Shown here piece by piece: positions 1 to 64,000 of a stretch of 64,000 nt of DNA. The stretch is from Urbifossiella limnaea. Lineage in GTDB: Bacteria; Planctomycetota; Planctomycetia; Gemmatales; Gemmataceae. The first letter of the stretch is position 1, and each line of letters opens with the position of its first letter. The position numbers were made by a program, and so were the translations under genes. Location of the stretch: positions 5,006,322 through 5,070,321 of the forward strand of contig NZ_CP036273.1 of assembly GCF_007747215.1 (NCBI RefSeq). Direction: 5' to 3'. The notes under the pieces are model-generated. The model saw only the letters and a list, made by a program, of their open reading frames with translations, made no database searches and was not told where the DNA came from.

Positions 1-99
1 CACAGGGAACCCGAACGCGCCGACCGCCTGCGCCAACACCAGCACGACCGCGAGCGCGGGTCGCGTGAGTCGTCGGAGGGTGCGGAACAGACGGGACAT
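1..99 (-). CDS. N-terminal fragment of a secreted protein (cut by window edge)
   Basis: Read on the minus strand, an ATG at 97-99 opens a frame that runs off the left edge. The 33 visible residues begin MSRLFRTLRRLTRP, then a hydrophobic run ALAVVLVLAQAVGAFGF: a basic n-region followed by a hydrophobic core, typical of a Sec signal peptide. Nothing of the mature protein is visible, so no function can be given. The gene diverges from the lipoprotein gene that starts at 253, and the 153 bases between them should hold both promoters. Confidence 0.6.
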   Translation of the reverse strand, partial: MSRLFRTLRRLTRPALAVVLVLAQAVGAFGFPV

Positions 100-252
100 C
101 GAAGAGCCGGTCCGGTGGGTGCTGCTGACTGTAGGCCCGCCGGACCACGAGTGCAAGCGGCGTGCGGCCGGAATTCCTCACGGCGGTCGGGGTTGACGCC
201 CGGGCCGGCCGGCGGCATACGCCGGGTTCCGGGGACGGTACGGGGGAAGTTC

Positions 253-855
253 ATGGCCAGGGGCGTGTGGCTCGGCTGGGCGGCGGCCGTGTGCCTGACC
301 GGGTGCGCCACCGCCCCGCCCGCGGACAACCCGACTGCCGTCCGCGGCTTGCGCGACGACTGCGAGAACCCCGTTCTCGTGTCGCCGGGCCAGCCGACCG
401 CCGCGTCGTACCGCGAGGTGTTCGAGAAGTGCATCGAGGTGGTCGACGACTACTTCGAGATCGCGGCCGCGAACCCGCACGCCGGCGTCATCATTACCAC
501 GCCGCGGATCGCCCCGGGGTTCGAGCAAATCTGGAAGGGCGGCAACCCCGACCCGCGCGAGCGGCTGCTGGCGACGCTCCAGACCATCCGCCAGACGGCC
601 GTCGTCACCATCCGCACGGGTGAGCGGGGCGGCTACCTCGTCGAGGTGGTCGTGGAGAAGGAGTTGGAAGACCTGCCGCGACCGAGCCGGCAGACAGTGG
701 GGGCGGTCTTCCAGGAGGCGCCGACCGTGGACCGCGGGCTGGAAGTGATTCCGGCCGCCGCGGCCGCACCGACGGCCGGCACGGGCTGGTTCCGCGTCGG
801 CCGCGACTTCGCACTCGAGCAGCAACTACTGCGGCGGATTCAATCCTGCCGGTGA
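253..855 (+). CDS. Putative lipoprotein, function unknown
   Basis: About 200 residues. The ATG at 253 is preferred over the longer open frame because it follows a purine-rich GGGGAAG and gives a clean signal: MARGVWLGWAAAVCLTGC, a short positive start, a hydrophobic core and an LTGC lipobox, so the mature protein would start at the Cys and be lipid-anchored. The rest has no motif I recognise. It contains a PHAGVIITTPRIAPG stretch and alternating hydrophobic segments suggesting a small alpha/beta domain. Its last 30 bases overlap the 3' end of the convergent DUF480 gene. Confidence 0.75.
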   Translation: MARGVWLGWAAAVCLTGCATAPPADNPTAVRGLRDDCENPVLVSPGQPTAASYREVFEKCIEVVDDYFEIAAANPHAGVIITTPRIAPGFEQIWKGGNPDPRERLLATLQTIRQTAVVTIRTGERGGYLVEVVVEKELEDLPRPSRQTVGAVFQEAPTVDRGLEVIPAAAAAPTAGTGWFRVGRDFALEQQLLRRIQSCR

Positions 856-1536
856 GCCGGAGCCGCGGTTCTCCAGCGCCGCGACGCGCGTCGTCAGTTC
901 TGCGACCAGCCGCTTCAGCGCCGTGATTTCCGCTTCTAGCCCGCCCGCCTCCACGCGAGCGCTTGCCCGCGGCGGCTCGGTTTCAGCGGGGGCATGCGCC
1001 TGCCGCGCCGACAGGCCCGCCGCCTCGTCGGGGCCGTGGAAGCCGTGCGTCACCAACGCCCCGCGGCGGTCCGGCGGGCCGAGGTAGACGACGAGCTTCC
1101 GCTCCGCCAGCGGCTTCAGCACTTCTTCCAGGTCGTCCAGCGTTTCGATCGCGGCCATGCGGCTGGCGCGGCCGCGGAGTTCGCCCTTCGTCTGTGGGCC
1201 GCGCAGCAACAACTCCGCGAGCACGGCCAGCTGCGGGCCGTTGCTCGTCCACACGTCGTAAAGCAGGTGCCGGAACTTGTCCACGCGGCCGCCCGTCAGC
1301 CGGTTCACGAGCCCCTTCTTCTGCAACGACGACAATACCTCCTCGACCTCGTCCTCCAGCAGGTCGAGCACCGGGTCGCGGTTGCTCTTCTGGTTGCACC
1401 CGGTGGTCAGCGAGTTGAGCGTCAGGGGGTACGCGTCGGCGGTCTTGGCCGTCTTCTGCTTCTCGACCAGCACGCCGAGAACGCGGCGCTCGTACTCGGG
1501 GAGCGGCTGCCACGGGGGGTTGGGGTCGGTGCTCAT
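826..1536 (-). CDS. DUF480 family protein (YceH-like)
   Basis: The ATG at 1534-1536 gives 236 residues. The N-terminal two thirds match the YceH/DUF480 family: ERRVLGVLVEKQKT, AYPLTLNSLTTGCNQKSNR and VLELLLRGPQT-type segments, read as two winged-helix domains in tandem. The C-terminal 60 residues form a Pro/Ala-rich linker and then a heptad-like helix (EITALKRLVAELTTRVAALE) that could be a coiled coil for oligomerisation. The role of the family is unknown. The longer upstream frame is antisense to clpC and was discarded. The gene diverges from clpC with a 262-base gap and converges on the lipoprotein gene with a 30-base overlap. Confidence 0.88.
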   Translation of the reverse strand: MSTDPNPPWQPLPEYERRVLGVLVEKQKTAKTADAYPLTLNSLTTGCNQKSNRDPVLDLLEDEVEEVLSSLQKKGLVNRLTGGRVDKFRHLLYDVWTSNGPQLAVLAELLLRGPQTKGELRGRASRMAAIETLDDLEEVLKPLAERKLVVYLGPPDRRGALVTHGFHGPDEAAGLSARQAHAPAETEPPRASARVEAGGLEAEITALKRLVAELTTRVAALENRGSGSPAGLNPPQ

Positions 1537-1798
1537 CGGCGGCCCTCGGTGGGGTGCGGGGCGTTGTTCTAGGGCGCCGGGCGGCCGACCGGTCGCCTTG
1601 ATTCGCCCCGAACGACGGCTAGAATGTCCCGCGGCCAGACGCCCCTTTCCCGCGCCCGGGCCGCTCCGAATCCTTGTCGCCCCGTCGGCCCTCCAACCCG
1701 GGTCGAGCCCTTGCCGGACGCGGATTGGATGGCCCGGCCCGCCGCGCATAAGATGGGGACAGACGACGGCCCCGCGGCCGACCTCCGGAGACGGCTCG

Positions 1799-4381
<2,583 letters not shown>

Positions 4382-4406
4382 CGCCAGGACGAGTGTCGAT
4401 TCTTTG

Positions 4407-4444
4407 CCGGGCCGCGGGGGTATCCCGCGGCCCGGTTGCATTTT
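4407..4444 (+). terminator. Intrinsic terminator of clpC
   Basis: A perfect 12-bp GC-rich stem (4407-4418 with 4424-4435) and 5-base loop lie 26 bases after the clpC stop, followed by TTGCATTTT. This is a typical rho-independent terminator on the plus strand. Confidence 0.85.
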
Positions 4445-4509
4445 GCGACGAGGCCGAAAATAAACCCGCGGGCGGGTTGACTCTCCCGGCCCCGAGCTTA
4501 AGATGAGTG

Positions 4510-4582
4510 TGCGGGGTAGAGCAGTGGTAGCTCGGCAGGCTCATAACCTGCAGGTCGCGGCGTTCAATTCCCGCCCCCGCAA
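4510..4582 (+). tRNA. tRNA-Met (CAU), initiator type
   Basis: Cloverleaf with acceptor GCGGGG/CCCCGC, D arm GAGC-AGTGGTA-GCTC, anticodon arm GCAGG-CTCATAA-CCTGC (anticodon CAU at 34-36), variable AGGTC and a T arm containing TTCAATT. The A11:U24 pair and the overall resemblance to bacterial fMet tRNAs point to the initiator. If base 4510 (U) is position 1 it can face A72, a weak pair where E. coli has a C1/A72 mismatch. The 3' CCA is not encoded. Two oddities: the T stem reads GCGGCG against CCCGC, so one C must bulge, and the first of the three G:C pairs expected at the base of the initiator anticodon stem is A29:U41. An elongator assignment cannot be fully excluded. Confidence 0.85.
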
Positions 4583-4586
4583 CTCG

Positions 4587-4622
4587 ACGACTCCGAGGCA
4601 ACCCCTCGGAGTCGTTCCATTT
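4587..4622 (+). terminator. Intrinsic terminator after tRNA-Met
   Basis: A 12-bp perfect stem (4587-4598 with 4604-4615) and 5-base loop directly follow the tRNA and are followed by TCCATTT. It probably ends the tRNA transcript. Confidence 0.75.
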
Positions 4623-4844
4623 CACTGTCCGCGTGTCGGAAATGCCGTCGTCCTGACGGTAAAAATTGGGTGAAACGGCAAAGTCACCCTTAAGCGCCTG
4701 GTCGGTCCTATTTATCATCACCGTACCGAAACACGACACGGATCGTTAGCCGCCCTCGCTCTCCCCTTTGCGGGCGGCCGGACTCACTCGACTGCTGGCC
4801 GATCAAGACAACCCACCACGCTGCCGCACCCCGGAGTGGCACCC

Positions 4845-7800
4845 ATGCGCCGCACGACATCAACCAAGAAGCGTCTCGCAGCCATCGAGCCAGTCATACT
4901 TCGTCTGGAGGGGTTGGAAGCGCGTGATGTTCCAGCATCTTTCGTAAGCTTCACGGGTGCGACATACACCCAGAATTTCAACGCCTTGGGCACTACCACG
5001 ATCACGAACCTCAACGGGGCAGAAGTTCAGTACCTGGACGAGGCGCCTGTGTCGGTGGCGAGTCTGAACGGCTGGGCGATTGACCGCACCGATGCAAATA
5101 CAACAAATTTCCCGCTGACCGCCGGTACGGGTTCGAGTAACGCCGGTGGGGCGTACAACTTCGCGACCGCTGCGGTTCCGACAGATCGAGCCTTCGGAAC
5201 CCTCCTAAGCGGGAGCTTCACCTCCACCATCGGCGTCGTGCTGCGAAATGACTCAGCCAACCCGATCACGACGTTGACAGTGTCGTTCAACAGCGAGCAG
5301 TACCGGCGGGGAGGGGGCTCGTCGTTTGAAGACCATCTCGACTTCGCGTTTCAACTCGGCGCCATCGATATTACTTCGGGCGGGACATGGATACCAATCA
5401 ACGATCTCGACGCCACCTCCGCGATCATCTCTTCGACCGCGGTAAGCAGCATCGACGGAAACGCAGCGGGTCGTCTGGCGAAGTCATTCACGCTCGAGTT
5501 TTCGTCGGGCGCCTGGGCCGTGGGCCAGCTGCTCGTATTCCGCTGGGTTGACCTGAACGTCACAAGTAGTGACGACGGCCTCGCACTCGACGATGTCGTG
5601 TTCTCCACCGGTTCAGGTAGCGCGGCGCCTTCAGTCACCACCCAGCCGACGAACCAGTCGGTCACCGCGGGCGGAGTTGCCTCGTTCACCGCGGCCGCGA
5701 GCGGTTCGCCGACGCCGGGCGTGATCTGGCAGGTTAAGGTGCCTGGTGGCAGTTTCACGGACCTGATCAACGGGGGCGTCTACAGCGGCGTGGACACGAA
5801 CACGCTGACCGTCACCGGTTCCAACGTGTCGCTCAGCGGCAACCTGTACCGGGCCGTCTACACGAACGGTAGTGGCAGCGCGACGACCGACGAGGTGAGC
5901 CTTACCGTCAACTCGGCCACGATCATGGTCTCGCCGGCGACGTTGCCGGACCCGGTCCTCTCGACGGCGTACTCCCAGTCCGTGACCGCTTCCGGCGGGA
6001 GTAACACGTTCGCGTTCAACGTCAGCGCGGGTGCCCTCCCCGACGGGCTAACCTTGTCCGGCGCCGGCGCCCTGACCGGCACGCCGACCCTGTCGGGCAC
6101 GTACACATTCACGGTGCAGGCCACCGACGCCTTTGGCAGCACCGGAACCCGCCCCTACACCCTCGTCGTGCCGCTCGTCCTGAGCCCGGCGAGCCTGCCC
6201 GACGGCACCCTCGGAGTCGTCTACAGCCAAGCCGTCACCGTCGCCGGCGGCGTCGCTCCGTACCTGTTCTCCGTCTCGGCCGGCGCCCTCCCCGACGGGC
6301 TGACACTCGACACGAATAGCGGCACCATCACCGGCACGCCGAGCGTGGCGAACACGTTCAACTTCACCATCACGGCGACGAACGGCGCCGGCCGGTCGGG
6401 TAGCCGGTCGTACAGCGTGGTCGTCGCGCCGTCGGCGAGTGTGTCGTCGATCGTCCGCACGGCCGGGCCGGACACCAACGCCGCCGCGGTCAGTTGGACG
6501 GTGACGTTCAACCAGGCCGTGTCCGGGTTGGCCGACACGAACTTCACGCTGACGGACCTGTCGAACAGCCTCACCGGCGAGGGGATCACCTCGGTCGTCC
6601 CGGTCGGCGGGGCACCCGCGACGCAGTGGACGGTGACCGCCTCGACCGGCACCGGCGACGGCACGCTCCGTCTGAACGCGACCGACGCTGCCGGCGTGAC
6701 ACCGACGCTCATCAACCTGCCGACCAACGTCACCACGGCCGACTACGCCGTCGATAAGACCGCTCCGACGGTCGTGATCGGCGCGCCGTCCGTGTCGCTG
6801 ACCGCGGGCGGTCCCGTGTCTTTCACCGTGACGTACACGGGGGCAGACAACATCACGTTGGCTCCTGGCGACGTGACGCTGAGCCCGACCGGCGGGGTGT
6901 CGGCGACGGTCGGCGTGTCCGGCTCGGGCAACACGCGAACGGTGACACTCACGGGCATCACCGGAAACGGCTCCATCGGTATCAGCCTTGTGGCGGGCAC
7001 GGCTTCCGACAACGCCACCAACAGTGCCGCGGCCGCCGGGCCGAGCGCGACCGTTCAGGTCGACAACACGCCGCCGACGGTGGTGAGCGTGGACCGCTTC
7101 GGCGCCGCCAGCGTGACCAACGCGGGCACGGTGCAGTACACGGTGACGTTCAGCGAGGCGGTGAGTCTCGGCGCGACGCCGTTCACGACTACGACGACCG
7201 GCACGCTGTCCGGCGTGTCCGTGGAGAGCGTGGCCGGCGGCCCGACGGTGTACACGGTGACGGTGAACACCGGCTCAGGCGACGGCACAGTACGCCTGGA
7301 CGTGCCGGCGGGGTCCACCGTACGTGACCCGGCCGGGAACGCCGTGGCGCCGTTCGCCGTCGGCGAGGTGTTCACGATCGACCGGACGGCCCCGGCCGTC
7401 ACGATCGGAGCGCCCTCCGCGACGCTCACGGCCGGCGGCCCGGTGTCGTTCCTGGTCACGTACACCGACACGAATCTCATCCCGTTTACGCTGCTGGCGG
7501 CACAGGTTCAGCTGAACCGGACCGGCAGCGCGAACGCGACCGTGAGCGTGAGCGGCAGTGGCAACACGCGGGCGGTGACGCTGACGGGAATTACGGGCGA
7601 CGGCACGCTCAGCATCAGCCTGCCGCCGGGCACGGCAGCGGACGCGGCCGGCAATCAGGCGACGGCGGCCGGCCCGAGTACGGCCGTGACCGTCGACAAC
7701 ACGGCCCCGACGGTCATGGCCGTGACCCGGGTGGGGAGCGCGCTCACGAACGCGGCGACGGTACGGTATTCGGTCACTTTCAGCGAAGCCGTCTCGGGGG

Positions 7801-10800
7801 TCTCGCCGGCCGGCTTCACGCCCGTGGGCGCGTCGCTGACGGGGCTTTCCGTCGTCAGCCCGGTGACGGGCGGCCCGAGCAACTACCTCGTCGACGTGAA
7901 CACCGGCAGCGGCGACGGCGCCTTGGGGCTCGACGTGCCGGCCAATCTGTCCATCACGGACGCGGCCGGGAACGCACTGGCGACGACGTTCACCAGCGGC
8001 GAGAGTTTCACCCTCGACCGCACCGCCCCGACCGTGAGTATCGGTGCGCCGTCCGTCACGCTGACCCGCGGCGGCCCGGTATCCTTTACGATCACCTATT
8101 CCGACGCAAACGGGGTGACTCCGAGCCTCGTACCCGGGCAGGTGACATTGGACCCGACCGGCGGCGCGACCGCGACCATCGAGGTGACGGGAAGCGGCAA
8201 CACCCGGACGGTCACGCTAACCAGCATCACGGGGAACGGTACGCTCGGCATCTCGATCGCGCCGAACACCGCCGCGGACGGGGCCACCAACCCGGCCCCG
8301 TCCGCCGGCCCGAGCGCCACGTTCACCGTGGACAACACGGCGCCATCGGTCACCAGTGTGGTGCGAGCTGCGGCGAACCCGACGAATGCCGCGTCGGCGC
8401 CGTTCACCGTGACCTTCGACGAGGACGTCGGCACCCCGGCGCTCGGCGCGTTCTCCCTGAGCAGCACCGGCACCCTGTCGGGCGCGAGCGTCACGTCGGT
8501 GACGCCGGTGAACGCCCGGACCTACACCGTCGCAGTGGCGACCGGCAGCGGCGACGGCACAATACGGCTCGACATCTCGTCGGCAGGTGGCATCACGGAC
8601 ACGGCCGGCAACCCGCTCGCCGTCGGGTTCACGACCGGTGAGGCGTTCACCGTCCTGAAGACCGCACCCGCCGTGGCCACGATCAGCCCCGCGAACGGCA
8701 GCGTCGTCGGCCCCATCGGCTATGGCGGCTCCGTCAGCGGCACCGCGGCCGACGCCCTTGGCGGCACGGTGCCGTCCGTGTCTGTCACCATCCGGCGCTC
8801 GTCGGACTCGATGTTCTGGACCGGGTCCGCGTGGGCCAGCAGCGGCAGCCTCGCCGCGGCGGTGAGCGGCACGGCGTGGTCGGTCCCCTTCCCTCCCGCG
8901 GCTCAGGACACCGGTCTCACGTACACGATCAGCAGCACGGCGACCGACGCCGCCGGAAACGACCGAACGGCCGTAGCGGTGGCCTACCAGTGGGACGCCG
9001 CCCCGGCCGCGGCGACCGTCGCGCTCGCCGGGAGCGTGTTCGGCCCCGGCAACTGGTCCGGAAATGTCGGCGGAGATGCGACGGACACCGGCCCGGCTGG
9101 CGTGGCGGTCGTTCACGTGGTCGTCACACGCTCCGCGGACGGCTTCAGCTACGACTCGACGACCCAGACCTGGGCCGCCGGCGCGTTTACGAACGCGGTG
9201 ACGCCGGCCGGCGGTGCCTGGTCCCTGCTCGTGCCAACGACCCAGCTCGCCCACGATGTCAGTTACACCGTTACCGCGGCTGCCGTGGACGCCGTCGGGA
9301 ATGAGCAGGGCAGCCCCGCGTCGGGGACGTTCAGCTTCGACGACGTTGCCCCGATATCCGCTGTCACGACACCGGTCGCCGCATTCGTCGGGCCGGCCGC
9401 GTGGCCGGCGTCGAGTCAGATCGCGGGCATCGTCAGCGACTCCGGCAGTTCGAGCGTCGCTGGCGTCGCGGTCCGCATCGTTCGGTCGTCGGACGGGTTC
9501 TTCTGGGACGGCAGCACCTGGCAGGCGGCCCCCACGAGCGTCGCCGCAACGGTATCAGCCGGCTCGTGGTCCTACACACTCCCCACGGCTGCCCTCACTG
9601 ACGGGGTGACGTACACCGTCACGAGCACCGCGACCGACGGCGCCGGGAACGTTCAGGCAGCACCCGGTAGCCGGTCGTTCACGTGGGACGCAGCCATCCC
9701 GAGTCAGACAATCACGACGCCCACTGCGGGGTCGTTTGTGAATCCAGTCGGTTTCACCGGCTTCACAGGCACCACGGCCGACCCCGGCGCCGCCGCGTCC
9801 GGCGTCGCCACCGTGAGCCTGACGTTGACCCGCACCTCCGACGGCTTAGTGTGGAACGGAGTTGCGTTCGTGAGCGGCTCGGCGTCCGTGCTCGCCTCCA
9901 TCGCCGGCGGCAACTGGTCGTACAGTTTCAACCCAGCTGACCTCGCGGACGGAGTCACGTACACCCTCGATGCGACCGCCCGCGATGTGGCCGGGAACGT
10001 GGGAACGTCCGACGTCACGTCCTTCACCCTGGACGCGACCGGGCCGACCGTCACGATCAGCGTTCCAGCCGCGGGCTCGACGGTCACCGCTTCCGGCTGG
10101 GGCGGCCTCGCCGGCAGCGCGGCCGACGGCGGGGCGGGCGTGCAACTTGTTGAATTCCGTGTCCTCACGGCCGGCGGCCTGGTGTGGAACGGCGGGGCGT
10201 TCGCCGCCACCGGGAGTTGGTTCGCCGCGACCGGCACCACAACCTGGTCCGACGCCTTCGCGTTCACCAACTTCCCCGCTGCCGGCGGCTACCGAGTCGA
10301 GGCCCGTGGCCGGGATACCGTCGGCAACATCGGCCCAGTCACGTCCGTCGACTTCACCGTGAACGTGCCCGAGGTGACGACCATCGCGCGGCTGACACCG
10401 TCGGTGGCAGTCTCGAACACGACCGCCCCGGTCACCTGGCGTGTCAACTTCTCCGACCCCGTTTCCGGTGTGACCGCCGCGAACTTCGCACTCGTCGGGT
10501 CGTTCGCCGCCGGCGCCGCGATCACCAACGCAACTCCGGTCGGCGGGGCGGCGCCGGCCGTCGCCTGGGACGTGACCGCGAGCACCCCTGCGGCCGGCAC
10601 GGGCGACCTCGGCCTCAATTACGTGTCGAACGTGAACCTCACGCCGGTCGTCGCATCGGCGACCGTCGTCGGTGCGGTCTACACACTCGACCGCCTCGCC
10701 CCGACCGTCGCGGTCTCGAACGATGCCCCGGGTGCGGTGATCCGTGTGAACCAAGCGGTCCGCTACACCGTCACCTTCGCCGACGACACCGGCATTGGCG

Positions 10801-13800
10801 TACTCGGGCTCACGCCCGGGGACGTGACCAACGCCGTCACCGCGGGCGCGGCGCCGTTCGGCGTCAGCGGGTTCACGTTCGACTCGGTTGCCACCTACAC
10901 GTTCGACGTGACCCTGACCGGCGAGGGCGACTTCCGCCTGCGGCTCGCCGCCCCTGTGGTCATCGATGTGGCCGGTAACCCGCTCAGCGTCCCCGTCACC
11001 GATACCACCTTGCTCGCCGCGGACGGAACCGCCCCGACTGTCTTGTCGGTCGTGCCCGTCGGCTCGAGCCCGACCGCGGCCGCGACCGTCGCCTACACCG
11101 TCACGTTCTCCGAGCCCGTGACCGGGGTAGGCGGCGCCGACTTCTTCGTCACCACAACGGGCTCTATCGTACCCGGGGCGGTGTCGGTGTCGGGTAGCGG
11201 CAGCACGTACACCGTGACACTGGGCACCGGCACCGGAGACGGCACGCTCCGGCTCGACGTGTTGAACGACGGCACGATTCTCGACGCCGCCGAGAATCCG
11301 CTCGCCACCGGGTTCACGACCGCTGCCGCGATCACCATCGACCGGACCGCCCCGACGGCGAGCATCGCCCTCGCCGCCGGCCAGCCAACGCCCACCCACG
11401 AGCAGCCGGTCCGGTACGTAGTCACATTCTCGGAACCAGTCTCCGGCTTCGAAGCGGCCGACGTCGCACTCGTCGGCACGGCCGGCGGGATCGCCACCGC
11501 CACGACGTCGGTCACGAACCCGAGCGGAGACGACCGGACGTACCTCGTCGCCGTGTCTGGCCTGACCGCCGACGGGACGGTCGGCTTCATCGTGCCCGCC
11601 GGCGCCGCGGCAGACGCCGCCGGCAACCTGTCCGCGGTCGCCGTCTCGTCCCCGACGGTTACGCTCGACCTGACAGCACCGTTCGTCACGGGCATCACCC
11701 GCCTCGGCTCGACACCCACGAATGCCTCGTCGGTCGGCTACGCGGTGATCTTCTCGGAAGCCGTTAGTGGCGTGGACCTGGGCGACTTCGCGATCGTCAC
11801 CACCGGCCTGAGCGGGGCGTCGATCACAAGTGTCGGCGGGGGAGGCACGAGTTGGACGGTGTTGGTCAGCACCGGCAGCGGCAGCGGCACCCTCCGGTTG
11901 GACCTGCGGCCGGCCGCCACCGTGACCGACACCGCGGGCAACAGCCTCGTCACAGGCGGATTCACGGGCGAAGTGTACGACCTCGACCGCACGCCGCCGG
12001 CCGCCACAATCGTGGCGCCGACGCCGGCCCTGCGGAACACGCCCGTCGGCGGCATCACCGTAACGTTCGACCAGGCCGTGACTGGCCTGGACGCGACCGA
12101 CTTCGCCCTGACCCGCGACGGACTCCCGATCAACCTGTCCGTCGCTCAGCTGTCGGGTGGCGGCTCCGTCTATGCGCTCGGCAACCTCGCCGGGCTCACC
12201 GGCGTCGGCGGTGTCTACGTCCTGACCTTGACCGCAACCGGCTCCGGCGTCACCGACGCGGCCGGCAACGCGCTTGCTGCGGACGCCGGCACCACCTTCA
12301 CGGTCGATGTCGCGGCGCCGACCGTCACCATTACGCCCGTCGTCGCCGGTCCGACGAACGCCGGCACGGTCGCGTTCACCGTCGGCTTCAGCGAAGCCGT
12401 ACTCGGCGTGGACACCGACGCGGCCGGCGGCTTCGTCTTCTTTGCCGTCACCGGCACGGCCCCTGGTGCGAGCATCCTCAGCATCGTGCCCGGAACGGCC
12501 GGCCTGTTCACCGTCACGGTCGCCACCGGCGTCGGAGAAGGAACCGTCGGTCTGGTGCTGGGCGCGAACACGGTCATCTCCGACGGGGCCGGTAACGCCG
12601 TCGGCGGGCTCCCCGCCGCGAGCGGCTTCACGACCGTCGATCACGTGCGGCCGACCGTCTCGATCACCGACGGCGACGCCGACGGGGTCGTGGCCCTGAA
12701 CGTCGGGGTCACATTCACCGTGGACGTACTCGACGCCGGCGGCGTACTCGGCACGCTGACCGCAAGCGACTTCGAGAACGCCGGCAGCGCGGGCGCCACG
12801 GTCGGGGCGGTCACCGAAAACACCATCAGCGGCGGCAAGCGGTTCACGCTCGCGGTCACGCCGACGTCGGGCGGCACGCTCCAATTGCGGCTCAGGGCCG
12901 GGGCCGCTGCTACCGACGCCGCGGGTAACGCCCCGGTGCTGCCGGCGACGGGCCGCGTCCTGGCCGTGGACGCCGCCGCCCCGACCGTCACCGTCGCCCG
13001 CGCCGCCGGGCAAGCCGCGGTCACCAACTCGCAGTCGGTACGGTTCGCGGTCGCGTTCAGCGAACAGGTCGTCGGATTCGGGCCGGGCGGCGTCCAACTC
13101 GGCGGGCCGGGCGCGGCCGGGGCGACGGTGGGTGTCAGCGGCGACGGGCAGACGTTCGTCGTCACCGTGTCCGGCCTCTCGGCCGACGGGCTGGTCACAC
13201 TCACCGTCCCCGCCGGCGTCGTCACCGACGTGGCCGGCAACCTCAACACCGGGTCCACGGGCGGTGACAACGCGGTGACACTCGACACCGTCCCGCCCGC
13301 CGTCGGCAGCCCCGCTCTCGACCCGGCCAGCGACACCGGCGCGGCCGACGGCGTCACCGCCGACGCCACCCCGACGTTCACCGGGTCCGCCGAAGCCGGC
13401 GCGACCGTCGAACTCTTCGAGGGGAGCACCCGGCTCGGCACCGCGACCGCCACGGCGGCCGGCTGGACGATCACGAGCAGTCTCCTCGGCGACGGGCCGC
13501 ACACGGTGTTCGCCCGCGCCACCGACGCGGCCGGGAACGTCTCCGACTCCGCGCCGGTCACCGTAACCGTCGACACCACGCGCCCGGCGGTGAGCGTGAC
13601 CCGCGGCCCCAGCCAGGCCGCGACAGTGCTCGGCACCGCCGGCGGCGTCAGCGTCACCTTCACCGTCACCATCACGCAGGCGGTCGGCCCGCTCGACCCG
13701 GCAGCGGTGAGCGTCGTCGGGACGGCCGGCGGCACGGTCACCGGTGTCAGCGGAAGCGGCACCACGTTCCTGGTCACGGTCGGTGGTATCACCCGGCCCG

Positions 13801-15152
13801 GCGGCGTGTCCGTTGCCGTCGCCGCGGGCGCCGCTGCCGACGCCGCCGGGAACCCGACGCTGGCTTCGCCGGCCGGCGAGGTCGTCGCCGTGCAGTACGC
13901 AACGACAACCGTCGTCACCGTGCCGGGCGAGCCGGTCCGCGCCGGCGAGTTGCTGCCGATCGGCGTCCTCGTCTCGCACACCGCCGGCGTGCCGGTCAGC
14001 GGCACGGTCACGGTCACCCTTAGCGGTCCGGGTGGGAGCTTCACGCAGACCGTGCCGGCACTCGGCGCTGCGGTCGCGTTCACCGGCGTACCCGCCGGCG
14101 GCTACGCGGTAACCGCCGCGTTCGCCGGTACCGGCGGGTTCCTCGACAGCACGGGTACTGCGGGCGTCACCGTACTCCCGGCACTGCCGAAGGGGCAGAA
14201 CAGCACCGGCGTCTACGCCGCCGTCACCGGCAGCACGGTCACCCTGTTCGAGGCCGACGGCTCCGTCCGCGGCACGGTCCAGCCGTTCACCCGCGACGAA
14301 TCGCCGTTCGGCGTCCGGGTCGCGGTGGCGGACGTGACCGGCGACGGCGTCCCCGACGTGATCGCCGGCACGGCCCCGGGCGTGCCCGCCGCAGTCCGCG
14401 TCCTCGACGGCGTGACCGGCGCCACGCTGTTCTCGCGCGACGTCTTCGAGGGCTTCACCGGCGGCGTGTACGTCGCGGCCGGCGACATGAACGGCGACGG
14501 CAAGTCGGAGATCGTCGTCACCCCGGACCAGGGCGGCGGCGCCCGCGTGCTCGTGTTCGACGGCGCGACGGGCACCCAGCTCGCCAGCTTCTTCGGCATC
14601 CAGGACCCGAACTTCCGCGGCGGCGCCCGCGTGGCCGTGGGCGACCTGAACGCGGACGGCGTGGCCGACCTGCTGGTCTCGGCCGGGTTCGGCGGCGGGC
14701 CGCGCGTCGCCGGTTACGACGGCGCGAGCGTCGCGGCCGGCCAGGAGCCGAAGAAGCTGTTCAACGACTTCTTCCTGTTCGCCCCGGACCTGCGGGACGG
14801 CGTGTTCGTGACGGTCGGCGACGTGGACGGCGACGGGTACGGCGACGTGATCGGCGGGGCCGGCCCCGGCGGCGCCCCGCGCGTGCTGACGCTCAGCGGC
14901 TTCGACCTGGTGACCAGCAACACCCTGACGCCGGTGGCGAACTTCTTCGCCGGGCCGACGACCCTGCGCGGCGGCGTGCAGGTGACCGCCAAGGACTTCG
15001 ACGGGGACGGCCGCACGGACCTGGTCACCGGCTCCGGCGACACCGGCGCCGTGTTCGTGTACGGGAACGCCGCCCTGAACGCCGCCGACCCGCAGGCGGA
15101 CGGCGGGCTGGACATGCTGCCGGGGCTGCTCCCGGGCGTCCGCGTGGGATAG
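4845..15152 (+). CDS. Giant surface protein with He_PIG, Ig-like and FG-GAP repeats
   Basis: About 3435 residues. The ATG at 4845 has a well placed GGAG; an in-frame GTG at 4836 does not. Residues 1-33 are basic without a hydrophobic core and end in LEGLEARDVPA, the signature found at the N-terminus of many large exported planctomycete proteins. Order after that: a globular domain (about 34-255, GATYTQNFNALG ... DGLALDDVVFST), an Ig-like domain, two He_PIG domains (each with SAGALPDGLTL), about 22 Ig-like modules separated by D-x-T-A-P linkers (about 530-2990), a Big_3-like module, and about 310 residues of FG-GAP/VCBS repeats (GDMNGDGKSEIVV, GDLNADGVADLLV, GDVDGDGYGDVI) forming a likely beta-propeller with calcium-binding loops. 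I noticed no cysteine, no transmembrane segment and no sorting signal at the C-terminus. Likely a cell-surface or matrix adhesin; the ligand is unknown. The first 800 bases use many A/T-ending codons, unlike the rest. Confidence 0.9.
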   Translation: MRRTTSTKKRLAAIEPVILRLEGLEARDVPASFVSFTGATYTQNFNALGTTTITNLNGAEVQYLDEAPVSVASLNGWAIDRTDANTTNFPLTAGTGSSNAGGAYNFATAAVPTDRAFGTLLSGSFTSTIGVVLRNDSANPITTLTVSFNSEQYRRGGGSSFEDHLDFAFQLGAIDITSGGTWIPINDLDATSAIISSTAVSSIDGNAAGRLAKSFTLEFSSGAWAVGQLLVFRWVDLNVTSSDDGLALDDVVFSTGSGSAAPSVTTQPTNQSVTAGGVASFTAAASGSPTPGVIWQVKVPGGSFTDLINGGVYSGVDTNTLTVTGSNVSLSGNLYRAVYTNGSGSATTDEVSLTVNSATIMVSPATLPDPVLSTAYSQSVTASGGSNTFAFNVSAGALPDGLTLSGAGALTGTPTLSGTYTFTVQATDAFGSTGTRPYTLVVPLVLSPASLPDGTLGVVYSQAVTVAGGVAPYLFSVSAGALPDGLTLDTNSGTITGTPSVANTFNFTITATNGAGRSGSRSYSVVVAPSASVSSIVRTAGPDTNAAAVSWTVTFNQAVSGLADTNFTLTDLSNSLTGEGITSVVPVGGAPATQWTVTASTGTGDGTLRLNATDAAGVTPTLINLPTNVTTADYAVDKTAPTVVIGAPSVSLTAGGPVSFTVTYTGADNITLAPGDVTLSPTGGVSATVGVSGSGNTRTVTLTGITGNGSIGISLVAGTASDNATNSAAAAGPSATVQVDNTPPTVVSVDRFGAASVTNAGTVQYTVTFSEAVSLGATPFTTTTTGTLSGVSVESVAGGPTVYTVTVNTGSGDGTVRLDVPAGSTVRDPAGNAVAPFAVGEVFTIDRTAPAVTIGAPSATLTAGGPVSFLVTYTDTNLIPFTLLAAQVQLNRTGSANATVSVSGSGNTRAVTLTGITGDGTLSISLPPGTAADAAGNQATAAGPSTAVTVDNTAPTVMAVTRVGSALTNAATVRYSVTFSEAVSGVSPAGFTPVGASLTGLSVVSPVTGGPSNYLVDVNTGSGDGALGLDVPANLSITDAAGNALATTFTSGESFTLDRTAPTVSIGAPSVTLTRGGPVSFTITYSDANGVTPSLVPGQVTLDPTGGATATIEVTGSGNTRTVTLTSITGNGTLGISIAPNTAADGATNPAPSAGPSATFTVDNTAPSVTSVVRAAANPTNAASAPFTVTFDEDVGTPALGAFSLSSTGTLSGASVTSVTPVNARTYTVAVATGSGDGTIRLDISSAGGITDTAGNPLAVGFTTGEAFTVLKTAPAVATISPANGSVVGPIGYGGSVSGTAADALGGTVPSVSVTIRRSSDSMFWTGSAWASSGSLAAAVSGTAWSVPFPPAAQDTGLTYTISSTATDAAGNDRTAVAVAYQWDAAPAAATVALAGSVFGPGNWSGNVGGDATDTGPAGVAVVHVVVTRSADGFSYDSTTQTWAAGAFTNAVTPAGGAWSLLVPTTQLAHDVSYTVTAAAVDAVGNEQGSPASGTFSFDDVAPISAVTTPVAAFVGPAAWPASSQIAGIVSDSGSSSVAGVAVRIVRSSDGFFWDGSTWQAAPTSVAATVSAGSWSYTLPTAALTDGVTYTVTSTATDGAGNVQAAPGSRSFTWDAAIPSQTITTPTAGSFVNPVGFTGFTGTTADPGAAASGVATVSLTLTRTSDGLVWNGVAFVSGSASVLASIAGGNWSYSFNPADLADGVTYTLDATARDVAGNVGTSDVTSFTLDATGPTVTISVPAAGSTVTASGWGGLAGSAADGGAGVQLVEFRVLTAGGLVWNGGAFAATGSWFAATGTTTWSDAFAFTNFPAAGGYRVEARGRDTVGNIGPVTSVDFTVNVPEVTTIARLTPSVAVSNTTAPVTWRVNFSDPVSGVTAANFALVGSFAAGAAITNATPVGGAAPAVAWDVTASTPAAGTGDLGLNYVSNVNLTPVVASATVVGAVYTLDRLAPTVAVSNDAPGAVIRVNQAVRYTVTFADDTGIGVLGLTPGDVTNAVTAGAAPFGVSGFTFDSVATYTFDVTLTGEGDFRLRLAAPVVIDVAGNPLSVPVTDTTLLAADGTAPTVLSVVPVGSSPTAAATVAYTVTFSEPVTGVGGADFFVTTTGSIVPGAVSVSGSGSTYTVTLGTGTGDGTLRLDVLNDGTILDAAENPLATGFTTAAAITIDRTAPTASIALAAGQPTPTHEQPVRYVVTFSEPVSGFEAADVALVGTAGGIATATTSVTNPSGDDRTYLVAVSGLTADGTVGFIVPAGAAADAAGNLSAVAVSSPTVTLDLTAPFVTGITRLGSTPTNASSVGYAVIFSEAVSGVDLGDFAIVTTGLSGASITSVGGGGTSWTVLVSTGSGSGTLRLDLRPAATVTDTAGNSLVTGGFTGEVYDLDRTPPAATIVAPTPALRNTPVGGITVTFDQAVTGLDATDFALTRDGLPINLSVAQLSGGGSVYALGNLAGLTGVGGVYVLTLTATGSGVTDAAGNALAADAGTTFTVDVAAPTVTITPVVAGPTNAGTVAFTVGFSEAVLGVDTDAAGGFVFFAVTGTAPGASILSIVPGTAGLFTVTVATGVGEGTVGLVLGANTVISDGAGNAVGGLPAASGFTTVDHVRPTVSITDGDADGVVALNVGVTFTVDVLDAGGVLGTLTASDFENAGSAGATVGAVTENTISGGKRFTLAVTPTSGGTLQLRLRAGAAATDAAGNAPVLPATGRVLAVDAAAPTVTVARAAGQAAVTNSQSVRFAVAFSEQVVGFGPGGVQLGGPGAAGATVGVSGDGQTFVVTVSGLSADGLVTLTVPAGVVTDVAGNLNTGSTGGDNAVTLDTVPPAVGSPALDPASDTGAADGVTADATPTFTGSAEAGATVELFEGSTRLGTATATAAGWTITSSLLGDGPHTVFARATDAAGNVSDSAPVTVTVDTTRPAVSVTRGPSQAATVLGTAGGVSVTFTVTITQAVGPLDPAAVSVVGTAGGTVTGVSGSGTTFLVTVGGITRPGGVSVAVAAGAAADAAGNPTLASPAGEVVAVQYATTTVVTVPGEPVRAGELLPIGVLVSHTAGVPVSGTVTVTLSGPGGSFTQTVPALGAAVAFTGVPAGGYAVTAAFAGTGGFLDSTGTAGVTVLPALPKGQNSTGVYAAVTGSTVTLFEADGSVRGTVQPFTRDESPFGVRVAVADVTGDGVPDVIAGTAPGVPAAVRVLDGVTGATLFSRDVFEGFTGGVYVAAGDMNGDGKSEIVVTPDQGGGARVLVFDGATGTQLASFFGIQDPNFRGGARVAVGDLNADGVADLLVSAGFGGGPRVAGYDGASVAAGQEPKKLFNDFFLFAPDLRDGVFVTVGDVDGDGYGDVIGGAGPGGAPRVLTLSGFDLVTSNTLTPVANFFAGPTTLRGGVQVTAKDFDGDGRTDLVTGSGDTGAVFVYGNAALNAADPQADGGLDMLPGLLPGVRVG
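6750..8651 (+). repeat. Three tandem copies of a ~630-base double Ig-module inside the giant gene
   Basis: Three units start at 6750, 7377 and 8013 and end near 8651, giving periods of 627, 636 and 639 bases. Each begins with a D-x-T-A-P codon block followed by IGAPS-type sequence (module A, with TAGGPVSFTVTYT or close variants) and continues with a module B of the type VTNAGTVQYTVTFSEAV ending in GDGT-x-R/G-LDV. Protein alignment by eye is close across all three, so recent internal duplication of an A-B doublet is likely. Later Ig modules in the gene are more diverged. Confidence 0.75.
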
Positions 15153-15172
15153 GTGGGCGCGACGGCGGTGTC

Positions 15173-15413
15173 GGCGGCAACTCATCCAGACGCGGGTGAG
15201 CGCGTCGGCGGCGCGGAAGGCAGTCGATTCGCGCTCGGACTTCAACAGCCGCCGCAGCGCCCGAACGGCGGCGGTGAACGACGCGGCAATCGCGGCCCGC
15301 GAATCGGCGAAGGCCAGGGCCGTGGCCGCGCCGGCCCGCGCGGTGCGGACCAGCTCGTCGATCGGCAGTTCGGCGATAGCGGGGCGTGCGGCCCCGGTGC
15401 CGGCGGCGGCCAT
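15173..15413 (-). pseudogene. Remnant of a small helical protein (no stop of its own)
   Basis: From an ATG at 15411-15413 the minus strand reads about 80 plausible residues (AELPIDELVRTARAGA, then LRRLLKSERESTAFRAAD and ALTRVWMS), amphipathic helices reminiscent of small DNA-binding or terminase-like subunits. After that the frame enters antisense of the giant gene with no stop and loses any protein character. I read it as a C-terminally truncated gene, possibly cut when the giant gene or its end arrived. It could also be a chance frame; no family assignment is made. Confidence 0.35.
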
Positions 15414-15488
15414 GCGAGCACCTGGGTGTGAAGACAGGGACGGGGCGAAGAGGTGTACAAACGAACCGTAAGCTCCCACTTCGGGAAG

Positions 15489-15692
15489 TCAAATCGGAAT
15501 CTCGAAGAAGTTCGGCACGCTGGGCTTCCGTTTGACCCCGGTCCGCGCTAGTACCACACCGCTAGACGCCAGCTTTCCCGGCCGGTTGTCCGAGCCCTCG
15601 TCCCACACCCGCGCCACGAGTTTCAGCTCGCGGGCGACCTGGCCCACGACGGACTCGATCTCGTAGACCCGGTTCGATCGGTAGAATGCGCA
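15489..15692 (-). pseudogene. C-terminal remnant of an unknown gene
   Basis: The minus strand is open from a TGA at 15693-15695 to a TGA at 15489-15491 and encodes 67 residues without a Met: FYRSNRVYEIESVVGQ, then VARELKLVARVWDEG and KRKPSVPNFFEIPI. The composition is protein-like and the third codon positions are almost all G/C, so it looks like the end of a real gene that has lost its front part. It lies just upstream of, and on the same strand as, the other remnant at 15173-15413, so both may derive from one lost locus. Function unknown. Confidence 0.4.
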
Positions 15693-15731
15693 TCAGACCC
15701 GGCCGGCGGACGGCCGTCAACTGGAGTGCCC

Positions 15732-16181
15732 GTGCCGACACTGTACCTCGACGCCGACGCCTGCCCCGTGAAGGACGAGGCTTACCGCGTCGCCGCCCGG
15801 TACACGGTGCTGACGGTCGTGGTCGCCAATTCGCACATGCGCGTGCCCGCCGGGCCGCTCGTCGAGCTGGTGGTGCGGACCGGGTTCGGCGCGGCCGACG
15901 ACCACATCGCCGAGGTGTGCGGCCCCGGAGACGTGGTCGTGACGGCCGACATCCCGCTGGCCGGGCGGGCGCTGCTGAAGGGGGCGCGGGTGCTCGACCC
16001 GCGCGGCCGCGAGATCACCGACAACGAGATCGGCGCGGCCCTCGGCATGCGCGAGTTGATGGAGGAACTCCGCGCGCGCGGCGAGGCGAGCGGCGGGCCG
16101 TCGCCCATGAGCGCAAAGGACCGCTCGCGCTTCCTGGGGAAGCTTGACGAGGTGCTGGTCGCCGTGCGGAGGGGGCGATGA
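15732..16181 (+). CDS. UPF0178 (YaiI/YqxD, DUF188) family protein
   Basis: 149 residues. The sequence starts MPTLYLDADACPVKDEAYRVA, the diagnostic DADACPV segment of the YaiI/YqxD family, and continues with ANSHMRVP, GADDHIAEVC and TADIPLA, matching a PIN-like nuclease fold with conserved Asp residues. The start is the GTG at 15732, which has a GGAG five bases upstream; the GTG six bases earlier does not. Length agrees with the family. The stop overlaps the ATG of the hydrolase gene by four bases (ATGA), implying translational coupling. Physiological role unknown. Confidence 0.9.
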   Translation: MPTLYLDADACPVKDEAYRVAARYTVLTVVVANSHMRVPAGPLVELVVRTGFGAADDHIAEVCGPGDVVVTADIPLAGRALLKGARVLDPRGREITDNEIGAALGMRELMEELRARGEASGGPSPMSAKDRSRFLGKLDEVLVAVRRGR

Positions 16182-17158
16182 CGCGCCGCTTCGCGTGGGC
16201 CCGCCGGCACCCGTGGCGGACCACGGCGGTGGTTCTGCTCACGGGGGTGGTGCTCGTGAACGTGGTGGCGTACCGGCACGCGCGGGCGATGCTGGCGTTC
16301 GCCACCGACGGCGCCAAGACGGCGCCGCCCGAGGGGCTAACAGCGTGGGGCAAGGCGAAGGCACTGGCGCTCGGCGTCACCGTGCCGCGGCCGGCGCTTG
16401 GGCGAACGCCGAGTGACAGCGGGCTGTCAGCGGAGACGGTGCGGTTCGCCGCCGGCGGCGTGAACTTGGAGGCGTGGCTCGTCGCGCCGCCGGGGGCGAA
16501 GGGGACGGTGATCCTGTTCCACGGCTACGCGGCGTGTCGGTCGGCGCTGCTGCCAGAGGCAGCGGCCGTGGTGGAACTCGGGTACGCGGCGCTCGTGGTG
16601 GACTTCCGCGGCGCCGGCGGGTCAGACGGCTCGGACTGCACCCTCGGCCACGACGAAGCGCGGGACGTGGCCGCGGCGCTACGGTTCGCGCGTGAGCGGA
16701 AGCTGCCGGGGCCGGTGGTGCTGTTCGGGCAGTCGATGGGCGGCGCGGCGGTGCTGCGGGCCGTCGGCGCGCTCGGGGCCGACCCGGACGGCATCGTCGT
16801 GGAGGCGGTGTTCGCGCGGACGCTGACGACGGTGCGGAACCGCTTCGCGCTGATGGGCCTGCCGTCGTTCCCGGGGGCGGAGATGCTGGTGTTCTGGGGC
16901 AGCGTCCGCGGCGGGTTCGACGCCTTCGCCCACGACCCGGCCGAGTACGCCCGCGGCTGCCGCGTGCCGGCGCTGGTGCTGCACGGCGGCGCCGACCGAA
17001 ACGCGACGCCGGCCGAGGGGCGGGCGATCTTCGAGGCCCTGCCCGACCGCAAGGAACTGGTGGTGTTCGACGGCGTCGGCCACACATCGCTGTGCGCCGC
17101 GGACCGGCCGCGGTGGGCGGCCGCGGTGGGGCGGTTGGTGGGGTCGGTGAGCAAGTGA
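16178..17158 (+). CDS. Membrane-anchored alpha/beta hydrolase
   Basis: 326 residues. A hydrophobic segment at about 17-32 (TAVVLLTGVVLVNVVA) follows a basic N-terminus and probably anchors the protein with the catalytic domain outside. The hydrolase core has the oxyanion region FHGYAA, the nucleophile elbow GQSMGG (Ser about 186), an acid in HGGADRNATP and the catalytic His in GVGHTSL. This is a complete Ser-Asp-His triad of the serine aminopeptidase S33/BAAT-like type. Substrate unknown. It is translationally coupled to the UPF0178 gene, and its stop lies inside the left arm of the 34-base palindrome that follows. Confidence 0.85.
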   Translation: MTRRFAWARRHPWRTTAVVLLTGVVLVNVVAYRHARAMLAFATDGAKTAPPEGLTAWGKAKALALGVTVPRPALGRTPSDSGLSAETVRFAAGGVNLEAWLVAPPGAKGTVILFHGYAACRSALLPEAAAVVELGYAALVVDFRGAGGSDGSDCTLGHDEARDVAAALRFARERKLPGPVVLFGQSMGGAAVLRAVGALGADPDGIVVEAVFARTLTTVRNRFALMGLPSFPGAEMLVFWGSVRGGFDAFAHDPAEYARGCRVPALVLHGGADRNATPAEGRAIFEALPDRKELVVFDGVGHTSLCAADRPRWAAAVGRLVGSVSK

Positions 17159-17237
17159 GCGGGGTCGCGTCAGCGCCCCGTGCGAACCCGCGCCTTCAAG
17201 CAACGGGTTCGCACGGGGCGCTGACGCGACCCCGCTC
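17157..17237. repeat. Perfect 34-base inverted repeat between convergent genes
   Basis: Arms 17157-17190 and 17204-17237 are exact reverse complements with a 13-base spacer. The left arm starts on the last bases of the hydrolase stop codon. It sits between convergent genes and would form a very stable RNA hairpin on either strand, so a bidirectional terminator is likely. It belongs to the group of long palindromes seen at 21984, 23371, 23872 and 25080. Confidence 0.9.
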
Positions 17238-17282
17238 GGGATCTGTTAACTCGCCACGCAGACGGCGTTGGCGCGACGCCGC

Positions 17283-19301
17283 TTACTCTTCGTCTTCCGC
17301 CCACGGCCGCGGGCGTGGGCCGCCGAAGCCGCCGCGCGGCGGCGGACCGCCGAAGCCCCCACCACCCGGCGGCGGGCCGCCGAACCCGCCGCCACCCGCA
17401 GGCCGGTAGCCGCCGCCCGGCCGGAAGCCGGCGGGGCCGCCCGGAGCGGGGCCGGGGCGGAAACCGCCACCACCACCGCCACCCTCACGCTGGTCGCGGC
17501 GGCACATCACCGGCCGGCCGCGCAGCCGCACCCCCTGCATGCACTCGACCACGTAGTCGGCCGCGTCCTCCGGCACCTCCACCAGCGAGAAGCGGTCCGT
17601 TACCTCGATCGCGCCGATGTCCTGACCCGGCACGCCCGCGGTGTTGGCGATCGCCCCCACCAGGTCGCGCGGCAGGATGCCCGCCTCGCGGCCGAGGCTG
17701 AAGAACAGCCGGGCCGTCGGCGGGCCGCCGTCGCCGCGGCGCGGGTTCGGCCGCGGCGGCCCGCCCGGCTCCTGCCGGAACGGCGGCGCCCCCTGCGGGT
17801 AGAACGGGGCGCCTTGCCGCGGCCCGTCGAAGCGTTGCGGCCGCGGCGGCGCCGGGAAGCGCTCCCGCAGCGGCGGCGGGGCGGGGATCTCCACCTCCGC
17901 GTCCTTGGCGTCACCCGTCTCGGCGTCGTGGGCCAGCTTCACGGCCGCAAGCGCGATGTCCACGACGTCGAACTCCGCCGACAGCGTCTCGACGATCACG
18001 CGGAATTGGTCCGTCTCACCGCCTTCGATGACTTCGCGGATCGCCTGGCGGGTCAGTTCCATGCGGCGGGCCTTCAGGTCGGCCACGGTCGGCACGCGGC
18101 CGACCTCGATCTTGCGGTTCGTCACCCGCTCGATGTTCTTCAGCAGCCGGTGCTCCTTCGCCTCGGCCAGGGTGATCGCGGTCCCCTCGCGGCCGGCCCG
18201 ACCCACGCGGCCGATGCGGTGGACGTAGGTCTCCACCTCCGCCGGGATGTGGAAGTTCACGACGTGCGTGAGGTGCTCCACGTCGAGCCCGCGGGCGGCC
18301 ACGTCGGTGGCCACGAGCAGGTCCACGGTGCCGCTACGGAACATCCGCATGACGCGGTCGCGGTGCTCCTGCGACAGGCCGCCGTGCAGCGCCTCGGGGC
18401 GGTAGCCGCGGGCCGCGAGCGTTTCGGTCAGTTCGTCCACTTCCGTGCGCGTGCGGCAGAACACGAGCGCGGCCGCGGGCGCCTCCACGTCGAGGACGCG
18501 GACTAGCGTGGCGAGCTTGTACTGCCGCGGCACGAGGTAGGCGACCTGCTTCACCTTCGGCATCTGCCCGGGGGCGACGGGCTCCTGCGACACGCGGACG
18601 GTGGCCGGGGCGCGGAGGTGCTTGCGGGCGATGGCCTCGATCCGCGGCGGCATCGTCGCCGAGAACAGCATCGTCTGCCGCTCCTTCGGCGTCTCGTTGA
18701 GGATCGCCTCGATGTCCTCGGCGAAGCCCATGTCGAGCATCTCGTCGGCCTCGTCCAGCACGACGACCGACACGCCGGCGAGCTTGAGGGTCCCGCGGCG
18801 AAGGAAGTCGAGGGCGCGGCCGGGCGTGGCGACCACGACGTCGACGCCGCGGTCGAGCGCGCGGGCCTGCTGGCCCATGGCGGCACCGCCGTACACAGGC
18901 AGCACGCGGGTGCTGTACGGCCGGCCGTACTTGTGCACGGCTTCGGCCACCTGCATCGCCAACTCGCGGGTCGGCACGAGGATGAGGGCGGCGGGCTTCA
19001 CCTTGGAGGTGTTGGCTGCGAGGCGCTGAATGAGCGGCAGGGCGAACGCGGCCGTCTTGCCGGTGCCGGTGGCGGCGAGGCCGACGATGTCGGTCCCCTG
19101 GAGGACGAGCGGGATCGCCTCCCTCTGGATGGGCGTCGGCTCCTCGTACCCGAGGACGGTGAGCGCGGCGAGCAACTTCGCGTCGAGCCCGAGGCCGGCG
19201 AACTTCGACTCGGCGACGGGTTCGGGCTTCGGCGGCTCGACCGCTGCCGGCTCCGGCGGCACCGCGGGCTCGGCGGGGGGCGTGGGTTCGGGGTCGGTCA
19301 T
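17283..19301 (-). CDS. DEAD-box ATP-dependent RNA helicase (DeaD/CsdA type)
   Basis: 672 residues. The N-terminal 35 residues are Pro/Glu-rich. The RecA core has PTPIQ (Q motif), Walker A ATGTGKT (77-83), PTREL, VATPGR, DEAD (183-186), SAT, then ATDVAARGLDV and HRIGRVGR in the second lobe. After a linker of Pro/Arg-rich sequence comes a DbpA/CsdA-type RNA-binding domain (ARLFFSLGREAGILPRDLVGA ... RLRGRPVMCRRD), and the protein ends in a Gly/Pro/Arg-rich tail with FGGPPP repeats that should be disordered. It unwinds structured RNA, usually in ribosome assembly and cold adaptation. The start is the only Met before the core. Its 3' end faces the palindrome. Confidence 0.95.
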   Translation of the reverse strand: MTDPEPTPPAEPAVPPEPAAVEPPKPEPVAESKFAGLGLDAKLLAALTVLGYEEPTPIQREAIPLVLQGTDIVGLAATGTGKTAAFALPLIQRLAANTSKVKPAALILVPTRELAMQVAEAVHKYGRPYSTRVLPVYGGAAMGQQARALDRGVDVVVATPGRALDFLRRGTLKLAGVSVVVLDEADEMLDMGFAEDIEAILNETPKERQTMLFSATMPPRIEAIARKHLRAPATVRVSQEPVAPGQMPKVKQVAYLVPRQYKLATLVRVLDVEAPAAALVFCRTRTEVDELTETLAARGYRPEALHGGLSQEHRDRVMRMFRSGTVDLLVATDVAARGLDVEHLTHVVNFHIPAEVETYVHRIGRVGRAGREGTAITLAEAKEHRLLKNIERVTNRKIEVGRVPTVADLKARRMELTRQAIREVIEGGETDQFRVIVETLSAEFDVVDIALAAVKLAHDAETGDAKDAEVEIPAPPPLRERFPAPPRPQRFDGPRQGAPFYPQGAPPFRQEPGGPPRPNPRRGDGGPPTARLFFSLGREAGILPRDLVGAIANTAGVPGQDIGAIEVTDRFSLVEVPEDAADYVVECMQGVRLRGRPVMCRRDQREGGGGGGGFRPGPAPGGPAGFRPGGGYRPAGGGGFGGPPPGGGGFGGPPPRGGFGGPRPRPWAEDEE

Positions 19302-19435
19302 GGTGTCTCGTCGGTGGAGGTGCCGTAAAAGATTTGTTGTAGTGACGCCGGCGCCGAACGGCCGGCTGAAACAGCCCGACTCGCCGCGACCGTGAACGCG
19401 GGCGGAGGGCTGACCGCGTTCGAATATTCCCTCGG

Positions 19436-20010
19436 CTACTCCTTACCGAGTACCAGATCGACCACCCAACAGCCGCGGACGTGCGGCCCCGGGCCGCGGC
19501 AGTGGCCGAGCACGTCGGCGTCGGCGCAACCTGCGTCCTCCAGCGCGTCGGCCAGCACCGGTATCGGGCCGAAGTCGCGCGACTCGTACATGCCGCGTGC
19601 GAGGCCGACGACCGCCTCGGTGCGCCACGACGGGTCGAACGGGACGGGTCGGAACGGGTTCCCGAAGATATCACGGACCAGGTCACGCGTCGCCTCACGC
19701 TCTTCGCGAAGCGGGTATGCGTTGCCGACGAATCCGAGGATGTAACGAGCGGCTGGGGCGGGGTACGTGAGGAATCTGACGTAGTCCTCTCGAACCGACC
19801 AGACCGCCTCGAGTTCCTCTGCCGTCGCTCCACCGTCCGCGAAACGCTCGACCAGATCGATGATGGCGTAGCGGCCGGGGGCCGAAACACCCCGGAGCGC
19901 CCACCGCACCCGCGCCGCCCCGAGCAGCCGCGCCTTCCGCTCGCTCGCGCGATCCTGCATGTGATTGAGCAACGGCAACGGGCTGCGTACTCGTTCCCAG
20001 TGTTCTGATC

Positions 20011-20014
<4 letters not shown>
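19436..20014 (-). CDS. Gemmata-type conserved hypothetical protein
   Basis: 192 residues from a GTG start whose last two bases are the first two of the dehydratase stop (GTGA overlap), so it is translationally coupled to the gene upstream. I recognise the C-terminal half: [26 protein letters not shown], then [25 protein letters not shown] and VVDLVLGKE. This block ends a large family of proteins in Gemmata-like planctomycetes whose function is unknown; in many members it follows SMI1-like or repeat-rich regions. The N-terminal part ([15 protein letters not shown]) resembles the basic helical front half of those proteins. A much longer open frame upstream is antisense to nothing useful but overlaps the dehydratase gene, so it was rejected. 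Confidence 0.78.
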
Positions 20015-21963
<1,949 letters not shown>

Positions 21964-21983
21964 GGCAGAAATCCGAAAGCAGG

Positions 21984-22093
21984 ATGGCCACAAAAAGGCA
22001 CGAAAAGACACAAAAAGTGAACCAAGACAATACACGGTTCGATTCTTGGCTCGGTCCAACTTTTTGTGTCTTTTCGTGCCTTTTTGTGGCCAT
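21984..22093. repeat. Perfect 35-base AT-rich inverted repeat in a divergent promoter region
   Basis: Arms 21984-22018 and 22059-22093 are exact reverse complements with a 40-base spacer that itself carries CCAAGA and TCTTGG. The arms are made of runs such as CACAAAAAGG and GAAAAGACAC and are far more AT-rich than anything around them. It lies between the divergent dehydratase and epimerase genes, so it is not a simple end-of-operon terminator. It could be a transcribed structured element, a small non-autonomous mobile element, or a regulatory site. Confidence 0.9.
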
Positions 22094-22205
22094 TGTTCTG
22101 GTTGGGTTCTGTGCCTAGTATCGTGATTCGGCCCCGCGGGCGGTAGCTTTCCCGGCGGGGCGCGGGCGCATATCGTGTCGTCACCTGCTCCCCCGGAGGC
22201 TCCCC

Positions 22206-23363
22206 ATGCGCTTCGCTCTCCCCTTCGCGGCTGTCGCCGCTGTGGTCGCCATGATGCCGCAACCGCTCCCCGCCCAGCCGAAGGGCGCCAAGGCCGGTCC
22301 GGCCTTCGACCAGGCGCCGTTCGGCAAGATGCCCGACGGCACGGCCGTCACCGGGTTCACGCTCGTCAACCGCAACGGCGTCACCGTGCAGGCCATCGAG
22401 TACGGCGCCATCGTCACGTCGATCCGCGTCCCGGACAAGGACGGCAAGCTGGCCGACGTGGCGCTCGGGTTCGACAAGCTGGAGGACTACCTGAAGGGCC
22501 ACCCGTACTTCGGGTCGAACGCCGGCCGCAGCGCCAACCGCATCGCCAAGGGGAAGTTCAGCATCGACGGCAAGGAGTACACGCTGGCGACGAACAACGG
22601 CCCCAACCACCTGCACGGCGGCAAGGCCGGGTTCGACAAGAAGCTGTGGCGCGGCGAGCCGTTCCTCGGCGCGACCGGCCCCGGGGTGAAGTTCACCTAC
22701 CGCAGCCCGGACAAGGAAGAAGGCTACCCCGGAAACCTCTCCGTCACCATGAGCTACACGCTGACGGACAACAACGAGCTGGTGGTGGACTACCGGGCGA
22801 CGACGGACCAGCCGACGCTCTGCAACCTGGCGCACCACAGCTACTTCAACCTGGCCGGGCACGACAGCGGCGACATCCTCGGCCATCAGTTCCAGGCGAT
22901 GGCGAAGAACTACACCCCCGCCGACGACACGCTCATCCCCACGGGCAAGATCGCGCCCGTCGCGGGGACGCCGTTCGACTTCACGGCGCCGAAGGCCATC
23001 GGCAAGGACTTGAAGGCCGCCGGCGGCGACCCGGTCGGCTACGACCTGAACTTCGTCCTCGACAAGGGGGCGAGCGATCGGCCGGAGCTGGCGGCGCGGG
23101 TGACGGAGCCGAAGACGGGGCGGACGCTGGAGGTGTACTCGACGGAGCCCGGCTTGCAGTTCTACACGGGCAACTTCCTCGACGGCACGAACGTCGGCCG
23201 CGGCGGGGCGGTGTACCGGCAGTACGGGGCGTTCTGCCTGGAGCCGCAGAAATTCCCCGACTCGGTGAACAAGCCGGAGTGGAAGGACAAGAGTAACCCG
23301 GTGCTGCGGCCCGGCGAGACGTACCGGCAGACGACGGTCTACAAGTTCGGGGTGGCGCGGTGA
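22206..23363 (+). CDS. galM: Secreted aldose 1-epimerase (galactose mutarotase)
   Basis: 385 residues. The ATG at 22206 has a strong GGAGG and opens a Sec signal peptide ([20 protein letters not shown]) probably cleaved after AQ/A-type residues near 25. The mature part is a GalM-type beta-sandwich: [45 protein letters not shown], the catalytic HHSYFNLAG and [12 protein letters not shown] with the catalytic Glu. GalM interconverts alpha and beta anomers of aldoses. Export places it in the periplasm or outside, as in other planctomycetes that degrade polysaccharides. It diverges from the YjhG-type dehydratase gene, suggesting a shared sugar theme. Confidence 0.95.
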
Positions 23364-23370
23364 ACTCCGC

Positions 23371-23445
23371 GAGCGGCCCGCGCGAGCGGGCTGTTGCTGT
23401 GCGCACCTGACGCGCCCGGGAACAGCCCGCTCACGCGGGCCGCTC
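23371..23445. repeat. 25-base inverted repeat between convergent genes
   Basis: Arms 23371-23395 and 23421-23445 pair with a single mismatch around a 25-base spacer. It starts seven bases after the galM stop. The right arm contains the stop codon and the last codons of the convergent gene at 23431, so the repeat overlaps coding sequence. Probable bidirectional terminator of the same class as that at 17157. Confidence 0.85.
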
Positions 23446-23850
23446 ACCCGGTGCGATCTCCTCCCACTCCAGCTCGCGCCCCGCGGCGTAGGTCTCACTG
23501 GCGCGGAAGTCGTGCGGCTTCGGCTGCTCGCCGGGGTCGAGGCCGAACGCGTCGAGGTTCAGCCAGAACAGCCCGTTGATGTGGCTGATGCGGGCGTCGT
23601 TGATCTTCACCCGCGCCTGCCCCGGCCGCATCTGCACGCGGAACTCGTCCACGCCCGTCAGCCGCAACCGCAGTTGCACCGTCCGCGGCTCCTTCCCCAA
23701 CTCCGTGATCGCCTCGCGGACGACCAGCCGGAACTCGACCGTCGCGTTCTGCGCGGACGGGTAGCGGACGCGCACGGCGCGGACGCGACCGCCCGGCAGC
23801 CGGTAGCGGCGGAGGAAGGTGGTCAGGTCTTGGGGGCGGATCGGCGTCAT
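23431..23850 (-). CDS. Conserved hypothetical protein
   Basis: 139 residues from an ATG at 23848-23850. I do not recognise the family. The sequence alternates hydrophobic and charged residues (VRAVRVRYPSAQNATVEF, TVQLRLRLTGVDEFR, INDARISHINGLFWLNLD), suggesting a mostly beta domain; it has no signal peptide, membrane segment or Cys. The stop codon and C-terminal codons are supplied by the right arm of the palindrome, so the last five residues may vary among relatives. A perfect palindrome also precedes the gene. Confidence 0.7.
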   Translation of the reverse strand: MTPIRPQDLTTFLRRYRLPGGRVRAVRVRYPSAQNATVEFRLVVREAITELGKEPRTVQLRLRLTGVDEFRVQMRPGQARVKINDARISHINGLFWLNLDAFGLDPGEQPKPHDFRASETYAAGRELEWEEIAPGERPA

Positions 23851-23871
23851 GGTCGTGCGGCTTGTGTTTCG

Positions 23872-23953
23872 GGCGAACGGCCGGCGTCAGCCGGCTGGTG
23901 GGGGTGGCAAGCGCCTGTACCAGCGACCAGCCGGCTGACGCCGGCCGTTCGCC
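23872..23953. repeat. Perfect 28-base inverted repeat between tandem genes
   Basis: Arms 23872-23899 and 23926-23953 are exact reverse complements with a 26-base spacer. The arm core, GGCCGGCGTCAGCCGGC, is itself rich in short palindromes. It separates two genes on the minus strand (the Dabb gene upstream and the hypothetical gene downstream), so here it would act between co-directional genes as terminator, attenuator or RNA stabiliser. Confidence 0.9.
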
Positions 23954-23961
23954 GGGGGATC

Positions 23962-24276
23962 TCACACGTAGGAGTCGAACACCCGCACGCCGGCCCACGT
24001 CGGCTTGTTCTCCTCGATGAACTTGTTGTGCGTGGCGTCGTCCTGGTAGGCGTCGTGGCTCGCCTTCGTGTCGAACACGAGGTGGAGGCCCACGTCCCAG
24101 TCGCGGTCGTTCACCGGGCGGTCGAGTTCCCGGCAACACGGGCCGGCGGCGAAGAACACGATGCCGGGCTGCACGTTCAGGTACTTGTGGCAGGCGTCCA
24201 CCAGCGCCTGCACGTTCGCCGGGGTCGAGTCCTTGAGCTTGAAGAAGACGTTGTGCGCGAGTCGCGTGGCGGGCAT
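23962..24276 (-). CDS. Dabb (stress-responsive A/B barrel) domain protein
   Basis: 104 residues from the ATG at 24274-24276. The start MPATRLAHNVFFKLKD, the middle FFAAGPCCRELDRPVNDRDWDVGLHLVF and the end YQDDATHNKFIEENK match the Dabb fold, a small dimeric ferredoxin-like alpha/beta barrel. The His near the start and the DVGLHLVF strand are typical. Substrate or role unknown; many bacterial members are single-domain proteins of unclear function. The ORF could start further upstream but the Met chosen fits the family N-terminus. Confidence 0.88.
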   Translation of the reverse strand: MPATRLAHNVFFKLKDSTPANVQALVDACHKYLNVQPGIVFFAAGPCCRELDRPVNDRDWDVGLHLVFDTKASHDAYQDDATHNKFIEENKPTWAGVRVFDSYV

Positions 24277-24351
24277 CGGTGGCGGCCTTCGGAGAGAGGG
24301 CGTAGGGTGACGGGGTTGGGATACGCCCCGCCCCCGCCCCGTCAACGGCCG

Positions 24352-25071
24352 ATGACCCTCCTCGACCTCACCCTGCCGACCGCCGCCGAGAACCTGGCCC
24401 TCGACGAGGCGCTGCTCCTCGCCGCCGAGGACGGCACCGGCGGCGAGGTGCTGCGGCTGTGGACCCAGCCCACGCCGGCGGTGGTCGTGGGGGCCGGCGG
24501 GTCGGTGGCGATCGACGTGAACCGGGAGGCCTGCGCCGCGGACGGCGTGCCGGTCGTGCGGCGGTCCAGCGGCGGCGGCACCGTGCTCCTCGACCCGGGC
24601 TGCCTCTGTGTGTCGGTGGTACTGCGGACCGACCGGCCCGGCCTCGGGACCATCACCGACGCGACGGCGCTCGTCATGGGCCGGTTACGGGAGGCGGTCC
24701 GCGCGGGCATGTCGGACGTCGTCGTCGCCGGCAGCGGCGACCTCGCGGCGGGCGGGCGGAAGCTGGCCGGCAGCGCCCAGCAGCGGAAGCGGACGCACCT
24801 GCTCCACCACGCGAGCATCCTCGGCCCGTCGACGGACACCCGCGACCGCATCGCCCGCTACCTCCGCCCGCCGGAACGCGAGCCCGCGTACCGGGTCGGC
24901 CGCGACCACCTCGACTTCCTGGCGTGCGTTCTCCGCGCCGACGCGGATCTGCGGCGCGACGTGATCGCCGTATGGGAGCCGGTCGGTGTGTACCCGAACC
25001 CGCCGATCGGGCGCGTGCGGGAGTTGGTCGCCGAGAAGTACGGGCGCGACGAGTGGAACCTGCGGCGCTGA
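24352..25071 (+). CDS. Lipoate-protein ligase A family protein
   Basis: 239 residues. The protein matches the biotin/lipoate A/B ligase fold: NLALDEALLLAA near the start, PAVVVGAGGSV, the VPVVRRSSGGGTVLLDPG loop (LplA has RRxSGGGxVxHD) and GGRKLAGSAQQRKR with the catalytic Lys. These enzymes attach lipoate or octanoate to dehydrogenase E2 and GcvH proteins. His of the usual VxHD/VYHD segment is replaced by LLDPG, which also occurs in the octanoyltransferase/lipoate-ligase-like group, so the exact acyl donor is open. The start at 24352 has only a weak ribosome-binding site. A 27-base palindrome follows. Confidence 0.85.
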   Translation: MTLLDLTLPTAAENLALDEALLLAAEDGTGGEVLRLWTQPTPAVVVGAGGSVAIDVNREACAADGVPVVRRSSGGGTVLLDPGCLCVSVVLRTDRPGLGTITDATALVMGRLREAVRAGMSDVVVAGSGDLAAGGRKLAGSAQQRKRTHLLHHASILGPSTDTRDRIARYLRPPEREPAYRVGRDHLDFLACVLRADADLRRDVIAVWEPVGVYPNPPIGRVRELVAEKYGRDEWNLRR

Positions 25072-25079
25072 ACCGCACC

Positions 25080-25151
25080 CCGAGCCGGCCCCGTCAGGGG
25101 TCGGAGCTTTCGCGGCGCCGCAGCCTCCGACCCCTGACGGGGCCGGCTCGG
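25080..25151. repeat. Perfect 27-base inverted repeat between tandem genes
   Basis: Arms 25080-25106 and 25125-25151 are exact reverse complements with an 18-base spacer. It starts nine bases after the lipoate ligase-like gene and ends 37 bases before the MoxR gene, both on the plus strand. Probable terminator or processing hairpin of the same class as those at 17157, 23371 and 23872. Confidence 0.9.
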
Positions 25152-25188
25152 AAGCCGTATACAATTCGTCACGCGCCGCGGAGCGACC

Positions 25189-26166
25189 ATGACAGACGGG
25201 GCCACCGACGCCGACCGCCTCCGGGCCGCCCTGGAGCCGTTCTACACCGCCGTCGAGGGCGTTCTGATCGGCCAGCGGCGGCTCCTCGACCGCCTCCTCA
25301 TCGGCCTCCTCACCGACGGCCACGTCCTCCTCGAAGGCGTACCCGGGCTCGCCAAGACGCTCGCCGTCCGCACCGTCGCCCGGGCGCTCGACCTGTCGTT
25401 CAAACGCGTCCAGTTCACGCCCGACCTGCTGCCGGCCGACGTGATCGGCACGCAAATCTACAACCCCCGCACCGGCGAGTTCACCGTCAAGCAGGGGCCG
25501 GTGTTCGCCAACGTGGTGCTCGCCGACGAGATCAACCGCGCCCCGGCGAAGGTGCAGAGCGCGCTGCTGGAAGCGATGGCCGAGCGCCAGGTCACCATCG
25601 GCGACTCGTCGCTCGAGCTGCCGCGGCCGTTCTTCGTGCTGGCCACGCAGAACCCCGTCGAGCAGGAGGGCACGTACCCGCTGCCCGAGGCGCAGGTCGA
25701 TCGGTTCATGCTGAAGGTGCTCATCGACTACCCCGGCCGCGCGGACGAACTGGCGATCCTCGACCGCATGGGCGGCGTCGATTCATCCACGGACCTGTCG
25801 CCGGTGCTGTCGGCGCCGCAGCTGGAGGGGTTGCGGCGGGCGGCGGATGCCGTGTATGTGGACGCCAAGGTGAAGGGCTATCTGCTGGACGTGGTCCGTG
25901 CCACCCGCCACCCCGCCGAGTACGGCCTCGACCTGGCCGGGCTCATTCAACTCGGCGCCAGCCCGCGGGCGACGATCTCGCTCCACCGGGCGGCGAAGGC
26001 CCACGCGCTGCTCGCCGGCCGCAACTACGTCGCCCCGGAGGACGTGAAGGCGATGGCCCCCGACGTGCTCCGGCACCGGCTGGTGGTGTCGTTCGAGGCC
26101 GAGGCCGAAGACCTGCGCCCGGACCACCTGGTGAAGCAGGTGCTCGACCGGCTGCCGGTGCCCTGA
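25189..26166 (+). CDS. MoxR family AAA+ ATPase
   Basis: 325 residues. Walker A GVPGLAKT (50-57), Walker B VLADEINRAPAKVQSALLEAM, the ATQNPVEQEGTYPLPEAQVDRF segment and the C-terminal lid region are all typical of the MRP subfamily of MoxR ATPases. These chaperone-like ATPases usually work with von Willebrand A-domain proteins to mature enzymes or envelope complexes. Here no DUF58, vWA or BatA gene follows; the next gene, 100 bases on, is lgt. The start has a GCGGAGCG purine run six bases upstream. Confidence 0.95.
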   Translation: MTDGATDADRLRAALEPFYTAVEGVLIGQRRLLDRLLIGLLTDGHVLLEGVPGLAKTLAVRTVARALDLSFKRVQFTPDLLPADVIGTQIYNPRTGEFTVKQGPVFANVVLADEINRAPAKVQSALLEAMAERQVTIGDSSLELPRPFFVLATQNPVEQEGTYPLPEAQVDRFMLKVLIDYPGRADELAILDRMGGVDSSTDLSPVLSAPQLEGLRRAADAVYVDAKVKGYLLDVVRATRHPAEYGLDLAGLIQLGASPRATISLHRAAKAHALLAGRNYVAPEDVKAMAPDVLRHRLVVSFEAEAEDLRPDHLVKQVLDRLPVP

Positions 26167-26266
26167 GTATTGATGATTTGCGAGCGAAGATTGATGATTG
26201 CCGGGCGGCGGACCACGGCTCGTCAATCATCGACCACAAATCCCCGTTCATCAATCCCGAGAAGTC
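26167..26266. repeat. AT-rich gap with short direct and inverted repeats
   Basis: The 100-base gap between moxR and lgt contains ATTGATGATT at 26169-26178 and again at 26190-26199, and the reverse complements CAATCAT (26224-26230) and CATCAAT (26249-26255). The block is clearly lower in GC than its surroundings. It may form alternative hairpins; function unknown. Confidence 0.5.
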
Positions 26267-27631
26267 ATGCAGCAAGTCCTGTTCACCATCCCGGTCCTCA
26301 AGGGCGTCCTCGACCCGAACGGCCTCCCGGTCGCCGGGTTCGGCGTCATGCTGTTCCTGGCGTTCACCCTCGGCACGTACTGGGGCGTCCGCCGCGGCGG
26401 CGCCGCCGGCATGACCGCGGCGCAAATCCAGGACATGTTCCTGTGGGTGGTGCTCGGCGGCCTCACCGGCGCCCGGCTGCTGTACATGTACCAGTTCAGC
26501 AACCAGTTCCCCGACCACTCGCCGTGGGCGCTGTTCGTCGCGTTCTTCCAGATCTGGCGCGGCGGCATCGTCTTCTACGGGTCGGCCCTCGGCGGCGCCG
26601 CCACCTACGGCCTCTTCTACTGGTTCGTGCTGCGCCGCCTCCGCGTCAACACGTGGGCGCTGGCCGACGCCGTCGCCCCCATCCTGGCGCTCGGACTGGC
26701 GATCGGCCGCGTCGGCTGCTACCTGAACGGCTGCTGCTGGGGGCAGGTCGCCGTCGAGGAGGTGGCCCCGGTGCCGCTCGGCGGCGCGCACTTCCCGCTG
26801 ATGCCGGCCCACTGCCGCGACCAACTCGTTCGCGACGACCACCTGCAAACGTCCACCGGCTTCGCCCTCTACCCGCGGGAGCGCGGCGCCGGCGCCGACC
26901 CGCGCTCCCGCGTGCTGGTGGTCGAGCCCGGCTCCCCCGCCGCGGAGGCGGGGTTGAAGGCCGGCGACCGCATCGTGAAGGTCAACGGCCAGCCGAACGG
27001 CGTGATCCTTGAGGTGCTCGGCGGGAACGCGGAAGACGTGGCCGGGGCACTGGCGAAGCACCGCGGCGAGGTGATGCCGGCGACGGACAAGCGGCCGCCG
27101 GCGGCGTACTTCGCCGAGTTCGAGGACTACGTTCAGGCCGTCCTCGCCGTCCCGCCGGCGGGTGTGACGTATGTGCCGAACGACGTGCTCGGCGAGCTCG
27201 CTCGCGACTGGCCGCGCGGCCGGCACGACCTGACGCTGGCCGTCCGCCGCGGCACCGAGACGGTGGAACTCGCGCCGTTCGTGCCGCGCTCGGTCGGGCT
27301 CTACCCGACGCAGTTGTACGAGACGGTTAGCATGGTCTTGCTGATCGGCTTCCTGCTGACGTACCACCCGTTCCGCCGGCACGACGGGCAGTTGATGGTG
27401 CTTCTGATGGCGTGCTACGCCGTCCACCGGTTCGTGAACGAGTCGCTGCGGGTGGAGCCGACCTACGCCCTCGGTCTGACGTTGTCGCAGTGGGTGAGCG
27501 TCGGCATCCTTACGGCGGCGGTGGGGATGGAAACGTACCTGTGGCGGACGAAGCCGAGCCGGTGGAAGCCGGAACCGCTGCCGCCGCCGGAGGTTCCGCC
27601 CGCTGCACCGCCGGGCGTCGTTCCAACATAG
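26267..27631 (+). CDS. lgt: Prolipoprotein diacylglyceryl transferase with inserted PDZ domain
   Basis: 455 residues, against about 260-300 for ordinary Lgt. Lgt moves diacylglycerol from phosphatidylglycerol to the lipobox Cys in the inner membrane. Lgt parts: RGGIVFYGSALGG (98-110), the GRVGCYLNGCCWG signature (148-159), YPTQLYE (346-352) and FVNESLRVE (389-397), with about seven hydrophobic segments. Between the signature and YPTQLYE about 140 residues are inserted (about 200-340). They carry a PDZ-like core SRVLVVEPGSPAAEAGLKAGDRIVKVNGQP (split here as VVEPGSPAAEAG and LKAGDRIVKVNGQ) and a closing beta segment HDLTLAVRRGTETVEL. The His of the E. coli SFHGG motif is Tyr, as in several other Lgt groups. 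The tail is Pro-rich. The ATG at 26267 has a weak site (GAGAAG). Confidence 0.9.
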   Translation: MQQVLFTIPVLKGVLDPNGLPVAGFGVMLFLAFTLGTYWGVRRGGAAGMTAAQIQDMFLWVVLGGLTGARLLYMYQFSNQFPDHSPWALFVAFFQIWRGGIVFYGSALGGAATYGLFYWFVLRRLRVNTWALADAVAPILALGLAIGRVGCYLNGCCWGQVAVEEVAPVPLGGAHFPLMPAHCRDQLVRDDHLQTSTGFALYPRERGAGADPRSRVLVVEPGSPAAEAGLKAGDRIVKVNGQPNGVILEVLGGNAEDVAGALAKHRGEVMPATDKRPPAAYFAEFEDYVQAVLAVPPAGVTYVPNDVLGELARDWPRGRHDLTLAVRRGTETVELAPFVPRSVGLYPTQLYETVSMVLLIGFLLTYHPFRRHDGQLMVLLMACYAVHRFVNESLRVEPTYALGLTLSQWVSVGILTAAVGMETYLWRTKPSRWKPEPLPPPEVPPAAPPGVVPT

Positions 27632-27804
27632 TTTCTTCCAGCTGACTCAGTGCTTCTTGGGGCGGGGTCCCTCCCTTCCGTGGAACCAAGTGCAGCCGCC
27701 CGAACGTCACCCGGGGTTGCCCGGTTTCCGCCGGGGCGGTACAAGGGCGCAACTCCGGGCCGGCCGGGCGTTCCCGGGCAGCCCCACGTACAGGAGTCGC
27801 ACCC

Positions 27805-28581
27805 ATGCGCCGCCTCGGCCCCACCCTGGCCGCGTTCGTCACCGCCGCCGCCACCGTCCTCGCACAGCCGGTCCCCGGCCAGCCGCTGCAGCCGCAGCCG
27901 GCCACGCCGAACCCGCGCCTCACCCAGCACCTCGACGGGTGGGAGCGGACGATGGGGGCGCTCGTGAACTACGGGGCCGAGTTCGAGCTGACGAAGAAGA
28001 ACTCGGTGTTCCCGACGCCGCGGACGTACAGCGGCAGCGTGCTGTGCATGAAGCCGAACTTCGCCCTGCTGGCCATCCAGGGGAAGGCGGACAAGAACGA
28101 CTACGAGGCGTTCCTGAGCAACGGCAAGTCGGTGTACCACTTCGACACGCCGAAGAAGACCGTGACCGAGTTCAAGCTGAACGCCGCCGGCGCGGCCGAC
28201 AACCTGATGCTCGAGTTCCTCGGCGGCATGAAGGCGGCTGCCGCCCAGCAGCGGTTCCAGATCACCGTCGTCGGTGACGACCCGACGAAGGACCCGAACT
28301 ACGTGGTGCTGCGGATTCAGCCGCTGCGGGCCCGCGACAAGCAGGAGTTCGTGGACGCCCGGATGGCGCTGCTGGCGCCGACGAACGTGGCGAAGTTGCC
28401 GGCGTACCTTCCGGCCGTCGTGTGGCTCCAGCACCCGAACGGCGACGAGGAGACGTGGACGCTGAAGAACCACAAGACGAACCAGACCGGCGTCGGGCCG
28501 GAGTTGTTCCAGTTCAAGGCGATCCCCGGCTGGCAGGTGCAGCAGGCGCCGGCCCCGCCGCCGCCCGGCGCCCCGCGGTAA
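27805..28581 (+). CDS. TIGR03009-type secreted planctomycete protein
   Basis: 258 residues. The ATG at 27805 follows AGGAG and a signal peptide (MRRLGPTLAAFVTAAATVLAQP) ends near residue 22, followed by a Pro/Gln-rich stretch. The body resembles the planctomycete domain TIGR03009: WERTMGALVNYGAEFELT, GSVLCMKPNFALLAIQG, LSNGKSVYHFDTPKKTVTEF and a C-terminal FKAIPGW. The fold looks like an outer-membrane lipoprotein-sorting (LolA-like) beta sheet, but this is inference. Role unknown. A Pro-rich tail precedes the stop, and a hairpin follows. Confidence 0.8.
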   Translation: MRRLGPTLAAFVTAAATVLAQPVPGQPLQPQPATPNPRLTQHLDGWERTMGALVNYGAEFELTKKNSVFPTPRTYSGSVLCMKPNFALLAIQGKADKNDYEAFLSNGKSVYHFDTPKKTVTEFKLNAAGAADNLMLEFLGGMKAAAAQQRFQITVVGDDPTKDPNYVVLRIQPLRARDKQEFVDARMALLAPTNVAKLPAYLPAVVWLQHPNGDEETWTLKNHKTNQTGVGPELFQFKAIPGWQVQQAPAPPPPGAPR

Positions 28582-28591
28582 GCCGGTCCAC

Positions 28592-28617
28592 CGCCCACCC
28601 GTTGCGGCGGGTGGGCG
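28592..28617 (+). terminator. Hairpin after the TIGR03009-type gene
   Basis: A 10-bp perfect stem (28592-28601 with 28608-28617) with a 6-base loop, ten bases after the stop. There is no good T tract, so termination strength is uncertain. Its core is nearly identical to the terminator at 41524-41551. Confidence 0.6.
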
Positions 28618-28719
28618 AAGCCTGCCATTTCTCACCACATCCTCACCCTTGTCGCGTACCCTGAGGGCGAACCGGCGGCCGCGGGCCGCCGCGATTCCGT
28701 TCTCCTTGGGGGGTGTCCC

Positions 28720-29448
28720 ATGCGGACCATGCGGTGGCCGTTGGTTGCGTTCCTGACGGGCGCGATGGTGGTGATGGTGTCGGCCCAGCAGCCGGGCGGC
28801 CGGCAGGGCGGCGGCAAGGGCGGCCTGACGGCGCAGGTGCTCACCAACGCCGCCCTCCAGGAGGAGCTGAAGGTCACCGAGGACCAGAAGGCCAAGCTCA
28901 AGGCCCACAGCGAGAAGTCGCTGGCCAGCATGAAGGACCGGTTCAAGGACGCCGGCGGTGACAAGGAGAAGTTCGGCACCATCTTCGCCGAGATCCAGGC
29001 CGAGACCGCCAAGGTCGTGAACGAGACGCTGACCGCCGCCCAGAAGACCCGCCTGAAGCAGGTCGAGCGGCAGGTCGCGGGCGTGCGGGCGTTCAGCAAC
29101 GATGAGCTGACTGCCGACCTGAAGCTCGAGGACGCCCAGAAGACCAAGATCAAGGGGATCCTCGAGGAGTACGCCAAGGACAGCAAGGAACTCGGGTTCG
29201 GCGGGTTCGGCAAGGGCGGGTTCGACAAGGAGAAGGCCGCCGAGGCCGCCAAGAAGCGCGAGAAGCTCGAGAAGGGCGCTCTCGCCGACATCACCGACGT
29301 GCTCAACGACTCCCAGCGGAAGGCCTGGATGGACCTGAGCGGCACCCCGGTGGCCGACATCGCCAAGCTCCGCGCCGGCCAGTTCGGCGGGTTCGGTGGC
29401 GCCGGCGGGGCGTTCGGCAAGGGGAAGCAGCAGAAGAAGATCGACTGA
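28720..29448 (+). CDS. Secreted helical protein, Spy/LTXXQ-like character
   Basis: 242 residues. A signal peptide (MRTMRWPLVAFLTGAMVVMVSAQ) is followed by a Gly/Gln-rich linker and then charged helices: LQEELKVTEDQKAKLKAHSEKS, LTAAQKTRLKQVERQVAG and LNDSQRKAWMDLSG. The repeated V/L-T-x-x-Q-K-x-K/R-L pattern resembles LTXXQ (Spy/CpxP-like) periplasmic proteins, which are chaperones or metal-stress sensors, but the match is only by pattern. The tail is Gly/Phe-rich (FGGFGGAGG) and ends in a basic stretch. A second in-frame ATG lies three codons downstream. A strong terminator follows. Confidence 0.7.
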   Translation: MRTMRWPLVAFLTGAMVVMVSAQQPGGRQGGGKGGLTAQVLTNAALQEELKVTEDQKAKLKAHSEKSLASMKDRFKDAGGDKEKFGTIFAEIQAETAKVVNETLTAAQKTRLKQVERQVAGVRAFSNDELTADLKLEDAQKTKIKGILEEYAKDSKELGFGGFGKGGFDKEKAAEAAKKREKLEKGALADITDVLNDSQRKAWMDLSGTPVADIAKLRAGQFGGFGGAGGAFGKGKQQKKID

Positions 29449-29473
29449 GTTCGTACACTCCCCGAGTGTCGCG

Positions 29474-29509
29474 CCGGCCCGCGGGCACCCCGCGGGCCGG
29501 TTCCGTTTT
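29474..29509 (+). terminator. Intrinsic terminator
   Basis: A 12-bp perfect GC stem (29474-29485 with 29489-29500), 3-base loop, then TTCCGTTTT. It follows the Spy/LTXXQ-like gene by 26 bases. Confidence 0.8.
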
Positions 29510-29527
29510 CCCACCGGGAGCCCACCC

Positions 29528-29902
29528 GTGCCCGACCCGGACGACGACTACGACGACGCCCCCCCGCGTCGGCGTCCCCGCCGTGATTACGAGGAGGACG
29601 ACGACAATCCCGACGACCGCCCGCGCCGCCGGCGCCGCCCGCCGCCGACGGACGACGGGTTGCAGTACGTGGTGCCGGTGAACACGAACGTGCTGGCGAT
29701 TTTGGCCGGCTACGCCGGGCTGGTGTCGCTGCTGTGCTTCCCGGCCCCGTTCGCGCTGCTACTCGGCATCCTGGCGCTGAGGCAACTCAAGCGGAACCCG
29801 GGCCAGCACGGCAAGGGGCGGGCGATCTTCGGGATCGTGATGGGGGTGTTGTTCACGCTACTCGGGCTGACGGCAGTCGTGGCAGCGGCGTTTGCGAAGT
29901 AA
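29528..29902 (+). CDS. Small membrane protein with DUF4190-like domain
   Basis: 124 residues from a GTG at 29528 with GGGAG upstream. The first 50 residues are highly charged (alternating Asp/Glu and Arg with Pro), then two hydrophobic segments (NVLAILAGYAGLVSLLCF and FGIVMGVLFTLLGLTAVV) flank a short basic loop containing LALRQLKRNPGQHGKGRA. This pattern, with the loop L-x-L-x-x-x-x-P-x-x-x-G-x-G-x-A, is that of DUF4190 proteins of unknown function. The longer upstream frame starts inside the terminator region and was rejected. Confidence 0.8.
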   Translation: MPDPDDDYDDAPPRRRPRRDYEEDDDNPDDRPRRRRRPPPTDDGLQYVVPVNTNVLAILAGYAGLVSLLCFPAPFALLLGILALRQLKRNPGQHGKGRAIFGIVMGVLFTLLGLTAVVAAAFAK

Positions 29903-29916
29903 CCGTGGGCGCCGCG

Positions 29917-31068
29917 TCAGAGCGGCCCCACGTCGAACGCCGCGTGCTTCGGCAGTTGGCGTTTGCCGACCAGTGGGAAGAGCAGCCCGAATACCCCGTC
30001 GCGCAATCGGCACGCCAGCGGGCTCTCCCACTGTGCGACCGATCCGAACCGCCACGACTCGTTCGTGATCGCCGCAGTCCGCTTGAAGCGCTCGGCGGTA
30101 AATCCCTCCCACGCCGCCGCGGGCGTCGCCGCCGCGCGGACGCGCCGGGCCAGCACCACGGCGTCCTCGATCGCCATGCACCCGCCCTGGCCGAAGTTCG
30201 GCGTCGTGGGGTGGGCCGCGTCGCCGACGAGCCCAACCCGGCCGACGTGCCACGGCTTCGCCGGCGGGCGGTCGAGGATGTCGTTCCGAATCACCCGATC
30301 GGCCGGGGTCGAGTCCACCAACTCTTCCACCGGTGCGGCCCACCCGCGAAAAGCGTTGAGCACCGCGGACCGCTCGTCGGCGGCGTGTTCGCCCGTAGGC
30401 GCGTTCAGAACGGCGAACCAGTACACACGGTCGCCGGGTAGCGTGGTGATGCCGAAGCGCCGACCCCGCCCCCACCACTCTCCGAGGTAGCCGGGCGCGA
30501 CTGCCGCAGGCCGCGGGCCGACCCCACGCCAGCAGGTGTGCCCGGCGTAGCGAGGGGGCTGTGGGCCGAAGAGTGCGGCCCGCACCGCCGAGTTCAGCCC
30601 GTCCGCCCCGACCACGAGATCGGCGGTGTCGGCGTGGCCGTTCTTGAACCGCACCGTCGCGCCACGGTCGTCCTGCTCGACCCCGACGCACTCGAAGCCG
30701 TAACGGGTGACGCCGGAGGGGAGCCGCGCCGCAAGGACCGCGACGAGTTCTGCCCGGTGAACCATCGCGACGAACGGGCGGACGGCGTACTGTTGCTCGA
30801 AGTATTCGGCCGAGAGCGTGAGCTGAACCTTGAATCCGTCACAGGCGCGCATTTCGGACTGCCGCATCGGCAGCGACACCGCTCGGACGGCGTCGCCGGC
30901 GCCCAGGTAGTCAAGCGCCCGGAGTGCGTTGGCCCACAGGCTGATGCCGGCCCCGACTTCACGCAACTCCGGGGCGCGCTCGTAGACGACGACCTCGAAG
31001 CCGACCTGCCGCAGCGCAAGGGCCACAGCCAACCCGCCGATCCCGGACCCGACGATCAGGACACGCAC
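29917..31068 (-). CDS. FAD-dependent monooxygenase (salicylate hydroxylase-like)
   Basis: 383 residues from a GTG at 31066-31068, one base after the MDR dehydrogenase stop. It is a group A flavin hydroxylase: dinucleotide motif GSGIGGLAVALALR (7-20), ERAPELREVGAGISLWANA, the DG motif VVGADGLNSAVR and the GD motif LVGDAAHPTTPNFGQGGCMAIEDAVVL. These enzymes use NAD(P)H and O2 to hydroxylate aromatics or epoxidise terpenoids. The substrate cannot be read from the sequence. It is probably co-transcribed with the dehydrogenase upstream. Confidence 0.9.
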   Translation of the reverse strand: MRVLIVGSGIGGLAVALALRQVGFEVVVYERAPELREVGAGISLWANALRALDYLGAGDAVRAVSLPMRQSEMRACDGFKVQLTLSAEYFEQQYAVRPFVAMVHRAELVAVLAARLPSGVTRYGFECVGVEQDDRGATVRFKNGHADTADLVVGADGLNSAVRAALFGPQPPRYAGHTCWRGVGPRPAAVAPGYLGEWWGRGRRFGITTLPGDRVYWFAVLNAPTGEHAADERSAVLNAFRGWAAPVEELVDSTPADRVIRNDILDRPPAKPWHVGRVGLVGDAAHPTTPNFGQGGCMAIEDAVVLARRVRAAATPAAAWEGFTAERFKRTAAITNESWRFGSVAQWESPLACRLRDGVFGLLFPLVGKRQLPKHAAFDVGPL

Positions 31069-31069
31069 G

Positions 31070-32104
31070 TCACACCCACTTCATCAGCACGCCGAGGTAG
31101 TTGTCCTTGTCCTTCAGCAGCCCCTCGTAGGCGTCGCCGAGTTGCTCGGGCGTGATAGTGTGCGTCACCAGCCCCGCGAGGCTCAACCGCCCGGCGGCGA
31201 GCTGGCGCAACAGCCACGTCTGGGCCTTGTTGATGTCCCACGCACCGGCTAGCCGCGTGTGCGCCGGCTCGAACAGCATGTTCCCGTGCGCGCCGGTCAC
31301 CTCGATGTAGCGGCGGTGCAGGTCGTCATAGAAGTTCACCTCCTTCGCCTTCCCGCGCGGACTGCCGACCACCACCACCTGCCCGGCGTCGCAGGCCAGC
31401 GACATCGCCACAGGGATGGCGTCCGGCACGCCCGTCGCGTCGGCGATCAGCTCGGCCCCGCGCGTACCCAGGAAGGCGTTCAACTGCTCCTTCGCGTCGC
31501 CGGCCGACGGGTCGATGACGTGATCCGCACCCGCCGCCTTCGCGGCGTCGCGTCGCATCTTCACGGCGTCGATGCCGACGACGGGTGACGCGCCGGCGGC
31601 GAGGAGGCAGCGGAGGGCGAACTGGCCGATGATGCCGAGGCCGAGCACGGCGGCGCTGCGGCCGAGCGTGAGGCCGGCCCGCACCGACGCGCCGAGGCCG
31701 TACCGGGCGATGACCGCGGCTGCGGCCTTCTCGAACGTCAGGTCGTCGGGCATCTTCCACACCCGGCAGCGCTCGTGGCCGACGGTCAGCAGTTCGGCCG
31801 AGGCGTGGTTGCCGGGGTAGCTGACGCGGTCGCCTTCCTTCAATCCGCCGGGAAAGTCCTTGCCGACTTTCAGGACGCGGCCGGCGGCCGAGTACCCGGA
31901 GCGGAACGGGAACTTCCAGTCCGGCAGGTTCGGGTCCTTCAGCCACTGGTGGGTGCCGGTGTAGACGGCCAGCTCGGTGCCGGCGCTGATCGCGGAGTAT
32001 TCCGCGGCGATGAGGATCTGGGTCGGCCCCGGGTCGGCGATGTCCACCTCGCGGACGGTGGTCTTGAACGGCTCGGTGATGACGGCCTGACGGGCGCGGA
32101 CCAT
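31070..32104 (-). CDS. Zinc-independent MDR-family dehydrogenase
   Basis: 344 residues. Medium-chain dehydrogenase/reductase fold: N-terminal GroES-like part (AEYSAISAGTELAVYTG, then SGYSAAGRV) and Rossmann fold with AAVLGLGIIGQFALRCLLAAGA. The catalytic Zn Cys of classic alcohol dehydrogenases is replaced (SAISAGTE), as in the BchC-like branch, so a Zn-independent oxidoreductase is likely. Substrate unknown. Its stop is one base from the start of the monooxygenase gene, and a PDZ protein gene lies upstream on the same strand beyond a hairpin. Confidence 0.88.
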   Translation of the reverse strand: MVRARQAVITEPFKTTVREVDIADPGPTQILIAAEYSAISAGTELAVYTGTHQWLKDPNLPDWKFPFRSGYSAAGRVLKVGKDFPGGLKEGDRVSYPGNHASAELLTVGHERCRVWKMPDDLTFEKAAAAVIARYGLGASVRAGLTLGRSAAVLGLGIIGQFALRCLLAAGASPVVGIDAVKMRRDAAKAAGADHVIDPSAGDAKEQLNAFLGTRGAELIADATGVPDAIPVAMSLACDAGQVVVVGSPRGKAKEVNFYDDLHRRYIEVTGAHGNMLFEPAHTRLAGAWDINKAQTWLLRQLAAGRLSLAGLVTHTITPEQLGDAYEGLLKDKDNYLGVLMKWV

Positions 32105-32165
32105 TGGCGTTGCTCGCGAGAACGGCGGACGGATGTGGCGAATTCTAGCGGCGCGGAAGTGCGTG

Positions 32166-32193
32166 GCGAGCCGCCCGCCGTGGGGCGGCTCGC
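32166..32193 (-). terminator. Hairpin after the PDZ gene
   Basis: An 11-bp perfect stem (32166-32176 with 32183-32193) with a 6-base loop lies eight bases past the stop of the minus-strand PDZ gene. There is no T tract on either side, so it may instead be a stabilising or attenuating hairpin. Confidence 0.55.
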
Positions 32194-32200
32194 CCGGGCG

Positions 32201-32590
32201 TCAGTCGTTCGGGAAGCGCGGCAGCACGAGGTCGTTCCGCAGCGACTCGAACTCCGCGGGCCGCGGCACCAGGCGAAGCCGGAAGACCTGTTTGCGGCCG
32301 TCGCGCTCGACCTCGACTTCCAGCAGGGCGCCGGGGCGGTACGTCTGAACGTGGCTGAACACCTGATTGAAGTGTGTGGGCTCCATGCTGCCGACGCGGA
32401 CGATGCGGTCGCCGACCTTCATGCCCGCCCGCGCGGCCGGCAGGTTCGGGTACACCTGGGTGATGACGCAACTGGTGGTGTCGGCCATGACGCCCATCAC
32501 CGGCGGCCCGGCCGGGTTGGGCGGCGGCGCAGCCGGGACCGGGGCGGCGGGCGCGAGCGTCGTCAGGAGCAGGATCGGGGTGGCAAACAC
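32201..32590 (-). CDS. Exported single-PDZ-domain protein
   Basis: 129 residues. On the minus strand a GGAGG lies eight bases before a GTG at 32588-32590, giving MFATPILLLTTLAPAAPVPA, a signal peptide. A GTG five codons upstream (32605) is also in frame but overlaps that GGAGG, so I prefer the shorter start. After a Pro/Ala-rich stretch comes a PDZ core: MGVMADTTSCVITQVYPN, LPAARAGMKVGDRIVRVG and LLEVEVERDGRKQVFRL. No protease domain is present. PDZ domains bind C-termini or loops of partners; the partner is unknown. Confidence 0.82.
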   Translation of the reverse strand: MFATPILLLTTLAPAAPVPAAPPPNPAGPPVMGVMADTTSCVITQVYPNLPAARAGMKVGDRIVRVGSMEPTHFNQVFSHVQTYRPGALLEVEVERDGRKQVFRLRLVPRPAEFESLRNDLVLPRFPND

Positions 32591-32702
32591 AAACGAACCC
32601 TCCACATCGCGGCGGACACCCGCCGGGTATGACGGCGTGGAGAACGGGTGTCAAGGACACTGTAACGCACGGAAGGTGGCGGGGGTTAGCGAAAATGGGG
32701 CG

Positions 32703-33923
32703 TCACCCGCGGGCGGCCAGCATCGCCAGGAGCTTCCCCGCGCACGCCGCCGCGAACGCCGGGTCGTTGATGTGCTCGTCGCGTTCGACCAGATCCACCT
32801 CAGGTCCCGTATCAGCCCGGATGGCCGCGAACAACGCCTCGTCTGCCTCCGGCCACCAGAACGGCTTCCCCTGCGCGTCGATGGCCGAGACGCCGCGCAG
32901 CGGCAGCATCACCGTCGTCGGTCCGGTCGCCGCGGCCGCCTTTCGCGCCAGCTCGGTGCCGAGCGCGGCGTTCTCCGCGGGCGTGGTCCGCATCAGCGTG
33001 ACGTTCGGGTTATGGCGGTAGAAGCGGCGGTCGGCGTAGCGCGGCGGTGTCGTGTCCGGCGGGCCGAAGTTCACCATGTCCAGCGCCCCGACCGAGATCA
33101 CTTGCGGAACCCCCGCGGCCCCCGCTGCCGTGAGCCGGTCCGGCCCCGCGCTCAGGACGCCGCCGGCGAGTTCGTCGGCGAGTTCGGTCGTGGTGATGTC
33201 GAGGACGCCGGCGACGAGGCCGTCGCGGATCAGCCCCTCCATCGTCCGCCCGCCGGTGCCGGTGGCGTGGAAGACGAGCACCTCGTACCCGGCCGCCTCC
33301 AGAATGCCGCGGGCCGCCTCGACGCACGGCGTCGTGACGCCGAACATCGTCGCAGCGATGACCGGTTTCGAGTTTCGAACTTCGAGCTTCGGGTTGATGG
33401 CTTCCAGGACCATTCCCGCCATCGCCGCCGCGGCGTTCGCGAGCACGGCCCGACTGATGCGGTTCAGGCCGGCCACGTCCACCACCGAGTGCATCATCGT
33501 CACGTCGCGGGTGCCGACGAACGGCGCCACCTGACCGCTCGCCAGCGTGCTGACGACGAGCTTCGGCACGCCCACCGGCAGCGCCCGCATCGCCGCCGCG
33601 GCGATCGTCGTTCCGGCGGAGCCACCGAGGCCCAACACGCCGGACAGCTTGCCGTCGCGGTGAAGCTGCACCGCCAATTTGGCCGCCCCGGTCGCCGCTA
33701 ACGTGACGGCGCGGCCGCGGTCGCCGGCGGCCTTCACTTCGGCGGGGTCGGCACCCGCCGCCGCGAAGACGGCCTCCCGCGTAATGTCCGAGGCGAACGC
33801 CGGCGGGCCGAGGACGCCCGCGTCCAGAACGGTGACGGACACGCCGGCTGCGAGTAGTCGGTCGCGGACGAACGCGGTCTCGGCGCCCTTCGTGTCGAGG
33901 GTGCCGATCAGGAGGACGGGCAT
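32703..33923 (-). CDS. UPF0261 / Tm-1-like ATP-binding domain protein
   Basis: 406 residues. Diagnostic stretches: LLIGTLDTKGAETAFVRD, VLGLGGSAGTTIAAAAMRALPVG, VSTLASGQVAPFVGTRDVTMMHSVVDVAGLNRI and the late LPLRGVSAIDAQGKPFWWPEADEALF. This is the UPF0261 family, equivalent to the N-terminal half of the plant Tm-1 virus-resistance protein, where it binds ATP and viral helicase. The bacterial role is unknown. The other half of Tm-1 is encoded about 520 bases away on the opposite strand (34442-35266). Confidence 0.93.
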   Translation of the reverse strand: MPVLLIGTLDTKGAETAFVRDRLLAAGVSVTVLDAGVLGPPAFASDITREAVFAAAGADPAEVKAAGDRGRAVTLAATGAAKLAVQLHRDGKLSGVLGLGGSAGTTIAAAAMRALPVGVPKLVVSTLASGQVAPFVGTRDVTMMHSVVDVAGLNRISRAVLANAAAAMAGMVLEAINPKLEVRNSKPVIAATMFGVTTPCVEAARGILEAAGYEVLVFHATGTGGRTMEGLIRDGLVAGVLDITTTELADELAGGVLSAGPDRLTAAGAAGVPQVISVGALDMVNFGPPDTTPPRYADRRFYRHNPNVTLMRTTPAENAALGTELARKAAAATGPTTVMLPLRGVSAIDAQGKPFWWPEADEALFAAIRADTGPEVDLVERDEHINDPAFAAACAGKLLAMLAARG

Positions 33924-33997
33924 GCGGCGACCCCGGGGAGAATTGTGAGTTATGCTACGGCAATACCCGGTCGCCCAGCCAGAGCCTCCCGCGCGCC

Positions 33998-34426
33998 ATG
34001 CACCCGCTGCTCAAACGGCTTCTCACTAACAGCCTGATCGCCGGCTCGCTCCTGGCCGTGATGGGCGTCGGCCTCACCGAGCTGGCACGGATGTGGCTCA
34101 TCGCCCAGGCACCCGCCCGCGCCGACCCGAACGCCCCCGCCACCCCGGCCGAAGCCGGCACGGACGTGGTCAGCTACCGCATCCCGCTGATGATGGCGAC
34201 CTACGGGGTCGGCTTCGTCGTGCTCGCCGAGCTGTTCCTGTGGTACGTGCTGAAGCGGCGCCCGAAGCCGCCGGCAGCGCCCGCGCCGCCGCCGCCCGGC
34301 CCGGACCCGGCCGAGCAGCTGCTTGAACAGCTGATGCGTGAGGCCGAGGCGAAACAGGCCGCGGCACACTCTACCCCTTCGGAGCCGGTCCCGGAGAATA
34401 GCCGAGTCACCCCGACCCTCGGGTAA
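33998..34426 (+). CDS. Small two-helix membrane protein
   Basis: 142 residues. Two hydrophobic segments (LIAGSLLAVMGVGLTELARM at about 13-32 and IPLMMATYGVGFVVLAELFLW at about 62-82) are separated by a Pro/Ala-rich loop; the C-terminal 55 residues are Pro-rich and then charged (LLEQLMREAEAKQAA). No family recognised. It begins 74 bases from the divergent UPF0261 gene and ends 15 bases before the TIM-barrel gene, so it sits inside the likely Tm-1 unit. Confidence 0.7.
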   Translation: MHPLLKRLLTNSLIAGSLLAVMGVGLTELARMWLIAQAPARADPNAPATPAEAGTDVVSYRIPLMMATYGVGFVVLAELFLWYVLKRRPKPPAAPAPPPPGPDPAEQLLEQLMREAEAKQAAAHSTPSEPVPENSRVTPTLG

Positions 34427-34441
34427 CCCGGGACGCTCTAC

Positions 34442-35266
34442 ATGTTCACCCGCGACGAATGCCTGGCCCGCCTGCGGGCGCAGGTGGCCGCCGGCCGGCC
34501 GATCATCGGCGGCGGCGCCGGCACCGGCATCTCCGCGAAGTGTGCCGAGCTCGGCGGCATCGACCTCATCATCATCTACAACTCGGGCCGGTTCCGCATG
34601 GCCGGCCGCGGCAGCCTCGCCGGCATGATGCCCTACGGCGACGCGAACGCCGTCGTGATGGACATGGCCCGCGAGGTGCTGCCGGTGGTCGAGCGCACGC
34701 CCGTGCTCGCCGGCGTGTGCGGCACCGACCCGTTCCGAATCATGCGGAACTTCCTGCGAGACGTGAAGGACGCCGGGTTCAGCGGCGTGCAGAACTTCCC
34801 GACGGTCGGCCTGATCGACGGCACCTTCCGCGCCGGCCTGGAAGACACCGGCATGGGCTACGGCAAGGAGGTGGACATGGTGAAGCTGGCCCGCGACATG
34901 GGCCTGCTGACGTGCCCCTACGTCTTCACCCCGGAGGAGGCAGTGGCGATGACCCGTGCCGGCGCCGACGTACTCATTCCGCACATGGGCCTGACCACGA
35001 AGGGGACAATCGGCGCGAAATCGGCGCTGACGCTGGAGGAGTCGGCGAAGCGGGTGCAGGAGCTAGCCGACGCCGCGCACGCAGAGCGCGCCGACGTGCT
35101 GGTGCTGTGCCACGGCGGCCCGATCAGCGAGCCGGCGGACGTGCGCTACGTGTTGGACAACACCCGCGGGATTGTCGGCTTCTTCGGCGCGTCGAGCGTG
35201 GAGCGGCTGCCGACGGAGGTGGCCATCACCGGCTGCGTGCGCGAGTTTAAGGGGCTCAAGTTGTGA
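34442..35266 (+). CDS. Phosphoenolpyruvate hydrolase-like TIM-barrel protein
   Basis: 274 residues. Sequence: RLRAQVAAGRPIIGGGAGTGISAKCAE near the start, LIIIYNSGRFRMAGRGSLAG, MPYGDANAVVMDMA, VLAGVCGTDPFR, GVQNFPTVGLIDG and VLCHGGPISEPADVRYVL. This is the PEP-hydrolase family fold corresponding to the C-terminal half of Tm-1 and of fused fungal and plant proteins. The reaction is not established. It is probably co-transcribed with the membrane protein gene 15 bases upstream and pairs with the divergent UPF0261 gene. Confidence 0.92.
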   Translation: MFTRDECLARLRAQVAAGRPIIGGGAGTGISAKCAELGGIDLIIIYNSGRFRMAGRGSLAGMMPYGDANAVVMDMAREVLPVVERTPVLAGVCGTDPFRIMRNFLRDVKDAGFSGVQNFPTVGLIDGTFRAGLEDTGMGYGKEVDMVKLARDMGLLTCPYVFTPEEAVAMTRAGADVLIPHMGLTTKGTIGAKSALTLEESAKRVQELADAAHAERADVLVLCHGGPISEPADVRYVLDNTRGIVGFFGASSVERLPTEVAITGCVREFKGLKL

Positions 35267-35272
35267 GCCGGC

Positions 35273-36460
35273 TTACTTCGCGTCCACGTCCGTGAACGGA
35301 ACCGGTAGCAGAAAGGCGTGCTGCTCGTAGAGGCTGCTGACGCCGTGCCAGCCGATGTGCTGCGACGTGAAGACCACGCCCACGTAGGCGACCACGACCG
35401 GCAGCACGACCAGGCGGCCGAGCCAGCGGAACACGAAGTGCCGCGGCTCGTCGCGCCGGCCGGCGCGGGCGTAGGCCCAGCCCGTCACCAGCCGGGCGGG
35501 GAACATGAACGCCAGGAATACGAACCCTTCCAGGAAGATCAGGTCGCGCGGGATGGCCTCGATCTTCAGCAGGTACAGCGGGCTCGCGGCCAGCAGTTGC
35601 ACCCAGACGGCGAACGCGAACGCCAGCGGCGCCCGGCCGAAGTCGCGGCGCACACTCAGCCACTCGCGGTAGGCGCGGAGTTGGTTGTCGCGCGCGAACC
35701 GGGCCTGCAACTGCGGCAGGTACAGCACCACGATCCCGAGCAGCCCCGCTCCCAAGATGCCGAGCAGCGGCAGGCGGTGCCCCGAACCCAGCAGTGCTAG
35801 CGGCACCACCAGCCACAGGAACGCCCCAAGGTAGCCGCGCACGCCGAGGCTGAAGTAGTGCCGCAACCGGAGCCGCACGAGCGATCCCCACAGCCGGTCG
35901 CGGCAGTCGCTGTACAGGCTGCCCCGCATCAGCTTTAGCCCGAGCCACGGGATGTTCAGCGGGTGGAGGAAGTGCCGCAGCCGCCCGCCGCGGACGAGCG
36001 CCCCGGCGACGTGCAGCACGTACACCGCCATCAGCGCCAGTAGTAGCCCTTCCCACAGCCGGACCGGGGTGCCAGCGGGGTCGATGATCCGCGCCGACTC
36101 GGCGATTCCCGACACGACGTACAGTGGCACCCACAGTACGCCTGCGCCGAGCGCGGCGCCTCCGAGCCGGGCAGCGGTGCGGACGCCGATGAGGCCGTCA
36201 CGCAGCCGGCCGGTGCGGGCGACGCGGCCGGTCACTTCGAGGAGGTAGCCGAGGACCAGCACCTGCCCGAGCGGCACGGCCGTGAGCAGCGCCAAACCCA
36301 GCGTTAACGTGGCGGCCCCGAACAGCCACTCGGCGACCCGGCCGACCACCCCGAGCGGGTTCGGCGGCTCCGGGGCGACGGCCGCGTCGAACACGTCGAG
36401 TTCGGCGTCGAACACCTCGCGGTGGAGCGGGATCGGCTTGAGAGCGGCGACGCGCGTCAT
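35273..36460 (-). CDS. Polytopic membrane protein, DUF4013-like
   Basis: 395 residues. After a soluble N-terminus (about 45 residues) there are around seven hydrophobic segments, e.g. LFGAATLTLGLALLTAVPLGQ, WEGLLLALMAVYVLHVAGAL, GAFLWLVVPLALLG, LLGILGAGLLGIVVLYLPQL and LGRLVVLPVVVAYVGVVFTS. The motif VPLGQVLVLGYLLEVTGRVARTGRL resembles DUF4013-type planctomycete membrane proteins. Function unknown. It converges on the TIM-barrel gene (six-base gap) and diverges from the DUF1549 gene. Confidence 0.75.
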   Translation of the reverse strand: MTRVAALKPIPLHREVFDAELDVFDAAVAPEPPNPLGVVGRVAEWLFGAATLTLGLALLTAVPLGQVLVLGYLLEVTGRVARTGRLRDGLIGVRTAARLGGAALGAGVLWVPLYVVSGIAESARIIDPAGTPVRLWEGLLLALMAVYVLHVAGALVRGGRLRHFLHPLNIPWLGLKLMRGSLYSDCRDRLWGSLVRLRLRHYFSLGVRGYLGAFLWLVVPLALLGSGHRLPLLGILGAGLLGIVVLYLPQLQARFARDNQLRAYREWLSVRRDFGRAPLAFAFAVWVQLLAASPLYLLKIEAIPRDLIFLEGFVFLAFMFPARLVTGWAYARAGRRDEPRHFVFRWLGRLVVLPVVVAYVGVVFTSQHIGWHGVSSLYEQHAFLLPVPFTDVDAK

Positions 36461-36561
36461 GAACGGGGATACCCGCGGGGACCGGGCCGGGTTTCGGCGC
36501 GAAACCGCCGGCCCCGCCCCGTGGTACAGTTCACCGTCACCTGTCCCGCGGAGCCGCGCCG

Positions 36562-38172
36562 ATGTGGGCCAAGCACCTGATCCTCCCCGCGGCTGTCGTG
36601 GTCGCCCTCCTCGCGCTCCGGGCCAGCCTGTTCCCGCTCGACTCGAAGGCGCGCCAGATCGCCTTCGACCCCGGCCCCGCCGCGGGCGACGATTTCTCCG
36701 CCGTGGTCGCCCGGGTGGACGAGGCGTTTCACCAGGACTGGGCCGAGAAGGGGCTCAGCGCCGCCCCCCGTGCCGCCGACCTGCTCGTCGCCCGCCGGCT
36801 GTCGCTCGGCCTCACCGGCACCGTGCCGTCGCTCGAGGAAATCCGCCAGTTCGAGGAGCAGCCCGGCGCCGGCCGGCTGGAGGGCTGGACGAACCACCTG
36901 CTGCACGACCGCCGCTTCGCCGACTACTTCGCGGAGCGGCTGTCGCGCGCCTACCTCGGCAGCGAGGAGGGGCCGCTCGTCGTTTACCGCAAGCGCCGCT
37001 TCCTGGCCTGGCTGTCCGACCAACTGCTCGCAAACCGCCCCTACGGCGAGGCCGTCCGCGACATGATCGCCAGCAGCGGCCTGAACACGTCCACGCCGGC
37101 CGTCAACTTCATCGCCGCGGCCTACGACGAGGGGAAGGAGAAGGCCGACCCCGAGAAGCTCGCCATCCGCGTGTCGCGGGCGTTCCTCGGCCTGCGGCTC
37201 GACTGCGCCCAGTGCCACGACCACTTCCTCGAACCGAGCTGGAAGCAGACCGACTTCCAGGCGCTGGCCGCGTTCTTCGGCCAGACGCGGCAGATCGTCA
37301 CGAACGTGACAGACGGCGACGGCGAGTACCGCTTCCAGGACCGCGTCAACGGCGGGACCGTCGCCATCGAGCCGGCGGTGCCGTTCCTGCCGGAACTGAT
37401 CCCGGCCGAGGGCACGCGCCGCGAGAAGCTGGCCGGCTGGCTGACGGACCGTCGCAACCCGCACTTCGCCCGGGCTGCGGTGAACCGCGTGTGGGCGATG
37501 CTGTTCGGCCGGCCGCTGCGGGCGAAGGTGGAGGCCCAGACGCTCGACGACCCTGCCCCCGCGGCCCTGGACATTCTGGCCGCCGACTTCGCCGCCCACG
37601 GCCACGACCTCCGCCGGCTGATTCTGCTGATCGCGTCCACCGAGGTGTTTCGCCTCGACAGCACTTCGCCGGACGAGGTGACGGACGAGCACGAGAAGGT
37701 GTGGGCGGCGTTCCCGCTGACGCGGCTGCGGCCCGAGCAGGTGATCGGCGGCGTGTTGCAGGCGGCATCGGTGAAGACAATCGACCGCAACTCGCACGTC
37801 CTGGTCCGGCTGATCCGGTACGCCTCGGAGCGCGACTTCGTGCAGCGCTACGGCGACCCCGACGACGACGACTCCGCCCAGGCGCCGGGGACGCTGCCGC
37901 AGCGGTTGCTGCTGATGAACGGCGAACTGGTGGACAAGCAGGCCCGCGACGACCTGGTGAACGCCTCCGCCCGCATCGCCCTGCTGGCGCCGACGGACGA
38001 GGCCGCGGTAGAGACGGCGTACCTGTCGGTGCTGACGCGCCGGCCGACGGGCCGCGAGCTGTCACACTTCTCGGCACAGTTGTCCGGCCTGACCGGCGGG
38101 GCGCGTCAGAGGCGGCTCGCGGACCTGTTCTGGGTGTTGTTCAACAGCACGGAATTGAGTTACAACCACTGA
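36562..38172 (+). CDS. DUF1549/DUF1553 domain protein
   Basis: 536 residues. An N-terminal hydrophobic segment (LPAAVVVALLALRASLFPL) anchors or exports it. DUF1549 follows (ARRLSLGLTGTVPSLEEI, WTNHLLHDRRFADYFAERLSRAYLG, YGEAVRDMIASSGLN, with CAQCHDH at 215-221), then DUF1553 (REKLAGWLTDRRNPHFARAAVNRVWAMLFGRPL, HDLRRLILLIASTEVFRLDS). In planctomycetes these are exported proteins, often joined to a cytochrome-c module and paired with DUF1501. Here no separate cytochrome domain is present, but the CxxCH motif could bind heme. Function unknown; a role in polysaccharide turnover has been suggested from context. The DUF1501 partner follows after an inverted stress gene. Confidence 0.92.
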   Translation: MWAKHLILPAAVVVALLALRASLFPLDSKARQIAFDPGPAAGDDFSAVVARVDEAFHQDWAEKGLSAAPRAADLLVARRLSLGLTGTVPSLEEIRQFEEQPGAGRLEGWTNHLLHDRRFADYFAERLSRAYLGSEEGPLVVYRKRRFLAWLSDQLLANRPYGEAVRDMIASSGLNTSTPAVNFIAAAYDEGKEKADPEKLAIRVSRAFLGLRLDCAQCHDHFLEPSWKQTDFQALAAFFGQTRQIVTNVTDGDGEYRFQDRVNGGTVAIEPAVPFLPELIPAEGTRREKLAGWLTDRRNPHFARAAVNRVWAMLFGRPLRAKVEAQTLDDPAPAALDILAADFAAHGHDLRRLILLIASTEVFRLDSTSPDEVTDEHEKVWAAFPLTRLRPEQVIGGVLQAASVKTIDRNSHVLVRLIRYASERDFVQRYGDPDDDDSAQAPGTLPQRLLLMNGELVDKQARDDLVNASARIALLAPTDEAAVETAYLSVLTRRPTGRELSHFSAQLSGLTGGARQRRLADLFWVLFNSTELSYNH

Positions 38173-38192
38173 CCGTGGGCCGGTCTGAAACT

Positions 38193-38220
38193 CGGCCCCC
38201 GGGTGAGAACCCGGGGGCCG
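38193..38220 (+). terminator. Hairpin between convergent genes
   Basis: An 11-bp perfect GC stem (38193-38203 with 38210-38220) and 6-base loop lie 20 bases after the DUF1549 stop and 22 bases before the end of the convergent stress gene. No clear T tract; likely bidirectional. Confidence 0.65.
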
Positions 38221-38242
38221 CGTCGTTCGTCACTGTACGGCA

Positions 38243-38758
38243 CTACATCGGCGGCGGGTTGTGGCGGTCGTAGCCGCCGTGGCGGGTGTACACCGCGCGG
38301 GCGTGGTCGTGGCGGTCACCGGCGTCCACCGTCACCACGTACCGGCCGGCCTTCACCTCGCCCTCGTAGTACTTCGCGTCCTCCTCCGGGATGCCCCAGC
38401 CGATCAGCGCCCCAGCGACGCCGCCTGCCGCCGCCCCGGCCCCGGCGCTGATCAGCGCCGCCGCCAGCGGGCCGACCGCCAGGATCGGGCCGATCACCGG
38501 GATCACCCCGAACGTCACCGCCAGCGAGCCAAGGGCCAGCGCCCCCGCCCCCGCCGCGGCGCCGATGGCGGCGCCCTCGGCCGCGTTCGTGTCGCCGTCG
38601 GCGCCGGTGCGCACCGCGTTGCCCCGCGCGTCGCGGGCCACCAGCCCGATCTGATCGTCGCGGTACCCGGCCGCCCGCAGGTCGGCGACCGCCCGCTCGG
38701 CCGCGTCGCGGCTCTGGAACACGCCGACCGTCGTGGCGTGCGATGTTGCCGTTGCCAT
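38243..38758 (-). CDS. General stress protein 17M-like protein with glycine-zipper segment
   Basis: 171 residues from the ATG at 38756-38758. The front ATTVGVFQSRDAAERAVADLRAAGY and IGLVARDARG match the YflT/17M heat-induced stress domain. The middle is a long Gly/Ala-rich hydrophobic stretch (GAAIGAAAGAGALALG ... AGAGAAAGGVAGALIGWG), a glycine-zipper that may insert in membrane. The end (IPEEDAKYYEGEVKAGRYVVTVDA) is the usual closing segment. Role unknown, stress-related in relatives. It lies opposite in strand between the DUF1549 and DUF1501 genes. Confidence 0.85.
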   Translation of the reverse strand: MATATSHATTVGVFQSRDAAERAVADLRAAGYRDDQIGLVARDARGNAVRTGADGDTNAAEGAAIGAAAGAGALALGSLAVTFGVIPVIGPILAVGPLAAALISAGAGAAAGGVAGALIGWGIPEEDAKYYEGEVKAGRYVVTVDAGDRHDHARAVYTRHGGYDRHNPPPM

Positions 38759-38908
38759 GGTGTGTCCTCCCTCGGAGAGAAAGCCCCGCCGGCCATCGGG
38801 CCAGCAGCTCGGCCCCACACGAAAAGCAGCTTCGATGCCAACGCGGTGGGCGAAACCGGGTCACTTGCCGCGAGGTATGATGGGGCAGCCCTCGACCCCG
38901 GACGCGAC

Positions 38909-40168
38909 ATGATTCCCACCTGCCACAGCCGGTCACACACCCGCCGGGCGTTCCTCGGCGGGCTCGGGCTGTCGTGGCTCACACCGCTCGCGACGGCGCT
39001 GGCGCAGGACGCGGGAGCGACCCGCCGCCCGGCCAGGTCGGTCGTCGTGCTGTGGATGGGCGGCGGGCCCAGTCAGCTCGAAACGTTCGACCCGAAGCCC
39101 GGCACGAACATCGCCGGCGGCACGGGGGCGATCCCCACCGCGACCCGCGGCGTGCAGCTCGCTCCCGGCCTGGAACAACTCGCCGACCTGATGGGCGACG
39201 TGGCGCTGGTCCGCTCGCTGGTCAGCCCGGAGGGCGACCACGAGCGCGGCACGTACCTCCTGAAGACCGGCTTCCGCCCCGACCCGACCGTGGTCCACCC
39301 GTCGCTCGGGGCGATCGTGTGCCACGACCTGCCGGCCGGGACGGTGGACATCCCGCGCCACGTGTCGATCCTGCCGGGGCAGTGGCCGGCCCGCGGCGGC
39401 ATGCTCGGCGCCCGGTACGACGCCTTCAAGGTGTTCGACCCCGCGGAGAAGGTGCCGGACGTGACCCCGCGGGTGAGCACCGACCGGTTCGACGGCCGGC
39501 TCGCCGACCTGGACGTGGTCGAAGGCGTGTTCGCCGCGGGCCGCGGAGCTCGCGCCGGCAACACCGGCCATCGCGACGCCCTGGAGCGCGCCCGCCGACT
39601 GATGAGTTCCGAGCAGCTGGCCGCGTTCGACGTGTCGCGCGAGCCGCTGGCCGTGCGCCGCGAGTACGGCGAGACGCCGTTCGGCCGCGGCTGCCTCGCC
39701 GCCCGCCGGCTGCTCGACGCCGGCGTGCGGTGCGTCGAGGTGACGCTCGACGGGTGGGACAGCCACGCCAACAACCACGCGATCTGTTCGCGCCTCGTCG
39801 GCGTGCTCGACCCGGCGTTCGCGGCACTACTCCGCGACCTGAAGCGGCGCGACACGCTGAAAGACACGGTGGTTTTGTGCGTCGGCGAGTTCGGCCGGAC
39901 GCCGGTCGTGAACCCGCTCGGCGGCCGGGACCACTGGCCGCACGGGTTCAGCGCTGCGGTCGCCGGCGGGGGTTTGCGCGGGGGCGTCGTGGTCGGCGAG
40001 ACGGACCCCAGCGGCGGACGGCAGCCGGCCGATCCGACGCCGGTGTCGAACCTTCACGCGACCGTCCTCCAGGCCGTCGGGATCGATCACTTGCGGTCTC
40101 TCCGCTCGCCGATCGGACGCACCTTCCCGCGCAGCGACGGCACACCGCTGAGGGTGCTCTTGGGATAA
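38909..40168 (+). CDS. DUF1501 domain protein with Tat signal
   Basis: 419 residues. The start SHTRRAFLGGLGLSWL is a twin-arginine signal. The body is DUF1501, an alkaline-phosphatase-like fold: VVLWMGGGPSQLETFDPKPG, LVRSLVSPEGDHERGTYLLKTG, GWDSHANNHAICSRL, VVLCVGEFGRTPVVN and GGRDHWPHGFSAAVAGGG. Metal-binding Asp/His residues (DHERG, DSH, GRDHW) are in place. Usually encoded next to DUF1549/DUF1553 genes; function unproven, possibly a secreted sulfatase/phosphatase-like enzyme. The start ATG at 38909 has a weak site (CGGACG). Confidence 0.93.
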   Translation: MIPTCHSRSHTRRAFLGGLGLSWLTPLATALAQDAGATRRPARSVVVLWMGGGPSQLETFDPKPGTNIAGGTGAIPTATRGVQLAPGLEQLADLMGDVALVRSLVSPEGDHERGTYLLKTGFRPDPTVVHPSLGAIVCHDLPAGTVDIPRHVSILPGQWPARGGMLGARYDAFKVFDPAEKVPDVTPRVSTDRFDGRLADLDVVEGVFAAGRGARAGNTGHRDALERARRLMSSEQLAAFDVSREPLAVRREYGETPFGRGCLAARRLLDAGVRCVEVTLDGWDSHANNHAICSRLVGVLDPAFAALLRDLKRRDTLKDTVVLCVGEFGRTPVVNPLGGRDHWPHGFSAAVAGGGLRGGVVVGETDPSGGRQPADPTPVSNLHATVLQAVGIDHLRSLRSPIGRTFPRSDGTPLRVLLG

Positions 40169-40461
40169 TCCGACGGAGGCGTCCGAATTCTCACCCGGTG
40201 CCGCCTTCCCCGCGGTCGTGCGTCGGCTACAATGTCGACATACTCTCCCGGCCGCCGTGCGGATGTTCGCAGCGTCTTCATCGGAACTTCGCGCAGGCCC
40301 CGGCACACAGGAATAGGATTACGTGCGACGCGGGCGCCCGTCGGCCCGCCACTCTGACGTACCGCCGGGGGCTCAGCCGCCCGGCCCCCGACGGGGAAAC
40401 GTGTTTCGGAACCGACCGGCTCGGACCAACCGAACGCCCGTTTTCATCCAGGGGAGCTCAC
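40169..40461. other. 293-base gap before the DUF1559 gene
   Basis: No convincing gene, RNA or hairpin seen. The last 20 bases carry the ribosome-binding site AGGGGAG of the prepilin-like gene. The rest probably holds its promoter, but I could not identify boxes with confidence. Confidence 0.5.
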
Positions 40462-41499
40462 ATGCCTCGCACGCGGACGCACGCCCGCGCCTTCACGCTG
40501 ATCGAACTGCTCGTCGTCATCGCCATCATCGCCATCCTCATCGGGCTTCTACTGCCGGCCGTGCAGAAGGTGCGGGAGGCCGCGGCCCGCGCCAAGTGCC
40601 AGAACAACCTGAAGCAACTCGGCCTGGCCGCGCACGGCATGCACGACACCCGCGGCGGTCTGCCGCCGTCGAGCGTCAACAACCCCGGCGCGACCGACCG
40701 GCCGCGGCTCGGCGAGTTCCAGAAGGTCGGCACGGCCGGCACCAGCGGGGCCGACTTCGCCAAGCACTGCTTCCTGGCCATCCTCCTGCCGCACATCGAG
40801 CAGGGGAACGTCCTTCAGGCCAGCGGCGTGAGCTACAACTTCAAGCTGGACTGGTACGACGTGAACAACCGGACCGCGTGCGCGACCCGCATCCCGACGT
40901 TCGAGTGCCCCACGGTACCGTTCGAGCACAAGATCGACCCGATCCTGGAGCCGGCCGTCTACGGCAGCGGCTGGGTGCCGGCGACGAGCGACTACATGGC
41001 CGTGAACCGCGGCAACTCGAACTCGAGCGGCGCGGTGTGGAACGCGATCTTCAACGACACCAGCTACCCCGGCCCCGACGGCATCAAGGGCGTGCTGTCG
41101 ACCAACTCGTACACCCCGTTCGCGGCGGTGCTCGACGGGCTGAGCAACACGATCATGCTGGCCGAGGCGGGCGCCCGGCCGCAGAACTGGCGCGGCAAGG
41201 CCCGCGCGGCCGACGTGACGTACATGAACGGCGCTTGGGGCCACCATACCAACGACATCGCCGTGGACGGCTCCACCGCCGCGCCGAACTACAGCACTCT
41301 CAACTCCGCCGCCGCCGTGCCGACGGCCTGTGTCATCAACTGCAGCAACCAGGGCGAGATTTACGCCTTCCACACCGGCGGGTCGAACGTGTGCATGGGC
41401 GACGGGTCGGTCCGGTTCATCCGCGAGAGCATGTCGCTCGCGACGCTCCAGGCGCTGTGCGCCCGGGCCGACGGCAAGCCGATCCCCGGCGACTGGTAA
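40462..41499 (+). CDS. DUF1559 prepilin-like protein
   Basis: 345 residues. N-terminal methylation motif RAFTLIELLVVIAIIAIL followed by IGLLLPAVQKVREAAARAKCQNNLKQLG, the classic DUF1559 start of planctomycete pseudopilins. The body has ARAKCQNNLKQLGLAAHGMHD, ILLPHIEQGNVL, GLSNTIMLAE and the C-terminal HTGGSNVCMGDGSVRFIRESM, which places it in the H-X9-DG family. The residue before the cleavage site is Ala instead of the usual Gly, which should still be processed but is unusual. AGGGGAG precedes the ATG. Likely a secreted, surface or type II/IV pilin-like component. A strong terminator follows. Confidence 0.95.
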   Translation: MPRTRTHARAFTLIELLVVIAIIAILIGLLLPAVQKVREAAARAKCQNNLKQLGLAAHGMHDTRGGLPPSSVNNPGATDRPRLGEFQKVGTAGTSGADFAKHCFLAILLPHIEQGNVLQASGVSYNFKLDWYDVNNRTACATRIPTFECPTVPFEHKIDPILEPAVYGSGWVPATSDYMAVNRGNSNSSGAVWNAIFNDTSYPGPDGIKGVLSTNSYTPFAAVLDGLSNTIMLAEAGARPQNWRGKARAADVTYMNGAWGHHTNDIAVDGSTAAPNYSTLNSAAAVPTACVINCSNQGEIYAFHTGGSNVCMGDGSVRFIRESMSLATLQALCARADGKPIPGDW

Positions 41500-41523
41500 G
41501 CTAAGCGGCTTTTGGCACTCACG

Positions 41524-41555
41524 AAGCCCACCCGTTGCGACGGGTGGGCTTTTTC
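41524..41555. terminator. Intrinsic terminator between convergent genes
   Basis: An 11-bp stem (41524-41534 with 41541-41551), 6-base loop and a run of five T. It ends the DUF1559 gene; the convergent HMA gene stops five bases further. The core CCCACCCGTTGCG is shared with the hairpin at 28592. Confidence 0.88.
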
Positions 41556-41559
41556 GTAT

Positions 41560-41898
41560 TCAGCGCTCGGTCGGACCGGTCAGCAGGTCGGTGCGGCGGT
41601 ACCCGGCGGCGGCGATCGCTTCGCGCACTTTGGCGACGTTGAACGTGGCCCGGTCGGCGACGGTGAACTTCACCTGCCGGGTGCGGCGGTCGGCCTGGAT
41701 GGAGTCGGCCCGCACGCCCGTGACGCGGGCCAAGGCCGCAGCCACCTTCTCGGGGCAGCTGGCGCACGTCATCGCCGGCACGTAGATCACGACCTGATTC
41801 GGCCCGTCGGTCGGCACCGGTCGCGGCGGCGGCTCGACACTCCGCGCTTCGACCCCGACGACCGCGACCGCCGCCGGCACGCCCCACCACACGCTCAT
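41560..41898 (-). CDS. Heavy-metal-associated (HMA) domain protein
   Basis: 112 residues from the ATG at 41896-41898 (an upstream in-frame Met at 41928 is also possible). A short hydrophobic N-terminus (MSVWWGVPAAVAVVGVEA) may be a signal or anchor, followed by a Pro-rich linker. The HMA domain has VVIYVPAMTCASCPEKVAAAL with the MTCxSC metal site, then VADRATFNVAKVREAIAAAGY. It should bind Cu(I) or a similar ion. No copper ATPase or regulator is nearby. Confidence 0.88.
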   Translation of the reverse strand: MSVWWGVPAAVAVVGVEARSVEPPPRPVPTDGPNQVVIYVPAMTCASCPEKVAAALARVTGVRADSIQADRRTRQVKFTVADRATFNVAKVREAIAAAGYRRTDLLTGPTER

Positions 41899-42017
41899 CG
41901 GTCGGCCCTCCACCCCGGTTCGCGCCATTGTAGCCCGCCCGGCGGCAGGCCGGGGCGATATCATGGGGATAGGCACAAGCCGACCCCACGCCTCGCGCTC
42001 TCCCGGAGCCCCCGCCG

Positions 42018-43334
42018 ATGCCCGCGCCGATGACGATGACCGAGAAGATCCTGGCGAAGGCCGCCGACCGGCCGGCCGTCGCCCCGGGCGAGAACGTCTG
42101 GGTGGACGTGGACGTACTCATGACGCACGACGTGTGCGGCCCCGGCACCATCGGCGTGTTCCACAAGCACTTCGGCCGCGACGCCAAGGTCTGGGACCGC
42201 GAAAAGGTGGTCATCATCCCCGACCACTACATCTTCACCACGGACGCGATGGCCAACCGCAACGTGGACGTGTTGCGGCAGTTCGTGAAGGAACAGAACC
42301 TGCCGTACTTCTACGACGTGGGAACCGACCGCTACAAGGGCGTGTGCCACATCGCGCTGCCCGAGGAAGGCCACGTCCGCCCCGGCGAGGTACTCCTCGG
42401 CACCGACAGCCACACCTGCACGGCCGGCGCCTTCGGCCAGTTCGCCACCGGCATCGGCAACACCGACGCCGGGTTCGTGATGGGCACCGGCAAGCTGTGG
42501 CTGAAGGTGCCGCCGACGATGCGCTTCGTGTTCACGGGCAAGATGCCGCCGTACCTCATGGCGAAAGACCTGATCCTGGCCGTGATCGGCGACATCGGCG
42601 TCGACGGCGCCACGTACCGGGCGATGGAGTTCGACGGCGACGCGGTGTACGCGCTGAACATCGAAGAGCGGATGACGCTGTGCAACATGGCGATCGAGGC
42701 CGGCGGTAAGAACGGAGTCATCCCGGCCGACGAGGTGACGCTGGCCTACGTGGCTGACCGCGGTCGTAAGACGGGGAGCAAAGCGCACACTCTGTTCCGG
42801 CCGGACGCCGGGGCTGCCTACGTGTTCGAGAAGGTCTACGACGTGTCGAAAATGGAGCCGGTGATCGCCAAGCCGCACTCGCCGGACAACAAGGCGACGG
42901 TAAGCGAAGTGAAGGGGACGAAACTGGACCGGGCGTACATCGGCAGCTGCACCGGCGGCAAGCTGACCGACTTCCGCGCCGCGGCCGGGCTCCTGAACGG
43001 CAAGTCGGTAAAGATCGACACGTTCGTGGTGCCGGCGACGACGGAGGTGGCCCGCGGCCTCGACACGGAGACGATCGGCGGGAAGTCGCTGCGGGAAATC
43101 TTCGTCGCCGCCGGGGCGAAGATCGGCGACGCGAGCTGCGCCGCGTGCCTGGGTGGCCCGTCCGACACGTTTGGTCGGCTGAACACACCGATCTCGTGCA
43201 TCAGCACGACGAACCGCAACTTCCCCGGCCGGATGGGTCACAAGGAGGCGAAGGTGTTCCTCGCCTCGCCGCTGACGGTCGCCGCCAGCGCGCTGACGGG
43301 CAGCATCGCCGACTGCCGGGATCTGGTAGTCTGA
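42018..43334 (+). CDS. 3-isopropylmalate dehydratase large subunit / homoaconitase family protein
   Basis: 438 residues, closer to the archaeal-type LeuC/HacA (about 420) than to E. coli LeuC (466). It carries the aconitase fold: TEKILAKAADRPAVAPGE, MTHDVCGPGTIGVFHK, GTDSHTCTAGAFGQFATG and the cluster cysteines 311 (GSCTGG), 374 and 377 (ASCAACLGG), then TTNRNFPGRMGHKEAKVFLASP. It isomerises 2-isopropylmalate (leucine pathway) or a homologous acid with a small subunit. No leuD-like gene lies next to it in the window, so the partner must be elsewhere. The first Met at 42018 has GGAG nine bases upstream; Met at 42030 is possible. Confidence 0.92.
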   Translation: MPAPMTMTEKILAKAADRPAVAPGENVWVDVDVLMTHDVCGPGTIGVFHKHFGRDAKVWDREKVVIIPDHYIFTTDAMANRNVDVLRQFVKEQNLPYFYDVGTDRYKGVCHIALPEEGHVRPGEVLLGTDSHTCTAGAFGQFATGIGNTDAGFVMGTGKLWLKVPPTMRFVFTGKMPPYLMAKDLILAVIGDIGVDGATYRAMEFDGDAVYALNIEERMTLCNMAIEAGGKNGVIPADEVTLAYVADRGRKTGSKAHTLFRPDAGAAYVFEKVYDVSKMEPVIAKPHSPDNKATVSEVKGTKLDRAYIGSCTGGKLTDFRAAAGLLNGKSVKIDTFVVPATTEVARGLDTETIGGKSLREIFVAAGAKIGDASCAACLGGPSDTFGRLNTPISCISTTNRNFPGRMGHKEAKVFLASPLTVAASALTGSIADCRDLVV

Positions 43335-43394
43335 CCGGCACGGGCGATTCGCCGCCAGGGACGAGGTCCTTCGGGCGGGCCGAGGCGGCGGGCG

Positions 43395-43417
43395 CTCCGG
43401 TGCTTGACACACCGGAG
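43395..43417. other. Short hairpin between convergent genes
   Basis: An 8-bp perfect stem (43395-43402 with 43410-43417) and 7-base loop in the gap between the LeuC-type gene and the convergent WD40 gene. No T tract; may be a weak terminator. Confidence 0.4.
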
Positions 43418-43479
43418 TCGTGCCCTCGAACCGACCGTCACCCGTCCGGGGGTAGGCCGCTCCCGGCGGGAATGCCCGG

Positions 43480-44502
43480 CTACTTGTAGCTCAGCTTCAG
43501 GATGTGGACGATGCCGCCCTCCAGCCCGGCAGCGAGGGTCACGTCGCCGTCGTCGTCGAGCTTCGGGGAGAAGGCGACCGCGGTGAACTCGCCCGGCCGG
43601 CTCTTGCTGTACTTCGACGACTTGCTCGCCACCTCCCACACCACCACCGCCCCGTCCTGCCCGCCCGACGCCACCAGCTTGCCGTCCGGCGAGAATGCCG
43701 CGTCGTGGACGCGCTTGTGCGTCGTCGCCAGGGTGCCGAAGAGGGCTCCACTGTCCTTCACCAGAAAGACGTTCCCGCCACTGGGGACCGTGAACAGCGT
43801 CGAGGCGGTGTTGCCGACGATCCGGCCGGCGCCGAGGCCGGTCTTCGGCTGAAACCCGCCGGCCGCCTTCGGGCCGGCCTTGTCGAGAGTGAACGAGCGG
43901 AACGCGCCGCCGTCGGTGGCCACGGTCAGTTTTCCGGTGGGCGAGAACGACAGGCCGCGGACTGCCTGGTCGGACTTCAGTTCCTCGCGGAGCACCGCGT
44001 ACTCGGTGAGCCGGCCGTCGGAGGTCACGTTCCACACGACCGCCGACTTGTCCGCGGCGCCGGTGGCGACGTACTTCCCGTCCGGCGACACGGCCGCGGC
44101 AAACACCTTCCCCTGGTGCAGCTTCGCAACCGCCGACTCGGACTTGGCCGCGATGTCCCACACGCGGACGGAGTTGTCGCCGTGGCCGAAGATCAGGTAC
44201 TTGCCGTTCGGCGAGAAGGCGATCGCCCGGACGGAAGTCTTCCCCATGAACACGCCGGCCTTCACGACGGCGATCTCGGCCGCCGCCTTCGGCCCGACGT
44301 TGAACAGGTGGACGTCCTCGGCGCCGACCGCGAGCATCTTGCCGTCCGGGCTGAACGCCAGCGACCGGAGCTTCCCCTCCGTCTCGATCGCCACCTCGTA
44401 ACTGGACTCGAGCGAGACCTGCGTCTTCTTCGGCTGGGCGAGGCCGGGGGCGATCGCGGCCAGCACGAACAGCATGGCGGCGAGGAGCGGCGGGCGAGAC
44501 AT
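43480..44502 (-). CDS. Secreted WD40-repeat protein (copy 1)
   Basis: 340 residues. Signal peptide MSRPPLLAAMLFVLAAIAPGLAQ, then WD40 blades recognisable by AFSPDGKMLAVGAEDVHLFN, AFSPNGKYLIFGHGDNSVRVWD, AVSPDGKYVATGAADKSAVVWN and AFSPDGKLVASGGQDGAVVVWE. About seven blades give a single beta-propeller, likely a protein-interaction scaffold outside the cytoplasm. It lies directly downstream of a paralogue (44579-45610) on the same strand; the two share the order of blades, e.g. the atypical VHLFN/VFLFD blade and the FRSFTL/FRGYSL blade. Confidence 0.9.
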   Translation of the reverse strand: MSRPPLLAAMLFVLAAIAPGLAQPKKTQVSLESSYEVAIETEGKLRSLAFSPDGKMLAVGAEDVHLFNVGPKAAAEIAVVKAGVFMGKTSVRAIAFSPNGKYLIFGHGDNSVRVWDIAAKSESAVAKLHQGKVFAAAVSPDGKYVATGAADKSAVVWNVTSDGRLTEYAVLREELKSDQAVRGLSFSPTGKLTVATDGGAFRSFTLDKAGPKAAGGFQPKTGLGAGRIVGNTASTLFTVPSGGNVFLVKDSGALFGTLATTHKRVHDAAFSPDGKLVASGGQDGAVVVWEVASKSSKYSKSRPGEFTAVAFSPKLDDDGDVTLAAGLEGGIVHILKLSYK

Positions 44503-44578
44503 GGGAAGCGGCTCCGGCGGGTGCGGCGGGACGGCTATTGGATAGACGCGCGGGCGGGAAGCAAGTTCCCGCCCGCCA

Positions 44579-45610
44579 CTACCGGTGCGCCAGCCGGACG
44601 ACGTGGACCGTGCCGTCGTCCTGGCACGCGGCGACGACCGTCTCGGCGCTCGCGGCGCCGGCGGTCTGGCCGACGCCCACGCCGCTGAACGTGCCGGGGC
44701 GGACCTTCGTGTACTTCGCGGCCTTCGTCGCCACGTCCCACACCACCAACGTGCCGTCCCGCCCGCAGCTGGCCAGTAGCTTGCCGTCCGGCGAGAACGC
44801 GGCCCCCGTCACCTCGCCCTTGTGCCCGGCCGGGCCGCCGAGCGTGCCGGACGCGCCCCCGGTCGGCGACACCAGGAACACGGCGTTGTTGTCGGCGACG
44901 GCGAACAGGGTACCGGCCGCGTTCGGCACGATCTTCTGCGAGCTCACCCCGCCCTTCGGCGGCTTGAACCCGCCGGTCAGCTTCGGCTCGCCCTTCGCCA
45001 GCGAGTAGCCCCGGAACGTGCCGTTCGGCGTCACCGTGTACAGCCCCTTCCCCTTCGACACGAACGCCACCGAGACGACCGCGTCGAAAAAGTTCTCCTC
45101 GCCGCGGATCACGTGCTTTTCCTTCAGCGAGCCGTCGTCGCCGAGGTCCCACAGGATGGCGGTTCGGTCCTGGCCGCCGGTGGCGACCACCTTGCCGTCC
45201 GGCGACACGGCCACCGAGCGGACGTCGCTCTTGTGCTCCTTGCCGCGGCCGGTCTCGCGCTTGTCCGCGACGTTCCACACCCGCACGCTGTGGTCGCGGC
45301 CGCCGAAGACGACGTGCTTGCCGTCCGGCGTGAACGTGAGCGAGGTGATGCCGAACCCCACGGTGGAATCGAAGAACGCGACCTTTTTCGCCTCCGGGCC
45401 GGTGATGTCGAAGAGGAACACGTCCTCGGTGCCGACGGCGACGAGCTTGCCGTCGGGGCTGACGGCGACCTCGTGGGCGTGCCCTTCGACCTTGAACCGC
45501 ACGTCGCCGACGGCCTGGAGCGTGAGCTTCTTGTCCTTCGCCTGCCGGGCCGGGGCGGCGGGCAGCGCGGCTAGCAGCACTATGCCGGCGAGCGCGAGAA
45601 GGCGCGTCAT
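44579..45610 (-). CDS. Secreted WD40-repeat protein (copy 2)
   Basis: 343 residues from the ATG at 45608-45610, which opens a signal peptide (MTRLLALAGIVLLAALPAAPA); the longer frame upstream lacks one. Blades include VAVSPDGKLVAVGTEDVFLFD, TFTPDGKHVVFGGRDHSVRVWN, AVSPDGKVVATGGQDRTAILWD and AFSPDGKLLASCGRDGTLVVWD. Paralogue of the gene just downstream (76-base gap), so a tandem duplication. Function unknown. Confidence 0.9.
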   Translation of the reverse strand: MTRLLALAGIVLLAALPAAPARQAKDKKLTLQAVGDVRFKVEGHAHEVAVSPDGKLVAVGTEDVFLFDITGPEAKKVAFFDSTVGFGITSLTFTPDGKHVVFGGRDHSVRVWNVADKRETGRGKEHKSDVRSVAVSPDGKVVATGGQDRTAILWDLGDDGSLKEKHVIRGEENFFDAVVSVAFVSKGKGLYTVTPNGTFRGYSLAKGEPKLTGGFKPPKGGVSSQKIVPNAAGTLFAVADNNAVFLVSPTGGASGTLGGPAGHKGEVTGAAFSPDGKLLASCGRDGTLVVWDVATKAAKYTKVRPGTFSGVGVGQTAGAASAETVVAACQDDGTVHVVRLAHR

Positions 45611-45717
45611 GGGACGACTCCGGGGCGGGAACCCGATTGAATCACGACTGCCATGAAGGTTCAAGAGGGTCGGGTCAACGTGGGGCGAAGGACGTGGAGG
45701 GACCTTGTCAGAATTCC

Positions 45718-45745
45718 TTGACTCCCCACAACCGTAGGTTACATT
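45718..45745 (+). promoter_or_regulatory. Candidate sigma70-type promoter of the amidohydrolase gene
   Basis: TTGACT (45718-45723) and TACATT (45740-45745) are separated by 16 bases in an unusually AT-rich part of the 225-base gap between the WD40 and M20 genes, about 90 bases upstream of the ATG at 45836. Spacing and boxes are near consensus. Prediction by eye only. Confidence 0.4.
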
Positions 45746-45835
45746 TGTACACCTTCCAAGGGCCGCCCGCCACTTCCTATCGGTTACCCGTCTGGCCGGC
45801 GGCCGCGAAAATCAGCCCATCCCCCGGAGGCTCCC

Positions 45836-47275
45836 ATGCGTCTGCTCGCCGTCCTCGTCGTGCTTGCGTCGCCGTCGCTCGCCCGAGCCCAGAAGGACGC
45901 CGTGGTGAAGGCTGCCGCCGTGCAGGCCGCCGCCAACTGGCCGACCGCCCTGAGCATCTGGGAGTGGGCCGAACCCGGCTACCAGGAAACGAAGTCCGCC
46001 AAGGCGCTCGCCGACCTGGCCGCGAAGGCCGGCTTCAAAGTGACCCGCGGGGTCGCCGGCATCCCCACCGCCTTCATCGCCGAGTTCGGCAGCGGCGGCC
46101 CCGTCGTCGGCATCCTCGGCGAGTACGACGCGCTTCCGGAGTTGGCCCAGACCACCGACCCAGTGCGAACGATCCGCCAGGGCGGCAACGGCTACGGCCA
46201 CGCCTGCGGGCACCACGTGTTCGGCGTCGCGTCACTGTCCGCGGCCATCGCCATCGCCGAGGAGATTCGCGCCGGCCGGCTCAACGGCACGATCCGGTTC
46301 TACGGCTGCCCTGCGGAAGAGGGTGGGAGCGCGAAGGCGTTCATGGCCCGCGCCGGGCTGTTCAACGACTGCGGCGTCTGCCTCCACTGGCACCCCGGCT
46401 CGCGCAATAGCGCGGGGGATGCGTCGTGCCTGGCCCGCATCGCGGTGAAGTTCCGCTTCCACGGCACCGCCGCCCACGCCGCAGGTTCGCCCGAGAAGGG
46501 CCGCTCGGCGCTCGACGCGCTGTTGCTAACGATGCACGGCGTGGAGTTGCTCCGCGAGCACACCCCGGACGGAACCCGACTGCACCACACGGTGACCGGC
46601 GGCGGCGGGGCGGCGAACGTGGTGCCGGAGTTCGCCGAGGGCTTCTTCTACGTCCGCCACCCGAAGGCCGAGGTGGTGCAGAAGCTGTACCCGCGCCTGA
46701 CGAAGTGCGCCCAGGGCGGCGCGCTCGCCACCGAGACGAAGCTCGAAGTCGCCTACCTCGGCGGCACGATGGAAATCCTGCCGAACAACACGCTGGCCCA
46801 GGTGGCGAAGGCGAACCTGACGAAGCTCAACGACCTCAAGTACGACGCCGAGGAGACGAAATTCGCGCTGCGGCTCCAGGAGACGTTCGAGACGAAGGTG
46901 CCGCTCGACACGATCACGAAGGTGGAGGACGTGAGCGGCAAGTCGTCAGGCGGCTCGACCGACGTGGGGGACGTGTCGTGGGTGGTGCCGACGGTCGGGT
47001 TCAGCACCGCGTGCTGGGTGCCGGGAACCCCGGGCCACTCGTGGCAGGCCGTGGCCTGTGGCGGCACCACGATTGCCAAACAGGGAATGACCCTGGCGTC
47101 GAAGACGCTCGCCGCGACGGCCTACGACCTGATGACCGACGCAAAGCTACTCGCCGCCGCGAAGGAGGAGCACACTCGGCGGCTGGACGGCCGGACGTAC
47201 GTGCCGCTGCTGGAGAAGGACCAGCGCCCGCCGCTCGACTACCGCGACCCGCCGCGCCGCCGCGGGGCGGAGTGA
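45836..47275 (+). CDS. Secreted M20 family amidohydrolase (AbgB-like)
   Basis: 479 residues. GGAGG precedes the ATG and a signal peptide (MRLLAVLVVLASPSLARAQ) follows. The peptidase has ILGEYDALPEL, the metal site GHACGHHVFG, PAEEGGSAKAFMA with the catalytic Glu pair, a dimerisation domain starting with FHGTAAHAAGSPEKGRSALDAL, and SSGGSTDVGDVSW. It is closest in pattern to AbgB, which cleaves p-aminobenzoyl-glutamate, but related enzymes hydrolyse other N-acyl amino acids. Export is unusual for AbgB itself. It ends 97 bases before the DapL-like gene. Confidence 0.9.
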   Translation: MRLLAVLVVLASPSLARAQKDAVVKAAAVQAAANWPTALSIWEWAEPGYQETKSAKALADLAAKAGFKVTRGVAGIPTAFIAEFGSGGPVVGILGEYDALPELAQTTDPVRTIRQGGNGYGHACGHHVFGVASLSAAIAIAEEIRAGRLNGTIRFYGCPAEEGGSAKAFMARAGLFNDCGVCLHWHPGSRNSAGDASCLARIAVKFRFHGTAAHAAGSPEKGRSALDALLLTMHGVELLREHTPDGTRLHHTVTGGGGAANVVPEFAEGFFYVRHPKAEVVQKLYPRLTKCAQGGALATETKLEVAYLGGTMEILPNNTLAQVAKANLTKLNDLKYDAEETKFALRLQETFETKVPLDTITKVEDVSGKSSGGSTDVGDVSWVVPTVGFSTACWVPGTPGHSWQAVACGGTTIAKQGMTLASKTLAATAYDLMTDAKLLAAAKEEHTRRLDGRTYVPLLEKDQRPPLDYRDPPRRRGAE

Positions 47276-47371
47276 CCACCGCATGCTGTGCTGCAACGCC
47301 GCAAGCGGCGGAACTCTCGACTACTCCCTACAACAACCCGATACGCTTTCCCCTCCCGCGGAGCTGCCGGC

Positions 47372-48604
47372 ATGTCCGTCGATCCCTGGTTCCAGACCCT
47401 GTTCGCCGACCGGATCGGCGGCGCGAGCTACGGCAAGAGCACCGACATCTACAAGTTCGAGAAGATCAAGCGCGCCAAGCGGAAGGCGCTCGCCGAGCAC
47501 CCGGAGCGGCAGTTGCTCGACTTCGGCATCGGCGAGAACGACGACATGGCACCGGAGAACGTCCGGGCGGCCCTGGCCCGAGAGGCGAACAAGGTCGAGA
47601 ACCGCGGCTACGCCGACAACGGCATCCAGGCCTACAAGGACGCCGCCGCCGAGTTCATGAAGCGGCAGTTCGGGGTCACCCTCGACCCGGTGACGGAGGT
47701 CTGTCACTGCATCGGGTCGAAGCCGGCCTACGCCATGCTCCCGGCGTGCTTCATCAACCCCGGCGACGTGACGCTCATGACCGTCCCCGGCTACCCCGTC
47801 GCCGGGACGTGGACCAAGTATTTGGGCGGCGAGGTCGTCCGCCTGCCGCTGAAGGCCGAGAACGGTTTCTTCCCCGACCTGGACGGCATCCCGGCCGACG
47901 TGCGGAAGCGGGCGAAGCTGCTCGTCATCAACTACCCGAACAGCCCGACCGGGGCCGTGGCCACGACCGACTTCTACAAGCGCGTCATCGACTTCGCCCA
48001 CAAGAACCAGGTGGTCGTGGTTCAGGACGCGGCCCACATCCTCCTCAGCTACCAGGGAGCGCCGCTGAGCTTCCTCCAGGTGGACGGGGCGAAGGAGGTC
48101 GGCGTCGAAGTGCACTCGATGTCGAAGGGGTTCAACATGATCGGCTGGCGGCTCGGGTTCGTGGCCGGGCACCCGAAGATTGTGCAAGCCTACGCCGACG
48201 TGAAGGACAACTCCGACAGCGGGCAGTTCATGGCCATCCAGCAGGCCGCCGCCGCGGCCCTACGCGACCCGTCCATCCCCGTCGCCGTGAAGACGAAGTA
48301 CGAGCGGCGGCTGCGGAAGTTGGTCGCCGCGCTGGGGCAGGTGGGATTCGATTGCGCCATGCCGGGCGGTACGTACTTCCTGTACACTCGCTCTCCGAAG
48401 GGGGCGGCCGGGCGGAGCTTCGCCAACGCCGAGGAGGCGAGCCAGTACCTGATCCACGAGCAGAGCGTGTGCTGCGTGCCCTGGGACGACGCGGGGGCGT
48501 TCCTCCGGTTCTCGGTGACGTACATCGCCGCCGACGAGGCCGAGGAGGACCGGCTGATGGCCGAGACGGTGAGCCGGCTCAAGGGGATGAGCCTGACGTT
48601 CTGA
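47372..48604 (+). CDS. dapL: LL-diaminopimelate aminotransferase-like protein
   Basis: 410 residues. A fold-type I PLP aminotransferase whose start (FADRIGGASYGKSTDIYKFEKIKRAK) and DFGIGENDDMAPENV match DapL. NYPNSPTGAV (187-196), Asp 219, PLP Lys 252 in HSMSKGFNMIGWRLGF and Arg about 260 are all present. DapL converts tetrahydrodipicolinate to LL-diaminopimelate in one step for lysine and peptidoglycan. One oddity: the DAAY segment of the family reads DAAH here, so a conserved Tyr is His; a related amino acid could be the substrate. The ATG at 47372 was chosen because it gives the family start; upstream codons are not conserved. Seven bases separate its stop from the convergent kinase gene. 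Confidence 0.88.
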   Translation: MSVDPWFQTLFADRIGGASYGKSTDIYKFEKIKRAKRKALAEHPERQLLDFGIGENDDMAPENVRAALAREANKVENRGYADNGIQAYKDAAAEFMKRQFGVTLDPVTEVCHCIGSKPAYAMLPACFINPGDVTLMTVPGYPVAGTWTKYLGGEVVRLPLKAENGFFPDLDGIPADVRKRAKLLVINYPNSPTGAVATTDFYKRVIDFAHKNQVVVVQDAAHILLSYQGAPLSFLQVDGAKEVGVEVHSMSKGFNMIGWRLGFVAGHPKIVQAYADVKDNSDSGQFMAIQQAAAAALRDPSIPVAVKTKYERRLRKLVAALGQVGFDCAMPGGTYFLYTRSPKGAAGRSFANAEEASQYLIHEQSVCCVPWDDAGAFLRFSVTYIAADEAEEDRLMAETVSRLKGMSLTF

Positions 48605-48611
48605 CTGGCCG

Positions 48612-51230
48612 TTACGGGCGCAGGTCGGCGAACAGTTTCTCGAACCGCTCGTCGCGAGCCAGCCCCTGGAAGCACCGCCGCTGCCGCACCTCCGCGGGGT
48701 GCTCGTCCCGGTACGGCCGCTCGCCCCCGAACAGCGAACCGAGCGCGGCAAGTACCCGACTCCAGCGCGGGTCGGCCGGCGGGCCCGCGGCGAGGTCGGC
48801 GTCGAGCGCGTCCATGCGGGCCTCAAGCACTTGGAGCCGCTGCAACTCGGGGAAGCGCTTGCGGGCGTCCGCCAGGAACTGGCGGACCGCATCCACGTCC
48901 TTTCGCGCGGCGGCGGGGTCGGAATCGGCCAGCGCCTCGGCCCGCTCGGCACGGGCGCCGGCGACGACCTCTTGCGTCCGGAACGTGAGTTGGCCGGCCC
49001 CGCCGAAGGCGGTCGCTGCGGTCGTGAAGTGTTCGACCGCGGCCGTCCGGTCGGCGGCCGTGCCGCGGCGCTGGAGCAGCAGATACCGGCCGAGTGCCGT
49101 GTGGTTCTCGGCGAAGTCGGCCAGGTACTCGGCGTTGTTCGGGCCGGAGAGCTTGAGGAAGTCGCGCTGCTTGAGCGCCTGCGTGGCGAAGTGCCGGGCC
49201 GTCGAGTACGCCCGGTGGCGGGCCTGCACCGACGCCAGGTTCATCCAGCTCCGGCCGAACTGAAGCGCGGCCAACTCCCCCTCCTCCCGCTCGGCCGGGG
49301 TCCGCGGCTTTTCGAACGCCAGCGCTAACACCTCGCGCACCCGGTGCGACTCCCAGTAGTCGCGGTCGGCGTCGGTGACGGCGCCGAGCGTCAGGTGATC
49401 GTCGCCGCGGAAGCCGTACCCGCGGCCGACCTCGCGGAGGCAGCGCACCGCCCACTCGCGCTCGGCGAGGTCGGGCAGGTCGCGCACCTGTTCGGGCGTG
49501 GCGGCGGCGTACTTGCGGGCGATCTTCACCCGGATGTCAATGGCCCGGCTGAACGCCGCGCACGCCCCGACCGCGTCCGACCGGCGGCGGCAAAGCTCGC
49601 CGCGGAGGTGGTCGAGTTCGGCGAGTTGCAGGTCGGCGTGGTCGCGCGGGCGGCCGTCGGCGGTACCGTCGTGCAGACCGCGCCACAGCTTTTCCGCCTC
49701 GTCGCAGGCGGCGCGAGCGTCGTCGTCGCGGGTCCGCTCGAACAGCACCCGGGCGACCTTCACGAGCGCGTCGCCCTCCTTCGCGGGGGCGCGTGGGGCG
49801 GCGCCGAAGCCTGCCCGCGCCTGGCGGTACAGTTGCTCGGCGGTTTCGAGGCGGCCGCTCTTCTCGGCCAGCCCACCGACCTCGAACGCCAGCCCGGCCA
49901 GCGCCGCGCGGTCGGGGCCGGGGTCGGCCAGCGCCTCGTCGATGTGCTGCTTGTAGTAGTCGGCCAGGACGCCGTGCAGGTCGTTCAGCCCGGGCGTACT
50001 CTTGAGCGCGCCGGACGCCAGGTGCCCCTTGATCGCGTCGAGCGCCTGCCGCGACTTGAGGCCCCGCTCGCGCAGCAGCCGCGCGGCCTCCTGCTCGGCC
50101 TCGCGGCGGACGCGCTCCCCCTCGTTCCGCTGCTCGGTCAGCTCCCGGTCGTGTTCCTGCTCCGCTTCCTTCCGCTGGGCGTACAGCGTCCCGACTGCCA
50201 ACAGGATCGCCACCACCACCCCGCCGGCGACGGCGGCGGTTTCCCACGGCCGGCGGCGGAACTGCCGCCACCCGCGCTCCCACGCCGGCGCCGGGCGGGC
50301 GGCGATCGTCTCGCCGTTCATCCACCGCCGCAGGTCGTCGGCCAGCTCGCCGGCGCTCGCGTACCGGCGGGCCGGTGCCTTCGCCAAACACTTCAGGCAG
50401 ATCGTCCCCAGGTCGCGCGGCAGCCGCGGTGCCAGCCGGCTCGGCGGGGCCGGGTCGGCCCACCGCACCTGCTCCAGCGTCTCGACCATGTTCACGCCGC
50501 GGAACGGCGGGCGGCCGGTGAGCAACTCGTACAGGATGGCGCCGAGGCCGTACACGTCCGCCGCCGGCCCCACCTCGCGGGTGCCCGCCGCCTGCTCCGG
50601 GGCCATGTAGCTCGGCGTTCCCATCACGGCCCCGCTCGGCGTCAGCCCGGACGACACCTCGTACTGCTTGGCCAGGCCGAAGTCGGTGAGTTTGAGTGTG
50701 CCGTCCTTCGCCCGAAGTACGTTCGCCGGCTTCAGGTCGCGGTGGATGACGCCCTGGGCGTGGGCGTACTGGATGGCCCGGGCCAGCGTCTCGGCCATCT
50801 CCGCCGCCCGCCGCGGCTCCTGCGGCTGGCCCCGGAGCTCGCGGTCGAGGCTGCCGCCCTCGGCGTACTCGAGCACCAGGTACGGCCGGCCGTCGGGCGT
50901 GGTCTCGATCTCGAAGATACGCGTGATGTTCGCGTGCTCGAGCCGGGCCGTGATCGCCGCCTCGCCGCGGAACCGGCTGGCCTCGAACTCGTCCGGCGTG
51001 CGGAGCACCTTGATCGCCACGAACCGCGGCAGGTTGCGGTCGGCGGCCTTGTACACCCGCCCCATGCCGCCCTCGCCGAGTTCGGCGACCACGTCGTAGT
51101 CGCCGAACGACAACGCCGCGACGGCCACGCCGACGACCGCCGGCCGGGTCGCCGGGTCGAAGCCCGGTGCCGAGTCGGGACCGGCGTAGTGCGCGGCCGT
51201 GCGGGTGACGCCGGAGTCGGGGTTGGACAT
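48612..51230 (-). CDS. Membrane Ser/Thr protein kinase with helical-repeat tail
   Basis: 872 residues. N-terminal Hanks-type kinase: GEGGMGRVY (52-60), Lys 74 in VAIKVL, HRDLKPANV (163-171, catalytic Asp 165), DFG (183-185), then GTPSYMAPEQ. A single transmembrane segment (TAAVAGGVVVAILLAVGTLYA, about 340-360) follows and a C-terminal region of about 500 residues, rich in Ala/Leu helices with TPR-like pairs (LAFEVGGLAEKSGRLETAEQLYRQA). This is the common planctomycete kinase layout; the tail probably senses or binds partners. It diverges from the histidine kinase gene with a 106-base gap, and stops seven bases from dapL. Confidence 0.93.
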   Translation of the reverse strand: MSNPDSGVTRTAAHYAGPDSAPGFDPATRPAVVGVAVAALSFGDYDVVAELGEGGMGRVYKAADRNLPRFVAIKVLRTPDEFEASRFRGEAAITARLEHANITRIFEIETTPDGRPYLVLEYAEGGSLDRELRGQPQEPRRAAEMAETLARAIQYAHAQGVIHRDLKPANVLRAKDGTLKLTDFGLAKQYEVSSGLTPSGAVMGTPSYMAPEQAAGTREVGPAADVYGLGAILYELLTGRPPFRGVNMVETLEQVRWADPAPPSRLAPRLPRDLGTICLKCLAKAPARRYASAGELADDLRRWMNGETIAARPAPAWERGWRQFRRRPWETAAVAGGVVVAILLAVGTLYAQRKEAEQEHDRELTEQRNEGERVRREAEQEAARLLRERGLKSRQALDAIKGHLASGALKSTPGLNDLHGVLADYYKQHIDEALADPGPDRAALAGLAFEVGGLAEKSGRLETAEQLYRQARAGFGAAPRAPAKEGDALVKVARVLFERTRDDDARAACDEAEKLWRGLHDGTADGRPRDHADLQLAELDHLRGELCRRRSDAVGACAAFSRAIDIRVKIARKYAAATPEQVRDLPDLAEREWAVRCLREVGRGYGFRGDDHLTLGAVTDADRDYWESHRVREVLALAFEKPRTPAEREEGELAALQFGRSWMNLASVQARHRAYSTARHFATQALKQRDFLKLSGPNNAEYLADFAENHTALGRYLLLQRRGTAADRTAAVEHFTTAATAFGGAGQLTFRTQEVVAGARAERAEALADSDPAAARKDVDAVRQFLADARKRFPELQRLQVLEARMDALDADLAAGPPADPRWSRVLAALGSLFGGERPYRDEHPAEVRQRRCFQGLARDERFEKLFADLRP

Positions 51231-51336
51231 GACGGGTCCGGGGGTGGGCGGGGCACCGGTCTATGGGATATTACGCGGCGGCCCGCCCACACCGGAAACG
51301 AATCCGTGAATAAAACTCTCTCCGGAGGGCCGCCGC

Positions 51337-52065
51337 GTGACCGACCCCGCCGACGACATTGCCGCCCACGCGGGCGGGTTCATCCACGACGTCAAGAACC
51401 GCCTCGGCACGCTGTCGCTGAACCTGCAGCTCCTCGCCGAGGATTTTTCCGACCCTCAGAACCCGCGCGAGCGGAAGGCGCTCGACCGCGTCAACCGCCT
51501 CCACGGCGAGTGCCAGAAACTCGCCGACCTCGCCAACGCCTTCCTCCGCTTCGCCCGCGCCGGCGTCCTCCGCCGCACCCCCACCGACCTCGGCGCCGTC
51601 GTCACCCGGCTCATCGACTTCCTCACCCCCACCGCCCGCGCCGCCGGCGTCGAGCTGGCGTGGTATGCCGACGCCGACCTGCCGACGGTGGACCTCGACC
51701 GCGACCAGTTCGAGCAGGCGCTGCTGAACCTCTTGCTGAACGCCGAGCAGGCGATGCCCGACGGTGGCACCCTCACCTTGATTGGCCGCGCCGACGGCGA
51801 TGCCGTGTGCCTCGACGTGATCGACACCGGCTGCGGCATGGACGCGGACGTACTCGCCGACCTGTTCCGCCCGTTCCACACCACGAAGAAGACCGGCACC
51901 GGCCTGGGCCTGCCGACCGCCCGACAGGTGATCGTCGCCCACGGCGGCACCCTCGACGTGCAGAGCGAACCCGGCCGCGGTACGAAGTTCACCATCCGGC
52001 TCCCCGCGCGTCCCGGGCCGCGAGGCCAGCCCAGCCGGCCCCCGGAGGAGTCCCCGTGTTCCTGA
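51337..52065 (+). CDS. Soluble sensor histidine kinase
   Basis: 242 residues from a GTG at 51337 with CGGAGGGC upstream. It is nearly only the catalytic core: phospho-acceptor His 17 in FIHDVKNRLGT, N box NLLLNAEQAM (131-140), G1 DTGCGM (163-168), F box PFHTTKK and G2 TGTGLGL (187-192). There is no sensor domain and no transmembrane segment, so it must receive its signal from another protein. No response regulator gene is adjacent. Its stop overlaps the start of the hydrolase gene by ten bases, so these two are translationally coupled. Confidence 0.92.
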   Translation: MTDPADDIAAHAGGFIHDVKNRLGTLSLNLQLLAEDFSDPQNPRERKALDRVNRLHGECQKLADLANAFLRFARAGVLRRTPTDLGAVVTRLIDFLTPTARAAGVELAWYADADLPTVDLDRDQFEQALLNLLLNAEQAMPDGGTLTLIGRADGDAVCLDVIDTGCGMDADVLADLFRPFHTTKKTGTGLGLPTARQVIVAHGGTLDVQSEPGRGTKFTIRLPARPGPRGQPSRPPEESPCS

Positions 52066-53009
52066 CCGTCCTGCTCGCGACCGCCGCCGCTGCGCCCGCC
52101 CCGCCCCCGCGCCTGGTAGGAGAGCCGGTCGAGTTGGCGACGCCCACCGGCATCCTCTACGGCGCGATCGACCTGCCGCCGGGGGCGGGGCCGTGGCCGG
52201 TCGTCATCCTCCACGCCGGGTCCGGGCCGACCGACCGGGACGGGAACGGCCCGCTCACCCGCTCTAACAACCTGCGGATGCTCGGCCGCGCGCTCGCCGC
52301 CCGGGGGGTCGCAGTCCTGCGGTTCGACAAGCGGGGGATCGCGGCCAGCGCGAAGGCGCTCGCCCGGGAGGAAGACATCCGCCTCGATACCTACGCCGCC
52401 GACGTGCTCGGGTGGGCCGCCGCCCTCCGGGCCGACCGGCGGTTCGGGCGGGTGGGCTTCGTGGGCCACAGCGAGGGGGCGCTCATCGGCCTGGTCGCGG
52501 CGGGTGAGGCCCGGTTCGACGCCTTCGTCTCCCTGTGCGGCCCCGGGCGGCCGCTCCAGGAGGTGCTTCGCGAGCAACTCCGGCGGGGGCTCCCGGCCGA
52601 ACTCTACAAGGCCAGCGACGCGGTCATCCGGGAACTGGAGGCCGGGCGAGAGGTGAAGGACACACCGAAAGAGCTTCAGGCGCTGTTCCGGCCGAGCGTA
52701 CAGCCGTACCTGATCTCGACGTTCCGGCGGGACCCGGCGGCGCTCGCCGCCGGCCTCAAGGCGCCGCTGCTGGTCGCCTCCGGCTCGACCGACATCCAGG
52801 TGTCGGAGGCCGACGCCCGCCGGCTCGTCGCCGCCAGACCGGGTGCCCGGGCGGCGGCAGTGGCCGGTATGAACCACGTCCTCAAGCCGGTCCCCACCGT
52901 CGACCGACTGGCCCAGCTCCCGAGCTACGCCGACCCCACGCTCCCACTCCACCCGGACCTCCTTCCCGCGCTGGACGAGTTCCTGCGGCGAGAGTTGGGG
53001 CCGCGGTGA
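52056..53009 (+). CDS. Exported alpha/beta hydrolase
   Basis: 317 residues. GTG at 52056 (GGAGGAG seven bases upstream) opens a short signal peptide (MFLTVLLATAAAAPAP). Sequence: WPVVILHAGSGPTDRDGNG, RFDKRGIAASAK, nucleophile elbow GHSEGA (Ser about 139), SGSTDIQV with the likely acid and GMNHVLKPV with the His. The HAGSGPTDRDGNG signature is typical of the S9/dienelactone hydrolase-like esterase group. Substrate unknown. It overlaps the histidine kinase gene by ten bases. Confidence 0.88.
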   Translation: MFLTVLLATAAAAPAPPPRLVGEPVELATPTGILYGAIDLPPGAGPWPVVILHAGSGPTDRDGNGPLTRSNNLRMLGRALAARGVAVLRFDKRGIAASAKALAREEDIRLDTYAADVLGWAAALRADRRFGRVGFVGHSEGALIGLVAAGEARFDAFVSLCGPGRPLQEVLREQLRRGLPAELYKASDAVIRELEAGREVKDTPKELQALFRPSVQPYLISTFRRDPAALAAGLKAPLLVASGSTDIQVSEADARRLVAARPGARAAAVAGMNHVLKPVPTVDRLAQLPSYADPTLPLHPDLLPALDEFLRRELGPR

Positions 53010-53142
53010 CCGGCCGGCAGCGCGGGCTCCGCCGCACGGGGTGGAGGTCGATCCGGTCCGAGCGGCCGTTCGCCTGGACACTCGCCGCCCGCGGGCCGAC
53101 AATTGCCACTTGCCCCACGTCCCGCGCCCGACAGGACGCACG

Positions 53143-54399
53143 ATGGCCCGCGACCGGACCCACGACGACGCCCAAGACCTGTTCACCCGCGGCCACAAGG
53201 CCTTCGCCGAGCGGCAGTTCGCGGAGGCCGTCGAGTGCTTTTCCCGGGCCATCACCCTCCGCCCCGACGTGGCCGCCGGCTACCGCTACCGGGCCTACGC
53301 GTTCCTCGAACTCGGCGACCGCATCCGCGCCCTCAACGACCTCGACCAGGCCGTGCGGCTGAAGCCCGACGACCCCCAGGCCTACGCCGACCGGGCCGCC
53401 GAGTTGTTCACCCAGAAGGCGTTCGACCAGGCCGTCGCCGACTGCGACAAGGTGCTGTCACTGGACCCCGGCCGCGCCCCGATCCGGGCGCTCCGCGGCC
53501 GCTGCCACGCCGCCCGCGGCGACACGCCCTCGGCGCTCGCCGACTACGCGGAGGCGATCGAGGCCGACGCCGAGAACGCCCCGCGGGTGCTGATGTGGCG
53601 CGCCGGGCTGCGGTTCGAGACGGAAGACTACGACGCCGCCGAGGCCGACTGCACCGCCGCGCTGCTACATCGGCCCGACGACGCGGACGCCTTGCATCTC
53701 CGCGGCGCCGTCCGCCAACAGGCCGGCGACGGGGCCGGGGCGGAAGCCGACTTCTCCGCGGCGATTACCCGCGACCCGCAGCACGGGCCGGCGCGGCTCG
53801 GGCGGGCGGTGTGCCGGTTCCTCCAAAAGGACTTCGCCGGCGTCGTCGCCGACTGTGACGCGGCCGTCCGGCTGCTACCGAACGTGGCGCGGGTGTTCGA
53901 GCTCCGCGGGTCGGCGCTGCGGGCGCTCGGCCGGCCGGACGAGGCGCTGCAGAACTTCGACGAGGCGATCCGGCTCGCCCCGCAGGCGGCGATGCCGTTC
54001 AACTACCGGGCCGGGGCACACTACGCGAAGAAGGACTACGCCACCGCCGCCCGCGACCACCTGGAGGCGCTCAAGCGCGACCCGCGCAACGCCGCCACGT
54101 TCAACCAACTCGGGTGGGTGTGGGCGACGTGCCCCGACCCGGACGTGCGGAACGGCCCGCGGGCGAAGGAGTGCGCCACCCGCGCCTGCGAGCTCACCGA
54201 GTGGGCCGAGGCCGGCTACCTCGACACCCTGGCCGCCGCGTGCGCCGAGTGCGGCGAGTTCGACGAGGCGGTGCGGTGGCAGGAGAAGGCGATCGCAGCC
54301 GTGGCCGGCGACGCGGCCAAGGAAGCGGACTACGAGACCCGGTTGGAGCTGTACCGTCGGGGGAAGCCCGCCCGGGTGGAGGGCGGGCTCGGGGATTGA
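53143..54399 (+). CDS. TPR-repeat protein
   Basis: 418 residues. Around nine tetratricopeptide units cover most of it, e.g. FAEAVECFSRAITLRPDVAAGY, IRALNDLDQAVRLKPDDPQAY, FDQAVADCDKVLSLDPGRA and PDEALQNFDEAIRLAPQAAMP. The C-terminal part (WATCPDPDVRNGPRAKECATRACELT) is the closing block seen in many planctomycete TPR proteins and carries conserved Cys residues. No signal peptide or membrane segment. Likely a scaffold. Start ATG at 53143 gives the first TPR; a longer frame is not coding-like. Confidence 0.9.
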   Translation: MARDRTHDDAQDLFTRGHKAFAERQFAEAVECFSRAITLRPDVAAGYRYRAYAFLELGDRIRALNDLDQAVRLKPDDPQAYADRAAELFTQKAFDQAVADCDKVLSLDPGRAPIRALRGRCHAARGDTPSALADYAEAIEADAENAPRVLMWRAGLRFETEDYDAAEADCTAALLHRPDDADALHLRGAVRQQAGDGAGAEADFSAAITRDPQHGPARLGRAVCRFLQKDFAGVVADCDAAVRLLPNVARVFELRGSALRALGRPDEALQNFDEAIRLAPQAAMPFNYRAGAHYAKKDYATAARDHLEALKRDPRNAATFNQLGWVWATCPDPDVRNGPRAKECATRACELTEWAEAGYLDTLAAACAECGEFDEAVRWQEKAIAAVAGDAAKEADYETRLELYRRGKPARVEGGLGD

Positions 54400-54454
54400 C
54401 GCGCGGCCGGGGGACACGGCCGGGGCGGTGGCGGGAGAGTGCCGGAGCCGCGAA

Positions 54455-54631
54455 CTACTCGGACTTCTCGGTCTTCTCGGGGGCCTTGCCCTTCTTCGTG
54501 CCCTTGGCGGTGCCCTTCGTGGTGGACTTCGACTTGGGCTTCTCCTTCTCCTGGCCCGTGGCCATGCCGGCGTAGGAGACGATCCCGAGCGAGAAGGCGA
54601 GGACGGTCAGCGCGGCCAGACGGCGGAACAT
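54455..54631 (-). CDS. Small exported Lys-rich protein
   Basis: 58 residues. A signal peptide (MFRRLAALTVLAFSLGI, then VSYAGMATG) is followed by a Lys/Thr/Glu-rich mature part of about 32 residues (KEKPKSKSTTKGTAKGTKKG, then KAPEKTEKSE). Mature peptide is strongly charged and likely unfolded. No family recognised. It is short and bounded by real genes on both sides, but the clear signal peptide and absence of a better frame support it. Confidence 0.6.
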   Translation of the reverse strand: MFRRLAALTVLAFSLGIVSYAGMATGQEKEKPKSKSTTKGTAKGTKKGKAPEKTEKSE

Positions 54632-54774
54632 CAACGATCCTCCGGACAACGGTGGACTGTGGCTGCCGGTCACGACGACCGGCCGAGGCATACTAACCCG
54701 GCCGAATGCCGCGGGTAGTGAAGATTTCCGAAAGTTGTTCACATTCCCGCGCCGCGGGGCGAGCCGCGGTTCGA

Positions 54775-57075
54775 TCAAGTTTCGCCAGCCCGCCCAGACC
54801 CACGCAGCACCACCACCCACCGGGCCGCCGCCCACAGCAGCAGCACGCACACGCTCGACACCACGAACATCGTCAGCCCGCTGTTCAGGTAGCCCGTCAC
54901 CATCAACTTCCGGCCGGCGTCCACCGAGCCCGACGCTACCAGCTTCTCTCCGTCGGCGATCATTCCCGCGAACCGGCCGGTCACCATTTTCGTCGCCGCC
55001 GTCAGCGTCGTGCTGGCGACGAACAGCATCGGTACCAGCGTGATCGGGGCGTACTTCCCCCGGCCGTTGTTGACGAGCCACGTCGTCACCAGCGTGAGGG
55101 CGAGCACGGCGAGAATCTGGTTGGCGATGCCGAACATCGGCCAGATCGTGTCGATGGAGCCGGTCCACACCAGCCCGGCCCACCCGGCAGTGACGAGTGC
55201 GCTGGCGATGACCGCCCCGGGGAGCCAGTCGGGCCGGGCCAGCGGCGCGTACACTCGGCCGGCGGTCTCTTGCAGCAGGAAGCGGGCGATACGGGTGCCG
55301 GCGTCGATGGTAGTGAGGATGAACAGCGCCTCGAACATGATCGCGAAGTGGTACCAGTACTTCAGCAGCCAGTCGCCGGTGACGCCGACCCAGCGGAACG
55401 CCTGCTCGAAGACTACCGACATCCCCACCGCCAGCGTCACCGCCCCGCCGGTGCGGCCGCGCAGCGACTCGCCGCCGACCTTCTCCTCGACGGTGCCCAA
55501 GTCCAGGTGGGCGGGCGAATCGACGTTCGCGGCGTGGAGCCGGTCGCCGGCCTCGGGCGGCAGTTTCGGCCGGGTGCCGTAGCGGTCATCCACCTCCTTC
55601 ACCTGCGCCTGGAACTGCGGGGCGCGGTCGATGGCGACGTTGATGTCGTAGTAGAGGTCCGGCGGTAACGCCGCGGCCGCGACCAGGGCCGTGACGCCGA
55701 CTAGCCCTTCAATCAGCATCGAGCCGTAGCCGATGGTGCGGATGTGGCTCTCCTTCTCGACCATCTTGGGCGTCGTGCCGCTGGACACGAGCGCGTGGAA
55801 GCCGCTGATCGCGCCGCACATGATGCAGATGAACACGAACGGGAAGATGCTGCCGGGGAAGGTCGGGCCGCCGTTCAAGAACACCTCGTTGACCGGCGGC
55901 GCCTGCAACGGCGGGTTGGCGACAATGACGCTGGCGACGAGCAACCCGACGGTGCCGATCTTGAGGAAGCTGGACAGGTAGTCGCGCGGGCCGAGCAGCA
56001 GCCACACCGGCAGCACCGCGGCGACGAACCCGTAGACGGCGAGGGCGATGATCGTCTGGTCGCGGGTGAGCGAGAACCACGCCCCCATCGCCGAGCGCGA
56101 CACTGGCTCGCCGAGGACGACAGCGCCGAGTGTCAGCACGCCGCCGATGAGCGACGCCTCGACGACGCGGCCGGGCCGGATGCGGTACATCCACAGGCCG
56201 ACGAGCAGCGCGATGGGGATGGTGGCCGCGATGGTGAACGTGCCCCACGAGCTGCCGGGGATGACCTGGAAGCAGTTCGCAGGCAGAGTGTAGACCTCGC
56301 GGTGCGGGACCGTCGAAGAGAATGGAGATGGAGGCGGGCCGAGCAGTTCCTGCGTGACCTTCGGTGCGGCCGGGCAGCGAACGCGGAACGACTCCGGCCG
56401 GTTGGAGCCGCCATCGCCGGCGGTGTAGTGGACCGTGCATCCCGGCGGGAATTCCAGCAGTTTTGCGTCCGCCGTGTCCCCAACGACCTTCGCCGACTCA
56501 TACTGCGGCGCGGTCACAGTCATCCCCGCGGGCAGCTTCACGTCCTCGCCGCCGAGCGCCTTCACCACCACGAAGCCGAGACCGGCCAGGGCGATCACCA
56601 CGATGAACAGGATCGCCACCGACGCGATCACCGCGGCGGGGAAGCCGAGCTCGTGGCGGGCGATCTCGGCCAGCGACTTCCCCTCCCGGCGGACACTCGC
56701 GGCCAGCACGAGCATGTCCTGCACAGCCCCCGCCAGGCACACGCCGATGACGAGCCACACCAACCCCGGAGCGTAGCCGTACTGGATGGCCAGCACCGGC
56801 CCGATCAGCGGCCCCGCGCCGCTGATCGCCGCGAAGTGGTGGCCGAACAGCACCCATTTGTTCGTTGGGTGGTAGTTCTGGCCGTCGTTGAAGCGGTGGG
56901 CCGGCGTCACGCGGCTGTCGTCGAGCGCCGCCACCTTCGCCGCCAGGAACGCCGAGTAGTAGCGGTAGGCGACGGCGAGGATGCACAGCACCACGACCAT
57001 CACCGGCATGGCGTGCAGGATGAGCCGGCCGGTGGCGGGGTCGGTGTGGTAGAGCGCGACTGCGAACGGCGGCAT
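54775..57075 (-). CDS. cstA: Carbon starvation protein A (CstA), peptide/pyruvate transporter family
   Basis: 766 residues from the ATG at 57073-57075, longer than E. coli CstA (701). Typical parts: YRYYSAFLAAKVAALDDSRVTPAHRFNDGQNY, HHFAAISGAGPLIGPVLAIQYG, GCVQDML-like AGAVQDMLVLAASVRREGKSLAEIA, SGTTPKMVEKESHIRTIGYGSM and VTTWLVNNGRGKYAPITLVP. About 16 hydrophobic segments. Two large loops are added, one after the ALGGEDVKLPAG segment (about 90 residues with two Cys) and one around DRAPQFQAQVKEVDDRYG. The family imports peptides or pyruvate, usually under carbon starvation. It diverges from the dps gene. Confidence 0.94.
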   Translation of the reverse strand: MPPFAVALYHTDPATGRLILHAMPVMVVVLCILAVAYRYYSAFLAAKVAALDDSRVTPAHRFNDGQNYHPTNKWVLFGHHFAAISGAGPLIGPVLAIQYGYAPGLVWLVIGVCLAGAVQDMLVLAASVRREGKSLAEIARHELGFPAAVIASVAILFIVVIALAGLGFVVVKALGGEDVKLPAGMTVTAPQYESAKVVGDTADAKLLEFPPGCTVHYTAGDGGSNRPESFRVRCPAAPKVTQELLGPPPSPFSSTVPHREVYTLPANCFQVIPGSSWGTFTIAATIPIALLVGLWMYRIRPGRVVEASLIGGVLTLGAVVLGEPVSRSAMGAWFSLTRDQTIIALAVYGFVAAVLPVWLLLGPRDYLSSFLKIGTVGLLVASVIVANPPLQAPPVNEVFLNGGPTFPGSIFPFVFICIMCGAISGFHALVSSGTTPKMVEKESHIRTIGYGSMLIEGLVGVTALVAAAALPPDLYYDINVAIDRAPQFQAQVKEVDDRYGTRPKLPPEAGDRLHAANVDSPAHLDLGTVEEKVGGESLRGRTGGAVTLAVGMSVVFEQAFRWVGVTGDWLLKYWYHFAIMFEALFILTTIDAGTRIARFLLQETAGRVYAPLARPDWLPGAVIASALVTAGWAGLVWTGSIDTIWPMFGIANQILAVLALTLVTTWLVNNGRGKYAPITLVPMLFVASTTLTAATKMVTGRFAGMIADGEKLVASGSVDAGRKLMVTGYLNSGLTMFVVSSVCVLLLWAAARWVVVLRGSGRAGET

Positions 57076-57230
57076 GGGAGGAGTTCCGCGCGGTGGGTGC
57101 AGAACAGGGTACGCGGCGAGCAAGCCCCGGCGAGTCGACCGCCGTCTGGCGGCTGTCGGCTCGCCAGGGCGAACCGTGGCACCGTCTTTGCTCAGTTCCT
57201 GCCCGGCATCGTACCCGAGGATCAATCGCC

Positions 57231-57740
57231 ATGAAAGCGAAGGCGCCCGCCGGAAGCCTGTTCCCGACCCGTATCGACCTGTCGGGCGATGTCCGTCAGC
57301 AGGTCGTCGCCATGCTCAACCGCCAGCTCGCCACGCTGACGGACTTGTACACCCAGACCAAACACGCCCACTGGAACGTGAAGGGCGGCAACTTCTGGGG
57401 CCTGCACACGCTGTTCGACCAGCTCGCGGAAGGGCTGGAGGAACACATCGACGACACCGCCGAACGGCTGACCGCGCTCGGCGGAACGGCGAAGGGGACC
57501 GCTCGGATGGCGGCAGCGAACAGCCGGCTGGAGGAGTTCCCGGAGGGCGTCCATGCCGGGCTCGAAGTGGTGGGCGTGCTGGCCGACCGGTACGCGGCCG
57601 CCGGCAAGGAGGCCCGCACCGGCATCTCCCAGGCCGACGAGCACGGCGACGCTGACACCGCCGACTTGCTCACCGCCGTGTCCCGCTACCTGGACAAGTC
57701 GCTGTACTTCCTCGAGTCGCACCTCCAGGCTGGCGAGTAA
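57231..57740 (+). CDS. dps: Dps family DNA-binding ferritin-like protein
   Basis: 169 residues from the ATG at 57231. Contains the Dps ferroxidase pattern TQTKHAHWNVKGGNFWGLHTLFDQLAEGLEEHIDD, with His about 47, His 59, Asp 63 and further acids, and AERLTALGG. A basic N-terminus (MKAKAPAG) may bind DNA. Dps sequesters iron and protects DNA during starvation and oxidative stress. It diverges from cstA (155-base gap) and is followed 35 bases on by a hydrolase gene, probably in one transcript. Confidence 0.95.
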   Translation: MKAKAPAGSLFPTRIDLSGDVRQQVVAMLNRQLATLTDLYTQTKHAHWNVKGGNFWGLHTLFDQLAEGLEEHIDDTAERLTALGGTAKGTARMAAANSRLEEFPEGVHAGLEVVGVLADRYAAAGKEARTGISQADEHGDADTADLLTAVSRYLDKSLYFLESHLQAGE

Positions 57741-57774
57741 TAAACGGTCCTCCCCGACCACCCGAGAGAAGCTC

Positions 57775-58572
57775 ATGTCACTCGCCTACACCGACACCGC
57801 CGCCGGGCCGACGCTCGTGCTCCTCCACGCCTTCCCGCTGGACCGGCAAATGTGGCGGCCGCAGTTGGCGGCGCTGGCCGGCACCGCCCGCGTCATCGCC
57901 CCGGACCTGCCCGGCTTCGGCAAGTCGCCGCTCCCGCCCGAGGGGTGGACCGTTGATTCCGCCGCCGACGACGTAGCCGCCCTGCTCGACACCCTCGGCC
58001 AGAGCGGCCGCGTCGTCGTCGGCGGGCTGTCGATGGGCGGGTACGTGGCGATGGCGTTCGCCCGCCGCTACCCCGAGCGGCTCGCCGGCCTCATCCTGGC
58101 CGACACCCGCGCCGAACCCGACGACGACACCGCGAAAGCCAATCGCGAAAAGCTGATCGTCACCGCGAAGTCACAAGGGGCGGCACCGGTCGTGGACGCG
58201 ATGCTACCCAAGCTGCTGGGCGAGGAGACACGAGCAAAACGGCCCGGTGTGGCGGACGCGGTTCGTGCGATGGGGGCGAAGCAGGCCGGCGAGGGGGTGG
58301 CGGCGGCGCTGGCGGCACTGCGCGACCGGCCCGACGCAGGTCCCGGCCTCGACGGGTTGACGGCGCCGTTGCTGGTGCTCGTGGGGGAGCACGACGCGGT
58401 CACGCCGCCGACGCTGGCCGCGGCGATGGCCGGCCGTGTGTACGGTAGCGAGCTGGTGACGGTGTCGGGTGCGGGGCACCTGTCGAACCTCGAAAACCCG
58501 GACGAGTTCAACGCCGCGGTGGCCCGCTTCCTGGCCGAGCGGACCCCGGCAGTGAAGCCGGCGACGGCGTGA
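57775..58572 (+). CDS. Alpha/beta-fold hydrolase
   Basis: 265 residues. VLLHAFPLDRQMWRPQ, nucleophile elbow GLSMGGY (Ser about 86), VGEHDAVTPP with the acid and GAGHLSNLENPDEF with the His: a full triad of the RsbQ/haloperoxidase-type esterase group. No signal peptide. Substrate unknown. It lies 35 bases after dps, suggesting co-transcription. Confidence 0.9.
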   Translation: MSLAYTDTAAGPTLVLLHAFPLDRQMWRPQLAALAGTARVIAPDLPGFGKSPLPPEGWTVDSAADDVAALLDTLGQSGRVVVGGLSMGGYVAMAFARRYPERLAGLILADTRAEPDDDTAKANREKLIVTAKSQGAAPVVDAMLPKLLGEETRAKRPGVADAVRAMGAKQAGEGVAAALAALRDRPDAGPGLDGLTAPLLVLVGEHDAVTPPTLAAAMAGRVYGSELVTVSGAGHLSNLENPDEFNAAVARFLAERTPAVKPATA

Positions 58573-58625
58573 AACGGTCGCGGCGGGCCGACCCCGAGGG
58601 CGGTGGGTGGTACACGCCAGTCGGC

Positions 58626-59231
58626 TCACCCGGGGGTCTTACGGCCCCGACTTGCCATGCGGGAGCTCACCCACACGCCGATTGACCTGCCGCGATTCAC
58701 GAACAGCACGTACCCCATCACCGGCGCCGCGACGCAGCCGAGCCACACCAGCAGGTCCGTCGTCGGAAACTTCGCCGCCCCGCCCGCCTCGCGGAGCACC
58801 TCGACCGTCCCCTTCTGGGTGGCCAGCCCGCCGAGCAGCGCCCCGACCACCGCCAACAGCACGCCCACCGCACCATCGACAACCACGCGCAACCCGCGGC
58901 GGGCCGGCGCGGCTGGTGTCGGCATCTCGATGGGCGGCGGCTCCGAGTACGCTCGCGGGAACAGGTCGACGGAGTCCGCGGGGTCGGGAACGTCCTTCGC
59001 GACCGGGCCGCGAGTCCGCACGTCGTCCGACTCCGGGAACAGATCGACGGTGCCAGTCGGGTCCGGGAAAGAGTGCGCGGGCGGCGGCTCGGGGGTTGGT
59101 TCGGGCGTAGGTTCGGGCACGTCCAGCCGCGTGCCGCACCCCTTACACAGGAGCGGCATCCGGGCCAGCGCGTCCGGGAGGTGATACTCCCGGTCGCACG
59201 ACGTGCAGCGGAACCGGATCACGAACGACAC
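58626..59231 (-). CDS. Zinc-ribbon membrane protein
   Basis: 201 residues. N-terminal zinc ribbon (FRCTSCDREYHLPD and LLCKGCGTRLDVPE; four Cys), a Pro/Glu-rich stretch, two copies of a short motif (DPTGTVDLFPESD and DPADSVDLFPRAY), then two hydrophobic segments (GAVGVLLAVVGALLGGLAT and LLVWLGCVAAPVMGYVLFV) near the end. The layout, a cytoplasmic zinc ribbon plus membrane segments, recurs in planctomycetes. Function unknown. Confidence 0.78.
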   Translation of the reverse strand: MSFVIRFRCTSCDREYHLPDALARMPLLCKGCGTRLDVPEPTPEPTPEPPPAHSFPDPTGTVDLFPESDDVRTRGPVAKDVPDPADSVDLFPRAYSEPPPIEMPTPAAPARRGLRVVVDGAVGVLLAVVGALLGGLATQKGTVEVLREAGGAAKFPTTDLLVWLGCVAAPVMGYVLFVNRGRSIGVWVSSRMASRGRKTPG

Positions 59232-59535
59232 TCCGGCGGGCGTAACGCTGCGATGATAACCCGGCGCGGCCGGCCGGGGGAATCGGGCCTAACCCGTTAT
59301 CCGCGCCCCGGCGGCCGTCGAACCGGCACGACCAGCGGGACCGCGCCAGCCGGCACCGTGTGCAGCCAGTTAGTCCCCGGATCCGGGTGCTCGAGAGCAG
59401 GGGCCGCTCGCGGGGCGGAGATCCTAAGGCCGAAGCGTCTGACAGCCCGAGTCGGCGCGGCGCGGCCGCCCGCGGATTGGGTTCCGGTCGCCGACAGCGA
59501 CGTGGTACGATACCGCTACCGAAGGGAACCGGGCT
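59232..59535. other. 304-base gap, possible minus-strand remnant
   Basis: No complete gene seen. On the minus strand a frame open from about 59440 down to a TAA at 59297-59299 reads AVRRFGLRISAPRAAP, then LEHPDPGTNWLHTVPA and GAVPLVVPVRRPPGRG, a possible degraded C-terminus, but it has no start and the signal is weak. Promoter boxes for the following gene were not identified. The last bases (AAGGGAA) form its ribosome-binding site. Confidence 0.3.
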
Positions 59536-62286
59536 GTGCGCACCGCCACCGTCGTCGCTCTGCTCATCGCCGCCAGCGCCGCCGCGGACCCGCCGCGGGC
59601 CACGCCCGAGGAGCTCGTCGGCTTGCTGGGCGACCCGTCGTTCGCCGTCCGCGAAAAGGCCACCGCCGCGCTCTGGGCCGCCGGCAAAGACGCCGCCCCA
59701 GCCCTCCGCAAAGCCGCCGCCGACCCGCGGCCCGAAGTCGCCCGCCGCGCCCGCGGCGTCCTCGCCCGGTTCGAGTGGTTCGACTACCCGGACACCCCGC
59801 CCGACGTCCGCGCCGCCCTCCGGCGATTCCTCGACGCGACCGGCCGCGAACGACACGCCGCGTTCGCCGACCTCGTCGCCCTCAGCCCGAGCGGCCGCGC
59901 CGCCGGCCGGGCCGTCCTCGACAACGCCCTCGACCCCGCCGTCCGCGACCCGCTCGCCGCCTTCATACTCACGCACCTCCGCCGCGAGGTGCCCGCCCGA
60001 GTCGGCGCCGGCGACACCGCCACCGCGGCCGAGTTGGTCGCGCTCCACGCCACTCGCTCGGGCACGCCGGCCGGCGCCGCAGACTTCGCCGCATTTCACG
60101 TCCTGAGCGGTACTCTGCCCCAGGCCGTCGCCGACGCCGAAGCTGCCCCACCCTCCCCCGCCGCGGATCGTGTGCTGGCCCACCTGTACCGGGCCGCCCG
60201 CGCCTGGCCGAAGGCCCGTGCCGCTGCAAAGCGCGTGGACGAGGCCGACGCCGACCGTCGCTCCAAGCTCGGCCAGCCACCGCCGACGCTCGTCGAGACT
60301 CTGCTGGAAGAAGAGGGTGACTGGTCAGCGGCCCGCGACCTGCCGGCGTCGCGGCCGGCGAACCTACCCGAGGCGCTGCGGCTCACTTACCAGCGGCTCA
60401 CCGGAACGCCGGAGCAGTTCGACGCCGGCGTGAAGCAGGTGGCGGCGCTCGGTCAGGGGAGCGACGAGAACGTCCGCGACGCGGCCCACGCCCTGATGCT
60501 GAACCTCCGCGTGCCTGACGCCGAGGAACTTTTAGCGAGCCGGCGACAGAGCACGGGGCTGCTCGCAGAGGTGTACATCGCACGACTCCGCTACCGCGAC
60601 GCCCTGTGGAACACGTTCCCGGCCATCGAGCCGGCCAGCGCCTTTGGTCGCGTCGATACGGATCTGCGCCGCGGCCGCGTGCTCGCGCTCACCGGCGACC
60701 GGGCCGGCGCTACGAAGCTGTTCGCCGAGATCGCCAAGACGCTGACCGAACTGCCCGACCCCGTCGTCGGCGCCGACTGGGGCGACTTCAGCGCCGCGCG
60801 CCGCGGGCTGATCCGCTCCGAACTCCGCGCCGGCTTCCGCGAACTCGCATGCGAGCACGCCGGAGCCTTCCTCACCAGCGGCGGCGGGGCCGGGGCGTCG
60901 TTACCGGAAGCGCGCACCGAGTCGTTCTTCGACCTGCTGTTCGGGGCGGACGCCGACGCCGCCGAGGCGATCTTCCGCGCCCACCGGCCGGGGCAGCTCG
61001 CCGACGGCGGGCCGACCATGAAACTTGTCCGAGAACTGTTGCTCGGCACCGCCCCGCCGGCGGCCGTGGGCGCGGCGCTGGACGCGCTCGCCGGCGAGCC
61101 GCCGCCGCTGCCCGGCGGCTCGCCCTTCATCGGCGACGCCGGCTCGCAGCGGCGGCAGAGGCAGAGTCGGCTCACCGCGGCGGGCCTGGTCGCTCGGGCG
61201 GCCGGCAAGCACCCGGAGGCGGAGGCGGCGTTCGCGAAGGCGGCCGAGAGCGCGGCCGAAGACGCGGTCGCCGGCGGGGCACGGGCGTGGGTGTACGGTA
61301 CTTCCGACGCCTTCCGGCCGTGGGTCGAGTACGGCGACTACCTCGCCGACCGCGGCCGGTTCGTCGACGCCGCCGCCCGCTTCGAGGAGGGGTGGAAGAA
61401 GTTCCCCGACGCGCCGCTACTGCTGTTCCTGTCCGGGCAGGCGCTAATTAAGGCCGGCCGCGTCGACGAGGGGCGGCGGCGCGTCGAGCTGAGCCACTGG
61501 GTGCCGCTCGGCAACGAGCGCGTCCGGGGTCGGTTTCTCGAAGACCTGGTGAAGCGCGGCGAGGCGAAGGCCGCCGCCCGCGAGACGGACCTGCTCCTAC
61601 GGGCGTGCTGGAGCCGTGACTTCTACTTCGGCAACGTCATCAACCAGGCCGGCCGCGCGGCCGTGCTCAACAAGGACTGGGCGACCGCCGAGCGGTGCGT
61701 GCAGCGCGCCATCTTCGTGCTCCTGAAGACGCCCGACGTGAGCTACGTGGACCCCGCCGCATACCTGCACGTGCCGCACGACATGCTCCAGTACCGCGCC
61801 CGAGCCAAGCTCGCCGCCGGCGACGTTCCCGCGGCGATGGTGCTGGCGCGCCAATACCTCGACGTGACGCCCGGCTCCGTCGAGTTGTCGGCGGGGATGG
61901 TGCCCGAGTTGGAGCGTCGCGGCAACAACAAGGAAGCCGACGAGCTGTTCGACCGGGTGTGGGCGGCGCACCGCAAGGTGCTGGCCGACTTCCCGGCGAG
62001 CGCCTCATCGCGGAACGCGCTAGCAGCGCTGGGGGCGCACTGCCGGCGAGAACTGGACGCGGCGCGGACCTACGCGCGGGAGGCGGTCGCGTCCGACCCG
62101 AAGGCGGCCGGCTACCGCGAGACTCTGGCCGAGGTGCTGTTCCGCCGCGGCGAGCGGGCCGAAGCGGTGAAGCTGATGGAAGCACTGACGACAGAGTACC
62201 CGCGGAGCCGGCTGTACCGCCGGCAGCTGGCACGTTACCGCACCGGCGACCCGGCCGGCGACCTGCCCGATGCGGACGCCGACTGA
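59536..62286 (+). CDS. Large secreted HEAT/TPR-repeat protein
   Basis: 916 residues from a GTG at 59536. A signal peptide (MRTATVVALLIAASAAA) is followed by a HEAT-like segment (LLGDPSFAVREKATAALWAAGKDAAPALRKA) and then about 800 residues of paired helices with TPR character (AAAGLVARAAGKHPEAEAAFAKAAE, DAAARFEEGWKKFPDAPLLLF, RTYAREAVASDPKAAGYRETLAEVLFRRGERAEAVKLM). Probably an extracytoplasmic scaffold. Function unknown. The yidC gene follows 78 bases downstream on the same strand. Confidence 0.85.
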   Translation: MRTATVVALLIAASAAADPPRATPEELVGLLGDPSFAVREKATAALWAAGKDAAPALRKAAADPRPEVARRARGVLARFEWFDYPDTPPDVRAALRRFLDATGRERHAAFADLVALSPSGRAAGRAVLDNALDPAVRDPLAAFILTHLRREVPARVGAGDTATAAELVALHATRSGTPAGAADFAAFHVLSGTLPQAVADAEAAPPSPAADRVLAHLYRAARAWPKARAAAKRVDEADADRRSKLGQPPPTLVETLLEEEGDWSAARDLPASRPANLPEALRLTYQRLTGTPEQFDAGVKQVAALGQGSDENVRDAAHALMLNLRVPDAEELLASRRQSTGLLAEVYIARLRYRDALWNTFPAIEPASAFGRVDTDLRRGRVLALTGDRAGATKLFAEIAKTLTELPDPVVGADWGDFSAARRGLIRSELRAGFRELACEHAGAFLTSGGGAGASLPEARTESFFDLLFGADADAAEAIFRAHRPGQLADGGPTMKLVRELLLGTAPPAAVGAALDALAGEPPPLPGGSPFIGDAGSQRRQRQSRLTAAGLVARAAGKHPEAEAAFAKAAESAAEDAVAGGARAWVYGTSDAFRPWVEYGDYLADRGRFVDAAARFEEGWKKFPDAPLLLFLSGQALIKAGRVDEGRRRVELSHWVPLGNERVRGRFLEDLVKRGEAKAAARETDLLLRACWSRDFYFGNVINQAGRAAVLNKDWATAERCVQRAIFVLLKTPDVSYVDPAAYLHVPHDMLQYRARAKLAAGDVPAAMVLARQYLDVTPGSVELSAGMVPELERRGNNKEADELFDRVWAAHRKVLADFPASASSRNALAALGAHCRRELDAARTYAREAVASDPKAAGYRETLAEVLFRRGERAEAVKLMEALTTEYPRSRLYRRQLARYRTGDPAGDLPDADAD

Positions 62287-62364
62287 TCCGACAACAAATC
62301 CGCCGGGCGGGCGAATCGCTAGAATGCCCGCGAACGCGCCGCCGCCCGCCTCCCGACCGGACTC

Positions 62365-64000
62365 ATGCGCCAACACGCTCCCAACATCGCCGTGTTCGTC
62401 GTCCTCGCCGCCGCCGCCACAGGGCTGTGGTTGTACGCCGACAAGAACTGGATTCCCAAGCCCGACCCGGCCGCGAAGACCGACGAAAAAGCATCCCCCA
62501 GCGGCCCGCCGACGGCCGATGCCGTCACCGCCGTCGCCGGGGCCGGGATCGCAAACGCACCGCCGAAGGTGGCGCCGCCGGCTCCGAAGGCCGAGCCGAA
62601 GCCGCCCGCCGAGCCACCCACGCTGATCGCCCTCGGCGGCGACGGGTTCGCCAACCGCGTCGTCCTCACCACCCAGGGGGCCGGCGTCCAGCAGGTGATC
62701 CTCCCCGCGTTCGACGAGGCCGACCGCCTCGGCCACGAAGTGAAGGAGGACGGCAAGCCGGTGCCGCTCCACCTCATCCCCGGCGAGCGGCGCGTTCGCG
62801 ACGCGAAGCTGAAGACCGACTTCGTCGTCCCGCACCTTCAGCCCGGTCGCGTGACCGACCCCGAGCAGCTGAAGCGACTCGCCGAGCCGTCGTACACGCT
62901 GTTCCACTACGCCAGCGCCGACGACAGGTACCCCGACCCGCTCCTCGGCACCGTCAACTGGAAAGTCGTCCCTGAAGAGACGCGGGCGACCGCCGACCAG
63001 CATACGGTCGTGTTCGAGACCACGCTCGGCGAGCCGTTCTTCGTGCGGATCCGCAAGACGTACACACTCACCAGGACGGACTACCACGTCGGCCTCAAGC
63101 TCGAAATCAGCCGCACCGACAGCGGGGGCAAGAAGCCCCGGCCGTTCCGCTACCAGCTGTCCGGCCCGCGCGGGCTGCCGGTCGAGGGCGAGTGGTACAC
63201 CAGCACCACCCGCACCGCACTCGTCGGCTACGACAACCGCGGCCGGCCGCGCCGCCAGTACGAGGACGCGGCCTCCATCAACATCAAGCGCGGCGGCGAG
63301 GCGCTGCACAGCGGCAACGGCGAGAACATGTTCCACTACGCCGCCATCGCTACGCCGTATTTCGCCTCGGGGCTGGCCGTCGACCGCTCGGCCGACCCGA
63401 AGGCCAACCCGTGGGCCTACGTCCGCGCCACCAGCGAGCTGCCGGCGTTCCTCCCGTCGGAGGAGGAGTTGGCCAAGCTCGAGAAGGAGGCGAAGGCCGG
63501 CAACCCGGTCGCGGCCGTGGAGGTGGCCCGCCTCCGTGCCATGATCAACCGCCCGCTCCAGGAACTGGACGAGATCACCATCCGGTGCATGTCCGAGAGC
63601 CTCACACCGGAACCGGGGCAGCCGGTGGTCCACACCTACATCATCTACAACGGCCCGTCCAAGGTCCGGCTGCTGAACCTGCTCGCGAAAGACAACGCCG
63701 TCGATGCGGCGATCGTGGACCGCTACCTGAACGACTTCCAGCTCCGCACCATTACCGACTTCCAGTCGCCGACGGCGTTCGGCACGTTCGCCAACGCCAT
63801 CTACTGGACCGACATCGTCGTCACGTTCACGAACCTGATGCACACCGGACTGTGGGCCATCCACAAGGCCGTCGAGTGGATTCCCGGCGGCAGTTGGGGC
63901 TACAGCATCATCATCCTCACGGTCCTGGTCCGGCTGCTGCTGTTCCTCCCGAGCCGCAAGCAGACGGCGATGAACATGAAGATGGTGGAGGTGCAGAAGC
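62365..64000 (+). CDS. yidC: Membrane protein insertase YidC (N-terminal part, cut by window edge)
   Basis: 545 residues visible, no stop before the edge. One membrane segment at the start (IAVFVVLAAAATGLWLY), a Pro/Ala/Lys-rich stretch and a large periplasmic beta domain (LTTQGAGVQQVILPAFDEA, RIRKTYTLTRTDYHVGLKLE, YQLSGPRGLPVEGEWYTS, ENMFHYAAIATPYFASGL). It then enters the Oxa1-type core: WSYSII-like GGSWGYSIIILTVLVRLLLF and SRKQTAMNMKMVEVQK, the first core segment and its basic end. YidC inserts and folds inner-membrane proteins. The conserved C-terminal five-helix core lies mostly outside the window. Confidence 0.9.
   Translation, partial: MRQHAPNIAVFVVLAAAATGLWLYADKNWIPKPDPAAKTDEKASPSGPPTADAVTAVAGAGIANAPPKVAPPAPKAEPKPPAEPPTLIALGGDGFANRVVLTTQGAGVQQVILPAFDEADRLGHEVKEDGKPVPLHLIPGERRVRDAKLKTDFVVPHLQPGRVTDPEQLKRLAEPSYTLFHYASADDRYPDPLLGTVNWKVVPEETRATADQHTVVFETTLGEPFFVRIRKTYTLTRTDYHVGLKLEISRTDSGGKKPRPFRYQLSGPRGLPVEGEWYTSTTRTALVGYDNRGRPRRQYEDAASINIKRGGEALHSGNGENMFHYAAIATPYFASGLAVDRSADPKANPWAYVRATSELPAFLPSEEELAKLEKEAKAGNPVAAVEVARLRAMINRPLQELDEITIRCMSESLTPEPGQPVVHTYIIYNGPSKVRLLNLLAKDNAVDAAIVDRYLNDFQLRTITDFQSPTAFGTFANAIYWTDIVVTFTNLMHTGLWAIHKAVEWIPGGSWGYSIIILTVLVRLLLFLPSRKQTAMNMKMVEVQK

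Follow-up and report, generated by a model that had tools for sequence, protein, structure and literature searches.

A dispersed hairpin family in Urbifossiella limnaea and its likely kinship with hairpin elements that carry GxxExxY genes

Described hairpin elements and the palindrome in the window

REPINs are hairpins scattered outside genes, each formed by a short sequence and a second, inverted copy of it; their partner RAYT gene is flanked by that sequence too, changes on the two sides of the hairpin compensate one another, and service by the enzyme in trans has been proposed (PMC3116915, in the part of the article available). Most REPs are defined by GTAG or CGTC tags (PMC3733652, likewise available in part). 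MITEs are non-coding elements of many copies, with terminal inverted repeats and a coding relative that has the same ends. One of them, the short hupL MITE of Thiomargarita, has been ascribed to a PD-(D/E)XK_2 element (PF12784), which the accessible part of PMC4853749 proposes as its parent. Intervening sequences (IVSs) of the 23S rRNA are hairpins of selfish elements with a small S23p/IVP ORF in the loop; that of Coxiella, a selfish element of 428 nt, has a stem of 28 bp and an S23p ORF and is cleaved by RNase III in vitro (PMC4990558, as far as the available text goes). The Rpn/YhgA-like nucleases (PF04754), also of the PD-(D/E)XK type, promote RecA-independent recombination, and their cleavage products can prime synthesis, with template switching proposed (PMC5350276, whose available portion leaves hairpin arms unmentioned). 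Geobacter genome papers, in the excerpts available, describe palindromic “multicopy nucleotide sequences”, some of which may be the elements described here.

The palindrome under study lies in a 64-kb stretch of the U. limnaea genome, hereafter the window. Like REPINs, it is a dispersed extragenic inverted doublet that folds into a hairpin and, like MITEs, it is non-coding, has terminal inverted repeats and many copies, and has a coding relative with the same ends. Unlike those of REPINs, its arms are built of triple ∼10-nt units, and unlike REPs, no GTAG or CGTC tag was noticed in the arms (by reading, none occurs in the 35-nt window arm). The candidate partner differs as well, being a PD-(D/E)XK nuclease (PF13366) named GxxExxY, whereas RAYT is a Y1/HUH enzyme and the coding relatives of MITEs are known transposases. 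The hupL MITE appears to be the nearest precedent for a non-coding element with a proposed PD-(D/E)XK parent, although its family there is PF12784 rather than PF13366 and, in the part of the source available, it has a 10-bp direct repeat and a 19-bp inverted repeat, whereas the element here has long tandem-unit arms and no direct repeat was detected. From the 23S rRNA IVSs the element differs in protein family, in arm units, in its intergenic position and in its many non-coding copies. No report pairing such arms with GxxExxY was found in the open-access literature searched (most subscription journals lay outside it), and the name GxxExxY was met there, in the portions of text available, as annotation only, with no role attached.

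The main features of the locus are collected in Table 1. The original prediction of a 35-nt perfect inverted repeat between two divergent genes, with a further CCAAGA/TCTTGG pair in its spacer, agrees with the sequence in each of these respects: the arms are 100% complementary, and the inner pair is formed in the minimum-energy folds of both RNA and DNA. After ATGGC, the window arm consists of CACAAAAAGG, CACGAAAAGA and CACAAAAAGT. Similarity to other copies dies away ∼13 nt beyond the ends of the perfect palindrome. An automatic ORF call that stretched the dehydratase through the hairpin (682 aa, starting at TTG 22059 and adding 21964-22059) was rejected, since the family model fits a start at 21963. 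The RNA fold of 21975-22102 has an energy of −68.6 kcal/mol (z = −10.9) and the single-strand DNA fold a z of −12.0, neither equaled by any of 200 shuffles. All four Rfam matches at E ≤ 10 in 21900-22250 were far under the gathering score, and a scan of 21900-22260 found no promoter- or terminator-like match.

Table 1. Coordinates of the hairpin and of the flanking genes in the window
Feature	Coordinates	Strand	Description
Whole non-coding hairpin element	21984..22093	no strand	Extent of the perfect palindrome
Left arm, 35 nt	21984..22018	+	ATGGC, then three 10-nt units with CAC at 21989, 21999 and 22009
Right arm, 35 nt	22059..22093	-	Exact reverse complement of the left arm; GTG at 22066, 22076 and 22086
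Loop, 40 nt	22019..22058	no strand	Site of the GxxExxY gene in the coding form (L041), elsewhere in the same genome
Inner CCAAGA	22022..22027	+	Pairs with TCTTGG at 22044-22049
Inner TCTTGG	22044..22049	+	Partner of CCAAGA
YjhG/YagF-family D-xylonate dehydratase-type gene, outside the element	20011..21963	-	TIGR03432, 1157.6 bits
Aldose/galactose 1-epimerase gene, outside the element	22206..23363	+	PF01263

The window contains four perfect inverted repeats (arms of at least 16 nt, within 200 nt of each other), of which this palindrome is the longest. The others lie at 17157-17237 (34-nt arms) and 25080-25151 (27-nt arms), both with approximate ends, and within a second palindromic dispersed repeat at 23864-23957, where a 28-nt perfect inverted repeat starts at 23872; this repeat has many 80- to 95-bp matches of ∼80 to 90% identity on both strands of a same-genus genome (G001). 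A separate stretch of the window, 19500-19682, has matches of ∼70 to 86% identity at many places in all five same-genus genomes and appears, from these matches, to be part of a multicopy gene or repeat family.

A dispersed family and its coding form

Searched against its own 7.8-Mb genome, the palindrome with its flanks gave 89 BLAST rows on both strands, and its arm gave 46 matches with at most 3 mismatches, compared to none for a reversed control pattern. The fetched loci of this genome hold 34 complete hairpins, the window copy included (at most 7 edits per arm), with loops mostly of 44 to 50 nt and one of 457 nt. There are two main arm variants, GGCCACAAAAAGGCACGAAAAGACAC and GGCCGCAAAAAGGCACAAAAGACAC, and both arms of one copy are usually of the same variant. 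The original prediction that sequences of this kind can be the ends of small mobile elements is thus upheld as to mobility but not as to ends, for the palindrome is itself a whole small element. Pairs of hairpins ∼1.4 kb apart (L013, L022 and L026) were considered as ends of a larger transposon and rejected; complete hairpins make up the majority of these ends, and the long ORFs that they enclose resemble, by reading, ordinary unrelated genes. The idea of a Y1 transposase as partner was likewise rejected: of three PF01797 genes present, the best lies 2.1 kb from a hairpin and adjoins other, GC-rich palindromes. These AGGCCGAAGGCCTG-like repeats (L030, ∼3000-3300; C1:119000-119300) are possibly REPs of that Y1_Tnp gene (C1:118501-118836).

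At one locus of the same genome (L041, C1:6314232-6314742), the arms stand 457 nt apart with an intact 132-aa gene between them. The encoded protein matches PF13366 (90.1 bits; cut-off 22) and the GxxExxY model TIGR04256 (100.9 bits; cut-off 35) and neither a known transposase, PF01797 nor PF05635. A second arm type, ACAGGAT, has 25 matches in this genome (control: none); these pair into 11 non-coding hairpins and one coding element, built around the GxxExxY gene at L204, with one arm left unpaired. For two arm types, one genome therefore holds both a coding form and non-coding forms that share its arms, and a third GxxExxY gene of this genome (L283) has arms of the CGCAAAG type. G001 contributes 14 hairpins to the set and one PF13366 gene with ACAGGAT-like arms; in this genome, which is 84% complete, no GxxExxY gene with the arm type of the window hairpin was found. 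That the palindrome belongs with the GxxExxY hairpin element, as a non-coding relative, is very likely.

The association of arms and gene extends well beyond U. limnaea. The PF13366 family is present in 32 of 59 relatives and in 22 of 25 genomes of other groups, the latter picked for holding the arm motif. Together these gave 148 PF13366 rows (66 from relatives, 82 from the other genomes), of which 121 were used (27 were left out, mainly as fragments, frame-broken or weak) and one was dropped as an identical protein, leaving 120. Inverted arms (local score of at least 33, within 350 nt) accompany 87 of these 120 distinct GxxExxY proteins; the genes of the other 33 have no arms at this threshold. 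Windows shifted by 600 nt gave 4/225, and ParE toxin genes, found in 27 of 28 of these genomes, gave 0/30. Among first-fetched loci, arms were found at 23/31 in relatives (shifted control, 3/116) and at 23/30 in other genomes (shifted control, 1/112). A control that combines the left flank of one gene and the right flank of a different gene has less force, given that similar units recur in unrelated elements; the 95th percentile of this control was 33 in relatives, equal to the threshold, and 29 in other genomes. Three C(A/G)C-type units spaced 7 to 12 nt apart occur in 64 of the 87 armed genes versus 70 of 1,740 random stretch pairs, and the unit words vary among elements (CACAGAG, CACGGAT, CGCAAAG, CACGAAA, ACAGGAT, CACAAAAAG and others).

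A scan of a genome collection with the arm DNA alone returned 56 matches in 51 stretches from ∼27 genomes, five of the stretches looking, by sequence and equal length, like contigs of G001. GCC(A/G), which is not part of the pattern, precedes 53 of the 56 matches. At four of the 51 loci (Verrucomicrobia, Lentisphaerales, Scalindua and an uncultured bacterium), a GxxExxY gene lies 29 to 57 nt away, and at a fifth, in Geobacter, it lies at 278 nt. A second arm within 600 nt was missing for 19/56 matches, while 25/204 random windows of the same loci hold one. One match in Bacteroidales (L125) was rejected as a simple tandem repeat rather than a hairpin. One viral contig (L339) contains the arm pattern. 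No confirmed relative of the GxxExxY protein of L154 or of alignment A2 was found in viral contigs, and relatives of the L154 protein are encoded by none of the phage records and by 6 of 72,556 plasmid records.

Nuclease clades, arm words and the history of sites

In an alignment of 15 GxxExxY sequences, the letters G..E..Y, D, E-x-K and Q...Y show little or no variation, a pattern that fits a PD-(D/E)XK nuclease; the Q...Y (QxxxY) we take to be a RecB-type mark. Of the 120 proteins, 109 retain the full set E-D-(E/D)xK-Q, as do 80 of the 87 with arms. Pairs with a finite dS gave dN/dS values of 0.06 to 0.44 (many other pairs were saturated). The gene is under purifying selection, and the conserved letters suggest that the enzyme is active. 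An AlphaFold model built from five sequences was poor (pLDDT 50.7), and a sequence search of solved structures gave no match.

Across hosts, the sequence of the arms follows the clade of the nuclease. Among the 85 armed genes compared between genomes, arm similarity was correlated with protein similarity (r = 0.35, equaled in 0/2000 permutations; Spearman 0.16), and for pairs between the two host sets r was 0.26, with 0.14 as the highest permuted value. A tree was built from 85 of the 87 armed proteins (at least 85 aa matched; 116 columns); its forks are only partly resolved, with 34 of 82 inner branches starred. Six arm labels placed on this tree required 25 changes versus 49.7 for shuffled labels, the CRCNAAR label clustering weakly (15 changes versus 17.2). 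Ten of the 11 rows with CACAAAAAG arms fall in one clade with a support of 100/100; the eleventh (L192) has mixed CACGAAA/CACAAAAAG units. The clade spans Geobacter, Acidobacteria, Verrucomicrobia and the family of U. limnaea; its hosts are U. limnaea itself, two others of its family, Geobacter, Pyrinomonadaceae (two), Akkermansiaceae, Verrucomicrobia, Lentisphaerales and an uncultured bacterium.

Within copies, the two arms are more alike than chance would have them. In a set of 62 hairpins from three genomes, the mean difference between the two arms of a copy is 2.45 edits, compared to 3.84 for shuffled partners (0/5000 shuffles as low). In 11 orthologous hairpin pairs with 320 comparable columns, 15 changes were mirrored in both arms, 27 affected one arm and 2 differed in both; with independent arms, ∼1 mirrored change would be expected. 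This count sets aside 14 columns in which the arms of the U. limnaea copy differ between themselves, and it is a guide rather than an exact probability, because it assumes that columns (gaps included) are independent of one another and because the window copy enters two of the pairs. At the window locus, for example, both G001 arms read GGCCGC where U. limnaea has GGCCAC. Arms are thus kept symmetric at orthologous sites; selection for structure, replacement by another copy and template-switch correction would all give this result.

The original prediction had taken many dispersed copies as a sign of a mobile element and single conserved copies as a sign of regulation. The answer is mixed, in that copies are dispersed while G001 and G002, two of the five same-genus genomes, have the window copy at the corresponding position. 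Searched against 59 genomes, the window copy matched in five: its own, these two strongly and two same-family genomes weakly; the three other same-genus genomes gave no match. At the site itself, G001 has the hairpin, G002 has it with a longer loop containing another palindrome, G003 has an unrelated palindrome in its place and G004 has a short gap without a palindrome, while the G005 contig stops short of the gap. Among the hairpins of relatives, 7 of 14 in G001 and 4 of 14 in G002 share a site with any of the 34 U. limnaea hairpins; with half of the G001 hairpins at such sites, many copies must be old. Other sites differ between genomes of the genus. At L017 ∼2006-2104, G001 has a hairpin of ACAGGAT units in the same gene gap. 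At L017 ∼6419-6517, G001 has no hairpin although both flanks align, none was seen in the stretches of G002 to G004 examined beyond the upstream gene that they share, and in G005 the hairpin consists of another, AAGTC-type unit. The gaps of relatives are too diverged to be aligned for exact empty sites or target duplication, and no transposition event was seen. What these sites record is the gain and loss of small insertions, alongside many old copies, rather than a single conserved regulatory site.

By reading, the loops of six G002 hairpins (L174, L177, L180, L182, L183 and L184) contain other palindromic repeats, often CGTTCCCACGCTCTGCGTGGGAACG-like, as does that of one G001 hairpin (L166); the G002 cases indicate that loops can take in foreign DNA.

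What may move the hairpins, and what it would mean

Read as a whole, the window palindrome would be a mobile hairpin element of REPIN- or MITE-like kind in its non-coding form, with GxxExxY carried by the coding form and with movement by the mechanism proposed here, and we hold this full statement to be moderately probable; that the GxxExxY nuclease is what moves the hairpins is, taken by itself, favored by a narrow measure. Beyond the statement that arms and enzyme belong together, the steps are offered as a proposal. The GxxExxY protein would recognize and bind the phased units as duplex, cruciform or single-strand hairpin and would cut at the element in its hairpin or cruciform form, and the free 3′ end could then prime copying into a gap at the end of a gene. 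New copies would be tolerated mainly in gaps between genes. The non-coding hairpins would rely on GxxExxY supplied in trans, in the way that RAYTs are believed to act for REPINs, and fold-back copying might keep the two arms alike.

A different account leaves the hairpins mobile and makes GxxExxY their passenger or guard, the mover being another enzyme (e.g., a Y1/HUH transposase) or host replication or repair at hairpins. This we regard as unlikely. One reason to entertain it comes from PF05635, the 23S rRNA intervening-sequence protein, a four-helix bundle. PF05635 genes occur in 28 of 28 genomes, and 19 of 30 loci from these genomes (L249-L278), which lie outside rRNA, have inverted tandem-unit arms (shifted control, 3/102), made of ∼7-nt units such as AGTCGGT, AGTGTGA and GGGTGAA, unlike those of GxxExxY. 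As this protein is unrelated and yet has arms, the presence of arms does not by itself make the enclosed protein the mover; the PF05635 arms widen the class, yet they show that such arms can accompany an unrelated protein. The foreign palindromes in several G002 loops would also suit this account, as would the one Y1_Tnp gene 2.1 kb from a hairpin. Against this, arm sequence tracks the GxxExxY clade across hosts, each of two arm types has coding and non-coding forms in one genome, and the Y1_Tnp gene adjoins palindromes of another kind and does not lie between these arms.

Alternatively, the host could retain the hairpins because they serve it at the RNA or DNA level, as insulators or RNase III cleavage sites between tandem genes, as bidirectional terminators or as bent-DNA sites; this we consider improbable. 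Their placement invites the idea, since they fit tightly between genes, the distance to each flanking gene being mostly 8 to 37 nt. Of 32 copies, 26 lie between tandem, 4 between convergent and 2 between divergent genes, compared to 49, 11 and 25, respectively, of 85 gaps of at least 60 nt; divergent gaps are under-represented (2/32 versus 25/85, P = 0.007), and the divergent setting of the window copy is an exception within the family. These contexts come from our own simple coding model rather than from annotation, and the set comprises 33 hairpins, the coding copy excluded, of which one overlaps a called gene. Such a function would accord as well with the maintained symmetry of the arms, with the strong RNA fold and with the cutting of a known rRNA intervening sequence by RNase III (PMC4990558, in the part available). 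However, selection against harmful insertions would also leave hairpins in gene gaps, hairpin sites vary between genomes of one genus, the same gap may carry a hairpin of a different type, and the window copy is unmatched in three same-genus genomes and has no terminator-like match. The arm type, moreover, moves between phyla together with the nuclease clade. A local operator or attenuator of the dehydratase and epimerase genes, the regulator site that the original prediction had allowed for, can hardly be credited: the hairpin does lie between these two divergent genes in U. limnaea, G001 and G002, with 20 nt from the dehydratase start codon to the left arm, but the reading is unsupported because the same sequence stands at dozens of other, unrelated places in the genome, 21900-22260 has no promoter- or terminator-like match and same-genus G004 keeps the gene pair and a short gap without the hairpin.

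Returning to GxxExxY as the candidate mover, the elements may belong to a wide and so far unrecognized class, a suggestion that we doubt slightly more than we believe. In such a class, a minimal PD-(D/E)XK (RecB-like) protein, GxxExxY, would replace the transposase, read phased triple units in a hairpin, spread both itself and non-coding hairpins, and cross phyla with its own arm “word”; elements with the four-helix-bundle protein PF05635, rRNA intervening sequences included, with their ∼7-nt units, would form a sister class. If GxxExxY does move hairpins, a PD-(D/E)XK nuclease would join the HUH enzymes as spreaders of DNA hairpins, and a curated family would gain a testable role, with the swapping of arms as a built-in test of specificity. 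The same reading would account for a type of intergenic palindrome met repeatedly in different phyla and would bear on the old question of what the small proteins in rRNA intervening sequences do, and the mirror-symmetric arms of triple units would offer a natural case for the correction of palindromes by template switching.
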